A stretch of 52,765 bases of DNA. Origin: an uncultured Alphaproteobacteria bacterium (GTDB lineage Bacteria > Pseudomonadota > Alphaproteobacteria > RF32 > CAG-239). Below, one piece after another: positions 1-52,765 of the stretch. Position 1 is the stretch's first letter; each line of letters begins with the position of its first letter. The notes below the pieces were generated by a model. It was not told the DNA's origin, ran no database searches, and saw only the letters and a program-made list of their open reading frames with translations. The position numbers and the translations under genes are program-made. The DNA lies in contig CALXWB010000007.1 of NCBI GenBank assembly GCA_944392225.1, forward strand, positions 1-52,765, read 5' to 3'.

Positions 1-606
1 ATAAACGTTGCGGAAACCAATTCTTGGAAAACCGCGGGTGATATAGTGGCAGAGGAGCAGCAAAAACAAGAGCAAGAGAAGGCGGCGCAGGCAGAAAAAG
101 AGGCAGAAGAGCAAGCCAACCGCGAGGTTTATCAAAAGCAATATAACAATGCTTTGTCGCAATATGATTCTTTGATTAAAGATAGTTCTTATAAAGGTAT
201 CAATCTTCTTCAAGCCGATGATTTGAAAGTGATTTTTAATGAAAACAGAAGTTCAACCTTAGAGGTGAGCGGTGTAGATTTATCATCCGATAAAATCGGT
301 ATGATGACCGCCGATTGGACCAAGGCCAAAGACGTGCAGACAAGTCTTGACCAGATTATCAATGCCAAAAACACCTTGCGTTCTGCCTCAACTAAACTCG
401 GTAACTATTATTCGATTATTACCGAGAGAGAAACTTTCACAGATAATTTGATTAATGTGCTGGAAGAAGGTGCGGACAAATTAACATTGGCTGATATGAA
501 TGAAGAGTCTGCCAATATGCTCTCCTTGCAAACCCAACAACAACTGGCTATCAATTCATTAAGCCTCGCCTCGCAAGCCAGCCAAGCCGTTCTCCGCCTC
601 TTCTAA
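1..606 (+). CDS. Flagellin, C-terminal part (5' end outside window)
   Basis: The frame is open from base 1 to the TAA at 604-606, so the gene starts before the window; the in-frame GTG at 46 is internal. The visible 201 residues are the C-terminal D0/D1 part of a flagellin, the filament subunit exported by the flagellar type III apparatus. The last ~30 residues carry the hallmark of the family: ANMLSLQTQQQLAINSLSLA followed by SQASQAVLRLF. A highly charged Gln/Glu/Lys-rich helix (roughly residues 16-45 of the visible part) precedes a short variable segment. The C-terminal helix is intact, so the protein is probably functional. It is convergent with the rod operon. Whether other flagellar genes lie upstream cannot be seen. 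Confidence 0.9.
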   Translation: MNVAETNSWKTAGDIVAEEQQKQEQEKAAQAEKEAEEQANREVYQKQYNNALSQYDSLIKDSSYKGINLLQADDLKVIFNENRSSTLEVSGVDLSSDKIGMMTADWTKAKDVQTSLDQIINAKNTLRSASTKLGNYYSIITERETFTDNLINVLEEGADKLTLADMNEESANMLSLQTQQQLAINSLSLASQASQAVLRLF

Positions 607-617
607 GCACATACCTT

Positions 618-810
618 CCGCCAAAAACATAGACAGCATCGCAGCTTCAAGGCACCGCCGGACAGGCAATCAAACCGATGCGATCAAACGCGCTGCGTTT
701 GTTCTAGGCACTTTCACCACGCCAAGGACATGAGTAGCATCGCGGTTTCTAGCCCCAGACAGCGCGGCAGCCAATTAGGGCGATCGAACGCGCTGCGTTC
801 GCGCTAAATT
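618..810. repeat. Tandem imperfect repeat, two ~95-bp units with hairpins
   Basis: Unit 1 (618-710) and unit 2 (719-810) both begin CGCCAA..ACAT and end with a perfect hairpin: CAAACGCGCTGCGTTTG at 685-701 and CGAACGCGCTGCGTTCG at 785-801. The single stem difference is compensated on both sides (A:T against G:C), which points to selection on the folded form. A shorter, more degenerate copy of the unit is visible at 34073-34142. Confidence 0.65.
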
Positions 811-840
811 GCTCTAGTTCCCCGTTATATGAGCTTTTAT

Positions 841-965
841 AAAAAGGTCGTTATGTGAGGAAAATAATAAGATTTAAGGAAAATTGTGAGCGAGCGTACA
901 TAGAGGTACGTGACCGAACAATTTATCCGCAAAATCTGTATTAGTTTCCCACAGAACGACCTTTT
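841..965. repeat. Long palindrome A (about 60 nt per arm)
   Basis: The left arm (841-899) and the reverse complement of the right arm (906-965) align along their whole length with mismatches; the outermost AAAAAGGTCGTT is nearly perfect. The tip is GCGTAC-loop-GGTACG. It lies between convergent flagellin and rodA and could serve as a terminator for both. It belongs to the family also seen near 23.2-23.4, 50.8 and 52.4-52.8 kb. Confidence 0.65.
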
Positions 966-2105
966 TTAATCTTTGCCGATATTCATATTCCTATTAATAT
1001 ACACACACAAGATAATGCCGAAAGAAGACATAACGGAAAGCATCACGGTGCCGCCGTAAGAAATAAGCGGCAACGGAATTCCCACCACGGGGAGCATACC
1101 CAGCACCATGGAAATGTTGATAAAGATATAAAGGAAGTAGTTGCAAGCCAAACCAATGGCAACCAGTTTGCCGAAATAGCTATTGCTCTTCATGGCAAAA
1201 GAATAAGTATAAGCAATAATCAGCAGGTTGACCAAAACCACAAACACGGCGCCGACCATACCAAACTCTTCTGAAAGCATGGTGAAAATAAAGTCGGTAT
1301 GTTTTTCCGGCAAAAAGTTGAGATGGCTTTGCGTGCCTTTCAAAAAGCCTTTGCCGAACACGCCGCCCGAGCCAAGCGCAATTTTAGATTGAATGATATG
1401 ATATCCGGCGCCCAAGGGGTCACGTTCCGGGTCAAGAAAAGTGAGGATTCGGTTTTTTTGATATCCGTGCAAAAACTGCCAAGCAATCGGCAAAGAGAGC
1501 AAGCCGGCCAAGATCACAACGCCAAACTTCCAGAGCTGCACACCCACCACAAAAAAGATCATGCCGGCAGTAAAAAGCAGCATCAAAGCAGTGCCCAAGT
1601 CGGGTTGAATCATCACCAAGAAGGCCGGAACCAGCGTCATCAATGCCGGCGGAATAATACCTCTGATGCTTTCAATGGTTTGCAAAGAAGAAGTATGAAA
1701 ATAGCGTGCCAGAGCCAAAACGAGGGCAATTTTCATCAATTCAGACGGTTGGATTTTAATGATTCCCAAATTAATCCAACGTTGCGCCCCCATGCCGATA
1801 TGGCCTTCCACTTCCACCACAATCAGCAAGAAAAGAGAGGCAAAATAAAACAAATAAGCATAGCGCATAAACCATCTGATATCCATCATAGCCAAGGCAA
1901 TCATCAAGCAAAAGCCAAAAGCAAAACGCACCAAATGGTTCAAGGCCCAAGGGCTCCAACTGCCGTTTGCGGCAGAATAAAGCATCACCACACCGGTTGC
2001 TGCCATCAGAGAAATCAGCAAAATATACATAAAGTTCAAGTTAAAGAACTTTTCTGTCAGGCTCATGGATTGTGTTTTAATTGTGGTTTCATAAAACTTA
2101 TACAT
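966..2105 (-). CDS. rodA: Rod-shape SEDS peptidoglycan glycosyltransferase RodA
   Basis: RodA polymerises lipid II into glycan strands during lateral wall growth, as partner of the transpeptidase PBP2. The 379-residue protein is almost entirely hydrophobic with about ten membrane segments and shows SEDS signatures: DFIFTMLSEEFGMVG in the large periplasmic loop and GIPLPLISYGG near the C terminus. Length is normal for the family. The ATG is preceded by AGAGGAAAAT, a usable Shine-Dalgarno. It is last in mreB-mreC-mreD-mrdA-rodA, 9 bp after mrdA. Its TAA lies at the base of palindrome A. FtsW is the alternative SEDS assignment, but the position directly after PBP2 argues for RodA. Confidence 0.95.
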   Translation of the reverse strand: MYKFYETTIKTQSMSLTEKFFNLNFMYILLISLMAATGVVMLYSAANGSWSPWALNHLVRFAFGFCLMIALAMMDIRWFMRYAYLFYFASLFLLIVVEVEGHIGMGAQRWINLGIIKIQPSELMKIALVLALARYFHTSSLQTIESIRGIIPPALMTLVPAFLVMIQPDLGTALMLLFTAGMIFFVVGVQLWKFGVVILAGLLSLPIAWQFLHGYQKNRILTFLDPERDPLGAGYHIIQSKIALGSGGVFGKGFLKGTQSHLNFLPEKHTDFIFTMLSEEFGMVGAVFVVLVNLLIIAYTYSFAMKSNSYFGKLVAIGLACNYFLYIFINISMVLGMLPVVGIPLPLISYGGTVMLSVMSSFGIILCVYINRNMNIGKD

Positions 2106-2114
2106 ATTTTCCTC

Positions 2115-3998
2115 TTATTCTGACGGAATCACATCTTTTTTCAAGCTCAGCGGCGTGAGCGTTTTTTCCGGCGATGGGTTATAAAGAGAAGTATCAAGCT
2201 TCACGGCCTCCAGCAAAATTTTGCTGGCAATCGGCGCCGCAGCCTTGGAACCGCCGCCGCCATGCTCCACCAAAACCGCCACGGCATATTTAGGGTTATC
2301 CGCCGGAGCATAGCCGACAAACACACCATGGTCACGATATTTCCAGGGCAGTTCATCTTGTTTCAAGATTCGGGTTTGGCGTTCTTTCATGGTAATGCGA
2401 CGCACTTGTGTTGAGCCGGTTTTGCCCGCCATTTTGATTCCGTGATAGTCAAAACGAGAACCGTAAGCCGTTGCTCCGGGCACATTAACCACCTCAAACA
2501 TTCCCTCTTTCACCATATCAATATAGGCAGAGTGAACCTTGATTTTGTTGATATGCGATTTTTCATCACTGGTCAGTTTGGTAAACGTGGGTTTAACCTC
2601 ATAGCCGCCGTTAGCCACACGTGCCACCATGGTGGCCAGCTGCAAAGGCGTGGTCAAAATATAACCTTGCCCAATGCCGGAAATCAGGCTTTCGCCTTGT
2701 TGCCAAGGCTCGCCGAAACGTTTGAGTTTCCAGGCCTTGTCAGGAATAAGCCCGGCTTTTTCGTTTTCCAGACCGACATTAATTTTGCTGCCCAAACCAA
2801 AACGGCGCGCCATATCGGCAAGTTTTTCGATTCCCAAGCGCAAAGCCGTTTCATAAAAGAAAATATCGCAAGAATGTTTTAAGGCTTCAATCACGTTCAA
2901 ATACCCATGGCCGATACGTTTCCAACAGTGGAAAGTATGTGTGCCCAAGGTCATTTTGGCAGCGCAGAAAAAGCGGGTATCCGGCTTGATTGTGCCGGAT
3001 TCGAGAGCTGCCAGCGCGGTGATGATTTTGAAAGTTGACCCCGGAGAATATTGCCCGGAAATGGCCTTATTGCTCAACGGCTTTTTCTCGTTGGAAAGGA
3101 GTTCTTTCCACTCGGCATTAGAGATTCCCTTAGAAAAAGCATTGGGGTCAAAGGAAGGCGCGGAAACAAAAGCCAAAATTTCACCGCTGTGCACATCAAG
3201 CAAAATCGCGGCTCCGCTCTGGTCTTGTTCGGCAAACAAGTCATAAGCTTTTTCTTGCAAGCGGGCATCAATGGTCAGGTCAACGCGCTCACCGGGGATT
3301 CCCTCGTTTTTCTCAATTTCTTTCATCACGCGGCCATAAGCATTGACCTCGGATTTAAGGTTGCCGCCCTTGCCGCGCAATTTTTTCTCGAACAATTTTT
3401 CAATTCCCGATTTACCGATTTTAAAATCAGGCACTTCAAGCAACGGATCATCTTTTTCATCTTTATCGGAAACAGCGGCCACATACCCCAAAACATGAGC
3501 CATTTTTTCGCCATAAGGATAATATCTGGACAAGCCTTCATCAATAATCACACCGGGCAAATCCGGCGCATTGAGCTGGATTTTTGAAACCTCTTCCCAG
3601 GTCAGATTATCTTTAATTTTGATTGGCACAAAGCTCTTATTGGCTTTCAAATCTTTTTTAATGCGTTTTTCTTCAGCCTCGCTGAGGGGCATAATTTTTT
3701 TGAAAGCATCCAGCGTTTGTTGCAAATTTGGGGTTTGTTCCGCCACAATAAGTGCTTGAAAATTTTGTTGATTGGTTGCAATCACCACGCCGTTTCTGTC
3801 ATAAATCAAACCACGAGGAGGCACGAGCAAGCGTGTGGAAATTCGGTTCTCATCAGCCAAAGTTTTATACTTATCAGCTTGATAAACCTGCAAATAATAT
3901 AGGCGCAAGATGATGCACATCAAGAGCACAAATTTGCCCACGGCCACAATCAAAGAGCGGTTGATTAAAACTTTTCCTTTATCATTATCCCGATTCAT
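2115..3998 (-). CDS. mrdA: Penicillin-binding protein 2, elongation transpeptidase
   Basis: This class B PBP cross-links new glycan made by RodA in the elongasome. It has one N-terminal membrane anchor (about residues 12-32), a PBP dimerisation/pedestal region, and a C-terminal transpeptidase domain with all three active-site motifs: SPGSTFK (nucleophile serine), SCD, and AGKTGS. The 627 residues match the family. GAGG sits 6-7 bp before the ATG. The gene is 1 bp from the mreD stop codon, consistent with translational coupling in the rod operon. No motif is altered, so a normal beta-lactam target is expected. Confidence 0.95.
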   Translation of the reverse strand: MNRDNDKGKVLINRSLIVAVGKFVLLMCIILRLYYLQVYQADKYKTLADENRISTRLLVPPRGLIYDRNGVVIATNQQNFQALIVAEQTPNLQQTLDAFKKIMPLSEAEEKRIKKDLKANKSFVPIKIKDNLTWEEVSKIQLNAPDLPGVIIDEGLSRYYPYGEKMAHVLGYVAAVSDKDEKDDPLLEVPDFKIGKSGIEKLFEKKLRGKGGNLKSEVNAYGRVMKEIEKNEGIPGERVDLTIDARLQEKAYDLFAEQDQSGAAILLDVHSGEILAFVSAPSFDPNAFSKGISNAEWKELLSNEKKPLSNKAISGQYSPGSTFKIITALAALESGTIKPDTRFFCAAKMTLGTHTFHCWKRIGHGYLNVIEALKHSCDIFFYETALRLGIEKLADMARRFGLGSKINVGLENEKAGLIPDKAWKLKRFGEPWQQGESLISGIGQGYILTTPLQLATMVARVANGGYEVKPTFTKLTSDEKSHINKIKVHSAYIDMVKEGMFEVVNVPGATAYGSRFDYHGIKMAGKTGSTQVRRITMKERQTRILKQDELPWKYRDHGVFVGYAPADNPKYAVAVLVEHGGGGSKAAAPIASKILLEAVKLDTSLYNPSPEKTLTPLSLKKDVIPSE

Positions 3999-3999
3999 A

Positions 4000-4560
4000 T
4001 CACACCTCGTCTTGAATCAGATAATTTTGCACAAAGGCATTAAGAAGCGACAAAACGGGATAAGCCGCCACCGAGAAAAGATAACTGAAAGCCACCTGTG
4101 CAAAAGGTAAAAACTGCCCATAATAAATGGAAACCATCAACCATTTGGTCAACATAGTCAGCAAACAAACAATGGCAAAGCCATACCATGTCACAATAAA
4201 AGGTTTGCCGTTAAAAAAGCGGCCGAAATTGAGCAACAAAATATAGAGCACCAACAAAGAAAGGATATTTGTTCCCATGGGCACGGAGCTCAACACATCT
4301 TCAATCAAGCCCAAGAAATAAACCGAAAACAGGTTAAAAATATCGGGTCTGTGAATAATCCAATAATAAACGCAGACAAAAGCCACCGCCGGTCTGATAT
4401 TTTCAGACAAGAAAAAATCTAAAGGCACATAAGACAAAAAAATCAACAGCAAAGAAAAAATAAACGGGATTAGCCTCTGGAAATAACTTTTCACATTTTC
4501 GGTCATTTCCTCGCGGATCAGATTTCTATCAGCCATGGAGTTGAACTTATTGCTGCTCAT
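4000..4560 (-). CDS. mreD: Rod-shape-determining membrane protein MreD
   Basis: MreD is a small integral membrane partner of MreC and the RodA-PBP2 complex. About five hydrophobic helices are visible; the segment FFLSENIRPAVAFVCVYYW and the following DIFNLFSVYFLGLIEDVL are typical of the family. I place the start at 4560 (MSSNKF...), because GAGGGAA lies about 9 bp upstream; this overlaps the 3' end of mreC by 14 bp. An in-frame extension to 4602 runs deeper into mreC, and a later ATG at 4536 has no ribosome-binding site. Sequence conservation in MreD is weak; position between mreC and mrdA supports the name. Confidence 0.9.
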   Translation of the reverse strand: MSSNKFNSMADRNLIREEMTENVKSYFQRLIPFIFSLLLIFLSYVPLDFFLSENIRPAVAFVCVYYWIIHRPDIFNLFSVYFLGLIEDVLSSVPMGTNILSLLVLYILLLNFGRFFNGKPFIVTWYGFAIVCLLTMLTKWLMVSIYYGQFLPFAQVAFSYLFSVAAYPVLSLLNAFVQNYLIQDEV

Positions 4561-5401
4561 CGTTAATGATTCCCTCAAGTCCATAATCCACAATCCGAAC
4601 ATATTCCAAGCTATCCAAATTGCTATAAGGTTTAATGGTCACATTATTTTTATCAATTGCAGCCACTTTGCCAACGGGCAACCCGGCAGGAAACACGCCG
4701 GCCACGCCGGAAGTAACGATTCTGTCTCCGATATTGAGTTCGGCATCAAGCGGAATAAAAATCATTTTGGGGATAGAAGTATTATCTCCGGCCAAAATAC
4801 CTCTGACTCTGTTTTTCTCCACCATCACGGGCACGCGAGAGTTGATATCGGTAATGAGCAAAATTTTAGAATACATATTACCAACCTTATCCACTCTGCC
4901 GACAACACCTCTGTCGCTCAAAACAACCTGCCCTTTTTTCACGGCATCTCCATTGCCGGTATAAGCAATCACGGAGTGAGAAAAAGCATCTCCCTCTTCA
5001 GCAATGATTCTGGCGGTCACAAACTTGGCCTCCGGCGGAGCAACATAATTCAGCAAACTGCCGAGGAGCTTATTTTCCACCTCCAAGACCTTCATTTTAT
5101 CATACATATTGAGGAGTTTTTTGTTTTCTTCTTTCAGGTTTTGATTGTCTTTATAAACTTCTTTAATCTCGCCGAAATAATCATACACGCCGGCCACCAA
5201 GCGTGCCGGAACCACCAAAAAATCGACCATAGGGCTGATCATATCCGTTGCCACGGAAGAAGTTTTTTCAATAATCAAACTTTCGGTTTTGTTCAAGAGC
5301 ATCATGGCAAAAGCAGAAATGACCAAAATCACGATAGCAAATTTTTTGGCCAAAATGCGAATATAGCTCAAGTGAATAAATAAACTTCTGCGCCTTTTCA
5401 T
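4547..5401 (-). CDS. mreC: Rod-shape-determining protein MreC
   Basis: MreC is a bitopic periplasmic protein that activates PBP2 and connects it to MreB filaments. The sequence shows an N-terminal membrane segment (about residues 15-40), a coiled coil (about residues 75-105), then the beta-rich MreC domain with typical pieces such as VVSDRGVVGRVDKVG-like VLSDRGVVGRVD, ITDINSRVPV and GDRIVTSGVAGVFPAGLPVG. 284 residues is normal. A 102-bp gap separates it from mreB, containing an 8-bp inverted repeat (5432-5439 with 5486-5493) around a 46-nt loop. It overlaps mreD by 14 bp. Confidence 0.95.
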   Translation of the reverse strand: MKRRRSLFIHLSYIRILAKKFAIVILVISAFAMMLLNKTESLIIEKTSSVATDMISPMVDFLVVPARLVAGVYDYFGEIKEVYKDNQNLKEENKKLLNMYDKMKVLEVENKLLGSLLNYVAPPEAKFVTARIIAEEGDAFSHSVIAYTGNGDAVKKGQVVLSDRGVVGRVDKVGNMYSKILLITDINSRVPVMVEKNRVRGILAGDNTSIPKMIFIPLDAELNIGDRIVTSGVAGVFPAGLPVGKVAAIDKNNVTIKPYSNLDSLEYVRIVDYGLEGIINDEQQ

Positions 5402-5503
5402 AGCTCACTCATCAAACAAAACAAAAAAACAATAAAGGTCCGCCCGATTGTCCAAGAGAAAAACTCACAGACAAAATAAGAACGAACCTTTATCCGACAA
5501 AAA

Positions 5504-6556
<1,053 letters not shown>

Positions 6557-6587
6557 TTAATTTAACATTTAATTTTATTATTTTAGT

Positions 6588-6617
6588 TTTATAACCATAG
6601 ATTATTTAGTGCAACAA
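6588..6617 (-). promoter_or_regulatory. Candidate sigma-70 promoter of the mreB operon
   Basis: Read on the minus strand: TTGTTG (6612-6617), an 18-nt spacer, and TATAAA (6588-6593), about 44 bp before the mreB ATG. It lies directly after the miaA stop codon, suggesting that the rod operon can be transcribed separately from miaA. Pattern match only. Confidence 0.5.
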
Positions 6618-7550
6618 TTATAATCTTTTTTTAACATCATTTATTATATGCAATTGTCCGCTATAACATTTTTCGACATAAACATCGGCTCTCAATTTAT
6701 GCGTAAACCAAGTTCTTTGTCTTTTGGCATATTGTCTGGTTCTAAGTTTTGCCATCATAATGGCGTTATCCAAAGACACTTCACCTTTAATAAAGCGCAT
6801 GAGTTCGGGCACGCCCACGGCTTTCATTGCGGGCAGATTTTCATCAAGTCTTCTTTCTGCCAAGTGCACGACCTCGGCCAAAACGCCTTTTTGGATCATA
6901 TGGTCAAAGCGCTCAAAGCACCGATCATCAAGTTCTCTTTTCAAAGGCATCAGTTCCGTCACGGTAAAATGGGCCTCGGGCAAAACTTTAATCATGCCTT
7001 TTTTAAACCACTCAGAAATCGGGATTCCTGTTTGCAAATAGACCTCGCAGGCTTTTGTCACACGGCCCAAATCGCTTGACGGAAGCTTGGCTGCCGTTTC
7101 GGGGTCAAACTCTTTAAGCTGAGCATGCAAATTGCGCAAGCCGTTTTCGCGGCACCATTTCCGCACATGTTCTCTGATATTGGGGTCAATTTCCGGGATT
7201 GGCGTTGTTCCTTTGATTAAATAATCAATATACATGCCGGTTCCGCCCACCACAATCGGGAGCTTGCCATTTTCCCAGCAGTTTTTGATTTCTTCTGCAG
7301 CTTTGTTCACCCAATCAACCACGGTAGCGTTATAAGCCGCATCATAAATTCCGTAAAGCTTGTGCGGTGCTTTGGCTTTGTCGGCTTCCGTCGGTGCGGC
7401 GGAGATAATGGGAATATCTTTATAAGTCTGCATTGAATCGGCATTAATGACCACGCCGTCGCAATCCTGAGCCAAATCCAAAGCCAGAGCCGATTTTCCC
7501 GAAGCGGTCAATCCTGCAATTATAAGAACCCGATGAGATGCATCAAACAT
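6618..7550 (-). CDS. miaA: tRNA dimethylallyltransferase MiaA
   Basis: MiaA transfers the dimethylallyl group of DMAPP to N6 of A37 in tRNAs reading UNN codons. The P-loop AGLTASGKS is at about residues 12-20, followed by the family signature INADSMQTYKDIPIISAAPT, GGTGMYIDYLI, and the C-terminal tRNA-binding part ending in RTRQYAKRQRTWF. The 310 residues are a typical length. It is 21 bp downstream of ddl on the same strand and ends at the candidate mreB promoter. Confidence 0.97.
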   Translation of the reverse strand: MFDASHRVLIIAGLTASGKSALALDLAQDCDGVVINADSMQTYKDIPIISAAPTEADKAKAPHKLYGIYDAAYNATVVDWVNKAAEEIKNCWENGKLPIVVGGTGMYIDYLIKGTTPIPEIDPNIREHVRKWCRENGLRNLHAQLKEFDPETAAKLPSSDLGRVTKACEVYLQTGIPISEWFKKGMIKVLPEAHFTVTELMPLKRELDDRCFERFDHMIQKGVLAEVVHLAERRLDENLPAMKAVGVPELMRFIKGEVSLDNAIMMAKLRTRQYAKRQRTWFTHKLRADVYVEKCYSGQLHIINDVKKRL

Positions 7551-7571
7551 ATTTTTATTCCCTTAATCAAA

Positions 7572-8480
7572 TTACATTTTGCGGCAGATGGCGTTTTCCA
7601 CCAATTGAGCACATAAGTCATCATAAGAAATACCGCGATATTTTGCCTGTTCCGGCACCAAAGAAAGCGGGGTCATACCGGGAGCGGTATTAATTTCGAG
7701 TAAGACCACGCCGTCCTTTTCATTATAACGAAAATCGCATCTTGAAACCATATTGCAGCCCAATCTGGCGTGCAGTTTTTCGGCATAAGCCATACAAGTA
7801 TTAGTCGCTTCATCGGGGATTTCAGCCGGCAAAATATGATAGGTCACGCCTTGTGTATATTTTGCGCCATAATCATAGAAATCATTATCGGTTTTGAGCT
7901 CGGTCACGGCCAAAGCTTTTCCGGCCCAAACGGCGCAAGTCAACTCACGTCCGGGGATATAATCCTCAATCATAATTTCTCGGTTTTCATCTTCATAAGA
8001 AACATTTTTAACATCATCTTCATTTTCCACAATAAAGACCCCGACGCTAGAGCCGTCACAAACAGGTTTCACCACATAAGGAAAGCTGAGTTGAGTTCCC
8101 TCTTTTTTATATTCGGCAAAAGTTTTAACCTCACTGTCAGCCACGCGGATATCGCAACCTCTGCAAACCATTTTGGTTATAGCCTTATCCATACCCACGG
8201 CAGAAGCCTTCAAATCAGAATGTGTATAAGGGATTTGCAAATAGTCAAACACGCCCTGAATTTCGCCGTCTTCGCCCCAGTTTCCGTGCAGAGCATTAAA
8301 AATCACATCGGGTTTATTTTTACGAATTTCATCAAAAAGCTCAAAAATATTGTTCAACACGAAAGGATAAGCCTTATATCCTTTTCTGTTCAAAGCCTCG
8401 ACCGCGCCTTCACCGCTGACAATGCTGACATCTCTTTCGGCGGAAAGACCGCCCATCAAAACCAAAACCTTTTTATTCAT
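7572..8480 (-). CDS. ddl: D-alanine--D-alanine ligase
   Basis: Ddl makes the D-Ala-D-Ala dipeptide for the peptidoglycan stem, using ATP. The ATP-grasp fold is visible: N-terminal VLMGGLSAERDVS, HGNWGEDGEIQGVFDYLQIPYTHS-type substrate region, the central PYVVKPVCDGSSVGV, and the metal-binding EINTAPGMTPLSLVP. The ATG at 8480 follows AAGGACAAGATTAAAA and is preferred over an upstream TTG at 8504. It is away from the dcw cluster, next to miaA and the rod operon. Final metal-site residue order (EINTAPGMT) looks intact. Confidence 0.96.
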   Translation of the reverse strand: MNKKVLVLMGGLSAERDVSIVSGEGAVEALNRKGYKAYPFVLNNIFELFDEIRKNKPDVIFNALHGNWGEDGEIQGVFDYLQIPYTHSDLKASAVGMDKAITKMVCRGCDIRVADSEVKTFAEYKKEGTQLSFPYVVKPVCDGSSVGVFIVENEDDVKNVSYEDENREIMIEDYIPGRELTCAVWAGKALAVTELKTDNDFYDYGAKYTQGVTYHILPAEIPDEATNTCMAYAEKLHARLGCNMVSRCDFRYNEKDGVVLLEINTAPGMTPLSLVPEQAKYRGISYDDLCAQLVENAICRKM

Positions 8481-8580
8481 TTTTAATCTTGTCCTTTTGC
8501 ACAAATTTCTTTATAGAATGAATTTTAATGATAACATAGCTCAAAAGTTTTGAATTTTTATTAAAAAAATAAGGAAAATT

Positions 8581-9363
8581 ATGAAAAAAATATACATAGC
8601 GGCACTATTTTTGCTTTTTTCCACAACCATTGCGAGAGCAAAAACCGTTGAACACGATTTTACCGCCATTTTAGGGGTGTTTAATGCCAGCGACACCAAG
8701 TTTACTTATGCTCTAACGCCCTCAGATTATGCCATCCGCTCCGAGGTCAAGACCGCGGGCTTGTTTGACACGCTTTATCCGTTCAAAGCTGTTTATTCCA
8801 CCACCGGCAACATCAAAGACAAAGACTTTGAAACCACCAGCTATAAATATCACTCGCAATCACGCTTTACCAAGCGCACCAAAGAGCTTGTTTATAATGA
8901 CAAAGGCGAGCCCATATATCGCTTAAGCTCCAAAAATGACAAGAAAAAAAAGGTTGAAATCACCCCGGATATCAATAACAAAGACACCACTGATTTGCAA
9001 ACCGTTTTTGCCAAACTTGCCAAGCAATATAATGAGCTCAAGTTTTGCGATTCGCGCATGGAAGTTTTTGACGGCAAACGTCGTTTTGATGTCATTTTCA
9101 AAGATGAGGGCCAAGACGAGCTACCCCCGCACGAGCTATCACCTTTTGCCGGTCCGGCCGCCAAATGCTCCATGTATATTGACAAACTCAACTCAAAAGA
9201 TGATGATCTGATGTGGGAGCTCACCTCCAAACACCCGGTTTATTTCTGGATTATGGAAGACAAAGAAACAAACATGCCGTTCATTGCCCGCGTTTTGGTA
9301 GAAGACACGCCTTTGGGCAGATTGGATGTTTATACAAAAAATATTACCGTTAAGGACAAATAA
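8581..9363 (+). CDS. DUF3108 family exported protein
   Basis: A signal peptide (MKKIYIAALFLLFSTTIARA, cleavage near residue 20) precedes a single domain of the DUF3108 type, recognisable by AGLFDTLYPFKAVYSTTG near residues 55-72. The domain is a beta-rich periplasmic module of unproven function found widely in proteobacteria. 260 residues is normal. It is divergent from ddl across a 100-bp AT-rich gap and forms a two-gene unit with the U32 protein, one base apart. No catalytic residues can be assigned. Confidence 0.75.
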   Translation: MKKIYIAALFLLFSTTIARAKTVEHDFTAILGVFNASDTKFTYALTPSDYAIRSEVKTAGLFDTLYPFKAVYSTTGNIKDKDFETTSYKYHSQSRFTKRTKELVYNDKGEPIYRLSSKNDKKKKVEITPDINNKDTTDLQTVFAKLAKQYNELKFCDSRMEVFDGKRRFDVIFKDEGQDELPPHELSPFAGPAAKCSMYIDKLNSKDDDLMWELTSKHPVYFWIMEDKETNMPFIARVLVEDTPLGRLDVYTKNITVKDK

Positions 9364-9364
9364 A

Positions 9365-10765
9365 ATGTTAGAAAAAGCAGAATTACTTTTGCCGGCCGGT
9401 TCACTGGTCAAGTTAAAAACCGCAATTTTATATGGCGCCGATGCCGTTTATGCCGGCACGCCGGATATGTGCCTGCGCGCGCAATCCAAGTTCACGATGG
9501 AAGAGTTAAAAGAAGGCATTGAGTTTGTCCATGCCCATGGCAAAAAAATTTATCTGACCTTAAATTTGTTCATGCACAACCGCGATGTTGAAAAACTCCC
9601 CACCTTTGTTGAAACGTTGAGACACTTGCGTCCTGATGGTGTTTTGATTGCCGATCCCGGTGTTTTTCAATATGTGAAGGATAATGCGCCCGAGCTCAAC
9701 TTGTTTGTTTCTACCCAGGCCAATATCTGCTCTTGGCTGGCGGTTAAGTTTTGGCAAAATCAAGGGGCAAAATTGTGCGTTTTAGGGCGTGAAGTCACCT
9801 TTGAAGAGATGAAAGAAATCAGAAAAAAATGCCCCGATATTTTGCTTGAATGCTTCATGCACGGCGCCATGTGCATGTCCTATTCCGGCCGTTGCTTAAT
9901 CTCCAACTATTTGGCCGACCGCTCCGCCAATCAAGGAAAATGCGCGCACTGCTGCCGCTGGCACTATAAACTGCACTTGCGCTTGAAAGACGGCAGCATC
10001 AAAGAGCTGGTGATAGATGAACACAACAAAGACAGTTTTGAATTTTTGCTGGAAGAAGAGTTCCGCCCCGGCGAATATTATGAGGTGATGGAAGACGAGC
10101 ACGGCGGCTATATGCTCAACTCCAAAGATATGTGCCTGATGCCGCGCCTGCCTGACTTGCTGAGCATTGGCATGGATTCGCTCAAAGTTGAGGGAAGAAA
10201 TAAGACCGAATATTATGCCGCCACGGTTGCCAGAACATATCGTCAAGCCATAGATGATTGGTATGCCTCACCCGATACTTGGGATTATAACAAATATATG
10301 CCGGATTTATACACGCTGCAAAACCGCGGCTATTGCTTGGGCTTTCATGACGGCAAGCTCACCAACATCAGCCAAAATTATGAATATACACGCACCTTGG
10401 GCGATTGGCTTTTTGCCGGCTCCATTGTTGAGTGGCAGGGAGATGATGCCGTTTTTGAAATCAGAAATTATATCAATTCGGGTGAAGAAATTGAGTTCTT
10501 AATTCCCGGCTCATTAGAAAATATCAAACTCAAGCTTGCTGAATTTGAAGACGCCGCAAGTGGCGAAATCACCGCAAAAGTTTCTGCCGGCCAAGGTAAA
10601 AAAATAAGGATAAAACCTCAAAGTTGGAACCGCCCCATAGAAGAAATCCAAAAGCTCTTGCCGCAATATGTCATTGCCCGCAAATTTGCGCCGTTAACGG
10701 GAGAAAACGGGGAAATGCTCCAACACAAAAAGCAAGAGTTTGATATTTTGTGTCATGAAAAATAA
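9365..10765 (+). CDS. U32 family protein, probable tRNA uridine-34 hydroxylase (TrhP-like)
   Basis: The sequence opens with ELLLPAGSLVKLKTAILYGA and GADAVYAG, and carries the U32 signature ECFMHGAMCMSYSGRCLIS (about residues 162-180). Cysteines C170, C177, C193 and the one in NSKDMCLMPRLPDLL match the four-cysteine pattern of the iron-sulfur U32 proteins. Those family members are hydroxylases (TrhP on tRNA, RlhA on rRNA, UbiU/V on ubiquinone precursors) rather than true peptidases. The 466-residue length fits TrhP better than RlhA (longer) or UbiU/V (shorter). The start follows AAGGACAAATAAA, one base after the DUF3108 stop. The substrate is inferred. Confidence 0.8.
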   Translation: MLEKAELLLPAGSLVKLKTAILYGADAVYAGTPDMCLRAQSKFTMEELKEGIEFVHAHGKKIYLTLNLFMHNRDVEKLPTFVETLRHLRPDGVLIADPGVFQYVKDNAPELNLFVSTQANICSWLAVKFWQNQGAKLCVLGREVTFEEMKEIRKKCPDILLECFMHGAMCMSYSGRCLISNYLADRSANQGKCAHCCRWHYKLHLRLKDGSIKELVIDEHNKDSFEFLLEEEFRPGEYYEVMEDEHGGYMLNSKDMCLMPRLPDLLSIGMDSLKVEGRNKTEYYAATVARTYRQAIDDWYASPDTWDYNKYMPDLYTLQNRGYCLGFHDGKLTNISQNYEYTRTLGDWLFAGSIVEWQGDDAVFEIRNYINSGEEIEFLIPGSLENIKLKLAEFEDAASGEITAKVSAGQGKKIRIKPQSWNRPIEEIQKLLPQYVIARKFAPLTGENGEMLQHKKQEFDILCHEK

Positions 10766-10773
10766 GTCCGTAT

Positions 10774-10803
10774 AAAAAAAGCGCAACAAATTGCGCTTTT
10801 TTT
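10774..10803. terminator. Bidirectional rho-independent terminator
   Basis: Stem GCGCAA-CAAA-TTGCGC flanked by seven A on the left and seven T on the right, between convergent U32 and acylphosphatase genes. It can terminate both. Confidence 0.85.
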
Positions 10804-11092
10804 ATACTCTTTTGAAAACTCCGTCTTCAATCGGCGGCAAAAAGCTGCTGATTCGCCCGACCACAAACTCCACCTTATCTACACGCGAGAAAGGTGACCC
10901 GTTTTGGCAGGCAATAATCATGGCATCAATTTTTTCTTCTTCACCACGCATGGAAATCTCAACCGAGCCATCGGCTTCATTATGCACCCAGCCGGAGATA
11001 CCGCCGATTTCGTGAGCCGTATTAATCGCCCAATAGCGAAAGCCCACACCCTGCACGCGGCCTTTGATTTTGATGAGAACTTCTTTAATCAT
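10802..11092 (-). CDS. acyP: Acylphosphatase
   Basis: Acylphosphatase hydrolyses acyl phosphates to carboxylate and phosphate. The 96-residue alpha/beta protein has both catalytic signatures: GRVQGVGFRYW (catalytic arginine) and GWVHNEADGSVE (catalytic asparagine). It starts with the ATGA overlap at the 3' end of the ATP12-like gene, so the two are translationally coupled. The physiological substrate is not known for most bacterial members. Confidence 0.93.
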   Translation of the reverse strand: MIKEVLIKIKGRVQGVGFRYWAINTAHEIGGISGWVHNEADGSVEISMRGEEEKIDAMIIACQNGSPFSRVDKVEFVVGRISSFLPPIEDGVFKRV

Positions 11093-11598
11093 GCCGCGTC
11101 AGATTGCAAAAATTTTTCAATCTCGATCAAATCAGCTTTAGCTTTGGCACGGCTTTCTTCGGCATCTTTAATTTTGCCCCATTTTTCGGCCTGCCAAATC
11201 TCTTCCAAATAAGCGGCCTGATAAGCTTCTTCAGCCGTAATTTTGCCTTTAACCAAAGCAGCGGCCAAAATCACCGAGCGCATATCCAAGGCAGCCTTGT
11301 AAAAAGCAATCAACTCTTTGTCGGAAAATGTTTCCAAATAGCGTTTGAGGGCCACGCCGAATTTTTCTTCTTGGTTTGGCACCTCTAAAGATTTAGATGT
11401 TTTAAGTTCGGTATGGAGTTCATGTCCGATCCAATGCAAAACCGGAAACCAATATTTGTTCTGGCGTTCGGCGAGTCCGGGATTATCATTCCAAAACAAA
11501 ACCACATCGGTCTGAGCAAATTCACACATTTTATCAATAATTTCCTGCTTGTTCAGCGAGGCATCTTTCAAAGCTGCTTTCAAATCTTCTGCAACCAT
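11089..11598 (-). CDS. ATP12-like F1-ATPase assembly chaperone, short form
   Basis: ATP12 proteins chaperone the alpha subunit during F1 assembly in mitochondria and alphaproteobacteria. The recognisable elements are the Trp-rich middle (FAQTDVVLFWNDNPGLAERQ, YWFPVLHWIG) and the C-terminal MRSVILAAALVKGKITAEEA with YLEEIWQAEKWG. Only 169 residues are present, against about 230-250 usually: the N-terminal domain is absent, and the AsmA-like gene stops only 2 bp upstream, so no extension is possible in the same frame. The ATG at 11598 is nine bases after AGGAGG. The gene stays in the usual rluC neighbourhood. Confidence 0.8.
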   Translation of the reverse strand: MVAEDLKAALKDASLNKQEIIDKMCEFAQTDVVLFWNDNPGLAERQNKYWFPVLHWIGHELHTELKTSKSLEVPNQEEKFGVALKRYLETFSDKELIAFYKAALDMRSVILAAALVKGKITAEEAYQAAYLEEIWQAEKWGKIKDAEESRAKAKADLIEIEKFLQSDAA

Positions 11599-11600
11599 AC

Positions 11601-13742
11601 TCACATTCCTCCTTTAAACATATTCCACATATCTTTAGCTGTGTTTTTCAAATCTTTGATTCCCTGATTAATCTCTTTCTTGGTGTCCTGATAAGCGTCG
11701 CGGGTTGTTGCCGCCACGCCGGTCGGTTTGGGAAACATGGTGGCAAAAGGCGTGCCCTGCAAAGCCGTATAGCATGGCGAACCATCGGGGTTAATAATGA
11801 GTTTTTCACCCAAATAAGCCGTGCCGCCGGTAGCAATCACACCAATCACGGCTTTCATTGTTTCCTTATTATCCAAGCGAATGGTCGGATTTTCCACCGT
11901 TCCGCTGATTTTTAAGAAAGAAGACAAAGCCTGCGCAATATTGGTGTCCACCACTTTACCCGAGAAAGGTTGCAAGGTAAAACTGATTTTATCATTCACA
12001 AGGTTCACATAACCATCGCTGACCAAAGTCATTTGCGCCGCATTCATCGCAATACCATTCGGGAAAGTAGCGCGGCCATTGGCAAAATCGGTGCGGATAA
12101 CGGCACAGCGCACATCCATATTCATGGTCTTTTGTTTCAAATGCAAAGCATCGAGCACTTGAGATAAGAAATTGCCGGTAAAGAAGCTCAAATTACCGGT
12201 CTGAATAACCGATTTGTCAAGGATAACAGCCGTCTGTCCTTTGAGGTTTTCAAACACTTGGCGATAAGTATTACCTGAGCTTTGCAAGTTAATATAAACG
12301 GTTGTGTCACCGCCGCTCTTGATACCGAAATCGTTGCTGCCGATAACCTGAAATTCTTTATGCAGATTTTGCAATTTCAAGTTTTTGCTATTGGCGAGCA
12401 AGCTCAAACTTTTGGCATTGGCATTGACTTTAAGCTCAGACATAATCTGCCCGCCGTTAAAAGTCAGGTTCAGCGGTTTAATGTCCAAAATGCCGTTTTT
12501 AAGCGAGCCTTTAACCACCACATTTTGCATGGAAAGACCGCTGTCCACAATCAAGTTGCCGACTGATAAGTCAAACACCGCATTAACCGTTTTCAACACC
12601 TCATAAGGAATAGGCTCGGCCGGAATATAGTTTGCGGCCTGAGCAGAATTAATCAAATTCAAGCTCGGCAAGATGAAGGCTTGCTGTTGCGGCATAAACT
12701 TCTGCACGTCAATAAGGTCACTTTGCAAATTGGCGCGCACAAAAGGCACTTGTTGTGAGATATCGGCATCCACCTCGCCGCTCATCACATTTCCGGCAAC
12801 AGAGAGCTGGCTGATTTTGGTTTTGACATTATCCAAGCCCCCATTGACCAAACCGTCAAAAACAATCTCCGGCGCGCCGAAATTCCCCTGCGGGCTAACC
12901 AGTTGCAAGTTGAGATTATAAGTTAGATTGGAGAGCATATTGTTCAAATTTCCATTCGCTTTGGCCGCCAGACCGTAAGCTTTGACCTGCAAGTCAATCG
13001 GATAAACTTTGTCGGCCAAAGCTTCGGTAATGGAGCCGATTGTGCCGCCGGCCACAATCTGCTCGCCGTTATAAACCACATCCACATTGAGTGTAATCAA
13101 ATCATCCGGCGTTGGGATAGACAAGTCTAAATGATTGATAATCACTTCGGTTTTAGAACCGCTTTGTGCATCATCATAAACAACGGAGCCGTTTTCAATC
13201 TGCACCATTTTGGCCACGATGCCGGTCAGCATTGCATCAGGAGCGGAAGCCTCGGCAGGTTGCGGCACTTCCGTGGCATTGGCAACCGAGATAAGCCAAC
13301 TGCTTTCCGCTTTTTTAACGGCTTGCGGCTGAGGAGTATCCAAGGCCGGAAAATCCCAGCTGGCATCACCGTTTTGCGCCACTTCCAAATTAATCTGCGG
13401 CTCTTCCAAAATCACCTTATCAATCACAATTTGTTTGCTGAGAAGAGGCAAAACGGCAAAGGTTACATCAAGTTTTTTGACCTTCACCATCTGCGGATTT
13501 TTAGCCCAAGCCGGATTGGCAAATTCCACGTCTTCCAACACAATCGTCGGCACCAAAGAAAGCCCCAAATAAGCATCCCCGTTCAAAGAGAGCTTGCGCC
13601 CGAGTTGTTCTTGCACCATTTTTTCGGCATAAGCTTTGTAGCTGTTCAAATCAAAAGTTTTGATAAACACAAACACACCGACCACCAAGACGGCAAACAA
13701 AATAAAAATTGTGCTGAAAAGGACTTTGAAAAATTTTCGCAT
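11601..13742 (-). CDS. AsmA family protein
   Basis: AsmA-like proteins are large, inner-membrane-anchored periplasmic repeating-beta-groove proteins implicated in phospholipid transport and outer-membrane assembly. The 713 residues begin with one membrane helix (about 8-30), then FDLNSYKAYAEKMVQEQLGR, the classic AsmA start, and VPTIVLEDVEFANPAWAKNP. The C-terminal half has the typical DIKPLNLTFNGGQIMSELKV repeat and ends with a Lys-rich amphipathic tail. It is 2 bp after rluC and contains the ribosome-binding site of the ATP12-like gene in its last codons. Confidence 0.88.
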   Translation of the reverse strand: MRKFFKVLFSTIFILFAVLVVGVFVFIKTFDLNSYKAYAEKMVQEQLGRKLSLNGDAYLGLSLVPTIVLEDVEFANPAWAKNPQMVKVKKLDVTFAVLPLLSKQIVIDKVILEEPQINLEVAQNGDASWDFPALDTPQPQAVKKAESSWLISVANATEVPQPAEASAPDAMLTGIVAKMVQIENGSVVYDDAQSGSKTEVIINHLDLSIPTPDDLITLNVDVVYNGEQIVAGGTIGSITEALADKVYPIDLQVKAYGLAAKANGNLNNMLSNLTYNLNLQLVSPQGNFGAPEIVFDGLVNGGLDNVKTKISQLSVAGNVMSGEVDADISQQVPFVRANLQSDLIDVQKFMPQQQAFILPSLNLINSAQAANYIPAEPIPYEVLKTVNAVFDLSVGNLIVDSGLSMQNVVVKGSLKNGILDIKPLNLTFNGGQIMSELKVNANAKSLSLLANSKNLKLQNLHKEFQVIGSNDFGIKSGGDTTVYINLQSSGNTYRQVFENLKGQTAVILDKSVIQTGNLSFFTGNFLSQVLDALHLKQKTMNMDVRCAVIRTDFANGRATFPNGIAMNAAQMTLVSDGYVNLVNDKISFTLQPFSGKVVDTNIAQALSSFLKISGTVENPTIRLDNKETMKAVIGVIATGGTAYLGEKLIINPDGSPCYTALQGTPFATMFPKPTGVAATTRDAYQDTKKEINQGIKDLKNTAKDMWNMFKGGM

Positions 13743-13744
13743 AA

Positions 13745-14677
13745 TTAGAACTCCCTGAAACTTAAACCGATAGCTTCCAAATCTGCCTTAAAATAGTCCG
13801 GCAGCGGCGCCGTGATAATCATTTTCTTTTGATATAAATCGGATAAATCAATTTTGTAGGCATGGAGATGCAATTTATCACTAATAGAAGCAAATTTTTG
13901 CCTTGCCGCACCAAAATACTTGTCATCCCCCACAATCGGACAGCCGATATATTCCATATGGGCGCGAATTTGGTGTGTCCGGCCGGTAAGCGGAGCGGCT
14001 GCCACCAGCGCAAATTTGTCTCCGGCATTGTCCAAAACTTCAAACTCTGTCACCGCCGGTTTGCCTTCTTTGGATATGACTGATTTTTCGCCCACTTTTT
14101 CCAGCGCCGCTTTAATCTCGCCGTTTTGCTGTTTGGGACAACCGGCAACCAGCGCCAAATACGTTTTTTGCAAATTATGCTCGCGAAAAGCCTTGGTCAG
14201 CAAATCGGCGGTTTTGCGGTTGCGCGCCAAAATCAAAATCCCGCTGGTGTCTTTGTCAATGCGATGCACAAGTTTGGGTTTTTCTTCTTCCCCGAAGCAC
14301 AAAGCCTCAAGCATACCGTCCACATGGCGCGTGGTGTTGGTTCCCCCCTGCACCGCCAGGCCGGAAGGCTTGTTTAAGGCGATGATGTTCGCATCTTTAT
14401 AAATGACCATAGATTGAATATAAGCCGCATCTTTGGCAGAAACGCCTTGGCGTTCAACCGGCTTAGATTCATTATCCAAAGGCGGCACTCTGATTTCTTG
14501 TCCGGCCGCAAGTTTGAGCGAAGCCTCGGCTTTTTTACCGTCGACTTTGATTTGTTTGGTCCGCAGCAGCTTTTGAAAACGCCCGAGCGAAAGCCCCGGA
14601 TAATACTTCAAAAACCAGCGGTTCAAACGCATACCGTCATCTATATCTTTAACTTTTTTAATTTCAACGCCGGACAT
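13745..14677 (-). CDS. 23S rRNA pseudouridine synthase, RluC/RluD family
   Basis: An S4 RNA-binding domain (about residues 18-75, GLSLGRFQKLLRTKQIKVDG) is followed by the RluA-type catalytic domain with HRIDKDTSGILILARN; its aspartate is the catalytic residue. TGRTHQIRAHM and the C-terminal HLHAYKI complete the family pattern. RluC is the likeliest assignment from the S4 domain and genome context (next to fluC and ATP12), but RluD cannot be excluded without comparison. Length 310 is normal. Confidence 0.9.
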   Translation of the reverse strand: MSGVEIKKVKDIDDGMRLNRWFLKYYPGLSLGRFQKLLRTKQIKVDGKKAEASLKLAAGQEIRVPPLDNESKPVERQGVSAKDAAYIQSMVIYKDANIIALNKPSGLAVQGGTNTTRHVDGMLEALCFGEEEKPKLVHRIDKDTSGILILARNRKTADLLTKAFREHNLQKTYLALVAGCPKQQNGEIKAALEKVGEKSVISKEGKPAVTEFEVLDNAGDKFALVAAAPLTGRTHQIRAHMEYIGCPIVGDDKYFGAARQKFASISDKLHLHAYKIDLSDLYQKKMIITAPLPDYFKADLEAIGLSFREF

Positions 14678-14735
14678 CAGATTCCCTTTCTTAAAAACTT
14701 TTCAAAGTGTAACGGAAGGAGAATTAAAATACAAC

Positions 14736-15095
14736 TTAAAAACAAATCTTGCCGATTTTAATGCCGATAAACAAAAATCCGATTCCCAAAACAAGCGAAC
14801 CCAAAAGATACAAAAATCCCTCCGTCATTTTGGCACTGGTCATCAAATTACCAAAGTCCAGCATATAGGTTGAAAAAGTGGTAAACCCGCCGAGCAAGCC
14901 GGTAATCACAAAAGCCCGCACTTCGGGACGCAATTCGGCTTTGGTCGCAAAATATTCAAAGGCAAGGCCAATCAGCATCGCCCCCATGAGGTTCACGCTC
15001 ATCACCGCCCAGTGGTTGCCGATTTTGGAGCAAACCAAATGGCGGAGGATAGAACCCAATCCGCCCCCTAAAAACACACTCAAAAAAGTTGTCAT
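14736..15095 (-). CDS. crcB: Fluoride channel FluC/CrcB
   Basis: FluC forms antiparallel dimers that export fluoride passively. Four hydrophobic helices are present in 119 residues, with the conserved GGGLGSILRHLV, NLMGAMLIG and the pore/Na-site signature GLLGGFTTFSTYMLDF. Its start lies in an ATGA overlap with the end of rarA (15092-15095). No riboswitch position exists inside this overlap, so expression must follow the rarA transcript. Confidence 0.95.
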   Translation of the reverse strand: MTTFLSVFLGGGLGSILRHLVCSKIGNHWAVMSVNLMGAMLIGLAFEYFATKAELRPEVRAFVITGLLGGFTTFSTYMLDFGNLMTSAKMTEGFLYLLGSLVLGIGFLFIGIKIGKICF

Positions 15096-16432
15096 TCTTC
15101 GCTGTCCTTATTTTGTTTTTGTCGTTGCGCTTTAGCACGCTGTTTTTCAGCGCGCAAACGCTCAAAATATTCCACTCTTTTCTTAATTTCTCTTTCAAAC
15201 CCGCGCTCAACCGGAAAATAAAGTTTGGTATGGGGCACCCCGTCCGGAAAATAGTTGGCCCCCGAAAATCCGTCTTCGCAATCGGGGTCATATTCATAAC
15301 CTTCATGGTAGCCCAAATCGCGCATCAGCTTGGTTGGCGCGTTCAAAATATTCTTTGGCGGCATGAGGGAGCCGGTTCTCTTGGCCAAATCGCGCGCCGC
15401 ATAGGTTGATTTATAAAGTGAAGCCGATTTTGGTGCCGTAGCCAAATAAGCCGTCAGCTGATAAAGCGCCAAGTCGCCTTCAGGTGAGCCCAAGCGTTCA
15501 TAAGTTTGCCAACAGGAAATCGCCTGCGTCACGGCATTGGGGTCGGCCAAAGACACATCTTCCACCGCAAAACGGGTAAGGCGGCGAAAAATATATTTCG
15601 GATCTTCGCCGGCTTCCAGCATTCGTGCCACCCAATAGAGCCCGGCATCCACGTCGGAACCGCGCAAAGATTTATGCACGGCTGAAATCAGATTATAGTG
15701 CCCGTCGCGTCCTTTGTCATAAATCGGTGCGCGCGAACGGATGATTTGCATAATGGAATCTTTATCAAAAATCTCCCCCGGCTTGGCATAAGACCACACC
15801 GATTCGGCCAAATTAAGAATATAGCGTCCGTCGCCATCGGCCACACTTTTCATAAACTCGCGCGCTTCTTCATCCACCGGGAGTTTTTTGCCCATTTCTT
15901 TTTCTGCGCGGGTCAAAAGCACTTCAAAATCATCCGGCGTCAAGCGGTTCAGCACAAACACCTGGCAACGAGAAAGCAAAGCGGCATTGAGCTCAAAAGA
16001 CGGGTTTTCGGTTGTGGCACCCACCAAAATCACGGTTCCGTCTTCCACATAAGGCAAAAATCCATCCTGTTGCGATTTGTTAAAACGATGAATTTCATCC
16101 ACAAAAAGCAAGGTACCTTTGCCCTGATTGGCACGTCGTTCCTGCGCATATTGAAAAACGCGCTTCAAGTCCGCCACGCCGGAAAACACGGCTGAAATTT
16201 GTTCAAAATAAAGATTGGTATGCTCGGCAATCAAGCGGGCAATGGTGGTTTTGCCGCAGCCCGGAGGCCCCCACAAAATGAAAGACGTAATTTTACCGGA
16301 CTTAATCATCCGTCCCAAGGGCGCATTTTCACCGACCAGATGATCCTGCCCCACCACTTCCGAGAGGGTTTGTGGGCGCAATCTGTCTGCCAGCGGACGT
16401 TTGATAGTTGATGAAAATAAAGTTTCTTCCAT
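15092..16432 (-). CDS. rarA: Replication-associated recombination protein A
   Basis: RarA (MgsA) is an AAA+ ATPase related to clamp loaders that acts at stalled replication forks. PLADRLRPQTLSEVVGQDHL is the family opening; Walker A is GPPGCGKTT, Walker B LLFVDEIHRFNKSQQD, sensor 1 GATTENPSFELN. The C-terminal tetramerisation part includes SLRGSDVDAGLYWVARMLEAG. The 446 residues match. It heads a tightly packed minus-strand run with crcB; a lysine-rich tail follows the conserved domain. Confidence 0.96.
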   Translation of the reverse strand: MEETLFSSTIKRPLADRLRPQTLSEVVGQDHLVGENAPLGRMIKSGKITSFILWGPPGCGKTTIARLIAEHTNLYFEQISAVFSGVADLKRVFQYAQERRANQGKGTLLFVDEIHRFNKSQQDGFLPYVEDGTVILVGATTENPSFELNAALLSRCQVFVLNRLTPDDFEVLLTRAEKEMGKKLPVDEEAREFMKSVADGDGRYILNLAESVWSYAKPGEIFDKDSIMQIIRSRAPIYDKGRDGHYNLISAVHKSLRGSDVDAGLYWVARMLEAGEDPKYIFRRLTRFAVEDVSLADPNAVTQAISCWQTYERLGSPEGDLALYQLTAYLATAPKSASLYKSTYAARDLAKRTGSLMPPKNILNAPTKLMRDLGYHEGYEYDPDCEDGFSGANYFPDGVPHTKLYFPVERGFEREIKKRVEYFERLRAEKQRAKAQRQKQNKDSEE

Positions 16433-16527
16433 TTTGATTACCGATTCGTTATTGAATAATCAGACCATAGCAAATTTTGTTGCAAATGAACAGTATTTTT
16501 TAAAATTTAAGAACAAAAATAGAACTT

Positions 16528-18819
16528 TTATTTTTTCTGAAAGGGATTAATTTCTTGCTCATCATTCCGAGCCTCAAAAGAATCTTCCTGCAGCCACCAA
16601 TCTTCATTTTTATTTTCTGGGCTTATAGTTTGTTTTTGCGGCAAAATTTTTGCCTCTGTTGCCAAAACTTCATCATATTCATTTTCAAGATATATATTAA
16701 TATCATCTTCATTTTCCAGACGATATCCCTGATGTTGAAACACTTGTAAAAGGCTGGGAATTTCCACATCGGAAGCACTGCGTTTTTGCGTCAAATCCGC
16801 AGGCAAAAAGTAACTTGTGCCAAACATGATTTTGCGTTTGAATATATCTTCTTCCAAAAAAGAAATCGCCTCTATTTTTTGATATTTTTTAAAGAAACGA
16901 GGTGCAAACAAAAGCAAATTCTCAGACAACTTGTGAGCCTGTTTTTCATCTTGCAGCATTTGATATGCCTTTCTGAACTCGGCCGCGCCATCAATTTTGC
17001 TCATTGGGCAAGATTTTTGCTCTTTTTTATCCAATGGTGGAATTTTTCCGCCCCAAACCAAAGCATTAACTTCAGGCAAAGCTTTGGCCGAGTCTTGCAA
17101 CGCCAAAATTTTTATCTCTGCTTTATTGATAATGTTTTCCAGCTCCGTTTGACTATATTTTTGGCTCAATTGTTCCATATTATTGGTGTTAAGCAAAAAG
17201 GTTGTTGCCGATTTTTCAGCACAAAACATTGCACCGGGTAATATCTCATATTTTGGCTGCATCTCAAACCCATCCAAAATGACCAGGGTTGAAACCTCTG
17301 TTTTCTGAGATTGCACGGCAGATAACCTGTCAAGCATTCTGTCAACAAACAATTTATTGATAAAATTGACATTTTTTTCAGCATCGACACAATAAACCGT
17401 TGCAACCTGCCATTCTCCGCTTTCCGGATTTTTATATCCTCTCGCCTCCGACATATGAAAATCGCAAGTTGCCGTTCTTTCTCTGACGGCAGAATTTCTG
17501 AAAATGCTCAACGCATTAAACAACAACGGAAAAATCAGATCATAATATTGGTTTTGAACATTTCCGATTGCCGTCATTTTTTCAATAACAACTTGAGGAT
17601 AGCCAAAAAACTTGGCCTCTTGCATGCAAAAATCAACAATAATTTTACCAATGCCGGAAGCACTTTTTTTCTGCGATTTCATGGCCAAAAAACTTTGCAG
17701 CAACCAATCGGAAAACATGGCAAAATTAAGCTCTTTGCCCTGCCAATCTTGAGGCACGCCTTCCCAGCTGCCGACCGGCAAATATGCCTCCATATCAAAG
17801 TTTCCGTTTTCAATGCTTTCAATAGCCGGTTGCGCATATTTTTTATCCATAGTCACATAATAACTAAGCAAAAGCTCTCTGTCATCCTTTGACAAACGAT
17901 GTTTTTCCAGCAAAATGCTTAAAAAATAATCATTTGCGGCAGCACGTTCAACCTTAGCAATAAAAAACTCCAACAGCGCCCAAAAAACTTTCACCGCCAT
18001 ACTGCTGACGGCATCTTTTTTTTGTTCTTGCCCAAACAAAATGATATATTTTGCCAAAGCGGCAAAATACTTATCTCTAAGCTCACCTTTGGGCGGAACT
18101 TCTGCCTTGGAAAGCGGATTCCATCTGGGGTAGAACTCATTTTTCAAAGGCTCGTCTTGCAATGTCCAGTTAAAATAAAAAACCTTTCCGAGCTTAGCCC
18201 GATATCCGCTGGTATATTTTGCCATTTTATTATCATTACTGACCACCAGCAACGAATAATGATCAACACTCAAAATTGTGGGAATAAGAACAGTATCTGT
18301 TTTTTTTGCCCCATCATCACCGCAAAGAAACACGGAGAAGTTTTGTTTACACTGTTCAAAACGTTCATCAAGCTTGCCGACAAACACGGCGTTTCCGCAA
18401 AGGACTTTATCTAGATATGTTTTATTAATGCTTTCCTCTTTTTTTATAATTTTCGGCAGCAAAACTTTGTGCTTTTTTTTGCACCAATGCCTCATTTTAT
18501 AAGCCAAAAAAGCAAGCAGCAAAATCGGGAAACCGGCCGGCACCAACATCGGGAGAGACAATTTATTTTTCTGCCAGGCGGAAAAAACGGCTTTTATCCA
18601 GAACCCGTAAACTTCAAACAAATGCCAAGGATCAGTAAAAATTTTTTGGGCAAAATCCAAGGATTCATGAAACATTTTAAGGCTGAAACCTTTGTGATAT
18701 AAACGTGCAAAAGCAATAAACAAGGCCGCCACGAGGAACAGAACAAATAAAAACAAAAAAATAAAAACAAGCTTTTTAATTGCAAATTGCAATTTATGTA
18801 AAAGCAAATTTTTATCCAT
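16528..18819 (-). CDS. VirD4/TraG-like membrane protein with degenerate ATPase motifs
   Basis: I see the architecture of a type IV coupling protein in 763 residues: two N-terminal membrane helices (about 18-38 and 88-108), a nucleotide-binding region starting FLCGDDGAKKTDTVLIPTIL (164-183), then LLVVSNDNKMAKYTSGYRAK and FYPRWNPLSKAE, which mirror the VirD4/TraG pattern after Walker A. A later DFHMSEARG, LVILDGFEM (512-520) and LNTNNMEQLSQKYS map to the Walker B and glutamine regions. Key positions are changed: the glycine before the P-loop lysine is K172, and the Walker B acidic pair is D516-G517. ATP hydrolysis is therefore doubtful. No relaxase or T4SS gene is nearby. It overlaps the pentapeptide gene by one base (TAATG). 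Confidence 0.6.
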   Translation of the reverse strand: MDKNLLLHKLQFAIKKLVFIFLFLFVLFLVAALFIAFARLYHKGFSLKMFHESLDFAQKIFTDPWHLFEVYGFWIKAVFSAWQKNKLSLPMLVPAGFPILLLAFLAYKMRHWCKKKHKVLLPKIIKKEESINKTYLDKVLCGNAVFVGKLDERFEQCKQNFSVFLCGDDGAKKTDTVLIPTILSVDHYSLLVVSNDNKMAKYTSGYRAKLGKVFYFNWTLQDEPLKNEFYPRWNPLSKAEVPPKGELRDKYFAALAKYIILFGQEQKKDAVSSMAVKVFWALLEFFIAKVERAAANDYFLSILLEKHRLSKDDRELLLSYYVTMDKKYAQPAIESIENGNFDMEAYLPVGSWEGVPQDWQGKELNFAMFSDWLLQSFLAMKSQKKSASGIGKIIVDFCMQEAKFFGYPQVVIEKMTAIGNVQNQYYDLIFPLLFNALSIFRNSAVRERTATCDFHMSEARGYKNPESGEWQVATVYCVDAEKNVNFINKLFVDRMLDRLSAVQSQKTEVSTLVILDGFEMQPKYEILPGAMFCAEKSATTFLLNTNNMEQLSQKYSQTELENIINKAEIKILALQDSAKALPEVNALVWGGKIPPLDKKEQKSCPMSKIDGAAEFRKAYQMLQDEKQAHKLSENLLLFAPRFFKKYQKIEAISFLEEDIFKRKIMFGTSYFLPADLTQKRSASDVEIPSLLQVFQHQGYRLENEDDINIYLENEYDEVLATEAKILPQKQTISPENKNEDWWLQEDSFEARNDEQEINPFQKK

Positions 18820-20102
18820 TATTCTCTACCCCTATCGCGCGAGATAACCTTAGGATTGAGGCTGATTTCCTGGTCTTTTTTGTTTTCTTTGCTTTTAAGT
18901 TGTTCCTGCTCGGCAGAGAGCTCGTTTTTAAACTCGCTTTTCATATTGGTAAGCTTGCGGCGTTCTTCCTCTTTTCTTTGCATAATACGCTCTTTAATTT
19001 CTTCGTTCCGAGCCTTATCGGCATTTTTTTTGAGTTGTTCTTCTTTGAGCTGAGCCACGATTTCTTCTCCCTGAGAAGAAGGTTCGGGCTTTGCGGGAGA
19101 TTTGCGAAACAGCTTCATACCCGATTCTACCAATTTGCCGATATCCAAGCCCTTTTCTTTGGTCACGTCCCACACGCCGAACTCTTTGCCGTTATCATAA
19201 AATAAATCATGCAGGTCAATACCCTTGGCCTCTTTCTTTTTGTTTTTCTTAGGGGCCAACAAGCGGGCAATTTCTTGCGGAGACGGCGGATAGCCGAGAG
19301 CTTCGGCCATTTGTGCCGGAGAGATGACACATTCGCTCAAATCAAGCTCCCAAATTTTAACTCCTTTCATGGAGCAGCCGGTAAAATCCACCCCGCGCAA
19401 ACTCACCTTGGTCAGATCAATCTTGGCAAGGTCAAGCAAGGTCAAATTAAGCTTGGTCAAATTGAGTTTATGCGGATAATAAATGGCCATATATTCAACC
19501 AAAGCCTGCAGCTCCTCCACACCAAGCTCATCAATCTCAATGCCGAGCAAAATAGCCTCTTCCAAGTTAGCTTCGGTGAGCTTAACCCCATTGAGTTTGG
19601 CGCCGGTAAAATTAGTTTTGCAAAGATTGGCGCCGGAAAAAATGGCATTTGACAAATCGGCATGCGAAAAATCAACCTCTGTCAGGTTAGCCCCGGAAAA
19701 ATCAGCGCCTTTCAAGCAAGCGTTATCAAACACGGCGCCGGTCAAATCCGTTCCCGAAAAATCGGCATTTTCCAAGCTGGCTTTGGAAAACTTTTGCAAG
19801 GTCAAATCTTGGCCGGAAAAATTTTGCGTTTTATTGGCATCGGGAATTTTAAAAAGTTTTTCATTCATGGCCATTTCAGCCATGGCAATTTCTGAAGGAC
19901 GAAGTCTTTTCTCGTTATCGGGCTGTTTTTTTTCTGCGCTCGGCTCTTCTGAGTTTGAAACGGCCTTCCAGGAATAAGATAGTTTATCTTCTTTTTTCTT
20001 TGGCGGATAAGCATGGCCGGAAGATGAAAAGTCAAAAACATTTTCATCACTTTGCTTATTTTTTTTAGGCGGTATTGAAAATTTATTTTTAAATTCCGAC
20101 AT
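18819..20102 (-). CDS. Pentapeptide-repeat protein with charged C-terminal coiled coil
   Basis: The 427-residue protein has a polar, probably disordered N terminus (1-90), then about fifteen A(D/N)LxX pentapeptides (roughly 100-185, for example ADFSGANLTEVDFSHADLSN), a gap, and a second short run (LNLTKLNLTLLDLAKIDLTK). Such repeats fold as a right-handed quadrilateral beta helix. It then shows a SPAQMAEALGYPPS helix and a Glu/Lys/Arg-rich coiled coil (about 345-427). No signal peptide or membrane helix is present, so it is cytoplasmic. Coupling to the VirD4-like gene (TAATG overlap) suggests the two proteins act together. The function is unknown. Confidence 0.8.
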   Translation of the reverse strand: MSEFKNKFSIPPKKNKQSDENVFDFSSSGHAYPPKKKEDKLSYSWKAVSNSEEPSAEKKQPDNEKRLRPSEIAMAEMAMNEKLFKIPDANKTQNFSGQDLTLQKFSKASLENADFSGTDLTGAVFDNACLKGADFSGANLTEVDFSHADLSNAIFSGANLCKTNFTGAKLNGVKLTEANLEEAILLGIEIDELGVEELQALVEYMAIYYPHKLNLTKLNLTLLDLAKIDLTKVSLRGVDFTGCSMKGVKIWELDLSECVISPAQMAEALGYPPSPQEIARLLAPKKNKKKEAKGIDLHDLFYDNGKEFGVWDVTKEKGLDIGKLVESGMKLFRKSPAKPEPSSQGEEIVAQLKEEQLKKNADKARNEEIKERIMQRKEEERRKLTNMKSEFKNELSAEQEQLKSKENKKDQEISLNPKVISRDRGRE

Positions 20103-20169
20103 TTTTCAGCTTCTTTTGTTATCCTCAATACATACTATAATAAAATAGAACCCATTTTTTTTCAAATAT

Positions 20170-21960
20170 TTATTTTTTTCTCAAAATACATTCAACCTTA
20201 TCGGCTCTGAGCTTGTTGCAAAGCTCGCGCAGATTGCCGTTTGCCGACTTGATAACCAAGCGATAAAGCATTTTTCCGTTTTGCATGGAGCTTTCCACCT
20301 TAGGAGAAATTTCGGCAAACTCGGGATAAATTTCTTTAAGCATTTGCCATTCAATATCGGCGCTCTGGCGTTGGCGATAAGCCCCGAGCTGCATCACGGT
20401 CATGGCATCATATTCAGCCCCAACATAAGGGTCAAACTCACCTTTGGGTTTGTCAGGCAAGGTAATGGGCGTTTCTTTTTTCTCTCCGCCCTGGTCGATT
20501 AAAATCTCAAGCCAATTATCTTTTTTTGCCCAGGTATTTCCTGTTTTTTTCTCTTGTTTTTCTTGTTCATCGGCCCGAGCGAGCATTTCAATCATATCTT
20601 GGTTAAAAGCTTGCTTCAACTTACTTTCGATTTTAGATATTTTTTCGTTGAGCAATTGTTTGGAAAGAGGACTAAGCCCGGTATGAAAATACAAAGAGCG
20701 CAAAGCCAAAGCCCTTTCACCCGAAATTTGGTTCAGGCGCAGTTCTTGTTCATCGAGTTTCAAGCGTTTTTGCATCAAAGCAATTTTATCTGCCGTTTTA
20801 TTTGATTTTGCTTTTTCTGCCTGATACACTTCGCGGCGCAAAGCATCACAGTCACTCTCGGCAATGGCATAATCTTCATCTGCGGCCTTTACCATATTAT
20901 AATCAAGTTCCTGCTGCATCATGATGGCTGCCGTCAGCTGTGTGAAAGCATTTTTGAGATAAACTTTTTTCTGTTCCGAATTTTCTTCTTTCATAAAAGC
21001 ATTAACGTCGGCAACCAATGCTTGCGCAATCATATTGGCTCTTGAGTTCAAGCTTTCGATATAGAGTTTGTCTTTTTCATCCATACCGTTAACGCTCAGG
21101 CGTTTGGTTTCGGGATAAAGATTCAGAGCCTCTCTTTTGGCATCATAAGCATTAAAGCCGTAAATTTCTTTTCTGGCAAAATCAAATTCCGAGCGGTTGC
21201 TTAAAGCGGCATTTTGAAATGTTGAAAGCTGATTTTTGGCATCAAAATTCTGCAATTCATAAAAGTTTTTTCCTTGCAGGTGTAGGTCCTTATCTTCAAC
21301 CTTAACCAAAGAAGCATAATCTGTCACAGATGTTGCCAAGAAGGACTTAAGTTGTTCCAATTTCAATATAGCCACTTCAACATTTTTCTTATATTCTAAA
21401 TCTTCAGGCGACAAACTTCCGGCGCGTTCAAGTTTGGCATCAAGATTTTTCTGCACTTTTTGCAAAGAGGAGATTCTTTTTTCAAGCTGTTTGATTTTCT
21501 TTAAAGCAAACAAGGTGTCCTGATGTGCTTTGATGGCAGCCAAAGCCAATTGTTGTGCGGTTGTATCATAAATATAGGTCTGAGCATAATCATTGCTGTC
21601 GGTCAGATGAGTTGCGGCATAAACAACGGCAAAATTTATTTTTTTGACCGATTCGAGCAATGGGCTGAGTTCGGCATTTCGTGCATCATGCAAAGATTTG
21701 AGAATATCCTGAGCATTTTTGCCCACGGTTTCGGTCATCACCCTGTCATAAAGAGTTTTGTTGGCGGCCATAACATTATATTTAGCGGCTCTGGCCATGG
21801 ATTGATAAACATTCAGACGCCCTTTAACCGGCTCAATATCCACAATCTGAGGTTTTTCGGTTTCCGTAACCACGGGTTTTGTTTCTTGCGTTTGGGAGCA
21901 AGAAACCAAGAAAAACGAACTCATTGCGCCGATAATTAGTTTATAAATATACTTTCTCAT
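20170..21960 (-). CDS. Lipoprotein with TolC-like coiled-coil body and C-terminal SPOR domain
   Basis: The signal peptide ends in FFLVSC, a lipobox placing the lipidated cysteine at residue 21. The long middle (40-500) is helical, with heptad-like stretches and phrases such as SMARAAKYNVMAA and NAALSNRSEFDFARKEI that resemble the coiled-coil halves of outer-membrane efflux (TolC) proteins. The last ~80 residues (MQLGAYRQRQSADIEWQMLK to the end) look like a SPOR domain, which binds denuded peptidoglycan. I start at MRKYIY (21960), since the upstream extension precedes the signal peptide. It lies 67 bp upstream of the pentapeptide gene on the same strand. A fusion of these two parts is unusual. 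Confidence 0.65.
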   Translation of the reverse strand: MRKYIYKLIIGAMSSFFLVSCSQTQETKPVVTETEKPQIVDIEPVKGRLNVYQSMARAAKYNVMAANKTLYDRVMTETVGKNAQDILKSLHDARNAELSPLLESVKKINFAVVYAATHLTDSNDYAQTYIYDTTAQQLALAAIKAHQDTLFALKKIKQLEKRISSLQKVQKNLDAKLERAGSLSPEDLEYKKNVEVAILKLEQLKSFLATSVTDYASLVKVEDKDLHLQGKNFYELQNFDAKNQLSTFQNAALSNRSEFDFARKEIYGFNAYDAKREALNLYPETKRLSVNGMDEKDKLYIESLNSRANMIAQALVADVNAFMKEENSEQKKVYLKNAFTQLTAAIMMQQELDYNMVKAADEDYAIAESDCDALRREVYQAEKAKSNKTADKIALMQKRLKLDEQELRLNQISGERALALRSLYFHTGLSPLSKQLLNEKISKIESKLKQAFNQDMIEMLARADEQEKQEKKTGNTWAKKDNWLEILIDQGGEKKETPITLPDKPKGEFDPYVGAEYDAMTVMQLGAYRQRQSADIEWQMLKEIYPEFAEISPKVESSMQNGKMLYRLVIKSANGNLRELCNKLRADKVECILRKK

Positions 21961-21984
21961 AATTGCCGCCTTTTGAATATAACA

Positions 21985-22004
21985 AATATGTAACAATATG
22001 TAAC
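21985..22004. promoter_or_regulatory. Tandem decamer AATATGTAAC x2 in divergent promoter region
   Basis: Two adjacent perfect copies of AATATGTAAC sit in the 127-bp gap between the divergent SPOR lipoprotein and Gfo/Idh genes. One helical turn per copy would suit an operator, but no regulator is indicated. Confidence 0.3.
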
Positions 22005-22087
22005 AAGAATTTAAGAGATTTTTACCAAAACTTTTGCTAATAGTAAACTAAATAAATCAGCAAACTTAAATTTAAGGAATAAAAATC

Positions 22088-23113
22088 ATGACAAACAATG
22101 TGAGAGTCGCCGTGATCGGCGCCGGAATGATGGGCAAAAACCATCTTAAAACATATAAAAACATGCAAGGTGTCGACCTGGTCGGCGTTTATGATATTTT
22201 CCCGGAAGCCAGAGAGAAAGCTGCCGAAATGTTTGGCATCAAAGCATTTTCTTCTCTTGAAGAAGTTGCCGAAAATGTTGATGCCGTCAGCGTTGTGACC
22301 ACTTCTGTCACCCACGCCGATGTTGGTGAGTTCTTTTTGAACAAGGGTATCCACTGCATGATGGAAAAGCCGCTTGCCACCACGGAAGAAGGCTGCCGCC
22401 GCTTGATTAATGCCGCCGCCAAAAACAATGTTACCTTGCTCGTCGGCCATATTGAACAATTCAACCCGGCAGTGGAGCAAATGCACAAAATTTTGCACGA
22501 CACGTCCAAGATTCGTTCTTTAACGGCACAACGCATGTCAGCTGCCAGCGGTCGTATCACCGATGTTGATGTTTCAATGGACTTAATGATTCACGATGCC
22601 GAAATCATTTTATCTTTAGTTCAGTCGCCGATTAAAAACGTGCAAGCCGCTGCCGTCACCACGCCGGATCACCCGGAAGGCAAGGACTATATCACGGCTT
22701 TGCTCACCTTTGAAAACGGTGTAACAGCCAACATCACGGCCAGCCGCATCACCCAAGCCCGTGTTCGCACTCTGACCGTGACCACAGATACCAACTACAT
22801 TGATATGGACTTTATCAACCAAAGTATCAACGTTCACTCTCAAGGCCGCATGCCCTATGTCAACCAAGAAAGCATTCCAGATTGGATGAACTATGGCTTG
22901 AAAGGCAGTGTGGAACAATTGTTCATTCCAACCAACCAACCTTTGACCGCAGAGCTCACCCACTTTATCAACTGTGTCAATGGCAAAGAAACACCGCGTA
23001 TTACGGGAGAAAATGCTTTGGCTGCTCTGCGTGTTATCTGGGCTGTTCAAAAGAAATTGGGCTTATGGCAAGAAGAAGAAAAAGAAAACATTCAAATTGC
23101 CAAAGCTGCATAA
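22088..23113 (+). CDS. Gfo/Idh/MocA family oxidoreductase
   Basis: An N-terminal Rossmann fold (VAVIGAGMMGKNHLKTY, residues 7-23) is followed by the family motif MMEKPLATT with the catalytic-region lysine, and a C-terminal alpha/beta domain with VDVSMDLMIHDAEIILSLV. The enzyme should be an NAD(P)-dependent sugar or inositol dehydrogenase. The DLMIHD pattern resembles the UDP-GlcNAc 3-dehydrogenase GnnA subgroup of lipid A synthesis, but gnnB and lpx genes are not adjacent, so the substrate stays open. 341 residues is typical. It is monocistronic, with a terminator at 23145-23176. Confidence 0.85.
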   Translation: MTNNVRVAVIGAGMMGKNHLKTYKNMQGVDLVGVYDIFPEAREKAAEMFGIKAFSSLEEVAENVDAVSVVTTSVTHADVGEFFLNKGIHCMMEKPLATTEEGCRRLINAAAKNNVTLLVGHIEQFNPAVEQMHKILHDTSKIRSLTAQRMSAASGRITDVDVSMDLMIHDAEIILSLVQSPIKNVQAAAVTTPDHPEGKDYITALLTFENGVTANITASRITQARVRTLTVTTDTNYIDMDFINQSINVHSQGRMPYVNQESIPDWMNYGLKGSVEQLFIPTNQPLTAELTHFINCVNGKETPRITGENALAALRVIWAVQKKLGLWQEEEKENIQIAKAA

Positions 23114-23144
23114 TAAACATTTGCCAAAAGCAAAGTTTTATAAT

Positions 23145-23176
23145 AAAAAGGGGGATAAGTTTTATTCCCCTTTTTT
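23145..23176 (+). terminator. Rho-independent terminator of the Gfo/Idh gene
   Basis: AAAAAGGGGGATAA pairs with TTATTCCCCTTTTTT around a short loop, about 31 bp after the stop codon. Confidence 0.8.
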
Positions 23177-23207
23177 GGTGGAGACACAACTATTTACAAA
23201 CAAAAGG

Positions 23208-23433
23208 AAAAACTCGGAGAATGAGGCGAGTAGTAGGCGCCGAGGGAAAAAGTACCGGAGTTCTGCCGCAAAAGAAAGCACCCAAATGTGCTTTCTTTAA
23301 GGAAAAGCAATGAGACTTGGCTTTGAAAGAATGCGACAGCTTTCGTAACAAAGCCTTAGTCGGAATTGAAAAGCGTACATGAGGACACTTTTTACCCGAT
23401 GGCAACGCACTAATCGCCCATTATACGAGTTTT
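23208..23433. repeat. Interrupted long palindrome B upstream of truA
   Basis: This fills most of the 330-bp gap before truA, with no gene. The left arm (about 23208-23258, beginning AAAAACTCGG) matches the reverse complement of 23378-23433 (ending ACGAGTTTT), including GGGAAAAAGT against GGGTAAAAAGTGT. Between the arms lie two smaller hairpins: AGAAAGCAC-CCAAAT-GTGCTTTCT at 23273-23296 and GGCTTTG...CAAAGCC at 23320-23355. The right arm carries the family tip GTACATGAGG. Confidence 0.5.
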
Positions 23434-23443
23434 AAGAAAATAG

Positions 23444-24250
23444 ATGAGATACAAACTAACTATAGAATACGACGGAACCAACCTGCTCGGTTGGCAAAGA
23501 CAATTGGATGGTCCCAGCGCTCAAGAATATCTGGAAACCGCCATTGCCTGCTTCACCGGCACGGAAAAAGTTTCGGCCGATGAAAAAGGCAACGTCTATA
23601 ATCCTTTTAACATCTATGGCAAGGAGCCGAAAATTACTGTCCAATGCGCGGGGCGGACCGATGCCGGCGTGCACGCTTTGTGCCAAGTGGCACATTTTGA
23701 CATGGATAAAGAGGTCGATGAGTTCCGCATGTTGCAGGGTTTGAATCATCACCTGCGCAGTCAAGATATTGCCATGAGCGTCTTAAAAGTCGAGAAAGTG
23801 GCTGATGATTTTAATGCCCGTTTTTCCGCCAAAGGCAGAGGCTATATTTACAAGATTTTAAACCGCCGTTCTTTTCCGGCTTTGCAAAAAAATCGGGTCT
23901 GGTGGGTGCCTTATCCGCTGGATGTGGAAAAAATGCGTGAAGGCGCCGAATATCTGCTCGGGCAGCATGATTTCACCTCTTTTCGCGCCGCAGCCTGCCA
24001 AGCCAAATCACCGATAAAAACGCTGGATAGATTGGACATTGTCCAAAACGGCGATGAGATAGATTTTATTGTTGAAGCCAAATCATTTTTGCATCATCAG
24101 GTAAGAAATATGGTCGGCACGTTGAAAATGGTCGGGAATCATCAGATTAAACCTGAAGACGTCAAAACCATTTTGGAAGCCAAAGACAGGAGAAAATCCG
24201 GCCCCAATGCACCGGCCTGCGGCTTATATTTGAGCAAAGTGGAATATTAA
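23444..24250 (+). CDS. truA: tRNA pseudouridine(38-40) synthase TruA
   Basis: TruA isomerises uridines 38-40 in the anticodon arm. RYKLTIEYDGTNLLGWQRQ opens the domain; the catalytic aspartate is in CAGRTDAGVHAL; FHHQVRNMVGTL-like FLHHQVRNMVGTLKMVG closes it. At 268 residues it is slightly long because about 22 extra residues (VSADEKGNVYNPFNIYGKEP) lie just before the catalytic motif. The 3' end overlaps the convergent recX by 4 bp. The preceding gap contains palindrome B. Confidence 0.95.
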   Translation: MRYKLTIEYDGTNLLGWQRQLDGPSAQEYLETAIACFTGTEKVSADEKGNVYNPFNIYGKEPKITVQCAGRTDAGVHALCQVAHFDMDKEVDEFRMLQGLNHHLRSQDIAMSVLKVEKVADDFNARFSAKGRGYIYKILNRRSFPALQKNRVWWVPYPLDVEKMREGAEYLLGQHDFTSFRAAACQAKSPIKTLDRLDIVQNGDEIDFIVEAKSFLHHQVRNMVGTLKMVGNHQIKPEDVKTILEAKDRRKSGPNAPACGLYLSKVEY

Positions 24251-24792
24251 AAATCAACTTCTGCCTGGCAAACTTCACAGACTATATCATAAGAAAAACC
24301 GGCGCGCGCCAAAGCCGCCATATCTTTTTGCTTATACTCGGCTTGTTTATCGGTTGGACGAAAGCGGCCGATTCGTTTTTTCTTGGCAAATTTGAGTGCC
24401 GCCGCCAGCTCATCATAATCTTGTTCGGAAAGTATGCGCTCGACAATATCATCGGCCACCCCTTTTTCTTTGAGCTTATTTTTAATATAGCGGGTGGACT
24501 TGCCCATGGCTTGATAGTCTTTTATTTTGAGCTCGGCAAAGCGCTCATCGTTCACATAATTAAAGCGGCAAAAATCGGAGATAATTTCTTCAATCCAGGC
24601 ATAGGCTTCTTTCTTGTCAAATTCTTTGTTTTGATAGGCATAATCATTCACGCGTTTTTGCAACACCTGGCGCAAATTGGCAACCGAGGTTTCATAACGT
24701 TTGAGATAATAGAGCGCAATGTTTTTCAAGCGTTGCGCGGTAATTTTTTTCAAAATTTTTTTCTTAAATGTTTTTTCTTGTGTTTCAAACAA
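24247..24792 (-). CDS. recX: Regulatory protein RecX
   Basis: RecX modulates RecA filament growth. The protein is a helical three-repeat type: LRQVLQKRVNDY, YVNDERFAELKIKDYQAMGKS, IKNKLKEKGVADDIVERIL, and a C-terminal IGRFRPTDKQAEYKQKDMAALARAGFSYDIV. I place the start at the TTG at 24790-24792, eight bases after AAGGGAG; an upstream GTG (24816) lacks such a site. About 181 residues is normal for the family. recA is not in the window; recX stands alone, convergent with truA and divergent from hslO. Confidence 0.88.
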   Translation of the reverse strand: MFETQEKTFKKKILKKITAQRLKNIALYYLKRYETSVANLRQVLQKRVNDYAYQNKEFDKKEAYAWIEEIISDFCRFNYVNDERFAELKIKDYQAMGKSTRYIKNKLKEKGVADDIVERILSEQDYDELAAALKFAKKKRIGRFRPTDKQAEYKQKDMAALARAGFSYDIVCEVCQAEVDF

Positions 24793-24867
24793 CTTGCAAA
24801 CTCCCTTAAAAATCACTACATATTTAACAACAATTAATCTAAAAATTCACTAATAAGGGGAAAAATT

Positions 24868-25782
24868 TTGAACAATTTTGATATCTGCACATCATTTCAC
24901 ATTGAAAACGGTGCTTTTCGCGGCCGTTTAGTCAGATTAAACAAAGTCATAGACACCATTTTGCAAAAGCATCAATATCCAACGCCGGTTTCCGCCGTCA
25001 TTGCCGAAAGCTCGGCTTTGGCCGCCATTTTGGCCAGCTCCATCAAATATGACGGTTTGTTCACGTTGCAAACCGAGAGCAACGGCCCTGTTTCCATGGT
25101 GGTGGTTGATGTCAAATCCGATGGCACGATGCGCGCCTGCGCCAAGTTTGATGAAGCACATTTGGAACAAGCTCAAGCTTTGAGAAAAACAAGCGGCGAG
25201 ATTGAACCCGCCCCGCACCTGATGGGCGAAGGTCATTTGGCATTCACGGTTGACCAAGGGCCTGATACACAGCTCTATCAAGGTGTTGTTGATTTGCAAG
25301 GCAAGACCTTGACCGATTGTGCCTTGAGATATTTCAAACAATCCGAGCAGATTGACACGGCTTTGCAACTGTTTTTGTTGCCGCCGCAAGGAGAATCAAA
25401 AAGCTGGAGTGCGGCCGGAATTATGATTCAAAAAATGCCGGTTAAAGGCGGTAAAGAAGCTTTGGATGAAGACGCCGCCAAAGATGCCTGGGAGCAAGCC
25501 CAAGTCTTTTTACACTCATTGACGGCAAATGAAGTTTTCAATGCCGATTTGAGCGCGGAAGAAATTTTGCATCGTCTGTATCATGACAATAAGTTGGTTA
25601 TCACCAAGAGCATGGAATATAAATTCGGCTGCCGCTGCAATCGAGAAAAATTGCTTAAGACCTTGCGTTCCTTCGGTAAAGAAGAGATTGAACATCTGGT
25701 TGAAAACGGCAAAATCACGGCCGAATGTCATTTTTGCGGTGAAAAATATGTCTTTGATAAAGGCGAAATTTTGGAGCATTAA
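24868..25782 (+). CDS. hslO: Redox-regulated chaperone Hsp33
   Basis: Hsp33 is a cytoplasmic holdase activated by oxidation of a zinc-bound cysteine cluster. The four zinc cysteines are present in the C-terminal switch: FGCRCNREK and AECHFCGEKY (CxC ... CxxC), about residues 250-293. The N-terminal core has VIAESSALAAILASSIKYDG and GHLAFTVDQGP. Length is 304. The gene begins with TTG at 24868, seven bases after AAGGGG; no ATG at a suitable place exists. Confidence 0.95.
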   Translation: MNNFDICTSFHIENGAFRGRLVRLNKVIDTILQKHQYPTPVSAVIAESSALAAILASSIKYDGLFTLQTESNGPVSMVVVDVKSDGTMRACAKFDEAHLEQAQALRKTSGEIEPAPHLMGEGHLAFTVDQGPDTQLYQGVVDLQGKTLTDCALRYFKQSEQIDTALQLFLLPPQGESKSWSAAGIMIQKMPVKGGKEALDEDAAKDAWEQAQVFLHSLTANEVFNADLSAEEILHRLYHDNKLVITKSMEYKFGCRCNREKLLKTLRSFGKEEIEHLVENGKITAECHFCGEKYVFDKGEILEH

Positions 25783-25854
25783 GGCGTTAACGACATTTTA
25801 ATTTATCAATTTTAATATAATCAACAGCTATGATATTAAAATGGAATTAAAAAG

Positions 25855-26472
25855 ATGAACATATTCAAAAAAATTTTGCCCCTGATGTTGGTGGTTAGCA
25901 TGGTTTCTTCCTGCGCTTTGTTCAAATCCGCCGAGGAAGAACCCGATAACTATCGTGTTCCGCGTTTTACCAGCCTGGAACCGATTGACTTTAAAGTAAA
26001 ACAAATTGATGTTGTTTCAGAGTTCACCCCCACCTTCACGCGCCCCAATGTAGAACACCTTTTCCCAATCTCCATTGAGCGCACGGCCAAAGTTTGGGCC
26101 AGAGATCGCCTCAAAGCCGTAGATTTCGGCAGTGATCGTGTGGCAGAAGTCATCATCAAAGATGCCAGCGTCACGGAAGAAATTGAAAAATCGCAAGAGA
26201 TGTTTGTCAAAGACCGCATCAAATATCGCGCCAATTTGGATGTTGTTATCCGCATAACCGATACCAAGAGCCTGTCCAAAGCCGAAACCGAGGTTATTGC
26301 TTGGCGTGAGTTGATAATTCCGGCAGATACGGATATTACCGAAAAAGAACAATATTGGAATTCTATGGTCACCAAATTGTTCAACGAGTTTAATGCCAAG
26401 ATGGACCAAAACATTCATCGCTACTTGAATGCTTATATTGAAAACAACAATTATATAGAAAATTACGAATAA
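25855..26472 (+). CDS. Conserved alphaproteobacterial lipoprotein, function unknown
   Basis: A signal peptide ends in MVSSC (lipobox, cysteine about residue 20), so the 205-residue protein should be a membrane-anchored lipoprotein. The body has VEHLFPISIERTAKVWARDRLKAVDFG and VIIKDASVTEEIE, a pattern I associate with an uncharacterised family of small lipoproteins of Rhodospirillales-type bacteria, but I cannot give a name. The C terminus is helical with Asn-rich end. It follows hslO by 72 bp and has its own terminator at 26486-26515, so it may be cotranscribed with hslO. Confidence 0.7.
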   Translation: MNIFKKILPLMLVVSMVSSCALFKSAEEEPDNYRVPRFTSLEPIDFKVKQIDVVSEFTPTFTRPNVEHLFPISIERTAKVWARDRLKAVDFGSDRVAEVIIKDASVTEEIEKSQEMFVKDRIKYRANLDVVIRITDTKSLSKAETEVIAWRELIIPADTDITEKEQYWNSMVTKLFNEFNAKMDQNIHRYLNAYIENNNYIENYE

Positions 26473-26485
26473 GTTGTTCACACAC

Positions 26486-26515
26486 AAAAAAGGCCGGAAT
26501 TCCGGCCTTTTTTTT
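26486..26515. terminator. Bidirectional terminator between lipoprotein and apaG
   Basis: AAAAAAGGCCGGAA directly abuts TTCCGGCCTTTTTTTT: a near-perfect stem with A and T runs serving the plus-strand lipoprotein and the minus-strand apaG, whose stop codon overlaps it. Confidence 0.88.
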
Positions 26516-26921
26516 AATTCAAAATTCTGTTTTGGGGTTGATAATTTGTTGCCAAAGTCAATGTCGGAATACGAATATTTTTAGTCACTTTGGCATCTTC
26601 CACAATTTTGCAACTTCCGTAAAAAACCGCATGAGTCGATTCTATCGGAGCCGTTGAGGTAAATTCAAAATATTCGCCCGGTTCAAGCTCGGGAATCTCC
26701 CCCTTAAAGCCCAAAGAATCATCACAGAACCGATTCCCCTTATCATCGGTAATATTCCAGTTTTTACCGAGCAATTGAATTTTGTGCTTTGAGTTATTTT
26801 CAATGCAAAGATAATAGCCCCACAAATTTCCCTGTGCCGATTCTTCCACCAAAACAGGACAAGCAGAAACCTTAATACCATCGGTCACGTTTGTTTGCAT
26901 ATCATCTTCAAAATTAAACAT
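26514..26921 (-). CDS. apaG: ApaG (DUF525) protein
   Basis: ApaG is a small immunoglobulin/fibronectin-like beta-sandwich protein linked to divalent cation resistance and, historically, to Ap4A hydrolase operons. Typical elements are the N-terminal TDGIKVSACPVLVEE, GNLWGYYLCIENNS, IQLLGKNWNITDDKGN and LEPGEYFEFTSTAPIES. The 135 residues are normal. GAGG sits eight bases before the ATG; a second ATG at 26900 (MQTNVTDG) is closer to the usual start. It stands alone with terminators around it; apaH is absent. Confidence 0.92.
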   Translation of the reverse strand: MFNFEDDMQTNVTDGIKVSACPVLVEESAQGNLWGYYLCIENNSKHKIQLLGKNWNITDDKGNRFCDDSLGFKGEIPELEPGEYFEFTSTAPIESTHAVFYGSCKIVEDAKVTKNIRIPTLTLATNYQPQNRILN

Positions 26922-27095
26922 ATCAAAAACCTCAAAACTTTAATTGATGCGTTAATGATTCCTTAACTTTTTCTGATTCGCAAACAGAGTCTGTCTTATC
27001 CCCAAACTTTTCCTCAAGAAAAATTTTTTCATATTTTTATTTTGACAACAATTAAATAGCAGCATGGTCATTTGCACAGAGTCGCAAAACAAACA

Positions 27096-27137
27096 AGCAC
27101 AAAAAAAGCACCCGTTTCAGGGTGCTTTTTTTGTGCT
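27096..27137. terminator. Strong terminator with 18-bp perfect stem
   Basis: The arms 27096-27113 and 27120-27137 are perfect complements around the loop GTTTCA, containing A7 and T7 runs. It ends carD (minus) and would also stop plus-strand transcription. Confidence 0.88.
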
Positions 27138-27152
27138 CAGAGAGCAAACGAT

Positions 27153-27662
27153 TTATGCTTTGGTCAGAATATCCAACAGAGCTTTTTGAGCGTCAGCCGG
27201 CGTAATATTCTTGAATACGGCATATTCATTAGCGAGTCTGTCAAGAGCTTGCTCATAAATTTGCCGTTCACTATAAGATTGCTCTGCCAAATTTTCATTG
27301 CGGTGCAAATCTCTAACCACTTCGGCAATGGCCACCGGGGAGCCGGAATTGATTTTATTTTCATATTCCTGAGCGCGGCGAGACCACATAATTTTTTTGA
27401 TTTTTGCCTTGCCCTTCAAGGTGGTTAAAGCCTCATCCATCACGCTTGCATCGGAGATTTGGCGCAAGCCGGTGGTTTCAGCCTTTGCCATTGGGATTCG
27501 CAAAGTCATTTTATCTTTGTCAAAATTAACAACGATAAGCTCTAATTCTGAACCGGCAATTTTTTGTTTGGTAATGTCGGCCACTTTACCCACACCATGT
27601 GCCGGATAAACGACATAATCACCGGAAGAAAAAGCTAATTTATATGGAGTTTTTTTATTCAT
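27153..27662 (-). CDS. carD: CarD family transcriptional regulator
   Basis: CarD/CdnL proteins bind the RNA polymerase beta subunit and stabilise open complexes, notably at rRNA promoters. The N-terminal Tudor-like RNAP-interaction domain is clear (FSSGDYVVYPAHGVGKVADI, residues 11-30), followed by a helical DNA-binding half with MWSRRAQEYENKINSG and VVRDLHRNE. 169 residues is standard. Alphaproteobacteria usually have one essential copy. An AACATA on the plus strand (27726-27731; TATGTT on the coding strand) lies about 64 bp upstream as a possible -10. Confidence 0.93.
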   Translation of the reverse strand: MNKKTPYKLAFSSGDYVVYPAHGVGKVADITKQKIAGSELELIVVNFDKDKMTLRIPMAKAETTGLRQISDASVMDEALTTLKGKAKIKKIMWSRRAQEYENKINSGSPVAIAEVVRDLHRNENLAEQSYSERQIYEQALDRLANEYAVFKNITPADAQKALLDILTKA

Positions 27663-27790
27663 TTGTTTGTCCTGTTTTATTTATGAAGTTTTATTAATTA
27701 CAAATGTTTTATTAAAAACAGACATAACATACCACATTTTTGACCTCAAATCTAGTCTAAAAAAACACATTTTGTCAAAAAAAACAAAAA

Positions 27791-27818
27791 AAAGTGAATC
27801 GCAACCACGATTCACTTT
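27791..27818 (-). terminator. Terminator of the 27835-28374 gene
   Basis: AAAGTGAATCG-CAAC-CGATTCACTTT-type stem (one mismatch) 17 bp past the stop codon, with A-rich flank on the plus strand giving a U-run on the minus strand. Confidence 0.7.
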
Positions 27819-27834
27819 AATTTTTTTGAACTTC

Positions 27835-28374
27835 TCAGCAGGCCACCTCAAACACTTGTGTTTGATTGACAATATGAAAGACCTTGCCGTCAGGCAAAAT
27901 TTTGAGCTGAAGCAAGTCTTTCTTTTTGCAATTTTGCAGAGAAGAAAGCAGTTTTTTCATTTTTTCTTTCCCGGCCACGATGGAATAAGCCGAAATTCTT
28001 CCGCAAACCAACAACCGCAACAAAAGCAGTTCAGGCTCATCAACCAACAAAGCGTTTTCAAAACGCCCCTGCACCGTCACAAAAGCCGATTCACGAAAAG
28101 ACACGCCCAATTGCGGATATTTATCCAAGATCAAAACTTTGTCTTTTGAATAATTGATGAGTTCTTTAACCTGTCCATCAACCAGGTAAAGACAAAATTC
28201 TTCACCGATAAAGGTGTTCATAACAAAAGAACGGACTTCTCCGTCGGAAAAATCACCGGCTTGGGCAATTCTGATACCAATTTCACCTTCTGATGTTTTC
28301 AAATTCACATCAGCTTGTCCTTGTGCGACCAAAGATTTATAAATTACTTTGCCGCTAATTACATGTTGTTTCAT
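27835..28374 (-). CDS. Unknown protein, 179 aa
   Basis: I do not recognise this protein. It has no signal peptide or membrane helix. The N-terminal half is beta-rich (MKQHVISGKVIYKSLVAQGQ, GEIGIRIAQAGDFSDGEV), and the C-terminal part holds a leucine-rich helix (VDEPELLLLRLLVCGRIS) and a lysine-rich stretch. It is monocistronic between rplQ and carD, with its own terminator. The start ATG is preceded by an AT-rich leader ending AATT with no Shine-Dalgarno, as in the other orphan genes of the window. Codon use is not obviously foreign. Confidence 0.7.
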   Translation of the reverse strand: MKQHVISGKVIYKSLVAQGQADVNLKTSEGEIGIRIAQAGDFSDGEVRSFVMNTFIGEEFCLYLVDGQVKELINYSKDKVLILDKYPQLGVSFRESAFVTVQGRFENALLVDEPELLLLRLLVCGRISAYSIVAGKEKMKKLLSSLQNCKKKDLLQLKILPDGKVFHIVNQTQVFEVAC

Positions 28375-28479
28375 AATTCATAATAAGGTTAAGATTAAAA
28401 AATAGGTTAATAATTAGCTTTTATAAAATTGAAATAACACAAAAAATAAATTTGTCAATTTTTTTAAATAACCCTAAAA

Positions 28480-28511
28480 AAAACTCCGCTTGTTTCCAAG
28501 CGGAGTTTTAT
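28480..28511 (-). terminator. Terminator of rplQ
   Basis: AAAAACTCCGCTTG-TTTC-CAAGCGGAGTTTT, 18 bp after the rplQ stop codon on the minus strand. Confidence 0.88.
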
Positions 28512-28528
28512 ATCTCAACAAACAAAAA

Positions 28529-28981
28529 CTATTTGCTGGCTTCGCTGTTAGCTTTTTCAGCTTCGGCAGCGGCAGCTTTTTCAGCGGCAACGCGAGCCAA
28601 ATCTTTAGCACCTTTAGCGTTAACATCGCGGTCAACCAATTCAACAATAGCCATCGGAGCGCAGTCGCCATAACGGAAACCGGCTTTCAAAACGCGAGTA
28701 TAACCGCCGTTACGATCTTTGTAACGTTCAGCCAAAGTAGAGAAAAGCTTAGAAACAGTTTCATTATTGCGCAAGAAAGACAAGGCTTGACGACGATTGT
28801 TCAACTGACCTTTTTTAGCCAAGGTAATCATCTTGTCGGCAAAAGTTCTCAATTCTTTAGCGCGGGTAACGGTGATGGTAATTTGTTCATGGGTCAACAA
28901 AGCGTTGGTCAAGTTAGAGAACAAAGCTTTACGAGCGTTGGTATCCATATTAAATTTTCTGTGAGCCATTCCATGTCTCAT
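28529..28981 (-). CDS. rplQ: Ribosomal protein L17 (bL17)
   Basis: L17 binds at the peptide exit side of the 50S subunit. [20 protein letters not shown] is the invariant opening; the ATG at 28981 follows AAAGGAAATATGTC and the upstream in-frame extension is not conserved. 150 residues, about 30 more than E. coli, because of an Ala/Glu/Lys-rich tail ([16 protein letters not shown]). It is separated from rpoA by 685 bp holding a small gene and two terminators, so it must have its own promoter; the usual arrangement has rplQ directly after rpoA. Confidence 0.96.
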
Positions 28982-29155
28982 GACATATTTCCTTTCATTT
29001 CTCTGTGCTTTGCCGGGCAAAGCGGATAAAAACCAAGTTGGCACTACTTTCATAAATGCCAAACAAAAAAGCAGAGTCGTCCCTGCTCAAATGTGGCTTG
29101 AATATAACGTAAATAAATAAAAAAGCAAGCATTTTTTATAAAATAAAATTGCAAT

Positions 29156-29189
29156 AAAAAAGAGCTGTTCTAAGACAGCTCTTGTTTTT
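29156..29189 (-). terminator. Terminator between the small membrane gene and rplQ
   Basis: AAAAAGAGCTGTTCTAAGACAGCTCTT: stem AGAGCTGT / ACAGCTCT with flanking A and T runs; it overlaps the stop codon of the 29188-29412 gene. Confidence 0.8.
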
Positions 29190-29412
29190 AAAGATTTCTG
29201 TTTTGCCTGCTTTCTATGATGTTCCATAAGAACAAAGCAACAAACATAATTACTCCGGCCGTATAGCTGAAAAAATTCAGCGCTGCGGGAGATGAATCGC
29301 CAAGGAGTTGAAGCAAACAACGCATTCCAAAGGCACAAATCGCACCAAAAAAAGCGGACCATAAAAAGTTAATGCCTAACATTAAAATTTTTGATGAATT
29401 TCGACTTTTCAT
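29188..29412 (-). CDS. Small membrane protein, unknown
   Basis: This 74-residue protein has two hydrophobic segments (about 10-32 and 45-66) with charged ends (MKSRNSSK and IIESRQNRNL), as expected for a helical hairpin in the inner membrane. I recognise no family. It interrupts the alpha operon between rpoA and rplQ and is bounded by terminators at 29621-29652 and 29156-29189. The leader is AT-rich without a ribosome-binding site. Its coding status rests on the membrane pattern, a fitting terminator and similar neighbours in the spc gap; it could still be spurious. Confidence 0.55.
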   Translation of the reverse strand: MKSRNSSKILMLGINFLWSAFFGAICAFGMRCLLQLLGDSSPAALNFFSYTAGVIMFVALFLWNIIESRQNRNL

Positions 29413-29620
29413 AACATAAAAAATTTATAAATAATTTTAAAGATAAACTCGCAATAGCACAGTTTATAAAATAAATCAAAGAAAATATGCCAAAAACAAC
29501 CTGAATATTTCTGAGGCTCAATTGCCATGGTTACTTTGAACAAACGCATAAGCATTGTCTGACATTCTTTCAGTTCTCTAACTTTCTGAAGCAAGCCAGC
29601 TAAGTATTTTCCTTTTTGCA

Positions 29621-29652
29621 AAAAAAACTCCCGCTTTTGAGCGAGAGTTTTT
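29621..29652 (-). terminator. Terminator after rpoA
   Basis: AAAAACTCCCGCT-TTTG-AGCGAGAGTTTTT, 15 bp past the rpoA stop codon on the minus strand, with one bulge. It separates rpoA from rplQ. Confidence 0.8.
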
Positions 29653-29666
29653 GAAATTTCATTTGA

Positions 29667-30677
29667 TTAGAAGTGTTCATCAACCTTTTTGATGAGCTCT
29701 TCAATATTCTCAGGCGGCCAACCCGGAGTATCCATACCGAGGTGGATTCCCATTTTGGCCAAAACTTCTTTGATTTCGTTCAAAGATTTACGACCAAAGT
29801 TCGGTGTTCTGAGCATTTCAGCCTCGGTTTTTTGAACCAAATCGCCAATATAAACAATATTGTCATTTTTGAGGCAGTTAGCTGAACGAACGGAAAGTTC
29901 AAGCTCATCAACTTTTTTGAGCAAGTTGCGGTTGAACGGCAGTTCTTCTTTTTCAGCTTCGACTTCGGCTTCAGGCTCATCAAAGTTGATAAACGGTTTC
30001 AACTGATCTTGCAAAATGCGAGCGGCATAAGCCACGGCATCTTCCGGGGTGACAACACCGTTTGTCTCAACAACCATGGTCAACTTGTCATAGTCTGTGA
30101 TTTGGCCGACACGCGTATTTTCAACCTTGTAAGAAACTTTCTTAACCGGAGAATAAATAGCATCAACCGGGATAAGACCGATCGGGGCATCAGCGGCTTT
30201 GTTTTGATAAGCCGGGACATAACCCTTGCCGGTATTAACGGTTAATTCCATAGCAATTTTTGCGCCGGCATCCAAGTTGCAAATCACATGTTCCGGATTT
30301 TTAATTTCAACATCATGACCTGTTTCAATCATGGCAGCGGTAACCTCGCAAGGACCTTCTGCTTTAAGGGTCATGGTTTTCGGACCTTCGCCATGGACGG
30401 CAACAGCCAAACCTTTGATGTTCAAAACAATATCGGTAACATCTTCTCTAACGCCCGGGACAACAGAAAATTCATGAAGAACTCCGTTGATTTTAATAGC
30501 GGTAACAGCGCCGCCTTGTAAAGAAGAAAGTAAAACTCTTCTAAGTGCATTACCCAAAGTCAAGCCAAAGCCGCGCTCTAAGGGTTCAACCACTATTTTG
30601 GCTTTATTTCCGCCATCAAACGGGGTAACTTCCAAATTAGTTGGTTTAATAAGTTCTTGCCAATTTTTTTGAATCAC
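29667..30677 (-). CDS. rpoA: RNA polymerase alpha subunit
   Basis: RpoA nucleates polymerase assembly with its N-terminal domain ([21 protein letters not shown], about residues 40-60) and contacts UP elements and activators with its C-terminal domain ([43 protein letters not shown]). The acidic linker [10 protein letters not shown] is visible. 336 residues is normal. It follows rpsK across 90 bp containing a hairpin and is followed by a terminator rather than rplQ. Confidence 0.98.
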
Positions 30678-30724
30678 TGGGATGTCCTCTTCAATTACTG
30701 TATATGCAAAGTTTATAAACCAAA

Positions 30725-30756
30725 GAAGGCGAGGCTTTTTAAAGCCTCACTTCTTA
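30725..30756 (-). promoter_or_regulatory. Hairpin between rpsK and rpoA
   Basis: GAGGCTTT-TT-AAAGCCTC, extended by GAAG/CTTC-like ends, lies in the 90-bp rpsK-rpoA gap. No U-run follows on the minus strand, so it looks like an mRNA processing or translational element rather than a terminator. Confidence 0.4.
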
Positions 30757-30767
30757 TAAAAGCTTAA

Positions 30768-31160
30768 TTATACGCGACGACGTTTTCTCAAGCGGCAGCC
30801 ATTGTGAGGAATAGGCGTAACATCACGAATGGAAGTGATGGTGAAACCTATAACTTGCAAGGCTCTAATCGCAGATTCGCGTCCAGAACCGGGACCTTTA
30901 ACTTCGACTTCCAAGGTTTTCATGCCATGTTCCTGAGCTTTTTTACCGGCATCTTCAGCGGCAACTTGAGCAGCATAAGGAGTAGATTTACGAGAACCTT
31001 TAAATCCTTGAGCGCCAGCGGTTGCCCAAGAAACGGTATTACCTTGAGCGTCGGTTATTGTTATTCTTGTATTATTGAAAGTAGAATTTACGTGAGCAAC
31101 GCCCGCTGTAATATTCTTCTTTTCTTTTCTTTTCACACGTTGTGTTACTGCTTTTGCCAT
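30768..31160 (-). CDS. rpsK: Ribosomal protein S11 (uS11)
   Basis: S11 lies on the 30S platform near the mRNA exit. Family patterns: [38 protein letters not shown], and the basic end [13 protein letters not shown]. 130 residues, standard. It is 20 bp after rpsM in the alpha operon. rpsD, which follows rpsK in E. coli, is not here, as usual in Alphaproteobacteria. Confidence 0.98.
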
Positions 31161-31180
31161 TTAACAATCACCTTTTCAAA

Positions 31181-31549
31181 CTATTTTTTCTTATTCGCAA
31201 CGGTCTTGCGTTTACCTTTACGGGTGCGAGCATTTTGTTTTGTGCTTTGTCCGCGAACAGGCAAGCCTTTACGATGTCTCAAACCTCTGTAGCAACCAAG
31301 ATCCATCAATCTTTTGATATTAACGCCGATTTCGCGACGAAGTTCACCTTCAACAACGAGGTCATTATCAATCACTTCGCGGATCTTTGCCAACTCGTCT
31401 TCGCTCAATTGGAAAACGCGACGATCTTCAGGGATTCCGGTTTTTGCACAAATGTCTTGGGCAGTTTTGCGACCAATACCATAGATATAAGTCAAAGCGA
31501 CTTCAACTCTCTTGGCAGTTGGAATATTTACACCAGCTATACGAGCCAA
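31181..31549 (-). CDS. rpsM: Ribosomal protein S13 (uS13), TTG start
   Basis: S13 sits in the 30S head and contacts the A- and P-site tRNAs. The conserved N terminus [20 protein letters not shown] begins right after a TTG at 31547-31549, preceded by GGAGAG five bases upstream. An in-frame ATG exists 60 bp earlier but would add 20 non-conserved residues. From TTG the protein has 122 residues, the usual length. The basic tail [19 protein letters not shown] binds rRNA/tRNA. 236 bp with no recognisable element separate it from adk. Confidence 0.95.
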
Positions 31550-31785
31550 ATTAACTCTCCATTTTTCAATATTATTAACAAATTTAAAAAGTTGATCACC
31601 ACTTTTCAAAATTAAGCCGGATTATAGGCTATTATTTGTTAGTGTCAACTCCCCTTTACAAAATTTTTGCAAAAAAATGCATTTTTTTCCAAATTTTCAG
31701 AATAATTATATTTTTCAAGCCACATTTACGCGCTTATAATCTGAAATATCACAATTATTTCAAGCAGACTCGAGAAGTCAAAATC

Positions 31786-32463
31786 TTATTTTGTTGCGAT
31801 TCCCAAAATGGCATCAATTTTTTTGGCCACGGCTTCAATTGTGCCGGTTCCATCCACGGTTCTAAGCAGTCCTTCTTTTTCAAAATAAGGAATGGTCGGA
31901 TAGGTCAGCGCACGATAATTCACCAAACGATTCTGCACCGTTTCGCGGTTATCATCGATTCGGCGATAAAAATCCGTACCGCCGCAATTATCGCAAACAC
32001 CGTAAACTTTAGGTTTCTGAAACTTATCATGATAACCTTGTCCGCAAGTCATGCAAGCATAGCGTCCCAAGATTCGTTCCATGATAATTTCATCAGGCAC
32101 CTGGATTTCAATCACGGCATCAAGTTTGATTTCTTTTTTCTTGAGCATTTCATCCAAAGCTTTGGCTTGCGGCAAAGTTCTCGGAAAGCCGTCCAGAATA
32201 AAACCGTTTTTGCAATCATCCTCATCAATGCGTTCAGACAGCATTTTGATGATCATATCATCCGGCACCAAATTGCCGTTATCAATCAAAGCTTTGATTT
32301 CCAAGCCCAAAGGCGTGCCTTTGGCAGCCTCGGCACGCAACATTTCACCTGTGGAAAGGTGCGGAATATCAACCCTTTCCTTGAGCAATCTGGCTTGTGT
32401 GCCTTTACCGCAGCCCGGAGCTCCGGTAAAGACCACATGTAAACCCAATCCGTTTTTGTTCAT
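31786..32463 (-). CDS. adk: Adenylate kinase, zinc-lid form
   Basis: Adk interconverts ATP + AMP and 2 ADP. P-loop GAPGCGKGTQ (about residues 14-23), the AMP-binding LSTGEMLRAE and FILDGFPRTLPQAKALD are intact. The LID contains CMTCGQGYH and VCDNCGG, a four-cysteine zinc site. 225 residues, the long form. It overlaps the end of secY by one base (TAATG), so it is coupled to secretion-channel synthesis as in many spc operons. Confidence 0.98.
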   Translation of the reverse strand: MNKNGLGLHVVFTGAPGCGKGTQARLLKERVDIPHLSTGEMLRAEAAKGTPLGLEIKALIDNGNLVPDDMIIKMLSERIDEDDCKNGFILDGFPRTLPQAKALDEMLKKKEIKLDAVIEIQVPDEIIMERILGRYACMTCGQGYHDKFQKPKVYGVCDNCGGTDFYRRIDDNRETVQNRLVNYRALTYPTIPYFEKEGLLRTVDGTGTIEAVAKKIDAILGIATK

Positions 32464-33815
32464 TATCTTCTCTTTCCTTTTCCGGCGAGTGAGGCTTTAC
32501 GAATCAACGATTCGTATTGATAAGCAATCAAGTGAGATTGCACCTGGCCGATGAAATCCATTGTCACTTGAACCACGATGAGCAAGGTTGTGCCGCCCAA
32601 AACAAACGGAACTGAGAGTTTGGTAATCAAAATCTCAGGCAAGATGCAGAGTGCAACCAAATAAACCGCACCCAAAACAGTCAAACGAGTAACGACGTAA
32701 TCCAAATATTCAGCGGTGTTTTTACCCGGACGGATACCGGCAATAAAGCCACCGTGCTTTTTCAAATTCTCAGCCGTATCTTCTGGGTTGAAAACAACCG
32801 CGGTATAGAAGAAAGCAAAGAACAAAATCAAAGCCGCATACAAGGTCAAATATAAGGGTTGACCATGACCGAGCATTTGGCTTAAAGATTGCACCCAAGC
32901 CGGACCGTTTTCAGAGCTGAGCTGTGCAATGGTAATCGGCAATAAAAGCAATGAGCTGGCAAAAATCGGCGGAATAACGCCTGTCGGGTTAATCTTGAGC
33001 GGCAAGTGAGAACTTTCGGCCGCACCCATGCGTCCCATAATTTGGCGTTTCGGATATTGAATAATGATTTTGCGTTGAGCTCTTTCAACCAAAACAATGA
33101 TGTAAATCAAAGCTAAAACCATCACGAGGAGCATAGCCATCACCGGCAAAGACATAGAACCGACACGACCCAACTCAAAAGTTTGAGCTAAAGCGGTCGG
33201 AATATTAGAAATAATACCAACGGTAATGATGAGTGAAGAACCATTACCTACGCCGCGTGCAGTAATTTGTTCACCGAGCCATACGATAAACATGGTACCA
33301 CCAACCAAAGAAACGATGGTTGTAAAGCGGAAAACAAAACCGGGGTTAATAACGGCAGAAACACCTGCAGAACCATGCATACCTTCCAAACCGATAGCAA
33401 TACCATAACCTTGAATAATGGTAATAAATACGGTCAAAATTCTGGTATATTGTGTAATTTTACGATGACCGGCTTCACCATCTTTTTTCAAAGAAGCCAA
33501 AGAAGGAATAACCGTTTGACCAAGTTGAACAATGATGGATGCCGAGATGTAAGGCATAATGTTAAGAGCAAAAATGGTCATACGTTCCAAAGCACCACCG
33601 GCAAACATATTAAACATACCGAGGATACCGCCGGAGTTTTTAGCGAAAATATCCGATAAAACATGCGGGTCAATACCCGGAAGCGGAATAAAAGTTCCCA
33701 AACGGAAAACAATCAAAGCCAAGACGGTGAACCACAATCTTTTCTTGAGTTCGTCAGCTTTGCTAAAGGCAGACATATCCATATTTGCTGCCATTTTTTC
33801 TGCTAATGATACCAT
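32463..33815 (-). CDS. secY: Protein translocase channel subunit SecY
   Basis: SecY is the ten-helix pore of the Sec translocon. Typical segments are FRLGTFIPLPGIDP, MFAGGALERMTIFALNIMPY, the plug/loop region LKKDGEAGHRKITQYTRIL, and PGKNTAEYLDYVVTRLT. 450 residues is standard. Instead of following rplO, it is separated by 1.9 kb with four small genes and terminators, so it should have its own promoter within 33816-34145. The 3' end overlaps adk by one base. Confidence 0.98.
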   Translation of the reverse strand: MVSLAEKMAANMDMSAFSKADELKKRLWFTVLALIVFRLGTFIPLPGIDPHVLSDIFAKNSGGILGMFNMFAGGALERMTIFALNIMPYISASIIVQLGQTVIPSLASLKKDGEAGHRKITQYTRILTVFITIIQGYGIAIGLEGMHGSAGVSAVINPGFVFRFTTIVSLVGGTMFIVWLGEQITARGVGNGSSLIITVGIISNIPTALAQTFELGRVGSMSLPVMAMLLVMVLALIYIIVLVERAQRKIIIQYPKRQIMGRMGAAESSHLPLKINPTGVIPPIFASSLLLLPITIAQLSSENGPAWVQSLSQMLGHGQPLYLTLYAALILFFAFFYTAVVFNPEDTAENLKKHGGFIAGIRPGKNTAEYLDYVVTRLTVLGAVYLVALCILPEILITKLSVPFVLGGTTLLIVVQVTMDFIGQVQSHLIAYQYESLIRKASLAGKGKRR

Positions 33816-34072
33816 TTTTTTAACAATCCTTACTTATTTAAAACATCAATACGGGGCACAAAAACCCCTTTTAGCTAAGATATTAATACACGATATTTTT
33901 TTTAATTCAACAAAATTATCCACTTACACCACAGATTTGCAGTGATTCTTTAAGCATCATTAAAGAAAACATTGTCTTAAGCAATGTGAATTAATGTCTA
34001 AATATCATTTTTCTCCATCTCGAACTTGTTTTGGAATAGCGATAAAGAATTGTAGCAAAAGAAACAAAAGAT

Positions 34073-34142
34073 TCGCCAAGAACATTATCTGTTCTCGACA
34101 CGGGCAGCACAGCCGTCAATTAGAACGTTCAAACTGGCTCAG
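34073..34142. repeat. Degenerate third copy of the 618-810 repeat unit
   Basis: TCGCCAAGAACAT, then GGGCAG, AGCCGTCAATTAG and CGTTCAAACTGGCT follow the same order as CGCCAAGGACAT, GCGGCAG, CAATTAGG and CGATCGAACGCGCT in 719-796. The hairpin itself is decayed here. Confidence 0.4.
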
Positions 34143-34154
34143 CTTAAAAAAGGG

Positions 34155-34192
34155 AAATCCCCTCTTTGGTCAAACAAAGAGAGGATTTTTTA
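34155..34192 (-). terminator. Terminator ending the small-gene cluster before secY
   Basis: AAATCCCCTCTTTG pairs with CAAAGAGAGGATTT around GTCAAA; the flanking A run on the plus strand gives a U run on the minus strand. It isolates secY from upstream transcription. Confidence 0.8.
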
Positions 34193-34205
34193 GTTTTTTT
34201 GAGGC

Positions 34206-34529
34206 TTAGTCCTTGAACCTTACCTCTAAAACTTTTTCTCCGCTATAGACGATTGTGTCACCTGGTTGAGCGAAGAAAAAGTCTCTTTGCTGGGTTTGTT
34301 CAATCTCTATTCCATCCCTGGAATATCCCGATATAATAACCCCATCCCGCAAGCGGACAGATAAATCCGTCCACCCCCGGTGATCTCTTTGAAACACACG
34401 GTGCACGACACCGCTTTTTATTGTGTTTTGCACCTCTGCAGGAACCTGTTCAGGCTCTTGAGAAGCGTCACCGACAGAAGAACAAGATACGCACCAAACT
34501 GCAATCAAAACAAATAAAAAATTTTTCAT
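34206..34529 (-). CDS. Small lipoprotein, unknown
   Basis: Signal peptide MKNFLFVLIAVWCVSCSS with a lipobox (V-S-C; lipidated cysteine about residue 16) followed by a 90-residue polar domain with beta-strand character (GWTDLSVRLRDGVIISGYS, FFFAQPGDTIVYSGEKVLEV). I recognise no family. It is the last of four small genes placed between rplO and secY, 4 bp after the 63-residue membrane protein gene. The leader has no Shine-Dalgarno. Confidence 0.7.
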   Translation of the reverse strand: MKNFLFVLIAVWCVSCSSVGDASQEPEQVPAEVQNTIKSGVVHRVFQRDHRGWTDLSVRLRDGVIISGYSRDGIEIEQTQQRDFFFAQPGDTIVYSGEKVLEVRFKD

Positions 34530-34533
34530 ACTG

Positions 34534-34725
34534 TTATTTTTTTAAATGAATACTTTTCCAAATCATATCAATAATCATTAAAAGTATAGCTAAAGCCGCA
34601 GTAATACATCCGGCAAGCAGAATATTCAACGCCTTTTGATTAGGACCGATGATTATGGCAACCAAAATAAACAGAACAACCTCTATCAAGGCTAATATTA
34701 AGCCTCCGATTACAACATTTTTCAT
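34534..34725 (-). CDS. Small two-helix membrane protein, unknown
   Basis: 63 residues with two long hydrophobic helices (about 4-27 and 34-55) and a lysine end (KSIHLKK). No family recognised. It starts with MKNV after an AT-rich stretch lacking a ribosome-binding site, 18 bp after the 119-residue gene, and is followed 4 bp later by the lipoprotein. The cluster looks like a co-transcribed unit of envelope-associated small proteins. Confidence 0.6.
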   Translation of the reverse strand: MKNVVIGGLILALIEVVLFILVAIIIGPNQKALNILLAGCITAALAILLMIIDMIWKSIHLKK

Positions 34726-34743
34726 AAGTATTGTTTTTAGAGA

Positions 34744-35103
34744 TTAAACATATTTAACCGCACCTTTGAGTTCAGGATTAAACACTCCGTTCAAAACGGA
34801 GATAATTACCTTCTCAACAAAGCATACAGAATCGACAATTTTTGCTGTCGGATTTTCTTCTTGCCATACTTCAATCGATAAGTTAATCATCGACACAAAA
34901 GCTTGCAAACGCGGTTCTGAAAAAAGAATTTTTTTGAGTTTCTGCTCATCCGCATAAGGATGCGTTTGGCTCATCAAAAAGCGTAGTTCATGTGCCTTTT
35001 CTTTTTTCTCTGCCTCAGGCAAAGCGTTCAGCAATTCCAACTGTTCAAAATTTTCAATTTGCTTGGTCAGATAGCTAACCACGATTTCTTTAATCTTTTC
35101 CAT
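34744..35103 (-). CDS. Unknown helical protein, 119 aa
   Basis: A soluble, mostly helical protein (MEKIKEIVVSYLTKQIENFE, LLNALPEAEKKEKAHELRFL) without signal peptide or membrane segment. I do not recognise a family. The ATG follows AATACAATT with no Shine-Dalgarno; the 46357-47115 gene has the identical AATACAATT-ATG context. A good sigma-70 promoter (35145-35173) lies 42 bp upstream, so transcription of the three-gene group 35103-34206 probably begins here. Confidence 0.65.
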   Translation of the reverse strand: MEKIKEIVVSYLTKQIENFEQLELLNALPEAEKKEKAHELRFLMSQTHPYADEQKLKKILFSEPRLQAFVSMINLSIEVWQEENPTAKIVDSVCFVEKVIISVLNGVFNPELKGAVKYV

Positions 35104-35144
35104 AATTGTATTTTTTTTGAATAAATAATTTTTGTTTGGCTAGG

Positions 35145-35173
35145 AACATAGCATATTTCTTTGTCCATAGCAA
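35145..35173 (-). promoter_or_regulatory. Candidate promoter of the 34206-35103 small genes
   Basis: Minus strand: TTGCTA (35168-35173), 17-nt spacer, TATGTT (35145-35150). The same -10 hexamer appears before rpsJ, the 47115 gene and the 52109 gene. Confidence 0.5.
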
Positions 35174-35176
35174 GCA

Positions 35177-35215
35177 CAAAAAAAAGCGGCTTCTTTCGAA
35201 ACCACTTTTTGTTTT
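35177..35215 (-). terminator. Terminator after the 35230-35421 gene
   Basis: AAAAAGCGGCTTC-TTTC-GAAACCACTTTTT: stem with G:U pairs, flanked by A and T runs, directly after the stop codon of the small membrane gene. Confidence 0.75.
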
Positions 35216-35229
35216 GGGCAATACATACA

Positions 35230-35421
35230 TCAATACAGATTTCTGTATCTCAAGTGCTTCAGCCCAATTGCAATGAGCGCAATCCATGCTGAAACGCCAG
35301 CAGCAAAAAAACCACCAGCAGCAAGCTGATAATTTTCGTTAAAACCAGCAATCCAAAAAACGATAATACCCATCATAGCAACGACAAGGGCTGCCATGAT
35401 AAATTTTTCTAACTTTTTCAT
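35230..35421 (-). CDS. Small two-helix membrane protein, unknown
   Basis: 63 residues: MKKLEKF, then two hydrophobic segments (about 8-27 and 34-54) and a basic end LKHLRYRNLY. No family recognised. It is transcribed alone, with a terminator immediately downstream and the rplO terminator upstream. The ATG follows TTAAAAAATAAAAAAAT with no ribosome-binding site. It resembles in size and layout, not in sequence, the other small membrane proteins here. Confidence 0.55.
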   Translation of the reverse strand: MKKLEKFIMAALVVAMMGIIVFWIAGFNENYQLAAGGFFAAGVSAWIALIAIGLKHLRYRNLY

Positions 35422-35635
35422 ATTTTTTTATTTTTTAAGAAAACAACCAGACTATTGTTTCTTATGTAAAACATAAATTTCCATTAATCTGAATTAATCA
35501 CTTTCCTTAAAAAAAAGAAAATATGAAAAATTGCCTGCAGAATAATAGAATAAAAGATCTATTTAACTTTTGTACTTTACCACATTTTTAGACCGCAAAC
35601 AAGCACAAAATATCGCCCTGCAAAATTGTCATAAC

Positions 35636-35676
35636 AAAAAAAAGGGAGTGAAGAATCTCTCCTCACCCCTTTTTTC
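35636..35676 (-). terminator. Terminator after rplO
   Basis: AAAGGGAGTGAAGA-ATC-TCTCCTCACCCCTTTT, an imperfect but long stem with A/T runs, 24 bp past the rplO stop codon. The spc transcript should end here instead of continuing to secY. The rest of 35422-35635 holds only AT-rich promoter-like sequence. Confidence 0.8.
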
Positions 35677-35699
35677 AAATTTACTTTTCAGCTTTTTAA

Positions 35700-36155
35700 T
35701 TAAGCAACAACGTTAACTTTGCCGCCTGCTTTTTCAACAGCTGCAATGGCAGCCTTAGAAGCTGAATTTACGCTAATGGTAACATTGCTGGTGATAGCAC
35801 CGCGAGCCAACAGACGAACACCGTCAAGCTTTTTGGAGATAACACCGGCTTCCATCAAAGCATTCACATCAATAGAAGCAGCATTCAATTTACCGGCATC
35901 AACAGCTTTTTGGATGGTATCCAAATTAACAACTGCAAATGTTTTAGCAAAAGGATTCTTGAAACCGCGTTTCGGAAGTCTGCGGTAGATAGGCATTTGA
36001 CCGCCTTCAAAACCGTTAACAGCCACACCGGAACGAGATTTTTGACCTTTTTGACCGCGACCGGCGGTCTTACCGGAACCACTACCGATACCGCGAGCAA
36101 CACGCTTGCGAGATTTTCTGGCTCCTTCGTTGTCTCTAATTTCGTTTAATTTCAT
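35700..36155 (-). CDS. rplO: Ribosomal protein L15 (uL15)
   Basis: L15 is a late 50S assembly protein. [20 protein letters not shown] with [20 protein letters not shown] is the basic N-terminal extension that threads into 23S r[21 protein letters not shown] follows. 151 residues. It closes the spc transcript here and is followed by a terminator. A 71-bp gap to rpmD holds a small GCGAGG/CCTCGC hairpin (36192-36208). Confidence 0.98.
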
Positions 36156-36226
36156 TTTTCTTCACCTTAAACTTTTCAAAATCTTCCGGCAAGCGAGGCT
36201 CATCACCTCGCCTGTCTAACAGATTT

Positions 36227-36412
36227 TTATTCTTCGACTTTAACGAGGTGAGCCACTTTGCGGATCATACCTCTGATTGACGGAGTATCTTCCAATTCTC
36301 TAGTCTTGTACATTTTGTTCAAGCCCAAACCAATCAAGGTTTTTCTTTGAATCTCTGGACGACCGATCGGACTAGCGATTTGAGTAACTTTAATAGTCTT
36401 TTTATTAGCCAT
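36227..36412 (-). CDS. rpmD: Ribosomal protein L30 (uL30)
   Basis: 61 residues: [20 protein letters not shown] and [20 protein letters not shown] are the family signature. L30 binds 5S rRNA-proximal 23S helices. It starts 2 bp after rpsE. The position rpsE-rpmD-rplO is canonical. Confidence 0.97.
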
Positions 36413-36414
36413 TA

Positions 36415-36975
36415 TTAAGCCTCCTCAACCATTTTTGCGTTAGAAGAATTTTCGCGGCGGCTCACGATATCGCCAACCTTTTTACCTCTTTTAGCCGCAA
36501 CCATTCTCGGAGAGTTGATAGATTCCAAAGCGTTGAAAGTAGCTTTAATCATGTTATACGGGTTGTTAGAGCCCAAAGATTTAGCAACAACGTCTTGAAC
36601 ACCCAAAACTTCAAAAATAGCACGCAACGGACCACCGGCAATAACACCGGTACCGGCAGGAGCAGTTCTCAAATAAACCTTACCGGCGCCAAAATGACCG
36701 GCAACGTCATGGTGAAGAGTTCTGCCCTCACGCAGAGGAATGCGAACCATATTCTTTTTAGCTTCGTTTGTAGCTTTAGAAATAGCGTCAGGAACTTCGG
36801 TTGCTTTGCCTGTGCCATATCCGACGCGACCTTTTTGGTCACCGACAACGACAACGGCGGCAAAAGACATATTACGTCCGCCCTTAACGGTTTTAGCTAC
36901 GCGGTTAATATGAACCAGTTTTTCAACCAATTCATCTTTCTTTTCAGCCTTACGACGATCTACAGCTTGTGCCAT
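36415..36975 (-). CDS. rpsE: Ribosomal protein S5 (uS5)
   Basis: S5 sits at the mRNA entry and supports decoding fidelity. The double-stranded RNA-binding-like domain is seen in [20 protein letters not shown] and [20 protein letters not shown]; the C-terminal domain has [19 protein letters not shown]. 186 residues, with a short charged tail. The start follows a GGAGG-like site nine bases away (AGGAGGATTAA). Confidence 0.98.
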
Positions 36976-36984
36976 TTAATCCTC

Positions 36985-37356
36985 CTAAAATTTCAGACCA
37001 GCTTCACGAGCTGCGTCAGCTAAAGCTTTTACACGACCGTGATAGATATAGCCGCCTCTATCGAAGACAACTTCACTAACACCATTCTTAACCGCTCTTT
37101 CAGCAACAGTTTTACCGATGAAGCTGGCAGCCTCAATGGTAGATGACTTTTTGATGTTATCGCGAATTTCTTTATCCAAAGTGGAAGCAGAAACAACGGT
37201 CACACCTTTGGTGTCATCAATAATCTGAGCGTAGATGTGCTTACCGCTGCGAAATACAGACAATCTCATCTTTCCATTCGCAGCTTTTTTCAAAGCAGCA
37301 CGAACGCGGTTTTTTCTTTTTTGATTTTTTTCAAACAATTTACTTGGCGTACTCAT
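36985..37356 (-). CDS. rplR: Ribosomal protein L18 (uL18)
   Basis: L18 bridges 5S rRNA to the 50S subunit. [20 protein letters not shown] and [24 protein letters not shown] are diagnostic. 123 residues with a basic N-terminal region ([20 protein letters not shown]-like) that contacts 5S rRNA. 9 bp from rpsE. Confidence 0.97.
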
Positions 37357-37367
37357 TTGCTTAATCC

Positions 37368-37907
37368 TTATTTCTTCTTGCCTTCTTTACGACGGACATA
37401 TTCGCCAACATATCTGACACCTTTACCTTTATAGGGCTCAGGAGATCTGTAATCGCGGATTTCCGAGGCAACTTGACCAACCAATTGTTTATCGGCGCCA
37501 AATACGGAGATTTGGGTCGGAGATGCACAAGTAATTTTGATACCTTCAGGAATTTCAAAATCAATATCGTGAGAAAAACCTAAAGACAAAACCAATTTTT
37601 TAGTGCCTTCAACACGAGCTTTATAACCAACGCCGATAAGTTCCATATCTTTTTTGAAACCTTCGCTGACACCTTTGATCATGGTGTTGATATTAGCTCT
37701 GGTTGTTCCCCACAAAGCACGAGCTTGTTTAGAAGTAGACAACGGGGTTACAACGACAGTGTTGTTTTCCAATTTAGCGACTACGTGGCTGTCATCATAA
37801 GCGAGGCTTAATTCGCCCAATTTACCACTTGCTTTAACAACGTTACCGTTGATAGCAACATTAACGCCATTAGGGATAATAACAGGATATTTTCCAACTC
37901 TAGACAT
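37368..37907 (-). CDS. rplF: Ribosomal protein L6 (uL6)
   Basis: L6 lies near the sarcin-ricin loop and factor-binding site. [20 protein letters not shown] starts the first of two homologous beta domains; [21 protein letters not shown] ends the second. 179 residues, standard. Confidence 0.98.
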
Positions 37908-37919
37908 ATCAGTTTCTCC

Positions 37920-38318
37920 CTAAAATACTTGACAAAGAATTTCACCGCCAACGTTAGCTTTACGAGCTTCATGATCACTCATCACACCAGACGGTGTAGA
38001 GATGATAGAAATTCCTAAGCCGTTGTAAACTCTCGGCAAGTCTTTAACGCTTGAATAAACGCGACGACCCGGAGTAGAAACGCGGTAAATTTCGGTTATA
38101 ACGGAAGTACCTTCATGGTACTTTAATTTAATGTGAAGTTCATCAACACCGGCTCTGACATTAACCTTTTCATATCCGGCAATGTAGCCTTCTCTTTTGA
38201 GAACTTCCAACACATTTTCACGCAAGCGAGAAGCCGGAGATACGACCTCAGATTTTTTCGCTCTTTGTGCGTTTCTAATGCGTGTGAGCATATCGCCCAA
38301 AGGATCACTCATAGACAT
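37920..38318 (-). CDS. rpsH: Ribosomal protein S8 (uS8)
   Basis: S8 binds the central domain of 16S rRNA and, in enterobacteria, represses the spc operon. [20 protein letters not shown] and the C-terminal [20 protein letters not shown] are conserved. The first ATG follows TAGGAG by eight bases, adding two residues to the usual start. 132 residues. I could not recognise an S8-binding mimic in the rplE leader. Confidence 0.98.
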
Positions 38319-38329
38319 TCTCGATTCTC

Positions 38330-38635
38330 CTACCAGCTTGATTTAACTAAACCCGGGATTTCACCTCTGCCGGCTTTCTCGCGCAATTCAACACGAGCAA
38401 TACCGAACTTGCGGTAATATCCGCGAGAACGACCGGTCAACTTGCAGCGGTTTCTAAAACGGTTTGCTGCAGAGTTACGCGGCAGTTCTGCCAATTTCAA
38501 AGTCGCTTGGAATCTCTCCTCGGGAGAAATGGTTTTATCCATAACGATCTCTTTGAGTTTCAAACGGCGTGAAGCGAACTTCTTAGCCATTTTAGCTCTT
38601 TTCAAGTTTCTATAGATTTCACTTGTTTTTGCCAT
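38330..38635 (-). CDS. rpsN: Ribosomal protein S14 (uS14), zinc-less long form
   Basis: 101 residues ending [20 protein letters not shown] and [19 protein letters not shown]. Only one of the zinc-finger cysteines remains ([11 protein letters not shown]), so this is the long C-minus type typical of Proteobacteria. It assembles into the 30S head next to S3 and S10. Confidence 0.97.
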
Positions 38636-38649
38636 AGTTCAGTCTCCAC

Positions 38650-39189
38650 TTAGTTCTTGCACGGCAAGTTAAATGAGGTCAGAAGAGCTTTAGCTTCTTC
38701 ATCAGTCTTTGCACTGGTGCAGATGCAAACATCCAAACCGTGAATATTTTCAACTTTATCATAGTTGATTTCCGGGAAGATGATTTGCTCTTTAATACCG
38801 AAAGCAAAGTTACCGCGACCATCAAAGTTTTTACCGGTAATACCGTGGAAGTCACGAACACGCGGCAAAGCCATATTGATCAATCTTTCCAAGAACTCAT
38901 ACATTCTATCAGAACGCAGAGTTACTTTGCAGCCGATAGGCATACCTTCTCTGAGCTTGAAAGTGGCGATTGATTTGCGCGCATGGGTCAAAACGGGTTT
39001 TTGACCGGCAATCAAGGCCAATTCTTCAGCAGCAGTGTTGAGTTTTTTCTTATCGGTAACAGCGTCGCCGACACCAACGTTCAACACAATCTTTGTCAAC
39101 TTCGGAATCTCATGTGGGTTTTTGTAACCGAATTTTTCCACAAGAGATTTCTTAATGACCTCGTTATAAAGTTTTTCAAAATTAGTCAT
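38650..39189 (-). CDS. rplE: Ribosomal protein L5 (uL5)
   Basis: L5 binds 5S rRNA and contacts P-site t[43 protein letters not shown] and the C-terminal [20 protein letters not shown] are family hallmarks. 179 residues, 14 bp before rpsN. Confidence 0.98.
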
Positions 39190-39200
39190 TAGATTTTCCC

Positions 39201-39518
39201 CTATTTATCGATTACTTCACCGGATTTACGAGCGACGCGAACTTTTTTACCGTCAACTTCTTTGTAACCGACTTTGCTGGCTTTACCCGTTTTGGGGTCA
39301 ACAATGGCTACGTTAGAAACGTTGATGGGAGCTTCTTTCGTAACAATGCCGCCAGGAGTAGTTTGGCTGGGTTTGGTATGTCTTTTAACCAAGTTGATAC
39401 CTTGGACCACCACTTTACTCTCTTTAGGCAAAGCTTTTACGACTTCACCGGTTTTGCCTTTGTCTTCGCCGGACAAGACAATAACCTGATCGCCTTTTTT
39501 AATTTTCATCTTAGGCAT
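39201..39518 (-). CDS. rplX: Ribosomal protein L24 (uL24)
   Basis: An assembly-initiator 50S protein with a KOW motif: [20 protein letters not shown] (about residues 7-26). 105 residues. It begins one base after the rplN stop. Confidence 0.97.
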
Positions 39519-39519
39519 A

Positions 39520-39888
39520 TTATAAAACCTCCGGTGCTAACGAAATTATTTTCATAAATTTCTTTGCACGCAATTCTCTGGTAACGGGGCCAAAGATACG
39601 AGTACCGATAGGCTCGCCGTCCTTATTAATCAGAACTGCAGCGTTTTTGTCAAAACGGATAACACTACCGTCTTTACGTCTGATGTCAGAAGCTGTTCTA
39701 ACAATCACAGCTTTTTGCACATCACCTTTTTTCACGCGTCCTTTTGGGATAGCGTTTGTAACAGAAACTACAATCACATCGCCGACCGAAGCATGCATTC
39801 TCTTGGAACCGCCAAGAACTTTAATGCACTGCACCTGACGAGCACCTGAGTTATCAGCTACATCAAGGTTGGTTTGCATCTGTATCAT
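39520..39888 (-). CDS. rplN: Ribosomal protein L14 (uL14)
   Basis: L14 contributes to intersubunit bridges. [20 protein letters not shown] and [20 protein letters not shown] are nearly invariant in the family. 122 residues. Confidence 0.98.
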
Positions 39889-39907
39889 TTTTTAATTCCT
39901 TCTTTTT

Positions 39908-40144
39908 CTAGGCGTTATTAACGATTACAGTCCAAGTTTTGGTCTTAGAATATGGTCTTGATTCTTCAATCGAAACCACATCGCCGACTTTGAACTGATT
40001 GTTTTCATCGTGGGCAGCATACTTTTTGCTTTTACGAATGAATTTTTTATAAACAGGGTGCATAACTTGACGTTCAACTTTAACGACAACTGTCTTGTCC
40101 TGTTTATCGCTTACAACAACACCTTGAAGAATTCTTTTAGGCAT
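39908..40144 (-). CDS. rpsQ: Ribosomal protein S17 (uS17)
   Basis: A 78-residue OB-fold protein that stabilises the 30S body: [20 protein letters not shown] and [20 protein letters not shown] are characteristic. 19 bp separate it from rplN. Confidence 0.97.
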
Positions 40145-40154
40145 ATCGTTTCTC

Positions 40155-40352
40155 CTAACTATTCTTCTTGCGCTCAGCGATGAGCGTGTTGATTTTTGCT
40201 ATTTCTCTACGGACATTTCTTATTACAGCAGAATTTTGCAATTGTCCAGTAGATTGTTGTACTCTTAAGTTAAATTGTTCTTTTTTCTTTTCGAGCAATT
40301 TAGCATTAAGTTCATCAATAGTCATAGCACGAAGATCTTTAACTTTAAGCAT
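40155..40352 (-). CDS. rpmC: Ribosomal protein L29 (uL29)
   Basis: 65 residues, two helices: [20 protein letters not shown] and [21 protein letters not shown]29 sits next to the exit tunnel near SRP and trigger factor. Its start overlaps the end of rplP by 8 bp. Confidence 0.96.
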
Positions 40353-40782
40353 TAGCTTCTACTCCTTGCTCTGATTTCAATTTTTTAACAAATTTGGTTT
40401 TGATTGGGAGTTTGGCTGCGCCCAAAGCAAAAGCTGTGCGAGCTGTTTCTTCATCAATACCATCTGCTTCGAACATAATGCGACCCGGTTTAACGCGTGC
40501 GCACCAGTATTCGACAGATCCTTTACCTTTACCCATACGAACTTCAGCAGGTTTGTCTGAAACAGGAACGTCTGGGAAAATTCTGATCCATACTCTTCCG
40601 GCTCTTTTCATTTCACGAGTGATTGCACGACGAGCAGCCTCAATTTGGCGAGCTGTAATACGATCAGGTGTAAGAGCTTTCAATCCATATGAACCGAAAC
40701 TTAATTCTGTGCCGCCCTTAGCATTGCCGTGAATACGGCCTTTGTGCTGTTTGCGGAACTTTAATCTTTTTGGACTTAACAT
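40345..40782 (-). CDS. rplP: Ribosomal protein L16 (uL16)
   Basis: L16 supports A-site tRNA accommodation. [20 protein letters not shown] and the loop [20 protein letters not shown], with the arginine hydroxylated in some bacteria, are conserved. 145 residues with a short Glu/Ala tail that overlaps rpmC. Confidence 0.98.
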
Positions 40783-40801
40783 CTTATTTTAACCTCAAAA
40801 A

Positions 40802-41470
40802 TTATTTCTGTTCAGCCAACTTTTTGTCCTGAGCCATCGGATCATGAGCCATAATATCGCCCTTATAGATCCAAACTTTAACGCCGCAGGCACCGTAAGT
40901 TGTGTGAGCCGTAGAGGTTGCATAATCAATGTCAGCGCGCAATGTGTGCAAGGGAACACGACCTTCACGATAGTATTCTGTTCTTGCAATTTCAGCACCG
41001 CCTAAACGGCCTGAGCAGCTAACTTTGATACCTTCTGCACCCAAACGAAGAGCAGATTGCATAACTCTCTTCATGGCACGACGGAAAGCAACACGGCGTT
41101 CCAATTGTTGTGCAACAGAGTCAGCAACCAACTGAGCATCGAGCTCAGGTTTTCTAACTTCCAAAATGTTCAATTGGACTTCAGAGTCAGTCATTTTCTG
41201 AATTTGGCTTCTCAAATTCTCAATGTCTTGACCTTTTTTACCAATTACAACACCCGGTCTTGCAGAATGAATAGTAACTCTAGCCTTTTTGGCAGGACGC
41301 TCGATAACAATCTTGCTTACGCCGGCTTGAGCCAATTTCTCTTTCAAGAAATCTTTAATTTTCAAATCTTCGTGCAGGTAATCAGCATATTTTTCATCTG
41401 CATACCAACGAGAGTCCCAAGTGCGGTTAACTCCAAGACGAAGACCTGTAGGATTAACTTTTTGTCCCAT
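40802..41470 (-). CDS. rpsC: Ribosomal protein S3 (uS3)
   Basis: S3 forms the mRNA entry channel. [20 protein letters not shown] begins after GGGGAGTAAGTTA; an upstream extension inside rplV is not used. A type II KH domain ([20 protein letters not shown]) and the C-terminal domain with [13 protein letters not shown]-like [20 protein letters not shown] follow. 222 residues. Confidence 0.98.
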
Positions 41471-41474
41471 TAAC

Positions 41475-41849
41475 TTACTCCCCACGCTCAGATACAACGA
41501 TTGTTAAGTTAGAGAAGGGTTTCAGAACTCTTGCTCCTCTACCGCGGCCTCTAGCGTGCATACGTTTCATTACCAAACCTTTGCCGACATAAGCTTCTTT
41601 AACAAAAAGCTTATCGATGTTTAACTGATGGTTGTTTTCAGCATTTGCAATAGCAGATTGTAAAACAGCCAAGGCAGCTTTTGCAATTCTCTTCTTGGAA
41701 AAAGTAAGTTCTGCAATAGCTTTTTCAGCATTCATACCACGGATGGTTTGAGCAACTAAGTTCAGTTTACGCGGACTTGTGCGAATAGCATTACAAATAG
41801 CAATAGCTGATTTTGCGTCTACTCTTCTTTCATTTTTAGTCTGAGCCAT
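41475..41849 (-). CDS. rplV: Ribosomal protein L22 (uL22)
   Basis: L22 lines the exit tunnel with its long beta hairpin, visible as [36 protein letters not shown] is the conserved core. 124 residues. Changes in the hairpin confer macrolide resistance in other species; nothing abnormal can be judged here. Confidence 0.98.
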
Positions 41850-41851
41850 AA

Positions 41852-42130
41852 TTAACCTCTCTTAGCTTTTTTATCAGCGGCGTGGCCATAGAAGGTACGT
41901 GTCGGAGCAAATTCGCCGAACTTGTGACCAACCATGTCTTCGGTAACCAAAACCGGAATAAATTTGTGGCCGTTGTGAACACCGAATGTCAAACCGACGA
42001 ATTGCGGCAACATGGTGGAACGACGAGACCAAATTTTGATTACTTCGTTCTTGCTAGAATTTCTAGCATTTGCAGCTTTTTTCAGAAGATAGCCATCAAC
42101 GAAAGGGCCTTTCCATACGGAACGTGTCAT
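41852..42130 (-). CDS. rpsS: Ribosomal protein S19 (uS19)
   Basis: 92 residues with [20 protein letters not shown] and [20 protein letters not shown], the latter binding 16S rRNA in the head. [20 protein letters not shown] completes the core. It is 2 bp from rplV. Confidence 0.98.
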
Positions 42131-42145
42131 TAGCTTTTCTCCCTA

Positions 42146-42979
42146 TTATTTCTTATTTTCATGACGGCTTCTCATAATGAACTTATCCGTCTTCTTGTTA
42201 GTACGAGTCTTATAACCCTTAGTCGGTTTACCCCAAGGAGTTGTCGGATGACGACCGCCGGAGGTTCTACCTTCACCACCACCCATCGGGTGATCAACAG
42301 GGTTCATAGCAACACCACGGGAAACAGGTCTCATACCCAACCAACGAGCGCGACCGGCTTTACCCAATGATCTGTTTTGGTTATCCGGGTTAGAAACAGC
42401 ACCGACAGTAGCCAAGCACTCTTCACGAACAACACGGAGTTCACCAGAGCTCAATTTCAACTGAGCATAACCGGCGTCTTTACCAACGAGTTGAGCATAG
42501 CAACCGGCAGAACGAACCAATTGGCCGCCTTTACCAGCTTTGAGTTCAACGTTGTGAATAATAGTACCAACCGGCATATTTTTCAAAGGCATTGCGTTAC
42601 CCGGTTTAATATCTGCTTTGTCGGCAGAAATGATTTTATCACCGGATTTAATTCTTTGAGGAGCCAAGATATAAGCCTTTTCGCCATCTTCATAGCTAAT
42701 CAAAGCGATGAAAGCTGAACGGTTAGGATCATATTCGATTCTCTCAACAGTAGCCTCTACATTCATTTTGTTACGTTTAAAGTCAATAACGCGCAATTTG
42801 CGTTTATGACCGCCACCAATTCTACGACTAGTAACGTGACCAAAATTATCACGTCCGCCAGTTTTTGTCAAACCAATAGTCAAAGATTTCTCAGGGGCTC
42901 CTTTATAAAGCTCGGATCTATCAACGATTACAAGCTGACGAAGTCCAGGAGAAGTGGGCTTATAATTTTTCAATGCCAT
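42146..42979 (-). CDS. rplB: Ribosomal protein L2 (uL2)
   Basis: L2 is essential for subunit association and lies near the peptidyl transferase centre. [20 protein letters not shown] and the C-terminal [20 protein letters not shown] (with the essential histidine) are intact. 277 residues, standard. Confidence 0.98.
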
Positions 42980-42982
42980 GTC

Positions 42983-43300
42983 TTATATTCCTGTAGTAAC
43001 ATCAATATTTTGACCTTCGGCCAAAGTAACAACAGCTTTTTTGTAGTCAGAACGTTGACCGACAAAACCTCTGAAGCGTTTTACTTTACCGAATTGACGA
43101 ATTGTATTAACTTTGTTTACTGTAACGTTAAAGATGTTTTCAACGGCAGCTTTAACATCATCTTTAGTAGCAGACAAAGGAACCAAGAAGGTCACTTTAC
43201 CAGCTTCTGAAGAAATCATAGATTTTTCAGTAATAACCGGACGTACGATAGTGTCATACATCTTAGCGGTTACATTGTTTGATTTTTTAGAGTTACTCAT
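42983..43300 (-). CDS. rplW: Ribosomal protein L23 (uL23)
   Basis: L23 is the docking site for trigger factor and SRP at the exit tunnel. [20 protein letters not shown] is the conserved beginning. I use the ATG at 43298-43300, in an ATGA overlap with the rplD stop and after GGGAGAAAGATTGAA; a TTG at 43321 would extend into rplD. 105 residues. Confidence 0.95.
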
Positions 43301-43917
43301 TTCAATCTTTCTCCCAAGCAAACAACCGCATCTTTAGTCAATACCAATTTGTCTTTTCTCAAGATGTCGTATACATTGGCACCGATTGTCGGCAAAACAT
43401 CAACGCCGATAATGTTTCTGGAAGCCAATGCAAAGTTTTCATCAACTTCTTTACCATCGATAAACAAGCAGTTTGTCAAGCCGCAAGCTGCCAATTTGCT
43501 TTGCAAATCTTTAGTTTTCGGAGCAGACAATTTAGCTTCGTCGATGATAACGAGATTACCCTCTTTAGCCTTAGCAGAGAGAGCAGTTTTCAAACCGAGT
43601 TTTCTAAACTTCTTGGTCAGTTCGTGTGAGTGGTCGCGAACAACGGGACCAAATACAACGCCACCTTTTCTAAACTGAGTACCTTTGCGAGAACCTTGAC
43701 GAGCATTACCTGAACCTTTTTGTTTGAACGGTTTTGCAGGTGTCAAAGCAACTTCACTGCGGCCTTTGGTTTTGTGGTTACCAGATTGCAATCTGGCCAA
43801 CTGCCAATTTACAACGCGGTGCAAAATGTCAGCGCGAACTTCCAAGCCAAAAATAGACTCGTCAAGCTCAATTGAACCAACATTTTTATTATCTAAATTC
43901 AAGATGTCCTGTTTCAT
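43297..43917 (-). CDS. rplD: Ribosomal protein L4 (uL4)
   Basis: L4 reaches into the exit tunnel and in E. coli also represses its own S10 operon. [20 protein letters not shown] and [19 protein letters not shown] form the tunnel loop; [14 protein letters not shown] ends it. 206 residues. A leader hairpin upstream of rpsJ could be its target, but this is untested. Confidence 0.98.
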
Positions 43918-43937
43918 AATTTACTTTCCTTTTTCCA

Positions 43938-44663
43938 TTATGCATTCTCAGCTGAAGTAGTTTCAGCTTTAGCTGCAACAGGTTCATCAACTTTCTTCAA
44001 ACCGGCAGGCATCGGCAAGTTAGAAGCAGCAGCTTTCTTTACGGCATCGGTAACGTAAACCCAAGCGTTTTCACCACCCGGAACGGCACCTTTAACCATA
44101 ATAAGACCTCTGCCGGCATCAATAGCGGCAACTTTCAAGTTTTGAACGGTAACGCGTTCATCACCCATATGGCCGGCCATTTTTTTGCCTTTGAATACCT
44201 TACCTGGATCTTGTCTTTGTCCTGTAGAACCATGAGCGCGGTGAGAAATGGATACACCGTGAGATGCTTCCAAACCGGCAAAGTTATGACGTTTCATAAC
44301 ACCGGCAAAACCTTTACCTTTTGAAGTTGAGCAAACATCAACATATTGACCAGCAACAAAGTGTTCTACAGATAATTCGCTGCCGACAGGAAGCAAGCAG
44401 TCTTCAGAAACTCTGAATTCAGCGAGCTTTTTCTTCGGCTCAACATTAGCTTTAGCGAAATGTCCTTTAAGAGGTTTGGATACGTTTTTAGCTTTGACAG
44501 CACCTGTTCCGAGTTGAACAGCTGTATATCCGTCTCTTTCTTGAGTTTTGACATCAACAACTTGCAAGTTGTCAACGGCCAAAACGGTAACCGGGGTATG
44601 AGAACCGTCAGCAACGAAAATGCGAGACATTCCAAGCTTTTTTGCGATCAGACCCGTACGCAT
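43938..44663 (-). CDS. rplC: Ribosomal protein L3 (uL3)
   Basis: L3 initiates 50S assembly. [20 protein letters not shown] opens it; the loop [20 protein letters not shown], with the glutamine methylated in E. coli, and [20 protein letters not shown] are conserved. 241 residues because of a C-terminal tail ([13 protein letters not shown]) beyond the usual ~210. Confidence 0.98.
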
Positions 44664-44727
44664 TATTATTTTTTCCTTTTCTAATTGGTTGACAATCTAT
44701 CAAAGTAAACTGCCAACATTAAATTAA

Positions 44728-45039
44728 TTACAATTTGATTTCTACATTAACACCGGCAGCCAAATCAAGCTTCATCAAAGCATCAACTGTTTGCGGTGTG
44801 GGATCTACGATATCAAGAAGTCTTTTGTGAGTTCTGATCTCGAATTGTTCACGAGATTTTTTATCTACGTGCGGAGACATATTTACAGTAAACTTCTCAA
44901 TTTGAGTAGGCAGAGGAATAGGTCCTCTTACATTTGCCCCGGTTCTTTTAGCCGTGTGCACGATTTCTTTGGTAGAAAGGTCGAGCAAGCGATGGTCAAA
45001 AGCCTTGAGGCGAATTCTGATATTTTGTGTTTCCATCAT
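44728..45039 (-). CDS. rpsJ: Ribosomal protein S10 (uS10)
   Basis: S10 is a 30S head protein and also NusE in antitermination. [20 protein letters not shown] and [20 protein letters not shown] are diagnostic. 103 residues; two adjacent ATGs are possible, with TAGGAAT upstream. It is first in the S10-spc-alpha cluster in this window; tuf, fusA, rpsG and rpsL are not directly upstream. Confidence 0.98.
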
Positions 45040-45086
45040 TTTAAATTTTATTCCTATAACTAGACAGTAAAATTTTAGTCACAAAA

Positions 45087-45118
45087 TTTTAGATGTGGTA
45101 AAACCCTACCATCTAAAA
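45087..45118 (-). promoter_or_regulatory. S10 operon leader hairpin
   Basis: Minus strand TTTTAGATGGTA-GGGTTT-TACCACATCTAAAA: a 12-bp stem with a two-base bulge, about 50 nt before the rpsJ ATG and without a U-run. It is a candidate autoregulatory element of the S10 operon. Confidence 0.45.
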
Positions 45119-45222
45119 AGTTAAACTCAACAAATCATTGGAAAATCAATAACTTGTGTTATGGTTTATATCGCATTTTCAGGGCAGATTCGCACCTTTT
45201 CCCTCAAATGCAAAGGCTTTGT

Positions 45223-45250
45223 AACATAATTGAGTCTAATTTGCAAGCAA
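45223..45250 (-). promoter_or_regulatory. Candidate promoter of the S10 operon
   Basis: Minus strand: TTGCTT (45245-45250), 16-nt spacer, TATGTT (45223-45228). The implied transcript has a leader of about 180 nt that includes the hairpin at 45087-45118. Confidence 0.4.
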
Positions 45251-45315
45251 AAAATTGCATAATTTTGCATTTTTTTCAAGGCTTAAAACCTTATCCAGAC
45301 TCTTGTTGAGTCAGG

Positions 45316-45344
45316 TTGACAAAATTTTTAAATTCGAGTCTATT
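45316..45344 (+). promoter_or_regulatory. Plus-strand promoter-like sequence upstream of a terminator
   Basis: TTGACA (45316-45321), 17-nt spacer, TCTATT (45339-45344). The only downstream element on this strand is the terminator at 45403-45443, so it could produce a short RNA of about 90 nt. Confidence 0.3.
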
Positions 45345-45402
45345 TTTTGCAGAAAAACCAAAAATTTATGGAATCGATTCAAAGACTTACTTCATTTAAA
45401 CC

Positions 45403-45443
45403 AAAAAAAAGCACCTCACTTTTACAAGTGAAATGCTTTTTTA
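45403..45443. terminator. Bidirectional terminator after the 45446-45724 gene
   Basis: AAAAAAGCACCTCACTT-TTAC-AAGTGAAATGCTTTTTT. A very similar hairpin follows the 46357-47115 gene's upstream neighbour region at 46294-46336, suggesting duplication of a gene-terminator unit. Confidence 0.8.
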
Positions 45444-45445
45444 TC

Positions 45446-45724
45446 TCAGACCTCAGCCAAGTTCTCTTTCAAATTTTGCAAAATGGCTAAAATTTCTTCT
45501 TTTTTCATGTCTTGACTGAGCACAACATCACGTTCGAGCACAAAAAAACTGTTTTCAAATGCTTTGCGCATTTTGTCTGATTTTTTGATGTGTAACTCTT
45601 CAATACCGTAAACTGTCACCGCAGCACACCATAAATGCACGCGCAGATCTGTTTCCTCAGGCAAGAGGCTGACACCGTCAAACCCCCAGTCTTCCAATTT
45701 CTTAATAATTTCTAACGTTTCCAT
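45446..45724 (-). CDS. Unknown acidic protein, 92 aa
   Basis: A soluble 92-residue protein (METLEIIKKLEDWGFDGVSL, CAAVTVYGIEELHIKKSDKM, C-terminal helix MKKEEILAILQNLKENLAEV). No family recognised and no signal or membrane segment. It is 20 bp downstream of the 45745 gene and likely cotranscribed with it. The ATG follows AATATAAATT without a ribosome-binding site. Confidence 0.65.
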   Translation of the reverse strand: METLEIIKKLEDWGFDGVSLLPEETDLRVHLWCAAVTVYGIEELHIKKSDKMRKAFENSFFVLERDVVLSQDMKKEEILAILQNLKENLAEV

Positions 45725-45744
45725 AATTTATATTATTAAGATTT

Positions 45745-46221
45745 TTAACTTTTTTCGTCTTTTTCAAAAGCCGCCGTGAGTGTTCCGACAAAGACAAAAA
45801 ATATAATCCAAATAATGGTGCTGCGAATTGGAGCACTATCGCAACTCCAATAATATTTCAAGCGCAGGCCATAATTTTGGATATGACTTTCTTCACTCAG
45901 GCAAAACTTATTGCCCCGAAGCGCATAAAGATAATATGTCTTTTCCAGTTCAATAGGTTTATTGCTGACAATATCTTGTTTGCTGGCAATTTTGATTTTA
46001 TTACCGCGATTATCCAAGACATAATCAACAACCTTCGTATCGGGAAAGTCATTTGCCGTGCCGACAAGCTCCGTTGTCCAGCCTTTTTCCATGACTCTAA
46101 TTTGTGCCTTTGCCTCCCATTTTTTGTTTGAAAACAAATAAGGAAAGAAAAGAAAACCAAAAAACACAAGTGCAATCAAAGTCACCACCGGCGCTTTGAA
46201 GCGAGAAAAAATTTTTTTCAT
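45745..46221 (-). CDS. Membrane protein with two terminal helices, unknown
   Basis: 158 residues from MKKIFSR. One hydrophobic helix at about 12-32, a central extracytoplasmic-type region of about 95 residues (TTELVGTANDFPDTKVVDYV, two cysteines), and a second helix at about 130-150 (STIIWIIFFVFVGTLTAAFE). No family recognised. An ATG two codons earlier (46227) is equally possible; neither has a Shine-Dalgarno. Minus-strand TTGACT and a TATAGC-like box lie about 50-75 bp upstream. Confidence 0.65.
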   Translation of the reverse strand: MKKIFSRFKAPVVTLIALVFFGFLFFPYLFSNKKWEAKAQIRVMEKGWTTELVGTANDFPDTKVVDYVLDNRGNKIKIASKQDIVSNKPIELEKTYYLYALRGNKFCLSEESHIQNYGLRLKYYWSCDSAPIRSTIIWIIFFVFVGTLTAAFEKDEKS

Positions 46222-46293
46222 ATGCAAATCTAATATTTTAATTAATAATTTGTTTCTTAATCAAGAGCTATACAATTTTGTCCATTAAGTCAA

Positions 46294-46336
46294 CAAAAAA
46301 AGCATCTCACCTCATTAAAAGTGAAATGCTTTTTTG
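46294..46336 (-). terminator. Terminator after the 46357-47115 gene
   Basis: AAAAAAAGCATCTCAC...AAAAGTGAAATGCTTTTTT, 20 bp past the stop codon; its right arm GTGAAATGCTTTTTT is identical to that of the 45403-45443 hairpin. Confidence 0.8.
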
Positions 46337-46356
46337 ATAATTTCTACAGTCTTCCG

Positions 46357-47115
46357 TTATTTTCCATAATTATGTTTCAGACGATAACGGATTTTTTCTT
46401 TAATGTGTTCTTTTTTGATTTTTTCGGCCGCGGCGGCTTTTTCTTTTGCCAATCGCTGATTTACACACCAATTGTATGCGTAAATCTGCAATAGGCTTTG
46501 CATTTCAGCTGAAACAGATTTCTCACCCAATGCTTGTCTGACAATATGCAAACAATTGGAAGGCAAAGACAAATAAATATTATGTCTTTGTAAGAATTCC
46601 TTGCCGTTTTTCAAAGTCAAGTCCGGCATAAGATTAAAGCTGCCTGGCAATTCAAACCTCTTACCGGCATGGTTCAGCACCAGCTCAAAAGAGTAATGCC
46701 TCCGGATTGTCACCATTCCTTTTTTGTGCCAATCAAAAGACTCTTCCTCTTGGTGCTCAGGCACATCTACCACAACCAACTCTAAATCTTCTTTTCTAAC
46801 AGAAGACCAGTCAATTGCGGCAATTTCTGCCTTGCGTTTTTGCTCTGCTCGGATCCGCTTTTGCTCCTCTATTTCTGACAAACAAGCTTCTGCTCGAGCA
46901 TCTACAGGAACATACTCATCGGGAGCGAGCCCCCAATGTTTGATTTCTTTAAAAGGACGAGAATAAATAAATTCTCTAGCCTTTTCTATCTCCTCATCAC
47001 TCATCTGAGCAATGATTTCTTGAACTGTATTACCCTGATGTTGCTTTAACCAACGAGAAAAAACAATGTCGCGACCAAAAAATAAGGACACCTTTTCAAA
47101 AAAATTTTTTTTCAT
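46357..47115 (-). CDS. Unknown protein, 252 aa
   Basis: I do not recognise this soluble protein. Residues 1-60 are helical (VSLFFGRDIVFSRWLKQHQG), 75-95 form a charged coiled coil (SEIEEQKRIRAEQKRKAEIA), 125-190 are beta-rich (VTIRRHYSFELVLNHAGKRF, LPGSFNLMPDLTLKNGKEFL), and the end is Lys-rich helix (AKEKAAAAEKIKKEHIKEKI). The ATG context AATACAATT is the same as that of the 34744-35103 gene, with no Shine-Dalgarno. Candidate promoter TTTACA-17-TATGTT at 47151-47179. Confidence 0.7.
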   Translation of the reverse strand: MKKNFFEKVSLFFGRDIVFSRWLKQHQGNTVQEIIAQMSDEEIEKAREFIYSRPFKEIKHWGLAPDEYVPVDARAEACLSEIEEQKRIRAEQKRKAEIAAIDWSSVRKEDLELVVVDVPEHQEEESFDWHKKGMVTIRRHYSFELVLNHAGKRFELPGSFNLMPDLTLKNGKEFLQRHNIYLSLPSNCLHIVRQALGEKSVSAEMQSLLQIYAYNWCVNQRLAKEKAAAAEKIKKEHIKEKIRYRLKHNYGK

Positions 47116-47150
47116 AATTGTATTTTAATTTATAATTTATTTACAAACAA

Positions 47151-47179
47151 AACATACCACAAATTTCACCTTCTGTAAA
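47151..47179 (-). promoter_or_regulatory. Candidate promoter of the 46357-47115 gene
   Basis: Minus strand: TTTACA (47174-47179), 17-nt spacer, TATGTT (47151-47156), about 36 bp before the ATG. Confidence 0.45.
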
Positions 47180-47193
47180 TAGACAAAATTTCA

Positions 47194-47223
47194 AAAAAAG
47201 CCGCCCGAAACAAGAGCGGCTTA
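47194..47223 (-). terminator. Terminator of the NAD operon
   Basis: AAAAAAAGCCGC-CCGAAACAAGA-GCGGCTT, directly after the nadE stop; the A run becomes the U run of the minus-strand transcript. Confidence 0.7.
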
Positions 47224-47241
47224 AAATTTGAGATAATAAAA

Positions 47242-48021
47242 TCAGATTTTCAAAATCTCGGGCATTTGCTTGCGCTTAAACGCCATTTTATGATATTGCT
47301 TAATCACCCAAGAAATAGTTTTTTCATCATATCCCAGCGCCGCAATCTCAGCCTCATTTTGATGTTCATCAAGATACTGATGCAAAATGCCATCCAAAAC
47401 AGGATAAGGCGGCAAAGAATCTTCGTCTTTCTGCCCGTCGCTGAGTTCGGCCGAAGGTGCGCGGTTAATCACTTCTTCGGGGATAACATAACCTTGCTGA
47501 TTGCGCCAGCGCGCTATATCAAAAATCGTGGTTTTATACAAATCACCAATCGGCAACAAACCGCCACAAGTGTCGCCATAAAGCGTGCAGTAGCCCATCG
47601 CCGCTTCCGACTTATTGCCGCAAGACAAAACCAACGCCCCGTTCTGGTTAGAATAAGCCATCAAAATTTTGCCGCGTTCGCGTGCTTGCAAGTTTTCCAT
47701 TACCAAGTTTTTCGGCTCTTGACCAAAAGCTTGGGTCAAAAATTGCTTTTGCGCTGCGATAATCGGTTCAATATCCAAAATCTGATAAGCAAAGCCGTTC
47801 AAATCCGCCAGTTTTTGTGCAATTTGCAAACTTAAATCCGAAGTGTGTTTGGTTTTCATCATCAAACAAGATACATTTTCTTTGCCCAAAGCATCGCAAG
47901 CCAGCACCGAAACCAAAGCGGAATCCATACCGCCAGACAAGCCCAAAATCACTTTTTTGAAACCGTAACGCTGACAATAGTCTTGCAAACCGTTTTTCAA
48001 TTTGTTCCAAATTTTTTCCAT
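47242..48021 (-). CDS. nadE: NAD+ synthetase, ammonia-type length
   Basis: NadE amidates nicotinate adenine dinucleotide to NAD. The PP-loop is KVILGLSGGMDSALVSVLA (about residues 23-41); NLQARERGKILMAYSNQNGA, SCGNKSEAAMGYCTLYGDTC and GGLLPIGDLYKT follow. 259 residues and no glutaminase domain, although the core motifs (NLQAR, LYGDTCGG) resemble the synthetase half of the glutamine-dependent enzymes. It therefore should use free ammonia or a separate amidotransferase. AGGAG precedes the ATG. Last gene of nadM-pncA-pncB-nadE, 4 bp after pncB. Confidence 0.92.
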   Translation of the reverse strand: MEKIWNKLKNGLQDYCQRYGFKKVILGLSGGMDSALVSVLACDALGKENVSCLMMKTKHTSDLSLQIAQKLADLNGFAYQILDIEPIIAAQKQFLTQAFGQEPKNLVMENLQARERGKILMAYSNQNGALVLSCGNKSEAAMGYCTLYGDTCGGLLPIGDLYKTTIFDIARWRNQQGYVIPEEVINRAPSAELSDGQKDEDSLPPYPVLDGILHQYLDEHQNEAEIAALGYDEKTISWVIKQYHKMAFKRKQMPEILKI

Positions 48022-48025
48022 AGTC

Positions 48026-49504
48026 TTATCTCCTGAATTGATTTTGATAATGTTGAATCATGGCCTGTTGTTTTTGATAAAGCGGTGCATTCATGCCCAC
48101 ACCGTAGCAATGCGGATTATGCAACCGTTTATATTCTTCCGGCAAAGCCTGCAAATTGCGCATTGTGGCTTGCTGGATTTCGTAAAGAGAGCGATTTTTG
48201 TGCTTTTCATTGACCTTACCTTTTTGCACCACATCTTGCAACAACAATTGCGCTTGCGTTCCGGCTGCAAAATACCGCGGTGCTTGGGTTTTATCTTGCA
48301 AATGATAAGATACCAAAGGCTTTATCAAAACCCCGTTTTGTAAATAATCCGCATCTTGCGAAACAACCACGTCTCCGTTATATTTTCCGTCTTGTAATAA
48401 GCGAATGACATTGGTTTTTCCGGGGATGGTGGTTTTATCGCCGGCCACCTTGATTTTATCTTCGCCCTCATAATTTTTGGTTTTATAGACGCAACCCAGC
48501 GCCGGCATATCATCGGCACGCACCAACTTGGTGCCGAGCGCAAAGCTGTCAATCGGCGCTTTTTGCACTTTGATTAAATCTTCGATAATATATTCATCCA
48601 AATCATTTGAGGTAATAATTTTTGTCTGCTTCATACCGGCATCATCCAAAAGTTTGCGCGCTTGCTTGCTCCAATAAGCCAAATCGCCGGAATCAAGACG
48701 AATACCCTTGAGCGGAATTTTGGTTTCCTCACTTGCTTTAATCGCGTTCAAAATGCCTTGTCTGGTTTCATAAGTATCGGGGAGCAAAATGCCGTCATAA
48801 GGATAGGTCTGCAAATAGGCTTTGAAAGCATCAACCTCATTTTCAAAAGACATAATCCAAGAATGTGCCATCGTGCCGACCGGCGGAATATGATAAGTCC
48901 GCGCCGCCGCCACGTTGGAAGTTGCCACACATCCGCCGATAAAGGCCGCACGCGTCGGCGAAAAACCGCCCTGCTCCATCGCTCGACGCAAACCAAACTC
49001 CATCACCGGCCTTTGGATACCGTCGGATTGCGCTGCATAGACCGCGCGTGCCGCTTTGGTTGCGACCGTGTTTTGTGAGTTAAGAATATTCAATAACGCC
49101 GCTTCCACCAATTCCACCTGCCAGTTTGGTCCGCTGATGCTGTAAAGCGGCTCTCCGGCAAAAACGAGTTCTCCTTCCGGCACGGCTTTCACATCAACTT
49201 GCAACTTTTGGCTTCTGAGTGCAGTTAAAAAATCTTGAGAAAAAAGCGGCTCGCCGTTACTGTTTTTTTGCGCGGCTAAATAGGCAATATCTTTGTCCGT
49301 CACCTGCCAATTTTCCACCCATTCGAGAAATTCGCCCAGCCCGGCCGAAACGATATAGCCGCAATCTTTGGGCATTTTTCTAAAAAAAGCCTCCGAGGTT
49401 TTATGCTCGTTTTGCTTGCCGGCAGCAAACCAACCGCCGCTCATGGTCAAATGATAAAAATCGCACCACAACAAACTGCCTTCATTAATCAAATTTTGTC
49501 TCAT
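48026..49504 (-). CDS. pncB: Nicotinate phosphoribosyltransferase
   Basis: PncB makes nicotinate mononucleotide from nicotinate and PRPP with ATP. LLWCDFYHLTMSGGWFAAGK at the N terminus, FGLRRAMEQGGFSPTRAAFI and VGTMAHSWIMSFENEVDAFK (with the phosphorylated-histidine region) and LLPDTYETRQGILNAIKA are characteristic, as is GIRLDSGDLAYWSKQARKLL. 492 residues from MRQNL, whose ATG is one base after the pncA stop and preceded by AAGGGAG. The upstream extension runs into pncA and is rejected. Confidence 0.95.
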   Translation of the reverse strand: MRQNLINEGSLLWCDFYHLTMSGGWFAAGKQNEHKTSEAFFRKMPKDCGYIVSAGLGEFLEWVENWQVTDKDIAYLAAQKNSNGEPLFSQDFLTALRSQKLQVDVKAVPEGELVFAGEPLYSISGPNWQVELVEAALLNILNSQNTVATKAARAVYAAQSDGIQRPVMEFGLRRAMEQGGFSPTRAAFIGGCVATSNVAAARTYHIPPVGTMAHSWIMSFENEVDAFKAYLQTYPYDGILLPDTYETRQGILNAIKASEETKIPLKGIRLDSGDLAYWSKQARKLLDDAGMKQTKIITSNDLDEYIIEDLIKVQKAPIDSFALGTKLVRADDMPALGCVYKTKNYEGEDKIKVAGDKTTIPGKTNVIRLLQDGKYNGDVVVSQDADYLQNGVLIKPLVSYHLQDKTQAPRYFAAGTQAQLLLQDVVQKGKVNEKHKNRSLYEIQQATMRNLQALPEEYKRLHNPHCYGVGMNAPLYQKQQAMIQHYQNQFRR

Positions 49505-49505
49505 C

Positions 49506-50129
49506 TTAAATCTCCCTTGCCCCTTTAACCAAATTGAACTGACATTTTTTCTCATTCAAAGCCATGCGAAAAAACTGCTTTGAAGTCATCATTTTAAGAC
49601 TTCCTTTTTCCACTGCTTTTTGATAAGCCTGTTGTTGGATGATTTCCGGCATTTGTTGGTTCGCTCCCAAGCACAAATCTTCTAAGATTGTGACCTTGGC
49701 ACCGCGGCTCAAAAATCCGTTCATTGCTTGTTTCACGCAAATATCGGAAAGCACGCCGCAAAGATAAACTTCTTTGCCCCTCCAGTCTTGCTGTAAAACG
49801 GCATAAGTCTTTTCTTCATTCCACAAATTGGTGGTCGATTTATAGAGGTTTATAACCGGGATATTGTCCTTAAATTCGGCAGCCTTTTGCCAACCCCAAG
49901 TACCGTAAATGGTATGCGGCGGAAAAGATTGTGCTTCTTTGGTTTCTGGATATGTCTCGGCAAAATGCGTGTCCGCCGCATCAATAATCTGCGTGAACAT
50001 TCCTTTTTGCAGAGATTGGTTAAATTGTTGATGTCTTTCAATCAACTCAGGATTATTAAGAGTGAGGTTACCGTTTTCGGCAACAAAATCGTTCTGAAAA
50101 TCTATACGAACTAAAGTGCACTCGTTCAT
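49506..50129 (-). CDS. pncA: Nicotinamidase (isochorismatase-like cysteine hydrolase)
   Basis: PncA hydrolyses nicotinamide to nicotinate. The catalytic triad is recognisable: D10 (VRIDFQNDF), K97 (NLYKSTT) and C131 (GVLSDICVKQAM); metal ligands D53 and H55 lie in DAADTHF, with H72 in FPPHTIYGTWG. 207 residues is usual. AAGGAG sits eight bases before the ATG. The operon partners pncB and nadE support this substrate over other isochorismatase-fold activities. Confidence 0.9.
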   Translation of the reverse strand: MNECTLVRIDFQNDFVAENGNLTLNNPELIERHQQFNQSLQKGMFTQIIDAADTHFAETYPETKEAQSFPPHTIYGTWGWQKAAEFKDNIPVINLYKSTTNLWNEEKTYAVLQQDWRGKEVYLCGVLSDICVKQAMNGFLSRGAKVTILEDLCLGANQQMPEIIQQQAYQKAVEKGSLKMMTSKQFFRMALNEKKCQFNLVKGAREI

Positions 50130-50164
50130 TTATTATACTCCTTAGGCTTATCAGGTTAATCAAG

Positions 50165-50203
50165 CGACCTCTCTTCCATAAGCCCTGCGGAAGACCAAGG
50201 TCG
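50165..50203. repeat. Hairpin repeat, loop family CATAAGCCCT (copy 1)
   Basis: CGACCT-CTCTTCC-ATAAGCCCTGC-GGAAGACCA-AGGTCG: a two-part stem in the 87-bp nadM-pncA gap. The inner stem TTCC/GGAA becomes GTCC/GGAC in copy 2 (50979-51012) with the loop kept. Confidence 0.6.
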
Positions 50204-50216
50204 ATAAATAAAAATT

Positions 50217-50759
50217 TTAGAGAATAGCTTTTCTTTTGTAGAAATGATCTTCAATCAGCTGATAGTTTTCCGGGTGAATAAAGTTTTTCCAGCGTTTGTC
50301 GCCAAACTTAATCATATCGCGCACCATCGTGCCGGTCACAAACGGAAAATCTTCCGACGTGCGGTCAACATATTCAATATTTTTAAAAGCTTCTTTGAAC
50401 CAATGCGCATCATAAGAACTACCGGCATAGTAGACATCGGGACGTCCGAGTTGCGGCAGGCTTTCGTGCATAAAGTCCAAAACATATTCCGCCCATTCCG
50501 CCGGATTGTTGATGTCAAACAAACCGATGATTTTCAAACGCGGATAATCGGGTGAATTGCGATAGACATTTTGAATCATCTTTTTGCGCGTGGTATAGTT
50601 AAGAGGGTTGCGCTCGGTGCCTTGTTCTTGGATAGACCCCAAGATGATGGTGACCTGCGCACAATCTTTAAGCATACGGTCAATCAAACGGGCATGCCCA
50701 ATATGGAAAGGCTGCGCGCGCATAATGCTCAAACCATGTTGATATTTATATTCAGACAT
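50217..50759 (-). CDS. nadM: NadM-type nicotinamide/nicotinate mononucleotide adenylyltransferase
   Basis: A nucleotidyltransferase with the class motif PFHIGHARLI (about residues 17-26), GSIQEQGTERNPLNYTTRKK, and the C-terminal VTGTMVRDMIKFGDKRW in place of the usual SGTxVR. This fits the NadM family (archaeal and NadM-Nudix-type) better than bacterial NadD. 180 residues, no Nudix domain. AAGGAG seven bases before the ATG. As first gene of the NAD operon it should adenylylate NaMN (or NMN) for NadE. Confidence 0.85.
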   Translation of the reverse strand: MSEYKYQHGLSIMRAQPFHIGHARLIDRMLKDCAQVTIILGSIQEQGTERNPLNYTTRKKMIQNVYRNSPDYPRLKIIGLFDINNPAEWAEYVLDFMHESLPQLGRPDVYYAGSSYDAHWFKEAFKNIEYVDRTSEDFPFVTGTMVRDMIKFGDKRWKNFIHPENYQLIEDHFYKRKAIL

Positions 50760-50820
50760 AAAAAAACTCCTTATTTCAAGGAGCCGACATCAGAAAGATT
50801 TTTATTTCATTTTAGAAACT

Positions 50821-50949
50821 GATAAATTTAGATAGCGTGTGCAAATAAAGTGATTTCTAGTGGCGAGAAAAATTTTAGTGTACAAACCAGTACATGAATT
50901 TTTCGAGACCGCGTAAAATTGCTTTAGTTGCCAGCTAGATGAATTTATC
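50821..50949. repeat. Long palindrome C (about 60 nt per arm)
   Basis: Left arm 50821-50883 (GATAAATTTAGATAGC ... TTAGTGTAC), loop AAACCA, right arm 50890-50949 (GTACATGAATTTTTC ... GAATTTATC). The arms are complementary along their length with scattered mismatches and short bulges. The tip TAGTGTAC-loop-GTACATGAA is the family hallmark. Confidence 0.75.
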
Positions 50950-50978
50950 CATCTTCGAACTCGGCTCAAGTTACTTTA

Positions 50979-51012
50979 GCGCCCCTCGTCCATAAGCCCT
51001 TCGGACGACCGG
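50979..51012. repeat. Hairpin repeat, loop family CATAAGCCCT (copy 2)
   Basis: GCCCCTCGTCC-ATAAGCCCTTC-GGACGACCGG. The same loop as copy 1 at 50165-50203 with compensated stem changes (T:A to G:C). Confidence 0.6.
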
Positions 51013-51052
51013 AACAATTATTATCATAAAGATAAAAAATAAAATTGCAACA

Positions 51053-51088
51053 AAAAAAGAGCTTGGAAAATATCCAAACTCTTTTTTT
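51053..51088 (-). terminator. Terminator after the paralogous pair
   Basis: AAAAAAGAGCTTGGA-AAATA-TCCAAACTCTTTTTTT, 9 bp after the stop codon of the 51097-51600 gene. Confidence 0.85.
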
Positions 51089-51096
51089 ATTTCTTT

Positions 51097-51600
51097 TCAA
51101 AGAAGCTTACGATGGCGATCGTAAAGCTCTTTCAGTTTTGCCATGACAATCGGCAAAGCCAGGGATTTAAACTCTTCGGCTGTGCCCAACTTGTCTTGAA
51201 AGAGATAGCGCCATTGCAAAAAGTTGAGCCAAAGGGTTTTCCCTTCAAAGTCTTTGACAATGCCGCGTGCATTCCAAAACATCAGGGAAAAAACTCTTTT
51301 TTGCGCCACAATTTTCTTGGCAAGGCGATACTTTTGCAAATCTTCCATCAGAGTCACGCCAAAATCAGACGCTACAGTTTGTTTCAGTGCTGATTGCAAT
51401 TGTTCTTGAGCCAGATTAAAGGCTTCTTCATAAACCAACGGCACTTCAAAAAGTGTATCACTCTGACTTTTTGTCACAGTGAGAAGAACCACGTCGTCAT
51501 AATTTTTGGCATAATAAAGTTCTGCCACTTTAGCCAAAGCTTTTTGATAATCGGCCAAAGTCATCTCAGGCTTGGAGATGAGATTAAGAAATCTTTTCAT
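51097..51600 (-). CDS. Unknown protein, paralogue of the upstream gene (167 aa)
   Basis: A soluble helical protein. Its C-terminal 50 residues (LWLNFLQWRYLFQDKLGTAE, EFKSLALPIVMAKLKEL) clearly match those of the upstream gene (YLEYLQWRYIYKDRYGTAED). No known family is recognised. Starts in an ATGA overlap (51597-51600) with the upstream gene, so the two are translationally coupled, as expected for subunits of one complex or a recent tandem duplication that has diverged strongly at the N terminus. Confidence 0.75.
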   Translation of the reverse strand: MKRFLNLISKPEMTLADYQKALAKVAELYYAKNYDDVVLLTVTKSQSDTLFEVPLVYEEAFNLAQEQLQSALKQTVASDFGVTLMEDLQKYRLAKKIVAQKRVFSLMFWNARGIVKDFEGKTLWLNFLQWRYLFQDKLGTAEEFKSLALPIVMAKLKELYDRHRKLL

Positions 51601-52109
51601 TGTTCCAAAAGTTCAATGTATTTCTGATTAATTTGCTCAATTCTCTCTGCCATAGTCGGGAAAAAAGCTTGTTTGAAGTCTTCCGCTGTGCCATATCTAT
51701 CTTTATAAATATAGCGCCACTGCAAATACTCCAAATAACTGAACTTTTCTTCCAGCTGATCAACCCAAATCCAAGATTTCCAATACGATCTGGACCAAAT
51801 TTTACCATGATGCAAGAAACCTTGAAGAGATTTATATTTCTTCAACGCAGCTTCCATCCCATTACCCAGCTCTTCTGTCAAAGGGTGATCAAACCGAAAT
51901 TCCAAGATGTCTTTAATTTGTCTTAAAGAATTCAAGCGCAAGGTTTGGACGTTAGCTGTGATATCATCCAAACGAACATATGCTCCGGAAAGGATATATC
52001 CGCATTGAAGATCATAAAAATTTTCTGCCGCAACGACGGCCATTTCCTGATACCACTCCAGAGGCATTTTTTGCTCTGAAAGTTGGTCTACAAACTCATT
52101 AAACTTCAT
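51597..52109 (-). CDS. Unknown protein, paralogue of the downstream gene (170 aa)
   Basis: From MKFNEFVDQL the protein has 170 residues, soluble and helical, with aromatic-rich C terminus (SRSYWKSWIWVDQLEEKFSY, LQWRYIYKDRYGTAEDFKQA). The shared motif LQWRY-x2-x-D-x2-GTAE-x-FK defines a small family with the following gene. The ATG follows TTAAAGAAATT with no clear ribosome-binding site; a strong promoter candidate TTGACA-16-TATGTT is at 52152-52179. An in-frame extension to 52163 crosses that promoter and is rejected. Confidence 0.72.
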   Translation of the reverse strand: MKFNEFVDQLSEQKMPLEWYQEMAVVAAENFYDLQCGYILSGAYVRLDDITANVQTLRLNSLRQIKDILEFRFDHPLTEELGNGMEAALKKYKSLQGFLHHGKIWSRSYWKSWIWVDQLEEKFSYLEYLQWRYIYKDRYGTAEDFKQAFFPTMAERIEQINQKYIELLEQ

Positions 52110-52151
52110 AATTTCTTTAATTTTAAGATTAATAATTATTTTATGAATCAT

Positions 52152-52179
52152 AACATATTGCACTAGACAAATTTGTCAA
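52152..52179 (-). promoter_or_regulatory. Promoter of the paralogous pair
   Basis: Minus strand: consensus -35 TTGACA (52174-52179), 16-nt spacer, TATGTT (52152-52157), about 43 bp before the ATG. Confidence 0.6.
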
Positions 52180-52232
52180 CAAAAACTTTTTACACCTCAA
52201 ACACCAACATTGATGATATGGCTTCCAATGAG

Positions 52233-52253
52233 ATTCCGAAACAAGCTCGGAAT
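52233..52253. repeat. Small dispersed palindrome
   Basis: ATTCCGA-AACAAGC-TCGGAAT, followed by GACC. This type of sequence is widespread between genes in many bacteria and translates as EIPKQ-RND when misread as coding. Confidence 0.6.
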
Positions 52254-52356
52254 GACCTAGACGCCTTCCCTTTTCTACGAGGCACTTATAGAAACTCGAT
52301 AATTGAGATGAGTAGAAGCAAAAATAGAAAAGCCGAAAATCCTAGTAACCGCTAAG

Positions 52357-52384
52357 TAAAAATGCCTTTAATATGGCATTTTTA
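52357..52384. terminator. Terminator-like hairpin
   Basis: TAAAAATGCC-TTTAATA-TGGCATTTTTA. No gene ends here within the window on the plus strand, so it may end a short RNA or be part of the repeat block. Confidence 0.5.
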
Positions 52385-52389
52385 TCTGC

Positions 52390-52520
52390 AAGGTCTTTGG
52401 AACATCTTGTTGAGCTAGGTGATGATAATCGCCGCAGCGAAACTAGATGCCTAAGCAAAGAAGTACATGAATTTCGACCGTTCTGTAGTTTTTACGCTCA
52501 TCATCATCTCTACGAACTTT
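52390..52520. repeat. Degenerate long palindrome D
   Basis: The right arm from GTACATGAATTTCGACCG (52463-52480) onward is intact; the left arm matches only in blocks (GTGATGATAATCG, GAAACTAGATG). 35 nt of the right arm (52459-52493) are identical to those of palindrome F at 52730-52764. Confidence 0.45.
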
Positions 52521-52534
52521 CCACGAAGCACTTT

Positions 52535-52664
52535 TTTAGAACGCAGAGAATAGTTCAGATAGAGTGAAAATAAGAAAGGGAAAAATCCTAATGTAGTTAA
52601 GCCTACATGAATTTTTCCCTTTTCGAAATTTTCGCTCTAGGTGAGCTGTTATATGCCTTCTAAA
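52535..52664. repeat. Long palindrome E (62 nt per arm)
   Basis: Left arm 52535-52596, loop TTAAGC, right arm 52603-52664. The arms are nearly equal in length and pair along most positions; the central GGGAAAAAT / ATTTTTCCC and outer TTTAGAA / TTCTAAA are perfect. Tip: CTAATGTAG-loop-CTACATGAA, a variant with G:C closing. Confidence 0.75.
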
Positions 52665-52695
52665 TCATAAAAGCTCAAGATTTGCGGCTTATAGC

Positions 52696-52765
52696 GTGAA
52701 AAACAAAGCGGTCGAAATTCTAGTGTACAAGAAGTACATGAATTTCGACCGTTCTGTAGTTTTTT
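52696..52765. repeat. Long palindrome F, cut by the window end
   Basis: CGGTCGAAATTCTAGTGTAC (52709-52728)-loop AAGAA-GTACATGAATTTCGACCG: a perfect 16-18-bp stem apart from a two-base bulge, extending outward into ACAAAG/CTGTAG until the window stops. Confidence 0.7.

Follow-up and report, generated by a model that had tools for sequence, protein, structure and literature searches.

What are the long palindromes that lie between the genes of an uncultured alphaproteobacterium (lineage RF32; CAG-239), and what puts them where they are? The window, by which we mean the whole stretch of 52,765 nt analyzed here, had been described in an earlier sequence-only reading as carrying a family of palindromes with a constant tip and co-changing stems. 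We read and folded them, and those at 841-966, 50821-50949, 52535-52664 and from 52667 to the end proved real. All features given here are on the + strand unless stated otherwise. A complete type-B unit at 841..966 (matched at 848-960 with 88.9 bits by R1, our model of the units) reaches with its right end into the stop codon of an FtsW/RodA/SpoVE-like gene on the − strand (966..2105; PF01098, E 7.5e-95), whose TAA at 968-966 overlaps the unit's foot. Immediately to its left lies what is left of an older unit, its right arm (802..833; weak R1 match at 755-833, E 0.024). The palindrome at 23208-23433 is interrupted, as claimed: it is a type-C unit, between two + strand genes, whose left (23214..23261) and right (23379..23429) arms are separated at the tip by an inserted stretch of about 115 nt (23262..23378) that folds as hairpins and is missing from the orthologous unit in genome G006. 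The palindrome at 50821-50949 holds a complete type-A unit (50828..50943) with an unusual foot stem, AAATTTAGATAGC/GCTAGATGAATTT.

The right end of the window is crowded. A palindrome had been placed at about 52390-52520; an interrupted copy is indeed present there, but its real arms are 52296..52346 and 52467..52493, with an insert of about 120 nt at the tip between them (52347..52466). Contig C12 (locus L003) has a near-identical insert with a right arm of a different kind, which makes the copy in the window look chimaeric. It is followed by a complete, folding unit with a GTAG/CTAC tip (52543..52657, 85.9 bits with R1), and then by a last unit (52675..52765) that is truncated where the contig, and with it the window, stops; near-identical sequence opens contig C12.

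The unit measures about 126 bp and often occurs in tandem, mostly with a period of 125–128 bp. Its full-length fold is a single bulged hairpin shared by most of the 39 units displayed from other genomes of the family, and a 3x3 loop and a single-base bulge recur in most of those displayed. The feet are A/T tracts that overlap the stop codon, and the tip follows the pattern AG(Y)GTAC-loop-GTAC(R)TGA. The tip had been called nearly constant; it is conserved, but five of its six pairs show double changes, as in GTAG/CTAC at 52535. The two-base bulge on the left, described as recurring, is a feature of the type-A units. Among the best 150 of 176 matches (set A3; 6 of the 26 omitted are second-strand readings of counted copies), the plus strand was the better folder in 142 as RNA and in 146 as DNA. 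Its single mismatches are skewed (G.T 106 versus A.C 22; G.A 128 versus C.T 1). No Rfam family matched the window above the gathering score, and when five loci were searched by E-value only a tRNA rose above it.

Do the arms co-vary within each copy? In an 11-sequence MAFFT alignment, double changes occurred at 18 of 27 pairs versus 7.4 in shuffles, pair counts that, like R1, carry a flaw because MAFFT sets types B and C wrongly against type A near the tip; the covariation score was 0.469, versus 0.205 for shuffled and at most 0.131 for slid alignments. A 150-row alignment, which leans towards the model because it was fitted to it, gave double changes at 26 of the 27 pairs and pairing in 92.5% of cells (72.9% after shuffling, no more than 50.6% after sliding); its covariation score reached 0.544 versus 0.194, a value equaled by none of 500 shuffles. 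Covariation of the stems is far above the controls, and decay of one transposon is insufficient, as had been argued: the stems change, yet a large hairpin with defined bulges is maintained. The two outcomes named beforehand as counting against that reading, few further copies and covariation no better than in shuffles, did not arise. The arms might also co-change only through self-correction of the palindrome, by template switching between arms and without selection on shape; quasi-palindromes are known to undergo such correction. However, correction would erase conserved mismatches, and the same positions stay imperfect in these units (the 3x3 loop, the single-base bulge and the G.T at the foot of the tip helix, which is GU in 126 of 147 distinct rows). 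We therefore consider this explanation very improbable.

R1 found 29 matches in the window's own genome at E<=1 (three being second-strand readings of the same place) and 22 in a stricter search; both counts are lower bounds because the draft genome breaks at these repeats. Within the taxonomic family of the window, the hairpins are present in 45 of 49 genomes and gave no match in the other four, and copy number differs between relatives from 0 to about 40 or more (up to 42 candidates were scored per genome, which makes counts near 40 minima). Across 385 genomes of the class, 10 had a match at E<=1e-4, with up to nine candidates scored per genome: four from the same family, two in f23 and four with a single match. 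When positions 1-8000 of the window were compared with a phage collection, only distant gene-level matches to 11 records appeared.

A REP-type or single-strand (Y1) transposase acting at the tip had been suggested. Palindromes derived from REP/RAYT or IS200/IS605 systems would share with the units an imperfect bulged hairpin and a strand bias, and REP/BIME elements are, like the units, extragenic palindromes with a bulge. However, REPs are 20–40 bp long (excerpt of PMC3733652) and tied to Y1 transposases (excerpt of PMC2817692), and the units depart from both: they are about 126 bp long, and the draft genome of this bacterium lacked any match to Y1_Tnp (PF01797), as did 10 of the 17 genomes that carry at least 20 copies. 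A REP/RAYT origin is thus hardly credible. The other enzymes searched for fared no better. A DDE_3 search of 50 genomes of the order came back empty, against an IS630/Tc1-mariner MITE, and the reverse transcriptase domain RVT_1 was found in just 6 of the 17 high-copy genomes, against a retroelement such as a group II intron or a retron. All three domains were missing from 5 of these 17 genomes, and none tracked copy number when compared by eye.

We next asked where the units lie relative to genes, using simple ORF calls (gene names beyond Pfam results were given by eye). Of 117 clusters of units, 16 at edges lacked a neighbor and were left aside; in 97 of the remaining 101, the gene on the stop side was antisense to the plus strand. 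The gap between this gene and the cluster was −20 to +18 nt in 91 of the 97, and no gap of 19–116 nt occurred. At the other end, a facing stop was that close in just 2 of the 35 convergent cases. All three kinds of stop codon are abutted. The rule is broken by 10 of the 101 clusters, four without an antisense gene and six with a gap of at least 117 nt; in the window, the interrupted type-C copy at 23208-23433 breaks it, and so does the type-A unit at 50828..50943, where the closest called stop on the right is about 150 nt off. When 26 genomes were represented by their best copies (two of these genomes, G018 and G038, also enter the main counts), 24 of the 26 had an antisense gene on the stop side, and its stop lay within −25 to +18 nt in 18. 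A comparison of empty and filled sites at the rpsG/fusA junction (genes named by eye) illustrates the arrangement: in G018 the unit follows right after the TAA, the protein end is unaltered and the ribosome-binding region downstream is retained. Abutment of one unit end on a stop codon is a new observation; the stop-proximal end appears to be fixed and the distal end variable.

The orientation of the units follows replication, which is also new. We took replication direction from GC skew over stretches of up to 20 kb (52.8 kb for the window), the origin not being mapped. The well-folding strand was the negative-skew strand in 147 of the best 150 copies of 176 matches. None of the 78 stretches holding a counted copy was mixed in orientation, 69 of the 72 stretches of at least 10 kb agreed in orientation against skew, and 98 of 99 arm matches outside units were on the same strand. 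Of 71 genes followed by a unit, 70 were codirectional with replication, compared with 674 of 1,065 genes without one, once genes in stretches with |skew| <0.05 were dropped; without this cut-off, 87 element-bearing genes were codirectional and 3 were not. Gene direction alone is thus rejected as the cause of the orientation. So is the codirectionality of conserved genes: among genes found in at least four genomes, 48 of 48 with an element were codirectional versus 231 of 355 without (231:124).

Could the units be functional 3′ elements, that is, terminators, protectors of mRNA 3′ ends or RNase sites whose gains and losses reflect selection and not insertion preference? Their position at stop codons and their A-tract/T-tract feet fit such a role, as do neighbors that we recognize by eye as what we take to be housekeeping genes (IF-2, RbfA, PNPase). 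Excerpts of PMC2229807 and PMC10969869 on ERIC orientation and RNase E point the same way, and a comparable role is reported for ERIC in Yersinia. However, the best-folding strand is antisense to the mRNA of the gene, a unit sits between rpsG and fusA in G018, four of the 49 family genomes have no match, and a pure mRNA role leaves the avoidance of head-on gene stops unexplained (70:1 versus 674:391). We find this explanation unlikely. An RNA structure had been among the constraints proposed; with the best strand antisense and the orientation tighter with replication than gene direction needs, a role in the neighboring gene's direction is unlikely to be the main one.

Sites shared between genomes often carry different units: a unit of another kind was present at 15 of 17, a difference that had not been described before. 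In two cases we found a resident left arm followed by a complete unit and the gene end. Of 87 fragments, a count that leaves out those on the opposite strand, 67 are single arms and none is a middle piece; 42 of the 67 end within 14 nt of the loop center. Lone left and right arms are about equally common (37 versus 30; 25 versus 27 in a same-strand blastn set, used because the nhmmer arm profiles were unequal in sensitivity, with 74 left and 152 right matches). There is therefore no 5′-truncation signature of reverse transcription, and target-primed reverse transcription with 5′ truncation was dropped. The 53 high-identity comparisons, confined to the stretches fetched, showed no recent, clean gain of a unit at an empty site, and no target duplication was readable at the compared sites, rpsG/fusA included.

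A further explanation is an ordinary miniature transposon, mobilized in trans by an unrecognised transposase for which the target must be single-stranded at the fork, with copies in harmful places later lost. Transposition of single-stranded DNA is known to be biased by replication, and the range of copy numbers among relatives (0 to about 40 or more) and the ERIC-like build agree with a transposon. Yet Y1_Tnp, RVT_1 and DDE_3 do not track copy number, a DNA motif would not explain the use of all three stop codons, gaps of 19–116 nt behind the stop are absent from the 97 clusters, and a target duplication is not readable. This too we judge improbable.

Taken together, these results very probably define a family of small non-coding ERIC-type hairpins of about 126 bp, often in tandem, that lie directly behind the stops of replication-codirectional genes with the plus strand antisense to the abutted gene. 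As the route of their spread we tentatively propose leading-strand copying, a suggestion that may well be wrong. What the data show directly is the hairpin's structure and its covariation, how it is oriented relative to GC skew, its position at stop codons, the differing units per site and the single-arm fragments. The element would be a mobile or exchangeable hairpin. At a codirectional gene, the nascent leading strand would carry the sense sequence of the gene and might halt just past its stop codon, at the point where ribosomes are released from the mRNA and an RNA:DNA hybrid could form on the template. The nascent strand could then switch to the plus-strand template of an element copy, copy it and return to the chromosome at a more distant point, frequently close to a resident hairpin's tip, with loss of the intervening stretch. 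The direction of exchange, the pause, the R-loop and the template switch belong to a model in which no dedicated enzyme would be needed. The ERIC-type hairpin behind stops combined with spread by leading-strand copying is, on balance, our best explanation overall, and we lean towards it slightly. A bolder version is speculative: translation and replication would jointly place a hairpin that is either selfish or host-borne, copies being added, by template switching without a transposase, only where a leading strand that follows ribosomes codirectionally stalls just past a stop, and the genome would be a fossil record of such stalls, with newer hairpins overwriting older ones in place. A near-deterministic placement (behind stops, codirectional with the fork, one way round, with differing units per site) sharply constrains any mechanism and is testable by strain comparison. 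Should stalled leading strands be its cause, the elements would chart encounters of replication, transcription and translation in bacteria known only from draft genomes.

How do the units compare with other known repeats? Rickettsia palindromic elements are palindromes of 105–146 bp with long stem loops (excerpt of PMC2229807). The units overlap ORFs of at least 150 aa in only 5 of 117 clusters, whereas RPEs are noted for inserting in frame within genes. The small pneumococcal repeats BOX, RUP and SPRITE lie on the leading strand in 61–63% of cases, mirroring coding bias, in contrast to 147 of 150 units on one strand, and in 36 cases a gene has its stop codon supplied by a BOX (excerpt of PMC3049150). 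In the case of integron attC sites, the model edges of most tandem units are about 9–25 nt apart, too short for a cassette.

The nearest likeness is to ERIC, a full-length imperfect palindrome of about 126–127 bp with the same layout of foot helix, 3x3 loop, long stem and 6-bp tip. Its forward strand is the better folder in 3 of 3 E. coli copies, and its outer stem varies with compensation (best-pairing boundaries were chosen by script in one analysis). The ERIC central core, GGAGCTTAC-ATAA-GTAAGTGACTGGGG, known from primers and seen in the ERIC loci here, resembles the unit pattern AG(Y)GTAC-loop-GTAC(R)TGA, but the ERIC core itself is absent from the units. R2, a model of enterobacterial ERICs built on 31 of 80 loci picked for intact feet, gave seven matches in 1.46 Mb at E<=10, six of which were units, on the same strand and end to end (best E 0.0021). 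On whole genomes at E<=0.1 it gave 16 matches, and the 13 of them that were compared with R1 units all coincided with one. The R2 scores were weak and the support partial. At this threshold, 10 of 16 such genomes yielded no R2 match, including some that carry about 40 copies, and R1 at E<=10 found no ERIC in 80 enterobacterial loci and none in three E. coli loci. Plain alignment of ERIC with the units scored 50.3, barely above mononucleotide-shuffled units (46.1, sd 5.9). Homology with ERIC is thus not proven.

Placement also differs. Of the 26 ERIC loci that have an antisense gene to abut, 15 have its stop no more than 15 nt from the right end of the element, but ERICs occur in every gene context (+E+ 29, −E− 16, −E+ 14 and +E− 10 of 80 loci, with 6 at an edge and 5 inside ORFs) and show no replication bias (negative-skew strand in 38 of 69, and in 17 of 40 where |skew| >=0.03, versus 147 of 150 for the units). 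The 80 loci thus reject strict placement and orientation rules as a general property of ERIC. ERICs, reported from Enterobacteriaceae and Vibrionaceae (excerpt of PMC10969869), have TA at both ends and a target duplication, and their movement by transposases was a hypothesis without experimental support in a 2007 review (excerpts of PMC2229807). ERIC/IRU/RU-1 is the closest known kind, and we read the hairpin family as a new form of ERIC-like elements.

The palindromes named in the sequence-only reading are present in the window and fold as long hairpins. We built a covariance model (R1) from 11 copies of this genome, 3 of them inside the window, and searched draft genomes with it. As that reading had anticipated, the genome holds further copies: the model found 29 matches (E ≤ 1) in its 1.46-Mb draft, 3 of which are second-strand readings. 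The proposed covariation of the stems was also borne out, far above shuffles and slid controls. R1 matched 47 of 89 genomes (this one and relatives): 45 of the 49 in its own family, the only genome searched from a second family of the order, and a single genome from a further family. Other families of this class hold possible relatives of the unit (loci L255 in genome G298, L256 in G070, L254 in G098, and L257-L259). True copy numbers are probably higher, because assembly breaks at these repeats. The window itself ends within a unit (52667-52765), and a near-identical sequence starts contig C12 (L003:1-100).

The units measure ~114-126 nt and are frequently arranged in head-to-tail arrays with a period of mostly 125-128 bp. 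Among 39 units displayed from other family members, most share one layout. A variable foot helix bearing A/T tracts is followed by a 3x3 internal loop, a helix in which one base is bulged, another helix of 11 bp, an asymmetric loop and an upper stem; a 6-bp tip helix closed by a 4-7-nt loop completes the hairpin. A few damaged units (e.g. L067:1376) fold only in part. The tip reads AGYGTAC-loop-GTACRTGA on the better-folding strand, here called plus. Compared with its complement, this strand gave the better fold in 142 of 150 copies under RNA energies and in 146 of 150 under DNA energies. Its single mismatches in the 150 copies were more often G.T than A.C (106 versus 22) and more often G.A than C.T (128 versus 1). 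Because of this better predicted folding and the mismatch asymmetry, the plus strand, as RNA or single-stranded DNA, is the strand whose shape is preserved.

We asked how the copies are oriented. All 35 contigs with at least two copies carried them on one strand (nine genomes, counted by eye, second-strand readings set aside), the longest runs being 12 copies over 116-335 kb of G003:C1 and 11 copies over 14-400 kb of G038:C10. We then compared orientation with GC skew, used in place of mapped origins, in the window and 80 stretches fetched around copies and so chosen for being near them. The plus strand was the negative-skew strand in 147 of the best 150 of 176 matches, and 69 of 72 stretches of at least 10 kb agreed. 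All three exceptions came from one genome, G001, in stretches where skew was weak or locally negative, and two were less than 500 bases away from the end of a contig. Arms outside units followed the same rule in 98 of 99 cases. From the usual sign of the skew, we take the plus strand to be the template of leading-strand synthesis, which fits the location of most genes on the positive-skew strand.

The placement relative to genes, from simple ORF calls, was constrained as well. A called gene lay on both flanks of 101 of 117 unit clusters, and in the plus-strand frame the right-hand gene was antisense in 97 of the 101. The distance from the edge of the unit model to the stop codon of this antisense gene was -20 to +18 nt in 91 of the 97, 19-116 nt in none and greater in 6; TAA, TAG and TGA were all used. 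The opposite end obeyed no stop rule: the median gap was ~114 nt, and a facing stop lay equally near in 2 of 35 convergent pairs. Genes with a unit behind them were codirectional with replication in 70 of 71 cases, versus 674 codirectional and 391 head-on genes without a unit. For genes present in at least four genomes, the codirectional:head-on ratio was 48:0 with a unit and 231:124 without, and removing the skew cut-off gave 87:3 for genes with a unit behind. From these stop-codon gaps and codirectional counts, two features go together: units lie behind a stop codon, and the gene is codirectional. The best copies of 26 genomes agreed: the stop-side gene was antisense in 24, with its stop at -25 to +18 nt in 18. 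These 18 include 3 of the 4 single-hit genomes of other families of the class, in which the copy lay at most 6 nt from the stop of an antisense gene.

The clearest empty site lies between two genes that we take, by eye from their translations, to be rpsG and fusA. Five relatives have a short spacer here. In G018, a unit begins in the TAA, the protein end is unchanged and the region before fusA is retained. In the window, a stretch of ~90 nt (50950-51040) to the right of the unit at 50828 is strongly conserved in three relatives with no obvious gene, and is possibly a short ORF or an RNA.

A function of the element in the mRNA would explain this placement in part: it accounts for the position behind stop codons but leaves unexplained both the avoidance of head-on genes and why the better-folded strand is the antisense one. 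Nor would one expect a transposase that recognizes a DNA motif to accept TAA, TAG and TGA alike. The suggestion of a TnpA-REP-like gene was not supported: among 17 genomes with at least 20 copies, Y1_Tnp occurred in 7, RVT_1 in 6 and DDE_3 in none, so that none of the three enzyme families sought followed the copies, and 5 genomes had none of these three.

Units turn over at their sites. Within the genus, 103 clusters fell into 52 sites defined by the stop-side gene flank, 17 of them common to at least two genomes. At 15 of these 17, units were <75% alike in at least one species pair despite similar flanks, as were those of 6 of 31 pairs with flanks ≥90% alike. Alignments reveal an exchange, in a direction that we deduce: a complete unit in one species versus its left arm up to the tip plus a different complete unit by the gene end. 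Other shared sites carry whole units of different type at the same place; so does the site of the window copy at 23208, which is an exception to the stop-codon rule. Array sizes often differed by multiples of ~120-127 bp, and 20 of 53 comparisons were equal within 15 nt. The 87 fragments comprised 67 single arms, 15 nearly whole units, 5 reaching past the tip and no middle pieces; 42 of the 67 arms stopped no more than 14 nt from the centre of the loop.

Some units also contain inserts. A ~105-115-nt two-hairpin stretch (AAAGAAAGCACC...GTGCTTTCTTT; GGCTTTG...CAAAGCC) lies at the tip of the window copy (23262-23378), near the foot in L006 (~287-392) and in place of most of a left arm in L146 (within 10600-10880). 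Possibly this stretch is a second repeat making use of the first. A different insert, likewise with two hairpins and located at the tip of a unit, is common to the ends of C7, the window's contig (52347-52466), and C12 (L003 reverse strand, ~171-290). One of these copies looks recombined because their flanking right arms differ.

We infer that one process, a halt of leading-strand synthesis followed by a template switch, fits all the constraints. In a codirectional gene, synthesis would halt directly after the stop codon, at the place where ribosomes come off the mRNA and a hybrid could form on the template. It would then change over to a plus-strand element copy and come back farther along, often close to a hairpin tip. 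Replisomes that run into RNA polymerase from behind can make use of the mRNA, and quasi-palindromes undergo template switching; we infer the halt, the hybrid and the switch alike.

How do the units compare with known repeats? The parts of the literature surveyed (PMC2229807, PMC2759123, PMC10969869, PMC3049150 and abstracts) describe no small repeat whose orientation follows replication almost without exception; pneumococcal BOX, RUP and SPRITE are 61-63% leading (PMC3049150). Three Escherichia coli ERICs fold with the layout of the units, and their better strand has the same sense as in the units. A model (R2) built on 31 enterobacterial ERICs gave 7 matches (E ≤ 10) in 1.46 Mb of sequence from these genomes, 6 of which are R1 units, on the same strand and end to end. 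Across 16 whole genomes it gave 16 matches (E ≤ 0.1) spread over 6 genomes, and each of the 13 checked is an R1 unit; at this threshold it found nothing in the other 10, some of which hold at least about 40 units. In the reverse search R1 found no ERIC in 80 loci, and letter alignment of ERIC with the units was near the shuffled level. The units are built like ERIC and, short of proof, are probably related to it. Unlike the units, ERIC lies on the negative-skew strand in 38 of 69 cases and occurs in all four gene contexts. Yet in 15 of the 26 loci with an antisense gene on the right, that gene's stop is no more than 15 nt from the right end of ERIC, versus 8 of 39 for the left end and a facing stop (L160-L239), a weak form of the units' stop-codon rule.
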